From the NCBI GenBank assembly GCA_002773695.1, contig PFAJ01000017.1, positions 1 through 35,700 on the forward strand: a DNA stretch of 35,700 bases, written 5' to 3'. A model generated the notes under the pieces. It saw only the letters and a program-made list of their open reading frames with translations. It ran no database searches and was not told the DNA's origin. Source of the stretch: Candidatus Doudnabacteria bacterium CG10_big_fil_rev_8_21_14_0_10_41_10 (GTDB taxonomy: Bacteria > Patescibacteriota > Doudnabacteria > UBA920 > 2-01-FULL-50-11). How positions within the stretch are numbered: position 1 is the first letter of the stretch; each line of letters starts with the position of its first letter. Shown in pieces: positions 1 to 35,700 of the stretch. A program made the position numbers and the translations under genes.

Positions 1-106
1 ATTTTACCCTAGACTGGTGCACTCTGACCTGAATTCAGTATTGTTCTATAAGTCTTGACACAGGGAAACAAAAGCTCACTCTTAAATTGAAAGGAGAGCA
101 AGACGA

Positions 107-265
107 ATGGAAAATTCACGTACTAGGTGGACAAGGTCACCTTTCGATCGACACCCATATACCCCAAGCCCGAAGACAACTGGGCGGTCTAACAGCCCTA
201 AGACATCAAAAGATCAATCGGCTACTTGGACTGTGGGCGATCGACAAACAAAAACGGATCGGTAG
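107..265 (+). CDS. possible small Arg/Ser/Thr-rich protein (52 aa, MENSRTRWTRSPFDRHP...)
   Basis: ATG preceded by AAAGGAGAG about 9 nt upstream; overlaps the 82-aa track ORF 87..335 in another frame (TTG start). Only one of the two can be right. Confidence 0.25.
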   Translation: MENSRTRWTRSPFDRHPYTPSPKTTGRSNSPKTSKDQSATWTVGDRQTKTDR

Positions 266-442
266 ACGCTTGCACGATGAATACTGGATGGATAATCCGG
301 CACGCATGCAAGATCAAGCAGATCCGTTTTTGTGATACAGACGATCTAACGCCTCAGAAACAAAAATCAATTACAATTAAAAGCTTTTAAAATGATACAA
401 TCTATGATAAAATTACCTTTAGGATGTTTGTAAGGAGACTTT

Positions 443-652
443 ATGGCTCAGTATGACGGCTATAATCCTAAATTGGGTTTCTTTGGTAATGTTCTTTTGA
501 AGGTTGCAACAAGAGTGGCGGCAGACAAGCTTAGTCCTGGATGCGCTGGTTGGAGAAGAGTGGCAATAGTCACACTGGCCGAACGAGAAATCCATCAACA
601 AATCAGCAATGGTAATAAAGATCAAAACTCCAAACCCGCTAACGAGGCTTAA
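443..652 (+). CDS. small hypothetical protein (69 aa)
   Basis: ORF with AAGGAG about 6 nt before ATG, AT-rich promoter-like DNA upstream and hairpin plus T-run downstream. Confidence 0.45.
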   Translation: MAQYDGYNPKLGFFGNVLLKVATRVAADKLSPGCAGWRRVAIVTLAEREIHQQISNGNKDQNSKPANEA

Positions 653-684
653 AGCTCGACCAATAAGCGCCCTCTTAGGCGCTC

Positions 685-741
685 CCGGCGATAGGCACAA
701 CCCAGGCATGGACTTCATGTCCAGCCGGTGATTTTTTTATT
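685..741 (+). terminator. putative branched rho-independent terminator after the 69-aa ORF
   Basis: CCGGC...GCCGG outer stem enclosing TGGAC-ttcat-GTCCA, followed by TGATTTTTTTATTTAT. Confidence 0.4.
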
Positions 742-932
742 TATATCTAGCAAAAAACCTCCCCTAGCGTTCTATAAAAAATTCCATAAATTAATCCGTA
801 TATCAACTGAATGGAAATTTGTCTCTATTCACGTTATTCGCATTTCTTTGAAAGCTTAAAAAGAAGTGCCAACGATTCGCATAAATCAGAGCAAGAACTC
901 GAAAAGCAAAAAATTTATAATTCCTGATAACA

Positions 933-984
933 AAAAGCCGCCTGTTTTAGGACTAAAGATTTTAGTGCAAATTAGGCGGCTTTT
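933..984 (-). terminator. rho-independent (bidirectional-looking) terminator downstream of HU gene
   Basis: AAAAGCCGCCT ... AGGCGGCTTTT 11-bp inverted repeat immediately after the HU stop. Confidence 0.65.
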
Positions 985-993
985 ATCCTATCT

Positions 994-1266
994 TTACAAG
1001 ATAGCTTCCTTGGCAGCTTTTGCCACACGGAATTTCAAAACGGTTTTAGCAGGGATCTTGATGGTCTCGCCAGTGGCTGGGTTTCGACCCATCCGTTCTT
1101 TGCGATCTTTTTTAACCATCTTGCCAAGACCTGGGATAGTGAACTCACCGGATTTTTTGGTTTCAGCATGGGCCAAATTGACCAATGCCTCAACAATCTC
1201 GGAGGCTTCTTTCCTGGTCTTACCCAGCTTTTCAGCCAAGGCATTTAGCATCTCTGATTTTGTCAT
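994..1266 (-). CDS. hup: HU family DNA-binding protein
   Basis: MTKSEMLNALAEKLGKTRKEASEIVEAL...GRNPATGETIKIPAKTVLKFRVAKAAKEAI is classic HU/IHF sequence. Confidence 0.95.
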   Translation of the reverse strand: MTKSEMLNALAEKLGKTRKEASEIVEALVNLAHAETKKSGEFTIPGLGKMVKKDRKERMGRNPATGETIKIPAKTVLKFRVAKAAKEAIL

Positions 1267-1471
1267 GGTATATTTGTTTAATTGTGAAATTTATTTCATA
1301 ATAATCAATTTACATGCTTACAAAGGGCAGAATAGCTGATGATTTTTAAAAATGCAAGCTTTATTAGTTATCCACAAATCTATCGTGGTCCCCGATATCA
1401 TCCCCGAAAACTACCCACAACCACATCCAAACTTTAGATAAGTATAGCAAAACAAGGGATTTTTGGGAAAT

Positions 1472-2176
1472 TCAATTCCGAAACCCAATAAAAGCAACCA
1501 TGGCTTGAACAGTTTTTGGCTTGTCCCGGCGGTAAGAAAAAAATCTGGTTTCATCTTCGTAAGTGCACTGCCCGCTCACTGATATATTTTCTTCCCGAAG
1601 ACCTTTCTCCACAAGCTGCAAACGGATAACCTTGAATAAATCTAAGTAATGCTTCTCTTTTAAAAATAGCGCTTTGGGATACATTTTAAATTTTTCAGCA
1701 ACATTATTTTGAATTTCATAATGACATCTCTGTATCCCCGGTCCTAAAAGAACCCTCAACATCTTTGGGTTGACCTTAAAATTATCTTCCAGTGCTGTGA
1801 GGGTATTTAAAACTATCCCGGCTAGTATTCCCTTCCATCCACCATGGGCGATGGCGACGACTTGTTTTTCTTGATCATAAAAATAAATGGGGATACAGTC
1901 AGCCACCGTAACAGTTAAGATCGTCCCTCGATCTTTCGTAGCTAAACCATCTGTCCCTTTAACAATCTTCCCACGATTTTTTTTTCCTACTATTTTAACC
2001 CTGGCACCATGGACAAGGCCGGCCGAAACTACCGAAGTAAAAGGAATTTTTTTGTTACTAAAAAAACGCTCTCGATTATTTTTTGATTCACGAGCGCCCA
2101 GTTTCATATTCCCATCCGGCTTCTCAGAGACGCCGATGATAATTTCTGGGTATTCAGAAAAATCTTCAAGTATCAT
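1472..2176 (-). CDS. pgeF: YfiH/laccase-domain protein (peptidoglycan editing factor PgeF / polyphenol oxidase family)
   Basis: VTVADCIPIYFYD...VAIAHGGWKGILAGI...LLGPGIQRCHYEI motifs typical of the Cu-oxidase_4 family. Confidence 0.88.
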   Translation of the reverse strand: MILEDFSEYPEIIIGVSEKPDGNMKLGARESKNNRERFFSNKKIPFTSVVSAGLVHGARVKIVGKKNRGKIVKGTDGLATKDRGTILTVTVADCIPIYFYDQEKQVVAIAHGGWKGILAGIVLNTLTALEDNFKVNPKMLRVLLGPGIQRCHYEIQNNVAEKFKMYPKALFLKEKHYLDLFKVIRLQLVEKGLREENISVSGQCTYEDETRFFSYRRDKPKTVQAMVAFIGFRN

Positions 2177-2182
2177 TTTATA

Positions 2183-2629
2183 TCAAAAATCTTTTTCTTT
2201 ATTAACACTTCCTTCTTCTTTTCCAATTTCTCTTATCCCGGTAATCCTACTAGTCTTTATTAGTTTATAGTTTTTTGGATCAGGTACTAATCGAAATTCT
2301 AAATAGTCACCTCTTATAATTTGGCCCGCTCTTAGCATACTCCCTCCCATTGAAGACCCATCAATTCGCGCAGTCACCGGTTGCGGACAGTACTTTGGGT
2401 GACCCGATATCATCACTTCACCACCATTTATAATTTCGATAATGTACGTAGTATTCTGGGTTTTAACTTCCAGCCGGGTGCTCGGTTTTAATTTTTCTAA
2501 TTTTACTCCGCCCTCGACCTCCCCACGAATTATCGCACTGTTTACTTCTTGTGCCAAGTGCGAATTTGGTATTAAAAAATCCTTTTCCGACGGTCCCCCT
2601 TCTCCCCGCGAAAATGGATCTTTTGACAT
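2183..2629 (-). CDS. hypothetical protein
   Basis: 148-aa ORF, adjacent and same strand; includes GHPKYCPQPVTARIDGSSMGGSMLRAGQI. No named family recognised with certainty. Confidence 0.6.
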   Translation of the reverse strand: MSKDPFSRGEGGPSEKDFLIPNSHLAQEVNSAIIRGEVEGGVKLEKLKPSTRLEVKTQNTTYIIEIINGGEVMISGHPKYCPQPVTARIDGSSMGGSMLRAGQIIRGDYLEFRLVPDPKNYKLIKTSRITGIREIGKEEGSVNKEKDF

Positions 2630-2638
2630 ACAAATTGA

Positions 2639-3424
2639 TTACTTTATTTCAACAATTTTTTTCTTTAAATTTTCTTCTTTTTTCTTTTCCGTTTCGTCTT
2701 CCAGTTCCTTAACCTCCCGTTTGACATCCTTTTCACTTTTGTAAAATTTTAGCAATGTAAACGCGATTAACGATCCAACCAACATTCCAAAAAGGTTGAA
2801 CAGAAAAATAACAAAATAATATCGAGCTAGGCTGATATCAAATGCAGCTAAACGAATTCCTACCAGGCTCAAAGGTGGTACCAACGAAACTGCGATCGCC
2901 ACTCCTGGTAAAACTTCCGCGTTTTCTTTTTTTACCCAAGCAAAAGTAGCCGCCATACCAGCAGCAACAGCTACTAAAAAATATAACATGGCGGTTCTGG
3001 TGGTATTTTCAAAAGCGTGTCCTATTTCTCGTATTCCAAAGATCAATGCTAAAATAAACGACCCCAAAACCACGATGAAAAAGGACTTGATAAGCAGACT
3101 GCTGGCATTTTTAATAGGTCCACCCTGCCCCACCGCAAACCCAAGGGCGGTTACAAAAATCGGGGTCAAAACCGGAGCCACCAGCATACCGCCAATAACA
3201 ATAAAAGCATTTTCTAAAAGCAAACCGGCTGCCACGATAACAGTCGCTAGAATTAAAAAAGTGTAATAAGAGGAAGACGGTTTGCTCTTTGCGAAAAGCT
3301 CGTCTACTGTTTTTCTCTGGTCGGTTTTTGTGACTTTTAAAATCTGTTGTTTTTTTTCTTGCTCGTTGTTTGCCATGTGCCAAATTATACTACAAACTTT
3401 ATAATCCTTAAAACTATTAATCAA
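2639..3424 (-). CDS. TIGR00341/DUF389 family membrane protein
   Basis: Multiple TM segments with ATVIVAAGLLLENAFIVIGGMLVAPVLTPI, characteristic of DUF389. Confidence 0.8.
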   Translation of the reverse strand: MINSFKDYKVCSIIWHMANNEQEKKQQILKVTKTDQRKTVDELFAKSKPSSSYYTFLILATVIVAAGLLLENAFIVIGGMLVAPVLTPIFVTALGFAVGQGGPIKNASSLLIKSFFIVVLGSFILALIFGIREIGHAFENTTRTAMLYFLVAVAAGMAATFAWVKKENAEVLPGVAIAVSLVPPLSLVGIRLAAFDISLARYYFVIFLFNLFGMLVGSLIAFTLLKFYKSEKDVKREVKELEDETEKKKEENLKKKIVEIK

Positions 3425-3459
3425 ATGTCAAGGAACGTCCTTGGCTATTTGGAAAAAAA

Positions 3460-4380
3460 TTAAAACCAACGGTTCTTGAAAAATAGAAATGTTAAGACTA
3501 AAGAGACCACTGCGCTTAACAAAACAATCCCCCAAAAGGCATTTGGCGAGTTAGCACCGGGAAGTGCAACATTCATTCCATATAAGCTGGTAAAAATAAC
3601 CGACACTGACAAAATAATCGTTAAACCAGTAAGAATCTTCATCACTCGGTTCAAATTATTTGTCAAAATAGTCGAATACGCCTCGCGGATATTTACAATA
3701 GTTCTCAAAGAAGCGCGAGCCTGAATAATTATCTGTTCGGCAGAGAGCGCTAAATCTTCTACCAAATCTTTATCCCGTTCGTAAAGTTGTAAAATTTTAC
3801 CAGTAACCAGTTGTTCCAAAATAGCGCTTGCCGGCACCATTCCTGCCAAAAAATCGTTAAGGATTTCCTCAAACTGGATAAACTGGACAACGGTACGGTT
3901 GTCTATCTTTTCAAAAGTCGCGCCAATCGTCCTCACTCGTTTTCGAATTTCAGTTAGAAAGTTACTGTACGCAATACTGGTTTCAGAAAAAATTTGAAGT
4001 ACTACTTTGGTTTTTTGAGTAGTATTAAAATCGGCGTGATCTTTTTGCAATTTTTGTAAAAATGGTAAAGGCTCGCGAGAAACTGTGATTACAAAATCTT
4101 CACCAATCGCGACTAACACAGGTACAGTAGTAACCCGACCATTTTCCTGATAAGGTACTCGACGAAAAAAATAAGTCGCGTTTTTTTCCAATTCTAACCG
4201 AGGAACCTCGTGAGGGTCGGTTGCGTCTATCAAATGCCCGAGTTCCAACCCGTGTCTGTCCGCCAAAAACTCCAACTCTTCTCGGCTCGGAGCTTCTAGA
4301 TATATCCAAGAACCAACTCTAAATTCCTTCAGAATCTGAATCTTGCTGTCTTTAATTGATTTGTAGAAGTATTTGATCAT
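3460..4380 (-). CDS. corA: CorA-like magnesium/cobalt transporter
   Basis: C-terminal YGMNVALPG (GMN motif) plus two TM helices. Confidence 0.9.
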   Translation of the reverse strand: MIKYFYKSIKDSKIQILKEFRVGSWIYLEAPSREELEFLADRHGLELGHLIDATDPHEVPRLELEKNATYFFRRVPYQENGRVTTVPVLVAIGEDFVITVSREPLPFLQKLQKDHADFNTTQKTKVVLQIFSETSIAYSNFLTEIRKRVRTIGATFEKIDNRTVVQFIQFEEILNDFLAGMVPASAILEQLVTGKILQLYERDKDLVEDLALSAEQIIIQARASLRTIVNIREAYSTILTNNLNRVMKILTGLTIILSVSVIFTSLYGMNVALPGANSPNAFWGIVLLSAVVSLVLTFLFFKNRWF

Positions 4381-4455
4381 GCTTGTTATTTTTAGCTTAT
4401 TTAAGCTAATTATAACACAAATTTGCTATTATAACCAGACGGCTTTTAGGGAATT

Positions 4456-4806
4456 TTAAATTAAAGGACTTTTGGGTATTTGAGTGTTTATCCAAGAATT
4501 CGCAATGGATAATATCAAGCTGAAAAGTACCGCTGCCCAAAACCCGTCGACATAAAATCCAGGAACGATTTTTCCTGCTAAAAGAATTATTACAGCATTT
4601 ATAACAAGCAAAAATAACCCCAATGAAAAAATAGTAATCGGTAAAGTAAGCAGGACTAAAAGCGGTTTAACAACATAGTTAAGTAAACCCAAAACCATGG
4701 CGACGATTACAGCCGTCAAAAACCCTTCGACCGAAACTCCGGGTAAAATATAGGCCAGCACAAAAACTACCAAAGCTCCTAACAAAATATTTGTAAATGC
4801 TCTCAT
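4456..4806 (-). CDS. phage holin family IV / small 4-TM membrane protein
   Basis: MRAFTNILLGALVVFVLAYILPGVSVEGFLTAVIVAMVLGLLNYVVKPLLVLLTLPITIFSLGLFLLVINA matches the widespread holin_4 superfamily pattern. Confidence 0.8.
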   Translation of the reverse strand: MRAFTNILLGALVVFVLAYILPGVSVEGFLTAVIVAMVLGLLNYVVKPLLVLLTLPITIFSLGLFLLVINAVIILLAGKIVPGFYVDGFWAAVLFSLILSIANSWINTQIPKSPLI

Positions 4807-4807
4807 A

Positions 4808-5644
4808 TTATTTTATTTTGCAAACCTTTGACGCCTCATCAAGAATAATATTTTCTTGAAGATTCGTAGCGTTAATTATTTTCATAGACATCGGATTATT
4901 AACTAAATCGTGGCACAACACAAACCCATTTTTTAACAAATCCCTTTGTTGCACCAAGCTAAGTGAAGACAAACTAGTTACCGGTAACAATCCCGAGGTC
5001 TCGATGATTTCCTGCAAACTTCCCTTCGCCGGATAATTCCAACCAATCAACTCCAACCCCTCGCATTCAGCGTAGGCAATCGCGTCTTGGGTGAATTTTG
5101 TGTTGGTTATGAGGATTGCTTTATGAAAATGTGGTTTTCGTAGCTTGCTCTTCACAATATCGTCAAAGCGGGCCTTAACATACAAAGCGGTTTTAATATC
5201 AGTTTTAAAACCAGGATGATTGTGAAATTTTGCCTCCACCAAGACATGTTCTTGCCCTTTTCTTGCCACAACATCAACTTCGTGCATAACACATTTACCC
5301 ATTACCATCTGACGTAGTTCAACCGAATAACCTTTGGCTTTCAAAAACTCCCCAATAAAATTTTCAAAAGTATGCCCGCTTGGGCCCAGTGCTAAAAGCG
5401 CTTGTTTTAAATTGTACCTTGCAGAAAGTGGGGCTCTTTTTTGGGAAAGTAAATTTAACGCCTGGTCGTGAATTTGTGATGTTCTCGTTCCATCACGCAG
5501 ACCCACTTTTATGCTCTTTACTATTTCTTTAGCTACTTTTGGAGAAGAGCCAACGCGTTTTAGTGAGCGCTCAAGTTTAAACTCGGAAAACGGCTCGTAT
5601 TTTCCGTTATACTTCTTTACTAAAATTTTCTTATTCCTTTTCAA
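4808..5644 (-). CDS. ATP-cone domain protein fused to a restriction-endonuclease-like (Mrr-type) domain
   Basis: N-terminal ATP-cone-like KKYNGKYEPFSEFKLERSLKRVG...; central EVDVVARKGQEHVLVEAKFHN fits a D-x(n)-ExK nuclease core. Confidence 0.7.
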   Translation of the reverse strand: MKRNKKILVKKYNGKYEPFSEFKLERSLKRVGSSPKVAKEIVKSIKVGLRDGTRTSQIHDQALNLLSQKRAPLSARYNLKQALLALGPSGHTFENFIGEFLKAKGYSVELRQMVMGKCVMHEVDVVARKGQEHVLVEAKFHNHPGFKTDIKTALYVKARFDDIVKSKLRKPHFHKAILITNTKFTQDAIAYAECEGLELIGWNYPAKGSLQEIIETSGLLPVTSLSSLSLVQQRDLLKNGFVLCHDLVNNPMSMKIINATNLQENIILDEASKVCKIK

Positions 5645-5659
5645 ATTTGTAGATTGAAA

Positions 5660-5962
5660 CTAAGCTTTTTTTAAACGTTTTTTCGTCTTTTTATCTGAAA
5701 CAAAATATTTTCCTAAAGACAAAGTCCCTAAAAAATCAACAAATTTTCTTATCTTTTCCCCTTCTTGTCGCACCGTCTCACGTAAACCGGTAATGTCTTT
5801 GGCAATCGCTTCTGCTTCTTGTTTGATGTGTCCGATGATTTTCTTTGCATCTCGCAAGATTTTTATTAAATAAACCAAAACCACCGCAACCAAAATCGCC
5901 AACAGTATGGTGATAACAGTTGTTACAAAGAAAAATATGTCCGATTTGATGATACTTTCCAT
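5660..5962 (-). CDS. small membrane-anchored coiled-coil hypothetical protein
   Basis: N-terminal TM helix followed by a charged helical region; 100 aa. Confidence 0.6.
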   Translation of the reverse strand: MESIIKSDIFFFVTTVITILLAILVAVVLVYLIKILRDAKKIIGHIKQEAEAIAKDITGLRETVRQEGEKIRKFVDFLGTLSLGKYFVSDKKTKKRLKKA

Positions 5963-6031
5963 ATGTTTATTATACCAAAAAAATTAATAACTTTAAAACT
6001 CTTTAAACTTTCCCGGCTTAATTACAAAAAT

Positions 6032-6676
6032 TTATGTTGTCCCTCTAACTAAACAGTTTTTTGCTTTACTCAACATCGTCTTAAAATTCACATCCATTTT
6101 AAATACTTTCAGATTATACTTTCTTGCCTGTTGATTAAAATACCGGCCAAACTCGCTTATCATAGTCGCTATTTTCTTGTAAGTATCTTTATCCGCGGTC
6201 CTTTTTACAAACCAGTCATTTCTATCTGCATACTTCACACTATTCCTAAGGATGTTATCTATGTTAGTCTTTATTAGAAAAATACTTTGGAAATTTTTCT
6301 TTCCATACTTTTTCTGCAAATTAATCACCAGCTGTGGATGAACGTGGTAACCTTCGATGATATAGCTTCTACCCTCTTTTAATTCCGATTCAACCAGCAT
6401 TTCTATGGCTTTCCACACGGCTTGCGACTGTTTGATATATACCGAAACTATCTGATTCGAAGTATAATTATTGTACATCAAATCATTACTATATTTAGTC
6501 TTTTTTCTGATAATAGTTTTAGGGAAACGTTTTGAAAAATCCTTGTCAGAAGTGTAACCCATGGCAATCGCTTCCAGCGTATCTGAAGCAACCCAAGGGA
6601 TGCCTAGGGTTTTACTAATTGTTTTTGCAAGCGTGGTCTTTCCGCAACGCGGCGCGCCACCAATAAGATAAATCAT
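6032..6676 (-). CDS. P-loop kinase (AAA / 2-phosphoglycerate kinase-like)
   Basis: N-terminal Walker A GGAPRCGKTTLAKTIS. Confidence 0.7.
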   Translation of the reverse strand: MIYLIGGAPRCGKTTLAKTISKTLGIPWVASDTLEAIAMGYTSDKDFSKRFPKTIIRKKTKYSNDLMYNNYTSNQIVSVYIKQSQAVWKAIEMLVESELKEGRSYIIEGYHVHPQLVINLQKKYGKKNFQSIFLIKTNIDNILRNSVKYADRNDWFVKRTADKDTYKKIATMISEFGRYFNQQARKYNLKVFKMDVNFKTMLSKAKNCLVRGTT

Positions 6677-6693
6677 AAATCTACATATGATGT

Positions 6694-7329
6694 TTAAAAC
6701 TCCTTCTCTTGCCCTATCTCGATTACGGAGAATTCTATTCCCTCCGCACCGAGGAATTTTTCGGGCAGTATATGGAATGGCTCGATAATTTTGAGCATGC
6801 CGTCATGGACAGGGAAACAATACTTTGGTTTGATTTCCTTCCCATAATCAAGCGCTTCCGCCATCTTTACCCACGGTCCCGCCACAGGCAGAGCCAGTAT
6901 TTCAACCGGTTTTCCCGGATTGAAAAAAACGTCGCCAGGGTAAAAAAACCGATTGGCAATAAAATAACCGGTATTATCCACTTGTGGAACGCCGGGATAA
7001 ATCACTGCGTGCTTTTCTCCAAATGCTTCGATCAATACATTATTAACAGTCACCGACTGACCGTGTTCCAAAAGTTCGTATTTAATATTTTCCGCATCCA
7101 GTATTTTTCCCACGCCTTTTACCGTATAAATTTTTGCTTCTGGGTTATTTTTCAAAACTTTCTTTACCGACTCTACATGAAAATGATCAGCGTGTTCATG
7201 AGTGATCAAAACAACGTCGATATTTTTTTCTTCATTTTGTCTTGTGCTCCAAACCCCTGGATCGGTCAAAATCTTCAACGCGCCTTCCTCAACAACCAGA
7301 CAACAATGTCCAATTTTTTTTATCTTCAT
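6694..7329 (-). CDS. MBL-fold metallo-hydrolase (UlaG-like)
   Basis: VLITHEHADHFH motif, downstream YPGD and PVHDGM. Confidence 0.88.
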   Translation of the reverse strand: MKIKKIGHCCLVVEEGALKILTDPGVWSTRQNEEKNIDVVLITHEHADHFHVESVKKVLKNNPEAKIYTVKGVGKILDAENIKYELLEHGQSVTVNNVLIEAFGEKHAVIYPGVPQVDNTGYFIANRFFYPGDVFFNPGKPVEILALPVAGPWVKMAEALDYGKEIKPKYCFPVHDGMLKIIEPFHILPEKFLGAEGIEFSVIEIGQEKEF

Positions 7330-7342
7330 AATCTCCCATTTC

Positions 7343-7376
7343 CTATAGTTTGATAGTACGTACTATGAAACTATAG
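7343..7376. repeat. 34-bp near-perfect palindrome in the MBL/epimerase intergenic gap
   Basis: CTATAGTTTGATAGTAC|GTACTATGAAACTATAG, 16 of 17 pairs complementary. Confidence 0.85.
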
Positions 7377-7387
7377 ACATTATTATT

Positions 7388-8137
7388 TTAATATTTGAGT
7401 ATCGTAAATTCGGCGCCTTGTGAATTATTTTTTGGACTATATCCCAAATCCTTCTTAGCGTTGTCTATATCAAAAAGTAAACCGCTATTATTTGAAATCG
7501 CATAATATACCCCAAATCCAATTTCAGAATTTAAAACTTTTACTATTAATTGAATTAAATCATCATGCGAAATCCAAATCTTTAAATTTTTATTGTCTTT
7601 TGTCGGGTCATCGTCTGCCAGAAAAGCCCCGATACGCAAACAGATAACAGATAATCCCTCGAGCTCATAATATTGGCGCGCTAAAGCTTCACCGAAAACC
7701 TTGCTTGACGCATAATAACCATCTGGGCTGACCGGATCTTGAATTGATATCCTTTTTTCTAAAATTTTTTCATTTAAATACTTCTGATAAACCCCGGTAA
7801 CATGTATCGTACTGGCGTAAATAACTTTCTTCACTTTGTTTTGAGTGGCGACTTGAAATAAATTTTTTGTAGAAATTATATTGTTTTTCAAAACCGAATC
7901 CCATAAAGCATTAGGGTTGGAATCCGCGGCTAAGTGGATAATATAATCTATACTTTTTGCTTCTTCGAAAACTTTTTGTGCAAGAGTGAAATCGGAGAGG
8001 TCGACTTTAAAATAATTTTTTTGGTTGGAGTCGACTGTATCCAGACCAATAATTTCAAACTTATCAGCTAGTTTGTTTGATAAAACCTTGCCTATTATCC
8101 CTTGAGAACCAGTTATTAACAATTTTGGTTTTTTCAT
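7388..8137 (-). CDS. NAD-dependent epimerase/dehydratase (extended SDR)
   Basis: KLLITGSQGIIGKVL nucleotide-binding motif and YYASSKVFGE YxxxK motif. Confidence 0.88.
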   Translation of the reverse strand: MKKPKLLITGSQGIIGKVLSNKLADKFEIIGLDTVDSNQKNYFKVDLSDFTLAQKVFEEAKSIDYIIHLAADSNPNALWDSVLKNNIISTKNLFQVATQNKVKKVIYASTIHVTGVYQKYLNEKILEKRISIQDPVSPDGYYASSKVFGEALARQYYELEGLSVICLRIGAFLADDDPTKDNKNLKIWISHDDLIQLIVKVLNSEIGFGVYYAISNNSGLLFDIDNAKKDLGYSPKNNSQGAEFTILKY

Positions 8138-8157
8138 GACAAGAGATTAATTGAAAT

Positions 8158-9852
8158 TTACCAACTCCCGCCGCCGCCGCCGCCAAAACCGCCACCGGAA
8201 AATCCGCCGGAAAAACCACTTCCGCCACCCGATGCCGAACCCGGTGAGGAAGCGAGCGTCGAGTTCGCCTCAGTATTAAAATCACCCAGACTATTGGCAA
8301 GGATTACTGCTGAAAAATGCAATCCCAGTGAGCCACCATACCAGCTTGGTGGGTGGTTATATACTCCTTCAAACTGAACCGCCCATTCTTTCTCGACACC
8401 CAAAACCATTGCGTAAGGCAACAATTTTTCAAATCTTTCCGGCGACTTTTCCGGCGCGTTATGAAATTTGATCCGATCTTTTTCCGCGACCGACAAATAT
8501 TCTTTCAGCCCCAAAATATGATCTCTGGCTTCTGCGCCAATTTTAGTTTTTGCTGGCATAAAAAAACTAAATCCGATAATTATTACCCCGGACACAATAA
8601 AACTCACCACCCCAAGTGATCCCAAAATTCCTCCTAACCACATCCCAATAAACAACGTCCCGATCCCTACTCCAAGATAAATTTTTCTGACTTTGGAAGA
8701 ATCTTTCTCAAAAAATCCTTTTGTTACGGTCGAAACATATATCTGTTTTTTAAGTTCTGCCAAATCTTTGTAAAATTTATCTTTCAAGCTGGACAATTTA
8801 ACCGAAATTGTATCGCCAAAAATACTTTCCAACAATTTCTTCTCAAAGTCATTTTTTAAATCATCACCTGCTTTTAATTTGTCTAATTGGTAATCAACTT
8901 TCTTTCCAATAAACTTTTTCACTTCCAATCTTGTAATTTTTAAATACCCCAAAACCGCCAAATTGATTATATCGGCCGAAACATCTTTGTTGTCAGCCCG
9001 CTCATCGATAATTGTCCCCACCTCCGAAGGTGTAAGATTTTCTGGTGGATCATACTGGGCAACTACAGTCGAATATCCTTGTGGGTCCCGACCACGAGTC
9101 CACCACAACCGAAGGATTATTAAAAAAATCAAAATCGGGAGGAATAAAATTCCGTTGTCTTTTAAAGTGTCGAAAAGTTTTTGCCAAACGGTAGGTTCGT
9201 AGACCAAACCTTTGGGAAAACCGACAACGACGGTTAGGCCTTCACCTGAAAGCAAACTGTCTTGTGAAAATTGAGCCTCGCCATTTGCCAAAATAAGCGA
9301 CGAATCACAACCTTCACTACTGCCCCATAACCCCCCAAAACATGCGATATTTATATCATCTCGGCTTGCTTGTACAGGGAGTGTAACCGAAACGGAAACA
9401 TTTGCGATATTGACTATCCATTCGTCTCCCGTTGCGTTCCAATAAAGCTCGTCATAATCATTAAAATAATTCAGCGCCCGTTTTATTACGTAATGTATTG
9501 CGTAATGCTTTTGACCGGTCACAAAAACATCTGCATCGCCAATTTTTATACTTTTATAATCTCCTTTGTTACTAACCTCAAAATTATAAGCGCGACCAAA
9601 TTCGTCGGTTACCGAAATCTCAGACAATCGCAGTTCAAAATTTCCTCCCCGCGCTTTATATTTATAAGGGATGTCTCGAAAAATCCCGTGTTTTTGTCCA
9701 TTTTCAAAATCGTAAATAATCGTTTCGGTCACATCAACACTTGAATCTTTATTGATTTTTATATCAACATCAAAACTTTCAATCGACTCCACCGCTAAAA
9801 CAGGAGTAGAAACCAATAACCCAAAAAAAATAAATGGTAATATTTTTTTCAT
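8158..9852 (-). CDS. DUF2207 domain-containing membrane protein
   Basis: Signal peptide, SFDVDIKINKDSSVDVTETIIYDF, TM helices and Gly-rich C-terminus GGGFGGGGGGSW. Confidence 0.88.
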   Translation of the reverse strand: MKKILPFIFFGLLVSTPVLAVESIESFDVDIKINKDSSVDVTETIIYDFENGQKHGIFRDIPYKYKARGGNFELRLSEISVTDEFGRAYNFEVSNKGDYKSIKIGDADVFVTGQKHYAIHYVIKRALNYFNDYDELYWNATGDEWIVNIANVSVSVTLPVQASRDDINIACFGGLWGSSEGCDSSLILANGEAQFSQDSLLSGEGLTVVVGFPKGLVYEPTVWQKLFDTLKDNGILFLPILIFLIILRLWWTRGRDPQGYSTVVAQYDPPENLTPSEVGTIIDERADNKDVSADIINLAVLGYLKITRLEVKKFIGKKVDYQLDKLKAGDDLKNDFEKKLLESIFGDTISVKLSSLKDKFYKDLAELKKQIYVSTVTKGFFEKDSSKVRKIYLGVGIGTLFIGMWLGGILGSLGVVSFIVSGVIIIGFSFFMPAKTKIGAEARDHILGLKEYLSVAEKDRIKFHNAPEKSPERFEKLLPYAMVLGVEKEWAVQFEGVYNHPPSWYGGSLGLHFSAVILANSLGDFNTEANSTLASSPGSASGGGSGFSGGFSGGGFGGGGGGSW

Positions 9853-9861
9853 GTAAAAAAA

Positions 9862-10650
9862 TTAATCTGTAAAATACCTCACCGCGTTTTGGAAAATCGG
9901 GAGGCCTTGAGGGGAATTAAATCCCTTTCGGCTTTCAGCCTCCCTCCCCTCGTCAGCAGGAGGTATACTAATCCGGCGCCAGTTGTAATATTGAGTCTTG
10001 AGAATATATCGTTCGGGATGAGGCATCAGTCCCAAAATTTTTCCTGACTCATTGCAAATTCCCGCAATATCGGCAACCGATCCGTTTGGATTGTTAGTAT
10101 ATGTAAAAACTATTTGATTATTCTGTTTTAGACTATCAAACACAGAATCATTTTTAACGATGAATTTTCCTTCGCCATGAGCGATTGGATATTCGACAGT
10201 TTTCCCAGACAGACCTTTCGTAAACACACACTTACTTTCCTGAACTTTTAAACCCTCCCACTGCGACATAAACTTAGCGTTGGAATTCACAATCAGACTA
10301 GCTTCTTCAGCTGGTTTTCCTCCAAAGGGCAGCAATCCGGTACGAACCAAAACCTGAAACCCGTTGCAAATTCCTATAACCAATTTATCTGAATTAACGA
10401 AAGACTGTAGTTCGTCGCCAATTCGATACAAAAGCTGGTTGGCAAGTATTTTTCCAGACATCACGTCATCGCCATAAGAAAACCCGCCGGGAATCCCCAG
10501 AATTTGATAATCGGATAACTTTTTTTCACTCGAAAAAATTTGATTGACGTGCACTATTTCGGACAATCCCTCAGCCAATTCGAAAGCAAACTGCATCTCT
10601 TCGTCGCAGTTAATACCGTCTGTTTTTAAAATAATCGCTTTAGGTTTCAT
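9862..10650 (-). CDS. purQ: phosphoribosylformylglycinamidine synthase, glutaminase subunit
   Basis: GIPGGFSYGDD, GICNGFQVLVRTGLLP, GLMPHPER motifs. Confidence 0.95.
   Translation of the reverse strand: MKPKAIILKTDGINCDEEMQFAFELAEGLSEIVHVNQIFSSEKKLSDYQILGIPGGFSYGDDVMSGKILANQLLYRIGDELQSFVNSDKLVIGICNGFQVLVRTGLLPFGGKPAEEASLIVNSNAKFMSQWEGLKVQESKCVFTKGLSGKTVEYPIAHGEGKFIVKNDSVFDSLKQNNQIVFTYTNNPNGSVADIAGICNESGKILGLMPHPERYILKTQYYNWRRISIPPADEGREAESRKGFNSPQGLPIFQNAVRYFTD
9903..9968. repeat. palindromic repeat-like insertion in frame within purQ
   Basis: GGGAGGCCTTGAGGGG...CCCTTTCGGCTTTCAGCCTCCCTCCCCTCGTCAGCAGGAGG interrupts the C-terminus (IPPADEGREAESRKGFNSPQ). Confidence 0.6.
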
Positions 10651-10663
10651 GGATTTACATTAT

Positions 10664-10775
10664 CACCCTCCCCAGCTTCGGGGAGGGTGTCCAGCCCTTT
10701 CTACGAAAGGGCTGGACGAGAAGGGATTGGAGCAAGTCCGATGCCTCTCCCCAACCCTCTCCCAAATGGGAGAGG
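10664..10775. repeat. cluster of three short hairpins between purL and purQ
   Basis: CACCCTCCCC-AGCTTC-GGGGAGGGTG (10 bp), TCCAGCCCTTTC-TAC-GAAAGGGCTGGA (12 bp), CCTCTCCC-AAAT-GGGAGAGG (8 bp), all perfect stems. Confidence 0.9.
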
Positions 10776-10783
10776 TTGAAATT

Positions 10784-13720
10784 CTAAAAATATTTACTCA
10801 TCGTCGACTTATAAACTTTTTTTAGCTCGTTGAGTTCCCCGAAGATCAATTCTTTTCCTTTAAATAAAAACTTCAAATTTTTGTCATCAGAGACTTCTCC
10901 AATTTTTGAAATCGGCAGACCGTTAAACAATTCTAAAATCTTACCCTCATCTTCCGGCGCTACTTCCACAACGAATCTCGTGTTAGATTCGGAAAACAAT
11001 ATATGATCAGCGCGGTCCAGATCCGATACTTTTTCCAGCTCAATTTTAGCGCCCATATCTCCACCAAAGCACATCTCCGCAATTGTTACTCCAATCCCAC
11101 CTTCGGAAATATCATGACTCGAACGTAACAACCCGTTTTGGATAGTCTTGTGCATCGTTTTAAAAATTTTTCGGGCGCGGATTATATCTACTTTCGGAAC
11201 CGAAGCTCCCAATTGGCCCTGCAGATCATAATAAACCGAACCTCCCAACTCGGCTTTGGTTTCGCCGATGATAAAAATGGAACTGCCCGCTTGTTTAAAA
11301 TCCGAGGAAACTGTTTTTTCTATTTCCTTAACCGGCGCAAACCCGGAAATACATAACACCGGGGGGATTTTTATTACTTTCCCGTTCGGCCCGCGATATG
11401 TACTGGACAAAGAATCTTTTCCGGACACAAGAGGCATCTTCCAAGCGGTTGTTATATCGTAACATGCATCAACCGCCTGATCGAGTTGTCCCAATTCTTC
11501 TTTTTCCGGAAACGGCCAGATAAAATTATCAAGCAATGCAATATTTTCAGGATCAACACCTGTCGCCACCATATTCCTCACGCACTCGTCAAAAGCTGAC
11601 GCTGCTCCCCAATAAGGATGGATTTTGTTATATGTTGGATTTAACCCGTGAGCCACGGCTAGACCCTTCCCCGAGCCCAACACCGGCTCAACAATCACCG
11701 CGTCGTTTGGCGCGTCCTTTTTTACCCCCGAATAAGGCTTCAACGCGGACGTTCCCATGACTTCATGGTCATAGCGTCTGACAATCGGCTCTTTGGAACA
11801 GACATTCCAATGAGCTAAGACTTTCTTAAAAATTTCATTATACGATTTAGCCCGGTCCCTCGCCTCTCCCGCCCTTCGAGCACCCTCTCCCATCCGGGAA
11901 AGCGGCGGGGTGAGACTAGAAACTTCTTGCTCCGCGAAGATAATCGGCTCACCAATATCTGGCTCTGATAATTTCGGCTCCCGCCATGCTCCCTCCATGG
12001 TTCTTTGTGGTAACCCATTGTGAATAAATTCCATCTCCAAATCGCAAACAATTTGCCCTTCCCAAGTAATTTTTAATTTCCGATCTCCCGTAAACTCTCC
12101 GATTACAACAATATCGACGTTATAGCCGCTAAATATCTTTTCAAGTTCTTTTATATCTTTAGGATCAACCGCCATAACCATACGCTCTTGCGATTCCGAA
12201 ATCCATATCTCCCATGGGGCAAGCCCTTGATATTTCAGATCAATACTTTCTAACTTTACTACAGCACCAAGTTCTTCTCCCATTTCGCCAACCGCTGAAG
12301 AATACCCCCCGGCGCCACAGTCGGTAATCGCTCGAATCAAACCTCGGTCACGCGCGATCATTATCGCGTCAAAAGTTCTTTTTTCTTCTATTGCATTTCC
12401 TATCTGCACCGCGCTTCCAGAAACCTTTTTGGTATCGGCGGTCATTTCACCTGATGAAAAAGTCGCGCCATGAATTCCATCCCGTCCGGTTTTCCCTCCC
12501 GCTGTCAAAATCAAATCTCCTTTTTTCGGTTTCGATTTTTTCGCGAATTTTTTCGGCATAATCCCGTAAGCCCCGACCAAAATAGTCGGCTTAGCCACAA
12601 AATCCGGATGGAAATGAAATGAGCCGTTATTGGTTGGGATACCCATGCGATTTCCGTAATCTTTCACCCCACGAACAATTTCTTGCGACAGTCTTCTGGG
12701 GTGGATCGAACCAAGTGGAACTTTCTCCCGTGGTAGATCCAGTGGCGCGAAACAGAAAACATCCGTGCTGATTATCGTCTTTGCCCCCTGACCAGTTCCG
12801 ACAATATCTCGAAAAACCCCTCCACTGCCGGTCATAGCCCCACCATAAGGCTCAATCGCCGAAGGAGAATTATGAGTTTCCCCTTTACCACTCACCGCCA
12901 AATCATCAAAAAATTCAATCACTCCGGAATTGTCTTCAAAAACTGAAATAACCTTACTGGAATTAATTTCCTTAGTCGCATTTTTAATTCGACTCATTAA
13001 CGATGGTTTTTCTTTACCATCGATTATAAGTTTGGCTTTAAAAGTTTTATGGACACAGTGTTCTGACCATGTTTGTGCCAACATTTCCACTTCCAAATCA
13101 GTTGGGTCTCGGTCAAGTTTTTTGAAATGATTTTGAATAATTTTCATTTCCTCTAAATTCAACCACAACCGATTATTACTCAGCTCTATTAGTTGCTCAT
13201 CAGACATTTCTCTCATAGAAACCGTTTGGGTTTGCGCGGGAGAACTGCCAATAATTAAAGTCTCCTCCGGTTTTTGTAATATATATTGAACGGTTTTATT
13301 CATCAATAATTGTTCGGCAATTTTTTGTACTTCATTCGTGCTAACATTTCCTTTAAATATATATCGCTTCCCGGTCCCTGCCGCGATTAAACCGTCAATT
13401 CCCAAATCAGAAACGGCTTTCGTAACAGAATCAATTTCCGTATCCATAACTCCGGGCTTTAGCGCAACCTCGATCGCTTTATCGGTTTCTCTTATTACTT
13501 GTTCGTCGAGCGCATAATCTTGCCATAGTTTTTCTACTAAAAGTTTTTCAACAATACTATGCAGCAATTGTTTATCGTCAATGCCTTCTAGTTTGTAAAC
13601 TTTAATAACTCGGATATCGTCGACTTTTCCCAAATTTAAATGGGCGATACTTTTTTTCAAAGCGTCGCCCTCTGCGTCCAAAAACTCTTTTTTTGTTACC
13701 ACTTCGATTCGATGAAGCAT
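10784..13720 (-). CDS. purL: phosphoribosylformylglycinamidine synthase with N-terminal PurS-like region(s) fused to PurL
   Basis: N-terminus MLHRIEVVTKKEFLDAEGDAL... is PurS-like; PurL motifs EHCVHKTF, GETHNSPSAIEPYGGA, GKDSLSSTY. The track ORF extends to 13783, but residues 1-21 lie in repeat-like DNA; MLHRIEV at 13720 is preferred. Confidence 0.92.
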   Translation of the reverse strand: MLHRIEVVTKKEFLDAEGDALKKSIAHLNLGKVDDIRVIKVYKLEGIDDKQLLHSIVEKLLVEKLWQDYALDEQVIRETDKAIEVALKPGVMDTEIDSVTKAVSDLGIDGLIAAGTGKRYIFKGNVSTNEVQKIAEQLLMNKTVQYILQKPEETLIIGSSPAQTQTVSMREMSDEQLIELSNNRLWLNLEEMKIIQNHFKKLDRDPTDLEVEMLAQTWSEHCVHKTFKAKLIIDGKEKPSLMSRIKNATKEINSSKVISVFEDNSGVIEFFDDLAVSGKGETHNSPSAIEPYGGAMTGSGGVFRDIVGTGQGAKTIISTDVFCFAPLDLPREKVPLGSIHPRRLSQEIVRGVKDYGNRMGIPTNNGSFHFHPDFVAKPTILVGAYGIMPKKFAKKSKPKKGDLILTAGGKTGRDGIHGATFSSGEMTADTKKVSGSAVQIGNAIEEKRTFDAIMIARDRGLIRAITDCGAGGYSSAVGEMGEELGAVVKLESIDLKYQGLAPWEIWISESQERMVMAVDPKDIKELEKIFSGYNVDIVVIGEFTGDRKLKITWEGQIVCDLEMEFIHNGLPQRTMEGAWREPKLSEPDIGEPIIFAEQEVSSLTPPLSRMGEGARRAGEARDRAKSYNEIFKKVLAHWNVCSKEPIVRRYDHEVMGTSALKPYSGVKKDAPNDAVIVEPVLGSGKGLAVAHGLNPTYNKIHPYWGAASAFDECVRNMVATGVDPENIALLDNFIWPFPEKEELGQLDQAVDACYDITTAWKMPLVSGKDSLSSTYRGPNGKVIKIPPVLCISGFAPVKEIEKTVSSDFKQAGSSIFIIGETKAELGGSVYYDLQGQLGASVPKVDIIRARKIFKTMHKTIQNGLLRSSHDISEGGIGVTIAEMCFGGDMGAKIELEKVSDLDRADHILFSESNTRFVVEVAPEDEGKILELFNGLPISKIGEVSDDKNLKFLFKGKELIFGELNELKKVYKSTMSKYF
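11850..11925. repeat. palindromic repeat-like insertion in frame within purL
   Basis: CGCCTCTCCCGCCCTTCGAGCACCCTCTCCCATCCGGGAAAGCGGCGGGGTGAG encodes LTPPLSRMGEGARRAGEARDRA; resembles the purL-purQ intergenic repeat (GCCTCTCCCCAACCCTCTCCCAAATGGGAGAGG). Confidence 0.65.
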
Positions 13721-13728
13721 GTTTTTCG

Positions 13729-13828
13729 TCATTTCGGATGCCACGGAGAGCAATCCGGAACCTATAATTCCCCGATCCCTCACCTCGCTTTGCGAGCGAA
13801 GCGAGCGGATAAAACCCTGGATGACACC
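13729..13828. repeat. palindromic repeat element at the purM-purL junction
   Basis: GTCATTTCGGATGCC...CTCGCTTTGCGAGCGAAGCGAG...CCCTGGATGAC; imperfect terminal inverted repeats, same style as the 30343-30434 element. Confidence 0.65.
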
Positions 13829-13834
13829 CGAGGT

Positions 13835-14893
13835 TTACTCAAATATAACTCCTCTTTCTCCTTCCTCAACACTACCAATTTCAAACGTCCTCATACCATA
13901 CTTTTCGAACACTTGTCGAATCTCTTTAGATTTTTCAAGCTCACAAACCAACACCAAACCGACACCCATATTAAAAGTTCTTCTCATTTCATTATCTTCA
14001 ATACCGCCCTCTTTTTGAATGTGTAAAAAAATCGGCAACGTTTCCCAGGATCCCAATTTTATCTTCGCTTGGACATGCTCTGGTAATATCCTCACAACAT
14101 TGCCCGGCAAACCCCCGCCGGTAATATGCGCGATCCCTTTAATGACTTTTTTTGAAAACAATTCGGTAAGAGGTTTTGTATAATTTCTGTGAGGTGTGAG
14201 CAATTCTTCCCCTAATGATTTTCCCGAAAATGGAACTTGACCAGTTAAACTATATTTTTTATCCCCAAAAAAAACTCTATTAACCATTGAAAACCCGTTT
14301 GTGTGAAGACCTGAAGAAGAAACTCCAACTAAAGTGTCTCCCGGTTTAATATTTACACCAGTGATAACATTATCCAAATCAACAACCCCTCTTATATTCC
14401 CTACCAAATCAAAGTGACCTTCTTGGTAAACTTTCGGCATCTCCGCAACCTCACCATAATGCAAAATCAACCCGGCGTTCTCACAAGCCCTCGCAACTCC
14501 TGAAATTATTTCTACCACGATTCTTGGTTCCAATTTCTCAACCGCGATATAGTCACCGAAAACCAGCGGGATGGCGCCTTGCGCCAAAATATCGCCACAA
14601 CTATGCCCGACCATATCATGCCCAACCGTATCATAGCGACCCATCATGTGCGCGATTTTCACTTTTGTTCCAACACTGTCAATACTTTCAACGTCGGCAA
14701 AATTTTCTATTCCTAATTTCTTAGCGGCTTTTGCGGTATGAAAAACCGCCCCAAAAGATCCCAAGCCCGCGACAACACAATCGGCAAACTGAGATTTTGC
14801 GTTAGTCTCTTTTATAATTTTGGCAAACTCATCCTTGGCACGTTCGTACGCATCTATATCTACCCCGGCTTGCGCGTAAGTTAACTTGCTCAT
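13835..14893 (-). CDS. purM: phosphoribosylformylglycinamidine cyclo-ligase
   Basis: TYAQAGVDIDAYERA, SIDSVGTKVKIA, HITGGGLPGNVVRILP. Confidence 0.96.
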   Translation of the reverse strand: MSKLTYAQAGVDIDAYERAKDEFAKIIKETNAKSQFADCVVAGLGSFGAVFHTAKAAKKLGIENFADVESIDSVGTKVKIAHMMGRYDTVGHDMVGHSCGDILAQGAIPLVFGDYIAVEKLEPRIVVEIISGVARACENAGLILHYGEVAEMPKVYQEGHFDLVGNIRGVVDLDNVITGVNIKPGDTLVGVSSSGLHTNGFSMVNRVFFGDKKYSLTGQVPFSGKSLGEELLTPHRNYTKPLTELFSKKVIKGIAHITGGGLPGNVVRILPEHVQAKIKLGSWETLPIFLHIQKEGGIEDNEMRRTFNMGVGLVLVCELEKSKEIRQVFEKYGMRTFEIGSVEEGERGVIFE

Positions 14894-14895
14894 AG

Positions 14896-14959
14896 ATTTA
14901 AGAATTAAGATTTATGATTTAAGAATCATTCTTAAATCTTACCTCATAAATCGTAAATC
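14896..14959. repeat. AT-rich palindromic element between purH and purM
   Basis: Core GATTTAAGAAT-C-ATTCTTAAATC (14916-14938), flanked by a further imperfect AGATTTA...TAAATCT inverted repeat. Confidence 0.7.
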
Positions 14960-14966
14960 TGAATTA

Positions 14967-16523
14967 TTAATGCCTAAATTCTCTTATTCCGGTAAATACC
15001 ATACTCAATCCTTTTTCATCCGCCGCGGCGATTACTTCTTCATCCTTAATTGATCCTCCTGGCTGGATTATCGCCTTTATTCCAGCGTCCGCGATCTGGT
15101 CTATACTGTCGCGGAATGGAAAAAACGCGTCTGACCCAAGCACTGCGCCAATTTCGCGGCCACCAGCTTTTTTTATAGCAATTTCTACGGAATCAACTCG
15201 CGACATCTGCCCCGCCCCCGCCCCCACTAACATTTTATCTTTAACCAAAACTATCGCGTTTGATTTCACGTGCCTGCATACCTTGAAGGCAAATAACATA
15301 TCATCGATCTGTGTTTGATCCGGTTTAAGTTTGGTTACAATTTTCAAATCATCCTTGGAGATATTTTTCCGATCAAAATCCTGTTCCAATATTCCCCCCA
15401 CAACTTTTCGATAATCCTTAAGTCCTGCTTGTTTTTTAAATTCGCCTAATTTTAATAAACGCAGATTTTTCTTCTGTTTTAAAACTGTCAAAGCTTTCGG
15501 ATCAAAATCCGGCGCCAGAACAATTTCCATAAATATCTTATTGACCTTTTCCGCAATACTTTTAGTACAATTCCGGTTCATTGCGATAATTCCACCAAAC
15601 GCTGACCTCGGGTCTCCTTGATATGCTTTTTCATACGCTTCGTCAATATCTTTTCCAACAGCGCAACCGGCCGGGTTTGTATGTTTGACAACAGATACTG
15701 TCGGCTCTTCGAACTCTTTTACCAAATTTAGCGCCGAATCCGCGTCCAAGATATTGTTATAAGAAAGTTTCTTTCCATGCAATATTTCTGCTTTTGCTAT
15801 AGAGGTTTCAAAAACACTGGTATCTTCGTAAAATGAAGCGGACTGATGCGGATTTTCTCCGTAACGCAAGTCGTAAAGCTTTTGAAATTGTATTGTGAGT
15901 CCCTCCTCCCATCTCTGAGGAGAGGATGCCTGAAAGGCAGGTGAGGAGTCTTTTGATTCAAAATATTCTGCAATTGCTTTGTCGTATTCGCTCGTCCTTT
16001 TAAAAACTTTCAAAGCAAGGAGCTTTTTCGTTTCCATCGAAACTTCCCCTTTTTTTAACTGATCGACAATTTTTTTGTAATCTTGAGGATCACAAACAAC
16101 TACTATATGTTTGTGATTTTTTGCGGCGGACCGAAGCATTGTCGGCCCCCCGATATCAATCATTTCAATTGCCTCACTCTCTTTCAAGTCTGGTTTTGCA
16201 ACCACCTGTTCAAACGGATAAAGGTTAATAACCACCATATCAATCATTGAAATATTATTATTCTTGGCATCCCGCATGTGCGAAATATCATCTCGATCGG
16301 CCAAAATTCCGCCGTGAATTTTTGGATGCAAAGTTTTTACTCGTCCGTGCATGATTTCAGGAAACCCGGTAACCGAGCTTGCGGTTTTAACCGCAATGCC
16401 CGCGTCTAAAATTTCCTTATAAGTCCCTCCGGTAGAAATAATCTCCCAACCAAAATCGGCCAGCTGCCTGGCAAATTCCACAATCCCGGTTTTGTCGTAT
16501 ACGCTTATTAGAGCTCGTGGCAT
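14967..16523 (-). CDS. purH: bifunctional AICAR formyltransferase/IMP cyclohydrolase
   Basis: ALISVYDKTGIVEFARQL, GRVKTLHPKIHGGIL, DLRYGENPHQSASFY, IIQPGGSIKDEEVI. Confidence 0.97.
   Translation of the reverse strand: MPRALISVYDKTGIVEFARQLADFGWEIISTGGTYKEILDAGIAVKTASSVTGFPEIMHGRVKTLHPKIHGGILADRDDISHMRDAKNNNISMIDMVVINLYPFEQVVAKPDLKESEAIEMIDIGGPTMLRSAAKNHKHIVVVCDPQDYKKIVDQLKKGEVSMETKKLLALKVFKRTSEYDKAIAEYFESKDSSPAFQASSPQRWEEGLTIQFQKLYDLRYGENPHQSASFYEDTSVFETSIAKAEILHGKKLSYNNILDADSALNLVKEFEEPTVSVVKHTNPAGCAVGKDIDEAYEKAYQGDPRSAFGGIIAMNRNCTKSIAEKVNKIFMEIVLAPDFDPKALTVLKQKKNLRLLKLGEFKKQAGLKDYRKVVGGILEQDFDRKNISKDDLKIVTKLKPDQTQIDDMLFAFKVCRHVKSNAIVLVKDKMLVGAGAGQMSRVDSVEIAIKKAGGREIGAVLGSDAFFPFRDSIDQIADAGIKAIIQPGGSIKDEEVIAAADEKGLSMVFTGIREFRH
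15897..15952. repeat. palindromic repeat-like insertion in frame within purH
   Basis: GTCCCTCCTCCCATCTCTGAGGAGAGGATGCCTGAAAGGCAGGTGAGGAGTC encodes KDSSPAFQASSPQRWEEGL at the interdomain region. Confidence 0.65.
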
Positions 16524-16546
16524 TTTTTTTCTTCTTTTTTTAAAAT

Positions 16547-16605
16547 AAAGGGGTGAGAAGGGTTATGAGGAAATTTCGAATCATAACTCCCTGTGATCAC
16601 CTTTT
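16547..16605. repeat. long imperfect hairpin between purN and purH
   Basis: AAAGGGGTGAGAAGGGTTATGA ... TCATAACTCCCTGTGATCACCTTTT inverted repeat. Confidence 0.65.
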
Positions 16606-16625
16606 ATCTTAAGAGAGAAATTAAT

Positions 16626-17234
16626 TTACTTTTTACTATAAACCAAATCCGATATATCCCCTCCGGCAAAACGAATAAGTCCTTCAATTATTATCTCCTG
16701 CTCCTTGGCCTGGACTTTCGGCTTCAAGGTTTCCGGTGTTTCCCCCGGTTCAATCGGCACTTTCGCCTGCAAAATTATCGGCCCGGTATCCACACCCTCG
16801 TCAATAAAATGTAAGGTAGCGCCAGTTTGTTTTTCATGAGCATCTAGCACTGCTTTATGTACATCCAAATCCATCCCAGGATATTTAGGCAACAGCGACG
16901 GGTGAATATTTATTATCCGATTTTTATAAGGAGTAATAAGCGCTTGTGTAATAATCCGCATATAACCAATCAATAAAATCAAACCAATTTTGTGCTCCTG
17001 ACAAAGCCTTAAACACTCTTCGTCAAATTCTTTTTTCTTTTTACCTTTCGGATTAAGAAAAATCGTTTTGTAATCGGCATCACGCGCACGTTTCAAAATC
17101 CCCGAGTCTTTTTTGTCAGACATTACAAACTTCAAATCAATATACGCAAGACGACCTGCCTTTTTTTCATCGATTATCGCCTGCAAATCGGTGCCGTTGG
17201 TCGATCCAAAAACGGCGAGGTTTACTTTATTCAT
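16626..17234 (-). CDS. purN: phosphoribosylglycinamide formyltransferase
   Basis: NIHPSLLPKYPG, GATLHFIDEGVDTGPII. Confidence 0.96.
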   Translation of the reverse strand: MNKVNLAVFGSTNGTDLQAIIDEKKAGRLAYIDLKFVMSDKKDSGILKRARDADYKTIFLNPKGKKKKEFDEECLRLCQEHKIGLILLIGYMRIITQALITPYKNRIINIHPSLLPKYPGMDLDVHKAVLDAHEKQTGATLHFIDEGVDTGPIILQAKVPIEPGETPETLKPKVQAKEQEIIIEGLIRFAGGDISDLVYSKK

Positions 17235-17239
17235 ATTTC

Positions 17240-17325
17240 TTACACTCCCCTTCTTTACAAGGAGGAGTTGAGGGAGATTCTTTTTATTTTACTTAATGCA
17301 CCCTCCTAACCCCTAATCCCTCTTA
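17240..17325. repeat. GC-rich palindromic repeat remnants at the purN-purD junction
   Basis: ACTCCCCTTCTTTACAAGGAGGAGTTGAGGGAG and CACCCTCCTAACCCCTAATCCCTCTTA; the latter contains the purD stop. Confidence 0.45.
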
Positions 17326-18619
17326 ATATACCAATTCTCTTCTCAATTAATTCTTTTGTTCCAATATCTTCTCGATGGAAAACCGGCCCTGTAATTTTTT
17401 TAATCTCTGTCTCAACCTTTTCTTCCGCTTTATATAAATCGGGGTCTGTGCCGACCAAAGCAATCGCCCGGGAACCGGCCAAATACAACCCATTCTCTTT
17501 TTCGTTAACTGAAGCAAAATAAATTTTTACCTTGCTTGTATCGATTTTTGAAATATCAACCAACTTGTCTTTAACCGCACTGGTTGGGTAACCTTCAGGT
17601 ACAATATATTTACAAACAGTCGCTTGTTCTAAAAATTCTGGAACGATTTGATCTAGGGTCCCGTCAATTACCGCTTCGCACACTTTTACAAAATTCGATT
17701 TTAAAACCGGCAAAATATTTATCGCTTCCGGATCTCCAAATCGCGCGTTGTATTCTATTAACCTCACGCCATCTTTTACAGCGATAAATCCGCCATACAA
17801 AACTCCTTTATAATCCATTCCGAATTTTTTCTTTAATGCTTTTGCCACTTGCTCGTTTATACTGCGCGAGGCTTTGATATCGCTTTCCTGTAAAAATGGC
17901 AAAGATCCGTCCGCCATGGAGTACGAACCCATGCCACCGGTGTTTGGGCCCTCGTCGCCGACAAACGCTCGTTTGTGGTCTTGCACCGCCGGAAAATGCA
18001 ACAGATGGTCGCCGTCACACAGGCTAATTAAACTAAATTCTTGTCCAACTAATTTTTCTTCCAGCACGACTTTTCCGTCTTTTTTAATTAACGTTTCTGT
18101 GCGATCAATCCCTTCTTCATAACTTGCGAAATGATCGCCTTGTACTAAAACCCCTTTTCCACAGGTTAATCCGTCGGGTTTGATAACAAACTGGCCAACC
18201 TCTTTCACCCATTCTGCCAACCCTTCATTATTTTTAAAAACTTTAAATTTCGGATTGCCGAAAATATTAAACTCTTCCAACAGGTCACGGGTAAAAGATT
18301 TGCTCGATTCAAGTTGTGCCAACTTTTTTAACGGACCAACCGACGGCATCCCAGCTTTTTCCAAAGCATCGACAACCCCGACTGACAAAGGCAACTCCGG
18401 GCTAATCACCGCAAAATCCACTTTTTGCGCCTTGGCAAACACCACAATCGACCCGAGATCGTCAAGTTTTCCAACTTCATAAGCAGAAGTTACTTTTTTT
18501 ATTCCCGGATTGTCAGACGAACCAAAACAAACTACATCGCAAGAAGTCGCGCTTCGCTTTAGCGTTTCTGCGATACAATGCCCTCGAGCCTCTGAACCAA
18601 CCAATAATATTTTTTTCAT
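17306..18619 (-). CDS. purD: phosphoribosylamine-glycine ligase
   Basis: VIKPDGLTCGKGV, GPNTGGMGSYS, LIEYNARFGDPEA. Confidence 0.96.
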   Translation of the reverse strand: MKKILLVGSEARGHCIAETLKRSATSCDVVCFGSSDNPGIKKVTSAYEVGKLDDLGSIVVFAKAQKVDFAVISPELPLSVGVVDALEKAGMPSVGPLKKLAQLESSKSFTRDLLEEFNIFGNPKFKVFKNNEGLAEWVKEVGQFVIKPDGLTCGKGVLVQGDHFASYEEGIDRTETLIKKDGKVVLEEKLVGQEFSLISLCDGDHLLHFPAVQDHKRAFVGDEGPNTGGMGSYSMADGSLPFLQESDIKASRSINEQVAKALKKKFGMDYKGVLYGGFIAVKDGVRLIEYNARFGDPEAINILPVLKSNFVKVCEAVIDGTLDQIVPEFLEQATVCKYIVPEGYPTSAVKDKLVDISKIDTSKVKIYFASVNEKENGLYLAGSRAIALVGTDPDLYKAEEKVETEIKKITGPVFHREDIGTKELIEKRIGILRGIRG

Positions 18620-20097
18620 AACAAAGTAGATTTAGCTGGCTCTAATATAGATTTGTCTTTTGTTCGCGAATCTTCCGCCTCACGCAAAATTTCTTCCGTA
18701 ACTTCAGTGGGATAATCACCGTCAAAATAAGCCGCGTGCGGTCGTTTAAAATTCAAATGCCCTTTTCTGGTAACCGCCTCTATCAGATCTTCCAAATTCT
18801 GATAAATCAATTCATCCGCGCCGATTTCCTTTTTTATTTCCTCTTCTGTTCTGTTATGTGCGATCAACTCTTGTTTGGTCGGCATATCGATGCCGTAAAG
18901 ATCTGGAAAACGAATGGGTGGCGAGGCGGAAGCAAAATAGACTTTTTTTGCGCCGTGTTTTCGCACTAAATTTACAATATGCCGAGAAACATTGCCACGG
19001 ACGATACTGTCATCAACAATCAACACGTTTTTATCTTTTACTTCAAAACTAATCACGGTCAGTTTATATTTGTTTGCTTTTTGTCGAATTTTTTGTCCCG
19101 GCATAATAAATGTCCTCCCGATAAAATGATTTTTTACGATCCCTTCAGAATACCGAACTCCCAGTTCATGAGCGCAAGAAAGAGCCGCTGTTGTTGCCGA
19201 CTGTGGAGCGGGAATAACCACATCGATAGGGAGATTCGGTAAAACTTTTTTTATTTTTTTTCCTAAGTTTTGTCCCATGCGCAGGCGAGCGCGATACACT
19301 GAAACTCCATTTAAAAACGCGTCAACTCGCGCAAAGTAAACATATTCAAAAATACATGGCCGAAATTCTTTTTGTTCAACAATTCGATGATGCACTTTCC
19401 CTTTCATATCTATAAACACCACTTCTCCAGGATCGACGTCGCAGGCAAAATTGAAACCCAAAATCTCAAACATGGTATTTTCCGAAGCGACGATAAATTC
19501 CGGTTTTAAAATGTTGTCTCGTTTACCAAAAACCAAAGGCCGGATTCCATTAGGATCACGAAAAGCAAACATCCCTTTTCCCGCGATAATCCCTACCGCG
19601 GAATAGCCGCCACGCACTCGCTCGTGAGTTTTTTTAACGGCTTCACAAATCGAATCGAACAAGTCGCCATTATCCGCTTTTGACATGGCAGAAGCAAAAA
19701 CATTTAACAAAAGCTCTCCGTCCGAAGAAGAATTAATCTGCCGAAAATCTTTTTCAAACAACTCCTCTCTTAATTTATTGGCATTGTATAAATTTCCATT
19801 AAAAGTCATAGCTATTCCATAGGGAGAATTGACCATGAATGGCTGGACTTCCTCCAAGGTAATAACACCCGCCGTAGGATAGCGAACCTGTCCTATCCCT
19901 ACATTCCCCTTTAACCGTTCCATATCCTGCTGTCGAAAAACTTCCCGGGCAAGACCAAGCCCTTTTCGAAGATGAAATTTGTCAGAATAAGTCACCATCC
20001 CCGCGCTATCCTGCCCACGATGCTGTAGCGCGGTTAAAGCTTCATTTACTTCCGCCGCCACCTCGTTATTTGAAATAATCCCGGTGATTCCACACAT
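18616..20097 (-). CDS. purF: amidophosphoribosyltransferase
   Basis: MCGITGI N-terminal Cys nucleophile, LQHRGQDSAG, VLIVDDSIVRG PRPP-binding motif; overlaps purD by 4 bp. Confidence 0.97.
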   Translation of the reverse strand: MCGITGIISNNEVAAEVNEALTALQHRGQDSAGMVTYSDKFHLRKGLGLAREVFRQQDMERLKGNVGIGQVRYPTAGVITLEEVQPFMVNSPYGIAMTFNGNLYNANKLREELFEKDFRQINSSSDGELLLNVFASAMSKADNGDLFDSICEAVKKTHERVRGGYSAVGIIAGKGMFAFRDPNGIRPLVFGKRDNILKPEFIVASENTMFEILGFNFACDVDPGEVVFIDMKGKVHHRIVEQKEFRPCIFEYVYFARVDAFLNGVSVYRARLRMGQNLGKKIKKVLPNLPIDVVIPAPQSATTAALSCAHELGVRYSEGIVKNHFIGRTFIMPGQKIRQKANKYKLTVISFEVKDKNVLIVDDSIVRGNVSRHIVNLVRKHGAKKVYFASASPPIRFPDLYGIDMPTKQELIAHNRTEEEIKKEIGADELIYQNLEDLIEAVTRKGHLNFKRPHAAYFDGDYPTEVTEEILREAEDSRTKDKSILEPAKSTLL

Positions 20098-20102
20098 AAA
20101 TT

Positions 20103-20169
20103 CAATTTAACATACTAGCAAGATAACAAGGCAACAAAAATTTGTTAGGTTATTAAATTGCTAAATTGT
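20103..20169. repeat. AT-rich imperfect palindromic element between purB and purF
   Basis: CAATTTAACATACTAGCAAGATAACAAGGCAACA ... TGTTAGGTTATTAAATTGCTAAATTG with TAGCAA/TTGCTA, ATAA/TTAT and AACA/TGTT pairing. Confidence 0.6.
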
Positions 20170-21534
20170 TTATTTAAGATACTTCTCCACCAGCTTTCCA
20201 GCAAGTCCTGTATATTTTTCCGGCGTCAACTTCAACAATTTTTTCTTTTCTATCGATGGAATTTTAAGTTTTTGGATAAACTTCCGCATACTAGCAAGAT
20301 TAACGATTTTCCCCCGCGTCAAAGCTTTCACCGCTTCATATGGTTTAGGGTAGCCGACTTTGCGCAACACGGTCTGCACGGCCTCCGCAATCACTTGCGG
20401 GTTTTCTTCTAATTCTTTTTTTATAGCGTTTTTGTCAACATCGAGCTTTGACAAACCGATTAAAGTTGATTTAACAGCGAGCATGGAATAACCCAAAGCC
20501 ATCCCTTGATTGCGCAGCATCGTGCTGTCGGAAAGATCGCGCTGAAGCCGCGACACCGGAAGCCGATCAGAAAGGGCGTGAAGGATGCCGTTTGCGATGG
20601 TAATATTGCCTTCGCTATTTTCAAAGTACCACGGATTGATTTTGTGCGGCATGGTGGAAGAGCCGATTTCGCCTTTCACCAATTTCTGCTTGAAAAGTTT
20701 TCGCAAGATATACAACCAGATGTCTTGGTTAAAATCGCGGATTACAGTATTGACGCGGGATATAGCCTGATAAACTTCTACCGAAGTATCATGCGGTTCA
20801 ATTTGCGTACTAAGCGGTAAAAACTCCAGACCAAATGACTCAACAAACTTTTTACTGGAATTTATCCAATCAACGTTCGGATAAGAAACCGTATGCGCCG
20901 ACCAGTTGCCGGTTGCCCCCGAAAACTTGGCTGTTAATTTAATTGCGGATAATTTCTCTACCTGTCTTTTAACGCGGGAATAAAACACCGCCATCTCGTG
21001 TCCTAATGTTGTCGGTGTTGCCGGCTGACTGTGGGTGAGCGACAGCATTGCGAGATTTTTGTGTTTCAAAGCTAAACCCTTCAGCTCCGCGAGGATTCTG
21101 GCTACGCTTTTTAGATAAATACCAATTCCATCTTTGAGCATCAAACTGTAAGCAATATTGTTTATATCCTCACTTGTCAAGCCGGAGTGAAAAAACTCAA
21201 AAATCCCGGGCGGTAAAACTTTTTTTAGTTTTTCTTTGGCAAAATACTCCAGCGCTTTCACGTCGTGGTCGGTAATTTTCTCTATCTGTTTTACCCGTTT
21301 GGCGTCGGCTTCGGAAAACTTCTGATACAAAGCGCGAAGCTGCTTAATCTGAGCTTCAGAAAAAGGCGCAAGTTCATGCACCTTTGGTTCGCGGGACAGC
21401 CCTATCAAATATTCAATTTCCACCCACAAGCGGTAGCGCATCAGCGCGCTTTCAGAAAAAATAGGAGAGAATTCTTTTACCCTCTCGTAGTAGCGCCCGT
21501 CTAAAGGAGATATCGCGTTTAATTCTGATGGCAT
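20170..21534 (-). CDS. purB: adenylosuccinate lyase (E. coli-type)
   Basis: LNAISPLDGRYYERV, GEIGSSTMPHKINPWYFENSEGN. Confidence 0.97.
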   Translation of the reverse strand: MPSELNAISPLDGRYYERVKEFSPIFSESALMRYRLWVEIEYLIGLSREPKVHELAPFSEAQIKQLRALYQKFSEADAKRVKQIEKITDHDVKALEYFAKEKLKKVLPPGIFEFFHSGLTSEDINNIAYSLMLKDGIGIYLKSVARILAELKGLALKHKNLAMLSLTHSQPATPTTLGHEMAVFYSRVKRQVEKLSAIKLTAKFSGATGNWSAHTVSYPNVDWINSSKKFVESFGLEFLPLSTQIEPHDTSVEVYQAISRVNTVIRDFNQDIWLYILRKLFKQKLVKGEIGSSTMPHKINPWYFENSEGNITIANGILHALSDRLPVSRLQRDLSDSTMLRNQGMALGYSMLAVKSTLIGLSKLDVDKNAIKKELEENPQVIAEAVQTVLRKVGYPKPYEAVKALTRGKIVNLASMRKFIQKLKIPSIEKKKLLKLTPEKYTGLAGKLVEKYLK

Positions 21535-21983
21535 TATTCGTACTTTGACTTTATATCGTTAATTTTTTTTGAAACCTTCTGTTGCGCGTCCTTGTCCGCC
21601 AGTCCAAATATTCTCGATACTGCCGCCGCAACGTTCCCTGGATCGAGGACAGTCAAAACCGGGGTATCCGAAGGCATCTGTAATGTAGAATTTACATTCA
21701 CTATCATATCAATCTTGTCTGTAAATGGAGGACAAGCAATCACCGGATGAATAGAATTGGCCGCGACAACCGCGGAAAGCCCGTTGGAGCGGCCCGCGAT
21801 CGTCACGTATACAATCTGCTGATCCTTGTTATATTTCTGTACAATTTCAAAAACCTTCTCCGGAACTTTGTGCGCCGAAGCAATATGGGTAACGTGGTCT
21901 AAACCCCAGTCGGCAAGCTTGGCTTTAATTTTCTTGGCCCACTCCTCGTCAGAAGGGCTTGCGATGATAAATACTACTTTCAT
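21534..21983 (-). CDS. purE: AIR carboxylase, class II-like PurE
   Basis: IASPSDEEWAKK, ASAHKVPEK, TIAGRSNGLSAVVAANSIHPVIACPP; the GRSNGL motif resembles metazoan PAICS and Treponema-type class II PurE. Confidence 0.9.
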   Translation of the reverse strand: MKVVFIIASPSDEEWAKKIKAKLADWGLDHVTHIASAHKVPEKVFEIVQKYNKDQQIVYVTIAGRSNGLSAVVAANSIHPVIACPPFTDKIDMIVNVNSTLQMPSDTPVLTVLDPGNVAAAVSRIFGLADKDAQQKVSKKINDIKSKYE

Positions 21984-21997
21984 ACACTTTTATACCT

Positions 21998-22969
21998 CTA
22001 TTCTACTAGATATCCACCGTTTCGTAAATTTTTCTCTATTCTTTGAATTACCGGTTCGTCATGGTAGACAAATTCTTTACCGGTTATCGTCTCGTATATC
22101 TTAATGTAGCGCGAAGACAGCTCCACCACCATATCGACAGGCGCATCTGGCAATTTTTCATCTTTATAAGGATCGCTATTCTCTTTAAACCAAAGCCGTA
22201 AAAATTCTTTATCAAAATTTTGAGGCTCTTCTCCAGAGGCTATCCGCGCTTCAAAAGTATCCGCGAACCAATAACGAGAAGAGTCGGGAGTGTGAATTTC
22301 ATCAATCAAAATTATATCGCCTTTCTCATCTTTGCCGAATTCGTACTTGGTATCAACTAAAATCAGACCTTTTTGAAGCGCTGTCTTTTGCCCGAACTCA
22401 AAAAGTTCAAGCGATTTTTCGGAAACGAAATCCCATTCTTTTTCCGTCATCAATCCTTCTTTGACAATCTCTTCTGGGGTTAAATTTCTGTCATGCTCTT
22501 CAAATTTTGTGGAGGGGGTCAGGATTGGGCGTTTAAGCCGAGTATTTTTCTTGAGTCCCTCACCCAGTTTCAGGCCGCCAAACTCCCGCTGGCCTTTTTG
22601 ATAGTTGGTCCAAATGGAAGTTGCGGTTACGCCGGACAAAAACGCGCGCGGAACAATTTCCACAGGAAGGGCCTCAACTCGCTGCCCCACCATGACATTC
22701 GGATCAGGGACTTCCAACATGTGATTGGGAATAATATCCTTGGTTTGTTCAAACCACCAAGCGGCTGTGCCTACCAAAACTTGGCCCTTAAAAGGAATTG
22801 TCGCCAAAATCCGATCAAACGCGCTGTACCGGTCGGTCGTAACCATCACTATCCTATCTTTTGTAAAATACGAGTCTCGCACTTTCCCGACTTTTTTCTC
22901 GCCCAAACCTTCAAAGTTTGTCTCTGTTAAAACGTTTTTGATATTTTTCTCGATAGTTTGTTTGTCCAT
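21998..22969 (-). CDS. purC: phosphoribosylaminoimidazole-succinocarboxamide synthase
   Basis: GKVRDSYFTKDRIVMVTTDRYSAFDRIL, LVDTKYEFG, IDEIHTPDSSRYW. Confidence 0.97.
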   Translation of the reverse strand: MDKQTIEKNIKNVLTETNFEGLGEKKVGKVRDSYFTKDRIVMVTTDRYSAFDRILATIPFKGQVLVGTAAWWFEQTKDIIPNHMLEVPDPNVMVGQRVEALPVEIVPRAFLSGVTATSIWTNYQKGQREFGGLKLGEGLKKNTRLKRPILTPSTKFEEHDRNLTPEEIVKEGLMTEKEWDFVSEKSLELFEFGQKTALQKGLILVDTKYEFGKDEKGDIILIDEIHTPDSSRYWFADTFEARIASGEEPQNFDKEFLRLWFKENSDPYKDEKLPDAPVDMVVELSSRYIKIYETITGKEFVYHDEPVIQRIEKNLRNGGYLVE

Positions 22970-22978
22970 AATATTATT

Positions 22979-23102
22979 AAACTCGAAGCACGAAATCCGA
23001 AGTTCGAAACAAATTCAAATATTTAAATTTTAAACTTTTCGAAATTTTTTTATTTAATTATTAATTAATTGTTTCAGATTTCGATATTCGAATTTCGAAT
23101 TT
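22979..23102. mobile_element. MITE-like element with ~34-bp imperfect terminal inverted repeats between purA and purC
   Basis: AAACTCGAAGCACGAAATCCGAAGTTCGAAACAA (22979-23012) versus reverse complement of 23069-23102 AAATTCGAAATTCGAATATCGAAATCTGAAACAA; TTAAAC at both edges (22977-22982, 23103-23108). Confidence 0.7.
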
Positions 23103-24398
<1,296 letters not shown>

Positions 24399-24417
24399 TT
24401 ACTTGTATTTTTTTAAA

Positions 24418-25266
24418 TTAATTTTTTTGTTCACAACCAAAAACCGTATTTTCAAGCAATTTTGCCACAGTTATCGGACCAACGCCACCTGGCACCGGAG
24501 TTATTAGAGAAGCTTTTTTTTGAACGTTCTCAAAATCGACATCCCCGGCCATCTTACCTCCCTCAAAACTCACCCCGCCGTCTATCACCACACAGCCGTC
24601 TTTTACCATTTCCGCGGTTAAAATATTTTTTTTACCGACTCCGGTAATAATCACGTCGGCTGTCTTTGTAAAATCCGAAAGATTTTTTGTGTCGCGGCCA
24701 TGCACCGACAGCGCAACCCGCATATTCATAAAAATTGCGGCCAGCGGTTTCCCAATCAAATCTCCCCGACCGACCAGGCAGACGTGCTTTCCTTGCAAAT
24801 CCACTTTATAGTATTTTAAAATTTCCAAAATCGCTCCGGGCGTCGGCGGAACGATCGGCGAGTTATTCATCATTACCCGACCAAGCGACAGATGAGAAAG
24901 ACAGTCGACATCTATTCCCAAATCGATAGTATCAACGATTTCTCGAGTATGCGGCCACAACTTTTCCGGCACCGGCAACTGGACAATCAGACCGGAAAGT
25001 CCGTGCGTGTTTTGAATTTTTTTAATCTCTAAAATTAATTCTTCTTTTGAAATATCTCCGGGAAATTCAAACCGGCTAAATTTTATTCCAATTTTCTCTG
25101 CGGCTTGTTCTTTCATGCCGACATAAGTTTGAGACGGCTTGTCGTTGCCTACTAAAACAACCGCCAGATGCGGTTGGTTGTGTTTGCCTACTAACGCTTT
25201 AACGCGTGTTTGTAAATCGCCCAAAATTTCTTTTGAAATTTTTTTTCCGTCTACAATAGTTGCCAT
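24418..25266 (-). CDS. folD: bifunctional methylenetetrahydrofolate dehydrogenase/cyclohydrolase
   Basis: VGNDKPSQTYVGMKEQAAEKIGI, GLIVQLPVP, TPVPGGVGPITVAKLLENT. Confidence 0.97.
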   Translation of the reverse strand: MATIVDGKKISKEILGDLQTRVKALVGKHNQPHLAVVLVGNDKPSQTYVGMKEQAAEKIGIKFSRFEFPGDISKEELILEIKKIQNTHGLSGLIVQLPVPEKLWPHTREIVDTIDLGIDVDCLSHLSLGRVMMNNSPIVPPTPGAILEILKYYKVDLQGKHVCLVGRGDLIGKPLAAIFMNMRVALSVHGRDTKNLSDFTKTADVIITGVGKKNILTAEMVKDGCVVIDGGVSFEGGKMAGDVDFENVQKKASLITPVPGGVGPITVAKLLENTVFGCEQKN

Positions 25267-25434
25267 TCCTTAATCTTCCCTTTTTACGGGTAAAGGGGGA
25301 ACCAAAGGTTTAATTCACCAAGATTAATAATAACAAAAAAATTTGTTTATGCCAAACGACCACCGCGCAAGGGTCAGCTTTGCTTTGCAATAATCACCCT
25401 TGTGTTTACTCAAAAACTGGATTTAAAAAATCTA

Positions 25435-25755
25435 TCAGTGAGCCAACTCCCATAAAATAAATTTTATCGGGACAGGAAAAAATAAAGAAATTATCCAAAA
25501 CGCGACCCCTGCGTTGAAACCTTCCGGTATTGAACAAGCAATTTTCGGCATTGAGGATATTTTCGATAAGCCTTCCAATAAAGAATGAACAATGTTGAAC
25601 GTTTTCCGATATACGATAAAGTAAAGGCGTTTGAACGCGCTTCCAGCGGACAACGCCAAAAGCAAGGCCCCAAACATTCGCGGGAAAGTATCGATCCGGC
25701 TGTACGTATCATCGGTATCAAACCGGTTTACATACATCGTATCCGATGCTCGGAT
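25435..25755 (-). pseudogene. C-terminal fragment of an LtrA-like (low temperature requirement A) membrane protein, itself truncated
   Basis: MYVNRFDTDDTYSRIDTFPRMFGALLLALSAGSAF...FWIISLFFPVPIKFILWEL resembles LtrA downstream of its WWAWVG motif; upstream portion lies at 26605-26764. Confidence 0.65.
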
Positions 25756-25821
25756 AATTCCAAGAGCACCGGGTCGTTGTAGCCCGTACGCGGGTACTTC
25801 AGCACCTTCACAACACCCGTA

Positions 25822-26049
25822 TCAAAATGGCTTCAGCAACTCAAAGTCTTCTTTTTTGTAGAACCACGAAGCGATCCGCTTGCCCAACACGAGGTACTCG
25901 TCCTGAAGCAAGACCGTCTCGTACAGCAGCGTCTGCAGCAACATCTCCAACAGGAACCACTCGCGTTCCTCGTCATCCAGCCAGTACAGGTCGGTCAAAA
26001 CTAAATGGGAAGGCTGGGCGATCATCTCAGAACCTGTCTCATCGTGCAT
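25822..26049 (-). CDS. small acidic hypothetical protein (75 aa, MHDETGSEMIAQPSHLVLTDLYWLDDEEREWF...)
   Basis: ATG at 26049 preceded by GTGGAGGT RBS and by a terminator; shorter than track ORF 25822..26253, whose N-terminal part spans the terminator. Confidence 0.6.
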   Translation of the reverse strand: MHDETGSEMIAQPSHLVLTDLYWLDDEEREWFLLEMLLQTLLYETVLLQDEYLVLGKRIASWFYKKEDFELLKPF

Positions 26050-26064
26050 ACCTCCACTCTTATC

Positions 26065-26093
26065 AAAAAAACCCTGGGGAACACCGCCCCAGG
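26065..26093 (-). terminator. strong rho-independent terminator inside the ltrA insert
   Basis: Minus strand CCTGGGG-CGGTGTT-CCCCAGG-G-TTTTTTT. Confidence 0.85.
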
Positions 26094-26096
26094 AAA

Positions 26097-26348
26097 CTAC
26101 CGCGGCCGCAGAGCCATGGCGAACACCACCATACCGATAGCTACAATCACGCTTTGAATGCTTTCGATCTGTAGCTGCAGCACAGACCGATGCTCGTCTG
26201 AGACAAAGTAATAAACGCCACGAGCGAACACCACAGCAGCTGCCGTCATCCACCCGTTATAGAAACTGCTCACGCAATCCAGGGGCCGACTGATGATGCG
26301 GACCACACTCTTCAGAACGATTGTCGCCTTCTTAGTTTTAGGCCTCAT
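26097..26348 (-). CDS. small membrane protein (83 aa)
   Basis: ATG preceded by GGGAGGAAGG; hydrophobic C-terminal half; followed by the terminator at 26065-26093. Confidence 0.65.
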   Translation of the reverse strand: MRPKTKKATIVLKSVVRIISRPLDCVSSFYNGWMTAAAVVFARGVYYFVSDEHRSVLQLQIESIQSVIVAIGMVVFAMALRPR

Positions 26349-26401
26349 GTCCTTCCTCCCGAAGGACCGAGGCCACCAACCGGACCTCTGTCCGGTTGGT
26401 T
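26347..26401 (-). promoter_or_regulatory. structured leader: two hairpins upstream of the 83-aa ORF
   Basis: ACCAACCGGAC-CTCT-GTCCGGTTGGT (11-bp perfect stem) and GTCCTtcctcccgAAGGAC overlapping the RBS. Confidence 0.65.
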
Positions 26402-26429
26402 TCTGGTGCCTCCTTTTGGTTGGCCCATA

Positions 26430-26458
26430 ACAATAACCAAAATAAAGACTTATGTCAA
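26430..26458 (-). promoter_or_regulatory. sigma70-type promoter inside the ltrA insert
   Basis: Minus strand TTGACA - 17 nt - TATTGT (perfect -35). Confidence 0.6.
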
Positions 26459-26459
26459 A

Positions 26460-26604
26460 TCAGGCAGTCGCTAAATCCTCCGTATGTTCGCCAAGAGTTG
26501 ATGGTGGAAGGTCGAGGGTCTTCTGAGCAGCCTGGCGTGTTCGATCAGCTTGAGCTTTCTGAAAGTCTTCATAGAAGAAGCTCGACAGGGTAACAAGCTG
26601 ATTG
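26460..26604 (-). pseudogene. C-terminal fragment of an unknown coding region carried on the insert
   Basis: Open frame ...NQLVTLSSFFYEDFQKAQADRTRQAAQKTLDLPPSTLGEHTEDLATA* with coding-like composition; no start, begins at the ltrA junction. Confidence 0.45.
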
Positions 26605-26764
26605 AGCCAACCCACGCCCACCAAACCGGCACGAACAATAACAAAAAAGACAAAAAACCGTTTATCAAAAGATGTTCTACCAAAAATTCGGTTAGCCGAG
26701 CCATCGAGATAACAAAAACTAGATCGTAAAATAGCTCGATCCAGGTGGCATGTCTATGTCCCAC
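26605..26764 (-). pseudogene. N-terminal fragment of LtrA-like protein
   Basis: GHRHATWIELFYDLVFVISMARLTEFLVEHLLINGFLSFLLLFVPVWWAWVG matches the LtrA N-terminal signature, then homology stops. Confidence 0.7.
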
Positions 26765-26826
26765 ATCTTCTTTGATTTTTGCTATTGGTGAAACAAAAAT
26801 ATTAGAAAATCTAAACCCGAAAAAAA

Positions 26827-27096
26827 TTAAAATCTATAACTGTCTAAACGATCAACTTTTAACCCTTCACCTTCACTTAAAATATGAAGTTTTCTTCCTA
26901 ATTCCTCGGCTCTGTCGGTGAGACTATTCAAGCGTGATGTATCTGGGCTGGCGGTATCCATCCCTTTAACCTCTGGTAAATTGTTTCTAAATGCAGCGAT
27001 CTCATCCAGTAAACGGTTAAATTCCTTTTGGTCGTCGCTCAACATCTCTTCTTTTGATATTTCAGGTTTTCTTAAAATATCCCTAAAAAATCCCAT
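26827..27096 (-). CDS. small hypothetical protein (89 aa)
   Basis: Intact same-strand ORF, coiled-coil-like composition. Confidence 0.5.
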   Translation of the reverse strand: MGFFRDILRKPEISKEEMLSDDQKEFNRLLDEIAAFRNNLPEVKGMDTASPDTSRLNSLTDRAEELGRKLHILSEGEGLKVDRLDSYRF

Positions 27097-27101
27097 AATA
27101 A

Positions 27102-27803
27102 TTATGATTTAATTCTTAAACGTTTTATTACCGCGTCGCTAGTCAACTCACGGATAGCATCGACTGCTATCCAATGAGCGGGCTTTGATTTTATTATCGC
27201 AATTTCTCGCGCAATTTTCAAGGCTTTCCGCCGAGACGCCTCATTTCTTTTCCCAATTTGTCGCAACGCCCAGTTTACCGCCTTCTTTACCATTTTCCGT
27301 TCATCGGTCGCGTATTTTTTTATGTCTTTAAAAAATCCATACAATTTTTTGTCCGGCCCTTTGTCTTTCCATGCGAGTACCGCGACCAAAGCGAACCCGG
27401 CTCGTTTTTCATATTCCCTTTGTCTCTTTATCCACTCCTTGGCTTTCTGTAAAGCCTTCGGATGATAACAAAATAAATTTAAGCAAGTTTGGTCGACAAT
27501 ATCCCACGAATCAAAACCTTTTATCCAAAAGTCCATCTGCTTTTCTGTGACTTTTTCTTTCTCCTCTACTATTCCAGCTAGAACGCGGGCTTCGTGAATC
27601 CCGGTTTTCCACAACTTCCCCGCCAGTTTATGTGACTTTGGAATACGCCGAGCCAGATTTCGTAAATCCGTCACCGAAACCCCCAGTATTTTTTTGCCGG
27701 TTATCCCAAATCTTTTCATGCCCTCAAGATTTCTTCGTGTTGAAAGTCTACGAAGTTCCGATAAAACATCTGGCAATTTTTCAATTTTCTTTGTTATCCC
27801 CAT
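27102..27803 (-). CDS. DNA alkylation repair protein (AlkD/HEAT-like)
   Basis: GITGKKILGVSVTDLRNLARRI...WIKGFDSWDIVDQTCLNLF...KKAVNWALRQIGKRN. Confidence 0.88.
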   Translation of the reverse strand: MGITKKIEKLPDVLSELRRLSTRRNLEGMKRFGITGKKILGVSVTDLRNLARRIPKSHKLAGKLWKTGIHEARVLAGIVEEKEKVTEKQMDFWIKGFDSWDIVDQTCLNLFCYHPKALQKAKEWIKRQREYEKRAGFALVAVLAWKDKGPDKKLYGFFKDIKKYATDERKMVKKAVNWALRQIGKRNEASRRKALKIAREIAIIKSKPAHWIAVDAIRELTSDAVIKRLRIKS

Positions 27804-27848
27804 AAACTTTTAAAATAATCCTGTTATAATTTTATTATTTATAGGAGT

Positions 27849-28000
27849 TACGGGTTTGAGCTGAATTCAAGGAAAAACTGAGGATTTGGCCGAAGGCGTA
27901 GTTGAACTACGTCGAGGTCAAACCGCAAGTTTTGACAAAGAAGTCGGCCAAATGCTTGCTGGAGGTCGGGCTTTGCCCGACCGGAGCAAACATTCCCGTA
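27849..28000. other. ~152-nt nested multibranched inverted-repeat element (possible structured RNA or folding DNA element)
   Basis: Outer TACGGGTTTG/CAAAC..CCCGTA; ATTTGGCCGA/TCGGCCAAAT (27884-27893/27944-27953) enclosing CGTAGTT/AACTACG and GTCAAA/TTTGAC; then GGTCGGGC-TTT-GCCCGACC (27964-27982). Confidence 0.7.
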
Positions 28001-28007
28001 TTTTGAA

Positions 28008-28125
28008 TTACGAAATGCGAAATTTTATGCTTCGAGCAGGGTCGAGAAGATAAAATTGTGCTTGTTTTGAAAGCTTTGAGTTCTCGACAAGCTCGAACAA
28101 TATTGAATTTCGTAATCCAAAGTCC
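28008..28125. repeat. imperfect inverted-repeat (MITE-like) element
   Basis: GAATTACGAAAT...CGAGCAGGGTCGAGAA...TTCTCGACAAGCTCG...ATTTCGTAATC. Confidence 0.55.
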
Positions 28126-28161
28126 TATAAGTCCTAACTTTCTTTATTTCTAAGGGGAAAA

Positions 28162-28305
28162 ATGAGAAGCCGTACGCAAAACGCAAGGAGACGAGCAAGA
28201 CGAATCCTTCCACCAAAAAAGAAGTATAGAAAATCCTGGAAGAGAGACACTCGTCCATATGGTGACCAAGAAGTTTCCTCCGCCACCACAAACGCCGAAA
28301 AGTAG
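28162..28305 (+). CDS. small highly basic protein (47 aa, MRSRTQNARRRARRILPPKKKYRKSWKRDTRPYG...)
   Basis: ATG preceded by AAGGGGAAA; below the ORF-track length cutoff; sits antisense to track ORF 28025..28291, which starts with TTG. Confidence 0.4.
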   Translation: MRSRTQNARRRARRILPPKKKYRKSWKRDTRPYGDQEVSSATTNAEK

Positions 28306-28488
28306 TTCATCTAAGCGGACTCCCACCTGCTCTTTTTTTATATTTCAATTATACCATCTTTAAATAACGACCCTAAAGCAAGCTACAGGGGTATTCTGCC
28401 AAAAATAATAAAAACGCGCCGGATTTCAATCAAGCACATAAATCGGCCGCCGCCGCCTGAGGTCACAAACTTCTCGTTTGAACCTCTT

Positions 28489-28754
28489 TTAAAGAACCTC
28501 CATGACTTGCTTTACCGGCGCACGAAACCCGCATAGCCGACCTGTGCTTACAAAAACCTTGAACGCTCGATCGAGCCTTCGACGATCGGTATTGTGCCAT
28601 GTCCACACATAAACTCCTCTGTCACCAGTGTATGTGAGAACCACCACACCCGACCCAAACATAGCTAGGTCACCAGCTCTTCGTTCCGCTATGAGGCGCC
28701 TGGATACGCACTCTTGCTGCGTTTGTATATTATTACAGTCCTTCTAAGTTCCAT
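28489..28754 (-). pseudogene. possible frameshifted small gene
   Basis: TTGACA-N17-TAGTAT promoter, TAGGAGTGG RBS and ATG (28754) open MELRRTVIIYKRSKSAYPGAS*; a -1 shift enters a long open frame ...TQQECVSRRLIAERRAGDLAMFGSGVVVLTYTGDRGVYVWTWHNTDRRRLDRAFKVFVSTGRLCGFRAPVKQVMEVL*. Confidence 0.35.
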
Positions 28755-28783
28755 TTTCCACTCCTAATTTATTGTGAAATTTT

Positions 28784-28812
28784 ATACTAAACCCGGTTTT
28801 AATATGTGTCAA
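28784..28812 (-). promoter_or_regulatory. sigma70-type promoter
   Basis: Minus strand TTGACA (28807-28812) - 17 nt - TAGTAT (28784-28789). Confidence 0.5.
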
Positions 28813-28818
28813 TCGAGA

Positions 28819-28853
28819 AGAAGGGAACCTTCTCTATAAGAAGGTTCCCTTCT
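28819..28853. terminator. 15-bp perfect hairpin downstream of the anti-sigma gene
   Basis: AGAAGGGAACCTTCT-CTATA-AGAAGGTTCCCTTCT; no clean U-run on either strand. Confidence 0.6.
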
Positions 28854-28876
28854 AAAAATCTTTTCTTGCCTACTTA

Positions 28877-30334
28877 CTATAGTGGACGAATCTGATTATC
28901 TACGCTGTCTATAATCTCCTTCGCCAACGGCACAACAATATTTGGCTGGAAATAATAAGCGTCTTGCGGAGGGTTTAGAATTGGGAAAATTAACGCCGGA
29001 ACAAACAATTCACGAGCTTCTTCACGACCGTTTGGTAAATAATACTGGACAAGCTCCACGCTCGGCGTTCCAATTTCTATTTCTACCACACTTTGCGCGA
29101 TCTCCGGATAATAATTGTAGATTCCGCCACGCTCCACAATATCCAAAATTTTGCGTGGGTCAGTCACTGCCGCGTAAGATGACGACTCAAAACTTTGGGT
29201 GGTAAGATTCCAAACCCCGATCACTCGGTTATAGCGCGTATTAACCGAAACCATCATCCCGGTTGGGCGACCGCTCATATCATGAACGATTTTTCCATCT
29301 ATCTGAAATGGATAGATCACAGAAAAAGTATCAGGAATCCACGCTTGCGATTTATCTACTACTGCCTCATAAGCAATCAACCACTGCTCATCAACTACCG
29401 GCTCGCCGTAATTTTTGGTAGAGATCCCATGCTCGGAAAGAAACCTCTCGGCAATCCCAATTATCTTGCCATCCGAAGGGATGTCTCCCACAGTAAGCCA
29501 CTCACTATCAGCAGGACAACCGGAACCATTGCACAACGGCCGCAACTCCGGCCAACGTAGCCAGTTTTGATTAATGCTAACCGTACCGTTTTGCAAGTCT
29601 ACCGAAATCAAATATCCATAATCTTTATCTTCTGTTAAAGTAAAATTTTGCAAGCTGGCACCAGAAAAACTGCTAAAATTTGCAAGACCCAAATCAAAAC
29701 TTCTCAACAGTCCGTTTACTCCCTCAGCCCCTATCTGCCCTTTGATTCTACGCACTATTTCAATCTGACTTTCAGTTAGATCTAAACTCTCTCCTGTATA
29801 TACAAATTTATAAGAAGTTGGTAAATAATAAGGAAGAATGCCAAGCCCACCACCTCCACCCATACCAATAGCCTGATCCGACCCGCCACCTGATTGTGGC
29901 CGAGAAGAACCCTCTCTTGTGCCAGAGAACGCGGAAGAGGACTGCATAAGACCGGATAAATCCCCAAAAGCATTTTCTGAAACTGAAACCAATTTTTGAT
30001 CGTTTTCAAACGCGACTCTGTTTGGTGAAAGATCGCTTTGGGTGTTTAAAAATAACACTCCTGCCGCGATAACCAAAACAACCACCGCTACACTTGTTAC
30101 TAATTTTAGTTTGAACATATTTATAAAATTTAATTGTGAATTTTTTTTACTCAATTGCTTTGCTCTTAAGAACAATTGTTTTCGGGTTTTAGCAAGAAAC
30201 TTATCATCGATAACTACGTCTGGCTTGTCTGCCAGTAATTTCTTTACGATTTTCAAGAGCTCCCTTTTTTGCTTTTCCAAAGTGGGAGACTGCTCAATAA
30301 GCTCTTTTATAATTTGATTTACTTCGTTATTCAT
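28877..30334 (-). CDS. membrane-anchored putative anti-sigma factor
   Basis: Charged cytoplasmic N-terminus, single TM (LVTSVAVVVLVIAAGVLFL), large extracytoplasmic region; immediately downstream of an ECF sigma gene. Confidence 0.65.
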   Translation of the reverse strand: MNNEVNQIIKELIEQSPTLEKQKRELLKIVKKLLADKPDVVIDDKFLAKTRKQLFLRAKQLSKKNSQLNFINMFKLKLVTSVAVVVLVIAAGVLFLNTQSDLSPNRVAFENDQKLVSVSENAFGDLSGLMQSSSAFSGTREGSSRPQSGGGSDQAIGMGGGGGLGILPYYLPTSYKFVYTGESLDLTESQIEIVRRIKGQIGAEGVNGLLRSFDLGLANFSSFSGASLQNFTLTEDKDYGYLISVDLQNGTVSINQNWLRWPELRPLCNGSGCPADSEWLTVGDIPSDGKIIGIAERFLSEHGISTKNYGEPVVDEQWLIAYEAVVDKSQAWIPDTFSVIYPFQIDGKIVHDMSGRPTGMMVSVNTRYNRVIGVWNLTTQSFESSSYAAVTDPRKILDIVERGGIYNYYPEIAQSVVEIEIGTPSVELVQYYLPNGREEARELFVPALIFPILNPPQDAYYFQPNIVVPLAKEIIDSVDNQIRPL

Positions 30335-30342
30335 AAAGGTTT

Positions 30343-30434
30343 TGTCATCCTGAGCGGAGTCGAGATATCTCTTCCCCGACTTTCAGCCGGAGATAGAGAT
30401 TCCTCCATTGCGCTTCGCTACAGTCGGAATGACA
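30343..30434. repeat. palindromic repeat element between sigma and anti-sigma genes
   Basis: TGTCATCCTGAGCGGAGTCGAGATATCTC...GCGCTTCGCTACAGTCGGAATGACA, imperfect terminal inverted repeats. Confidence 0.7.
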
Positions 30435-31017
30435 TATTGGAATTCAGCAGCCAAACCAATAAAACGCTTAATGGGATATGTTTTCTCAACTTTGTTATAG
30501 TCCGCGAAAAACTCATCTTGCATAAACTTTCGGTTTTTCCTAACACCTCCGCGATCTCTTTGTAAGATAACCCATCCCATACCCTCATAACGACAATCTC
30601 CCTCTGCTCCGGATCAATCTTGGAAAGATACTGTTGAACTTTTTCCAATTGGGTGCGAACGCTAATCTCTGTTTCCACGGATCCAGATGAAGCCGGCTCG
30701 GGAATTTGAAAGATGTCTGTGATTCCATGATTGGTGCGGGAATAATCTATCACTGCGTTCCTGGCGATACTAAAAAGCCACGATGAGAAATTTCCTCTTG
30801 ATGAATCAAATGACCTTATTCGCTCTAAGGCTTTCAGAAATACTTGGCCGGCCAAATCTTCGGCGGTTTGTTTATGGAAAGTTCGGCGATAAATATACGA
30901 GTAAATTCTCCGGACATATCCGTCATAAAGCTGGGTAAAGTTTTCCAACTTCCCCTCTTGGCATTGAGAAATAATTTTGCCCTCAGTTATTTCCAAATTC
31001 CCGCTATTAATATTCAA
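30418..31017 (-). CDS. ECF-type RNA polymerase sigma factor
   Basis: QLYDGYVRRIYSYIYRRTFHKQTAEDLAGQVFLKALE...IDPEQREIVVMRVWDGLSYKEIAEVLGKTESLCKMSFSRTITKL. Confidence 0.92.
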   Translation of the reverse strand: MNINSGNLEITEGKIISQCQEGKLENFTQLYDGYVRRIYSYIYRRTFHKQTAEDLAGQVFLKALERIRSFDSSRGNFSSWLFSIARNAVIDYSRTNHGITDIFQIPEPASSGSVETEISVRTQLEKVQQYLSKIDPEQREIVVMRVWDGLSYKEIAEVLGKTESLCKMSFSRTITKLRKHIPLSVLLVWLLNSNMSFRL

Positions 31018-31110
31018 TCACTTTAATTGTATCATATTTTAAAGAGCTTTTTTGGCGCCTCTAATAATGATTACGAATAAAAACAATAAACGTAACAAAA
31101 AACCCACTCT

Positions 31111-31145
31111 GTCATTCCGGACGTCACGAAGGGCGATCTGGAATT
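31111..31145. repeat. short half-element hairpin of the GTCATTCC... type
   Basis: GTCATTCCGGACGTCACGAAGGGCGATCTGGAATT. Confidence 0.5.
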
Positions 31146-31151
31146 TAAAAA

Positions 31152-31517
31152 TTATAATTTAAAAATCTTTTCGGTCAAATACCCGGTCACGGCAAGTTGA
31201 ATAGTCGGTGATAAACCGGTTCCCAACAACGGCACAAGAGGCATCGTGTCCTCGTATTGCCAAAAATTTAGATACAAAGCAGACCATTCGACTACTACGG
31301 AAAAAACCAAGGTGATAAAAATAAAAACGCCCAGGCCAAATCTCCTTGTAAGTAAAAATATAACCGTAATCCAGGAAGCATCCCACAAAGACGCCAAAAA
31401 CAAAGAATACGACTGGGTTACTATCGGATGAATCGCTCGGTACAACCCGAAATGTAAATACTCCCAAATTAAGTTGAGGATTAATGCTGTAATAAATATT
31501 ATTTTATACACTTTCAT
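31152..31517 (-). CDS. small multi-TM membrane protein
   Basis: 121-aa hydrophobic ORF, four predicted TM stretches by eye. Confidence 0.6.
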   Translation of the reverse strand: MKVYKIIFITALILNLIWEYLHFGLYRAIHPIVTQSYSLFLASLWDASWITVIFLLTRRFGLGVFIFITLVFSVVVEWSALYLNFWQYEDTMPLVPLLGTGLSPTIQLAVTGYLTEKIFKL

Positions 31518-31616
31518 GCTTAAATTATATACTAAATGCCCAAGGGCTGCATAAGCTCAGATACATATTGCACTCCTTGGTAATAAAAAGGGTGGTAAAA
31601 AGGGGACACGAACCGT

Positions 31617-31654
31617 TTATTTATATTTCTTAGGTCGCCCTAGTTTTCTGATTG
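31617..31654 (-). pseudogene. possible transposase C-terminal tail remnant (TIRKLGRPKKYK*)
   Basis: Minus strand ...ACAATCAGAAAACTAGGGCGACCTAAGAAATATAAATAA directly abuts the 28-bp repeat; GRPKK tail typical of REP-associated/IS200-like transposases. Confidence 0.3.
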
Positions 31655-31682
31655 TGAAGAAAAGGGGTCAGGAGCTATTTTC
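31655..31682. repeat. 28-bp direct repeat, copy 1
   Basis: TGAAGAAAAGGGGTCAGGAGCTATTTTC, identical to 35637-35664. Confidence 0.95.
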
Positions 31683-31722
31683 TCTCAAAACTTCGGCCCA
31701 TTTGTTTTTGAATTTGGATGTC

Positions 31723-31765
31723 GCAAATGGAAAAGGAGGGGTTTGGGGAGGAATTTTCCATTTGC
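31723..31765. repeat. 12-bp perfect inverted repeat with 19-nt G-rich loop
   Basis: GCAAATGGAAAA-GGAGGGGTTTGGGGAGGAA-TTTTCCATTTGC. Confidence 0.8.
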
Positions 31766-31807
31766 TCCTCTGTTTTCTTTTGGCGAAATTCGGGCGGGCT
31801 TCAGAAA

Positions 31808-34800
31808 CTATACATTTGCTTTTTCAAATGTAACTGCGTCAAGCGATTGGTATCTATCAAACCGACTTATTTTACCACCGAGCGTATCACTGTATTCATA
31901 CTTATTCAAACTGTGAGGTATGAATACATCCAATTTACCTTCGTTCATTGCATAGCCAAATGAACGAGCCTCTTCTTCAAAAAGTTTTAGTGTACTTTCG
32001 TCAAACCCTTTTCCAAAAGTTACGGAAGCGTCCAGTCCTTGTGCTTTTGTTAGTAGCACACGAACAAAAGCATGATAGACTTCGGAATTTGGAAGTAGAG
32101 AGTAGGGTTTTTCCACGAGCAAAGTTTTTCTTTGAGTTTTTGACTCAAAATCATTTTCGCCTCTTTGGTTAGTTAGCTTGATAATACTTCTTGCTACAAT
32201 TTTACCTTCGCCGTCGGCGACATTCAAAACTTTTTTGTTGCTATCCGCAACATAGGAAAGCAAACATTCGTTGAAACCGCCGTTTCTCCACGATTGGCAA
32301 GTCTCTTGTGGTTCAACTCCTACTCTAAGCAAAGTCATCGGGTCGTCAGATTCATAAGCCGTAACATTTTTGATGTCTCCGACAGTAAAAATTTTCTCGA
32401 CTTGTTCTATATCTAATCCTGCAAGCGGTATATTGAGTTCGAGTATTTTTTCGCGAAGTTCTCTTGCTTGGGTAAGTATTTTTTCTCTTGTATAGCTTTT
32501 TGGTGTTGCTCTTTCAACTTCCAAAATACCACCAATCAAAGTTGCTTCTGATTGCAGAGTTCTTTTTTCTAGTATCAATCTTTTCTTCTCATCTTCGGAA
32601 GAAGATGTTTTTATCCTTTCGGTTACTTCATGAATCTGTGCGCTAAGTGTGTCAAATCTTGTTTTAGAAAAATCGAAACTTGGTTGAGAATCCAAGATAT
32701 GTTCTTTTGCGTTTCTGATTATTTCTTGCGCGGCTTTAAGTTCATCGGCGCGTCTTCCGCTCTCGCCTTCGGCAAGTTCAATTTCTATCGAAATCGGATC
32801 AAGATTATTTTTCCAAAATTCTTTCTGCTCATCTGATAATCCCGATAGTTGTGTTTCGCTTCTCTCGTGTGCATAACGCCAAGAACGGAAATCACCCTCA
32901 ATGATATGTTCCGTTATTACTTTTAATAATTGTTTAACTTCGCTTTCATTTTTTGAATCGTACTTACCAGCCAGCGAGGGAACAATTTCAAAAACTCCGC
33001 TTTTTAGTAACGCTTCTAGGTTGTCTATAATTTTCTGCTGGTACTCTGCTGGCAAATCAAGTTTTCTGCATGCGGATTCAACAACTCGCTGGGTCATAGT
33101 TTCTTCAATACCTTTCAATCCAGTCAAGTTCTGTAATTTTGCTTCCAGTGTTTCAATGCCATTTTTTATCCTTTTTCGCTCTGCCTTATCTGTGGTCTGC
33201 CCCGATTGATTTTGCAGATTAAGAATTTCCTGTTGGATATGACTTGCTTCTTCTGGGTTCGGTGTAGCAAATCCGTATTTGCTAAAACCTTCGAGAGTTG
33301 AGAGCAACTGGAAAACTCGTCTCATTCGTTTTGGATCGTCTCTGGAACCACGATATGCAGTCAGAAGCGTTTCCAAAACTGCTTTGCCGTCCTCTTTTGA
33401 ATTTAACAGTACCAAACCATCCAAAAATGCTTCTCGTTCAAATCCACTACCCTTGAATGTTTTTGCGGCAAAAATATGATCTACCACTGCAAGCATTTTT
33501 TCATCTGAAATTCCTAATCCTTCTTGAGCGATTCTTTTTGGAAACGCGACACTTTCGCCATACTTCGGATTTACTAATGCCGCCAAAAGTTTATCGGCGG
33601 ATTGTGTCCATACATTTAACTTGCTATCAACTATGACCTTTTCTACTTCTGCTCTCGCTTTCAAAAGTGGCTCCAGGGTTTCTTGATTATCTTCGTTATG
33701 ACCAAGATAAAAATCCCTAACTTTTTCTTCATCAAGGGTGCCACCATTTTCTAAAATCTTAGTTAGTTGCTCTTTTGCGACCGTTAAATCTCCATTTTGG
33801 AGCAGAGAACAAGTGGAATATCGAGAGTTAATTCTTCCGAAACGACTCATGTATGAATTTTCATCACCCAGCGTTTGAAGCAAAAATTGTTTATTTTTTG
33901 GTTGAGCTTCAAGAGTTTTCCGTAACGCTTCTGGGTCGCTTTCTTTCAGTAAACGCTCCATTTCGTACACAACTGCATTATTAGTATGCCCCGAACCGCT
34001 TGCTTCAATATGTCGCAACATTAGGGGCAATGCTTCCGGGTTTCCTAAATCGCCCATTTTCTCTGCGGCGGCAGTGCCGTCCCAAGATTCACGACCGCCA
34101 GGAAACAATTGCTCTTCAAACAACCTTTTAATAATTACTTTCTCGACTTGTTCAAAAGTTTCTCTTGGAATAACACCGGAAGATTCCGCAAATTTCTTAA
34201 CAATCTTCCATCTTTCCAAACCATCAAGTCCTTTAAAATCTTCGATAGGTATTTTACTCAAATCGAGAACATCTTTTCTTTCGCTTCTCGGAGTTCGGTA
34301 ATCAGAATAAGGATAGATTATTCCCTCGGTTATTTTGCCGATTCTTTCTTGCAGTTCAGGTGGAAGTGAGCCTCCAAGTGCTTCGCGTACTTGTTCCACT
34401 TTCCCCTTTGTCATTCCCCGAATTAAAAAATCAAATATCTTGTCATAGTTTTTATCTGCTGGTGCGTTGCCCTTACCACTTACACGATAGCTAAGATTTC
34501 TCAAATCGTAGTTAAGTTCATTCGTTCGTTTTTTCCTTGCTTCAACAGCTTCTTTTTTCTCAATTGGATCATTCCAATCTGATTGATTACCTTCGGCTAA
34601 CTGTGCTTTCAATAAGCCAAAATATTCTTCCGCGTCCTCATCAGTTATTTTGCCTTCTGTCCTTAATTTATCTAGTTCAGGCAACACTCTTTGTGCTATC
34701 AAGTCCACATTTAGTTCCTGCTTAATTTCTGGCGAAGTTAATTTTTCTTTCAATCGTTGATGTCTTTCTGCAACATCTTGAAATAATTGTTCTGCCGAAT

Positions 34801-35440
34801 TAAGAGCAAGTTCTTGTCGCCTTGAAACAAGCTCCTGCATTGCGGATTCTGTTTGACTGCCACGAGATTGTCTTTCTCCCAATACTGTATCTACTTGCAC
34901 AGTTCGATCAGACACCTCTCTTAATTGACTGATGATTGCCTTTCTTTCTTTACTCCTAAATAATTTTGCAAAAAAGTTTTTTTGTTCTTCTTGTGTTAGT
35001 TCCGCTGATAACTCACCCTCTCTAGTTTCTAAATTTTTTCTACCAGAAGATAAAGATTGCAACTCACTTTTATTTACCGCTAACCATGATTCAATATCTT
35101 TCGTTTCCAATCCAGAAGTAATCAAAACTCTTGAAATATCATCAATAGTCGGATTTTCAATCTTTGCGAGATCGTCTTTAACCTTACTTAAAATTTCTTC
35201 TGGATTATTTATGACTGTTTCCCTTGTTTCGTGCTCGCCAACCGTTCGTCTTTCTAACGAACCGAATATATTCTGCACTGACTTGGTTTTTGACTCTATT
35301 GCAGAATCAGTCGCTCTTTTATTTTCGACAACATCACGAATAGCAGATTGTCTTAATCGTTCTTGTTGTGCTTCAAGCTCTTCAGGTTTTTCAATCCCTG
35401 TTTCTTGAGTTGGTGATTGTTTTTGCTCAAAATGATCCAT
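31808..35440 (-). CDS. 1210-aa predominantly helical/coiled-coil protein with a distinct C-terminal domain, family not recognised
   Basis: Single long ORF; Glu/Gln/Lys-rich N-terminus; HEAT-like stretch (AAAEKMGDLGNPEALPLMLRHIE); C-terminal PMTLLRVGVEPQETCQSWRNGGFNECLLSYVADSNKKVLNVADGEGKIVARSIIKLT. Confidence 0.85.
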   Translation of the reverse strand: MDHFEQKQSPTQETGIEKPEELEAQQERLRQSAIRDVVENKRATDSAIESKTKSVQNIFGSLERRTVGEHETRETVINNPEEILSKVKDDLAKIENPTIDDISRVLITSGLETKDIESWLAVNKSELQSLSSGRKNLETREGELSAELTQEEQKNFFAKLFRSKERKAIISQLREVSDRTVQVDTVLGERQSRGSQTESAMQELVSRRQELALNSAEQLFQDVAERHQRLKEKLTSPEIKQELNVDLIAQRVLPELDKLRTEGKITDEDAEEYFGLLKAQLAEGNQSDWNDPIEKKEAVEARKKRTNELNYDLRNLSYRVSGKGNAPADKNYDKIFDFLIRGMTKGKVEQVREALGGSLPPELQERIGKITEGIIYPYSDYRTPRSERKDVLDLSKIPIEDFKGLDGLERWKIVKKFAESSGVIPRETFEQVEKVIIKRLFEEQLFPGGRESWDGTAAAEKMGDLGNPEALPLMLRHIEASGSGHTNNAVVYEMERLLKESDPEALRKTLEAQPKNKQFLLQTLGDENSYMSRFGRINSRYSTCSLLQNGDLTVAKEQLTKILENGGTLDEEKVRDFYLGHNEDNQETLEPLLKARAEVEKVIVDSKLNVWTQSADKLLAALVNPKYGESVAFPKRIAQEGLGISDEKMLAVVDHIFAAKTFKGSGFEREAFLDGLVLLNSKEDGKAVLETLLTAYRGSRDDPKRMRRVFQLLSTLEGFSKYGFATPNPEEASHIQQEILNLQNQSGQTTDKAERKRIKNGIETLEAKLQNLTGLKGIEETMTQRVVESACRKLDLPAEYQQKIIDNLEALLKSGVFEIVPSLAGKYDSKNESEVKQLLKVITEHIIEGDFRSWRYAHERSETQLSGLSDEQKEFWKNNLDPISIEIELAEGESGRRADELKAAQEIIRNAKEHILDSQPSFDFSKTRFDTLSAQIHEVTERIKTSSSEDEKKRLILEKRTLQSEATLIGGILEVERATPKSYTREKILTQARELREKILELNIPLAGLDIEQVEKIFTVGDIKNVTAYESDDPMTLLRVGVEPQETCQSWRNGGFNECLLSYVADSNKKVLNVADGEGKIVARSIIKLTNQRGENDFESKTQRKTLLVEKPYSLLPNSEVYHAFVRVLLTKAQGLDASVTFGKGFDESTLKLFEEEARSFGYAMNEGKLDVFIPHSLNKYEYSDTLGGKISRFDRYQSLDAVTFEKANV

Positions 35441-35445
35441 AGAGT

Positions 35446-35637
35446 TTATTTTATCAAATCATCAATACTTATTCCCAGTTCTTCGACAATTTTGGTAACA
35501 GTTTGGATTGACGGCTTCGTTATCATATTTGATTCAATTTTAGTCAGTGTTATATAGGGAATATCGCACTTTCTCGCAAGAGCGTCCTGTGTTAATCCTT
35601 GCTTTGCTCGAAAGACTTTTATTTTATCCCCAATTTT
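35446..35637 (-). pseudogene. XRE-family HTH regulator lacking its start codon
   Basis: KIGDKIKVFRAKQGLTQDALARKCDIPYITLTKIESNMITKPSIQTVTKIVEELGISIDDLIK*; frame runs into the 28-bp repeat and a TGA without ATG/GTG/TTG. Confidence 0.75.
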
Positions 35638-35664
35638 GAAGAAAAGGGGTCAGGAGCTATTTTC
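35637..35664. repeat. 28-bp direct repeat, copy 2
   Basis: TGAAGAAAAGGGGTCAGGAGCTATTTTC, identical to 31655-31682. Confidence 0.95.
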
Positions 35665-35700
35665 ATACTTTTCTTGGTCTCCCCACAGAGTTTAGGGTTG
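35663..35700 (-). CDS. partial: C-terminal tail of a possible transposase running off the window (...TLNSVGRPRKV*)
   Basis: Open to the window edge; GRPRK tail next to the AAATAGCTCCTGACCCCTTTT motif. Only 11 residues visible. Confidence 0.3.
   Translation of the reverse strand, partial: TLNSVGRPRKV

Follow-up and report, generated by a model that had tools for sequence, protein, structure and literature searches.

A dispersed palindromic repeat lies in frame within purL, purH, and other genes of a 1.08-Mb bacterial genome

Most of what is known about protein-coding palindromic elements comes from Rickettsia; elsewhere, intragenic REPs are scattered. The Rickettsia elements (RPEs), of approximately 150 bp, are the classic case of palindromes that code in frame (PMC10969869). 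They are also mentioned by Di Nocera et al. (2013; PMC3733652), who described intragenic GTAG/CGTC REPs in several bacteria. Those REPs encode 20–30 residues within ORFs for known proteins, and their hosts include uvr, tRNA synthetase, and pseudouridine synthase genes. In that text, in which Patescibacteria are unmentioned, REPs are mostly intergenic, the tolerance of intragenic copies in linkers or loops is suggested, and untagged REP-like families are said to remain to be explored. A literature search of incomplete coverage found no account of coding palindromes in the Candidate Phyla Radiation. In-frame coding palindromes as such (RPEs, intragenic REPs) are known; what appears new in the present case is the sequence family and its lineage, and that it is unusually gene-dwelling.

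The window, i.e., the whole stretch of 35,700 nucleotides that was analyzed, is one contig (C62) of a genome of 1.08 Mb in 70 contigs. The genome probably belongs to the Patescibacteria, judging from its size, its small-genome relatives, and the closest named relatives of its PurL, which include Patescibacteria and no Rickettsiales. The minus strand of the region carries purQ, purL, purM-like, purH, and purN/purD-like genes, and the peptides that the initial annotation had named for PurQ, PurL, and PurH are encoded where it placed them, according to the ORF coordinates and translations. Residues 25–93 at the N-terminus of PurL gave a weak PurS-like match (model NF004630, below the cut-off), and purL at 10784–13783 is possibly a PurS–PurL fusion.

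Aligned copies of the repeat are approximately 44–64 nt long and contain two hairpins. Hairpin 1 (CCTCTCCC..GGGAGAGG) is followed by RTG, by hairpin 2 in either a short form (GCCCGAAGGGC) or a long form (CCAGCCCTTTC..GAAAGGGCTGG), and by a closing GGTGAGG-like arm. An outer stem (CCCTCACC..GGTGAGGG) is clearest in a genome from another family, G218, and weaker in the window's copies. The copies in PurL, PurH, Fpg, and an RluD-like protein were among those used to train our covariance model R1; to avoid this circularity, a second model, R2, was built from 15 copies in the same genome, all outside genes. Four copies lie in the window, which is no more than a slight enrichment, and the genes and segments concerned are as follows.

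9862..10650, minus strand: purQ (NCBIfam TIGR01737, above cut-off)
9907..9966, minus strand: C-terminal segment of PurQ, IPPADEGREAESRKGFNSPQ (R1 12 bits, E 0.042 in 8.5 kb)
10661..10724, plus strand: intergenic copy in the long-second-hairpin form, TCCAGCCCTTTC..GAAAGGGCTGGA (R1 40.4 bits; used in training both R1 and R2)
10740..10780, minus strand: further intergenic copy, which lacks hairpin 2, CCTCTCCCATTTGGGAGAGG (R1 20.2 bits; R2 E 2.2e-4)
10784..13783, minus strand: purL (NCBIfam TIGR01736, above cut-off)
11859..11915, minus strand: in-frame palindromic element inside purL (R1 49.9 bits; R2 E 4.2e-9)
14967..16523, minus strand: purH (NCBIfam TIGR00355, above cut-off)
15899..15950, plus strand: in-frame palindromic element inside purH (R1 48.4 bits; R2 E 4.2e-8)

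R2 recovered the PurL and PurH elements and six further coding copies, none of which was in its training set. Single-sequence nhmmer searches with the PurL and PurH DNA elements likewise matched other copies in 272 kb of sequence from the same genome, with zero matches for the elements in a reversed-DNA control. The coding and noncoding copies are homologous. Across the 1.08 Mb, R1 returned 28 matches at E<0.01, and approximately 26 distinct loci were distinguished, of which at least seven were intragenic and the majority lay outside genes; these counts rest on genome-wide profile searches and on sampled stretches of ~272 kb. The family is accordingly repeated elsewhere in the genome, in degenerate copies of which none is exact. 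Because it occurs genome-wide, including in the genes for Fpg, the RluD-like protein, AsnB, MurD, and DnaE, the phenomenon is not a feature of the purine pathway, and the earlier suggestion that it is concentrated there was abandoned. Two other markers of copies were also set aside: the copies have diverged too far for exact 10-mer repetition to be informative, and single-strand folding singled out none of the coding elements (z −1.0 for PurL, −1.7 for PurH, and +0.6 for PurQ). The intergenic region at 10655–10785, between purL and purQ, folded far better than shuffled sequences (z −8.3). A scan of the site for tRNAs was negative.

The PurL insert encodes the peptide LTPPLSRMGEGARRAGEARDRA (approximately 11848–11914) and lies in the linker that joins the two halves of the enzyme, at a gap between the aligned halves of a solved PurL. 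Four PurL homologs with 51–54% identity are approximately 30 residues shorter at the insert, and 13 of 14 homologs from relatives lack these residues; the element explains approximately 22 of them, and the remainder is DIGEPIIFAEQEVSS. An AlphaFold2 model of PurL (pLDDT 48.7, pTM 0.43), in which the insert region (586–646) was low-confidence coil like other parts, was too poor to serve as structural evidence. In a relative, G044, the same PurL linker holds a different repeat-like insert, NASEGEGSHQKLRDSSSAALLGMTSRGE (L019). In purH, which is on the minus strand, the element is oppositely oriented and encodes DSSPAFQASSPQRWEEG between the two catalytic domains. The closest PurH homolog (61% identical) lacks approximately 20 residues at this point, and a solved PurH of lower similarity, 3zzm, shows unrelated residues within this linker, which, from the sequences compared, is naturally variable. 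The PurH of G031 carries a different repeat-like insert at another site (NPSLALPSGGEGTGQ, L064). None of the aligned homologs shares the PurL or PurH peptide as conserved sequence, and the identification of both inserts as copies of the repeat was upheld by R2, the nhmmer matches, and the absence of the inserts from homologs.

The six further coding copies are all in frame and open. Their R2 E-values were 2e-12 (RluD-like), 5e-11 (Fpg), 4e-10 (DnaE), 9e-10 (AsnB), 7e-5 (MurD), and 4e-4 (glycosyltransferase); NCBIfam supports the gene identities, that of the glycosyltransferase only below curated cut-offs. Genes for cell-wall, repair, replication, and RNA-modification functions are among them. 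Relative to solved homologs, the MurD, Fpg, and RluD-like inserts fall in alignment gaps, and the AsnB insert fills the gap that separates two aligned domains. The reading frame stays open through the PurL, PurH, and all further coding inserts. AsnB also contains an in-frame stretch, FFEQREAESRKSFSTSSNDN (L116), resembling a second dispersed repeat, TTCGAGCGAAGTCGAGAA, which has 51 matches in the genome at ≤3 mismatches and none in a backwards control.

We consider it highly probable that the inserts in PurL and PurH derive from a non-autonomous dispersed palindrome, REP- or MITE-like, as coding copies that have survived in frame in loops or linkers and are translated. In this scheme, the short palindrome would spread across the genome, entering genes as well as the spaces between them, and the copies in genes would persist where they are in frame, free of stop codons, and situated in loops or inter-domain linkers. 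They would be translated as low-complexity spacers rich in Pro, Gly, Arg, and Glu, adding approximately 17–20 amino acids per protein. The GC-rich element has more open frames (4.3–4.9 of six) than random genome segments (3.0). From sequence, we infer that the element is mobile, translated, and nearly neutral, and the insertion events are likewise deduced from comparison with diverged homologs. The proposal that these are protein-coding palindromes akin to those of Rickettsia, in a different-looking sequence family, was supported for PurL and PurH by R2 and is extended by the copies found across the genome and the phylum. As in the RPEs, dispersed palindromes occupy housekeeping genes of many unrelated kinds without breaking the frame, with a large intragenic share. 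The present family differs from them in its lineage, which, judging from the PurL relatives, is not Rickettsiales, in its unit of ~44–64 nt rather than ~150 bp, a separation drawn from published descriptions, and in G218, where >90% of the examined copies are intragenic. By analogy, it appears to work like an RPE, and we do not claim that it is one. It would thus offer a second system, beside Rickettsia, for how selfish DNA makes new protein segments, and it cautions that odd protein inserts in this group can be repeat-derived and not functional.

R1 matches were found in 30 of the 60 genomes of a set of relatives, the window's own genome included, and, under stricter filters, in 31 of 287 genomes of a wider sample of the phylum; the distribution of the repeat across the phylum is patchy. 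Among 71 strong copies in the relatives, 28 were intragenic by a rule that requires the ORF to extend ≥45 residues to either side, compared with 52% of random positions judged likewise, so that genes are somewhat depleted of copies. The ORFs concerned were read as UvrC, ValRS, LeuRS, MiaA, AtpG, and SMC, among others, mostly by eye from the sequence, except those run through NCBIfam. The Fpg insert occupies the same site in the window's genome (G000) and in that of a second genus (G003), with common flanking sequence, and one insertion has therefore probably persisted through the divergence of the two genera. In ValRS, copies in two different families (G003, L168; G017, L179) share site, orientation, and frame, which may reflect either one old insertion that was kept or separate insertions at a site that tolerates them.

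G218 was the most extreme of the genomes, with 123 matches at E≤0.01 in ~1.0 Mb and at least 84 in-frame copies (loci L210–L224 and L225–L262), in which one frame, reading PSPGLRPPSPxGRGEGEG, dominates. Of 92 classified copies, 84 were in frame in ORFs, compared with 76% of random positions, indicating no depletion in genes; ten of these 84 ORFs were checked against protein families, and a few may be spurious long frames. The host genes confirmed with NCBIfam include RecG, UvrB, LepA, LeuRS, AlaRS, MetRS, GltX, TsaD, RsmA, and Tgt. Single genes hold up to three copies, and the two inserts in UvrB and the one in GltX each form a clean gap against solved structures. The G218 consensus (CCCTCACCCTCCCCTCTCCCTgAGGGAGAGGGTGGCCGnAGGCCgGGTGAGGG) has sharp ends, starting with CCCTCACCC and finishing with GGTGAGGG. 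No consistent target-site duplication was seen in 62 flank pairs, nor was there a clear target motif.

A more far-reaching reading, which we put forward only tentatively and think somewhat less probable than its opposite, is that members of this phylum carry a palindrome adapted to coding sequence, with fixed-length, frame-keeping units, an open and strongly preferred frame, a conserved and probably disordered peptide (PSPGLRPPSPxGRGEGEG), locations mostly in core genes, and a spread independent of RAYT. The family raises the questions of how palindromes this short are mobilized in the absence of a RAYT and of the reason for the preference for one frame. A related but unlikely explanation is that the inserts are functional, either as an mRNA hairpin (in attenuation, processing, or translational pausing) or as a selected linker peptide. 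It gains from the dominant frame of G218, which is used by 58 of the 84 coding copies while two other frames are open about as often, and from the persistence of copies across genera. Complete elements also tend toward one length class: among the 62 G218 copies in which the two outer arms were found, 55, every one of the six intergenic copies among them, have a length of 2 modulo 3 (mostly 53, also 44 and 62), an observation rather than a test, as the copies are related by descent. Conversely, five of the six frames are used by coding copies in the window's genome and order, roughly according to their availability, the host genes are unrelated, and nearly all homologs manage without the inserts.

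It is improbable that the elements are classical REPs moved by a resident RAYT (Y1_Tnp), with the gene insertions as by-products. In favor of this are the REP-like traits of the element, a short, dispersed palindrome, and the three Y1_Tnp matches in the window's genome (contigs C47, C59, and C61), but the hairpins and repeats beside those genes are other sequences. Near the three genes, of which one lies at a contig end, the repeats noted were AAAATAGCTCCTGACCCTATTTTCTCAC, GGGTCATGTCCCCATTTT, and GGAGGCCTTTAGGCCTCC. Nor does Y1_Tnp track the repeat: it was present in 15 of 30 repeat-positive and 13 of 30 repeat-negative genomes (p 0.80) and missing from seven of the nine genomes with at least nine copies. 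The G218 consensus carries neither a GTAG nor a CGTC tag, and no tag is conserved outside its ends. Mobilization by RAYT is therefore disfavored. Like the REPs of Di Nocera et al., the family has short palindromes in ORFs that include uvr, tRNA synthetase, and pseudouridine synthase genes, where linkers or loops are likewise proposed to tolerate them; it differs from the tagged REPs in lacking the tag and any link to RAYT, and from extragenic REPs in the intragenic location of most G218 copies, the majority in the window's genome being outside genes. MITEs offer another likeness, as the element is small and non-autonomous and has terminal inverted repeats in G218 (outer arms CCCTCACC/GGTGAGGG); it is shorter than MITEs, and no parent transposon was found.

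Of the three purine genes that had been proposed to carry the repeat, PurL and PurH stand on the R2 and nhmmer matches, and PurQ does not. Its segment scored weakly with R1, was missed by R2, and had no second copy in the genome by BLAST; nhmmer, run on the 272 kb sampled, found nothing related to it. The two closest PurQ homologs lack approximately 15–17 residues there, but many others carry an unrelated segment of ~16 residues at this site, so that an insertion in PurQ is not established. The segment may be a strongly decayed copy, an unrelated palindrome, or simply a loop of the usual variable kind, and is not securely a member of the family. A likeness between REAESRKSF of AsnB and REAESRKGF of PurQ was dropped, as the underlying DNA is not the same and the stretch in AsnB looks more like a different repeat family. 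It is very improbable that PurQ, PurL, and PurH all just have ordinary variable linkers with a chance C/T-rich likeness to the intergenic palindrome; this would fit PurQ, with its one copy, weak score, and variable region, and is excluded for PurL and PurH by R2, as an independent model, and by the empty reversed-sequence controls. Least probable of all is removal of the inserts after transcription or translation, as mini-introns or intein-like segments that leave the proteins unlengthened: the host enzymes are essential and G218 genes hold up to three inserts each, as removal might explain, but splicing would not need the coding copies to keep frame and avoid stop codons, as they do, no Rfam family was found at the site, and the element is also common between genes. 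Elsewhere in the window, an ORF at 2183–2629 has a repeat-like N-terminus (MSKDPFSRGEGGPSEKDF) and may itself be repeat-derived.
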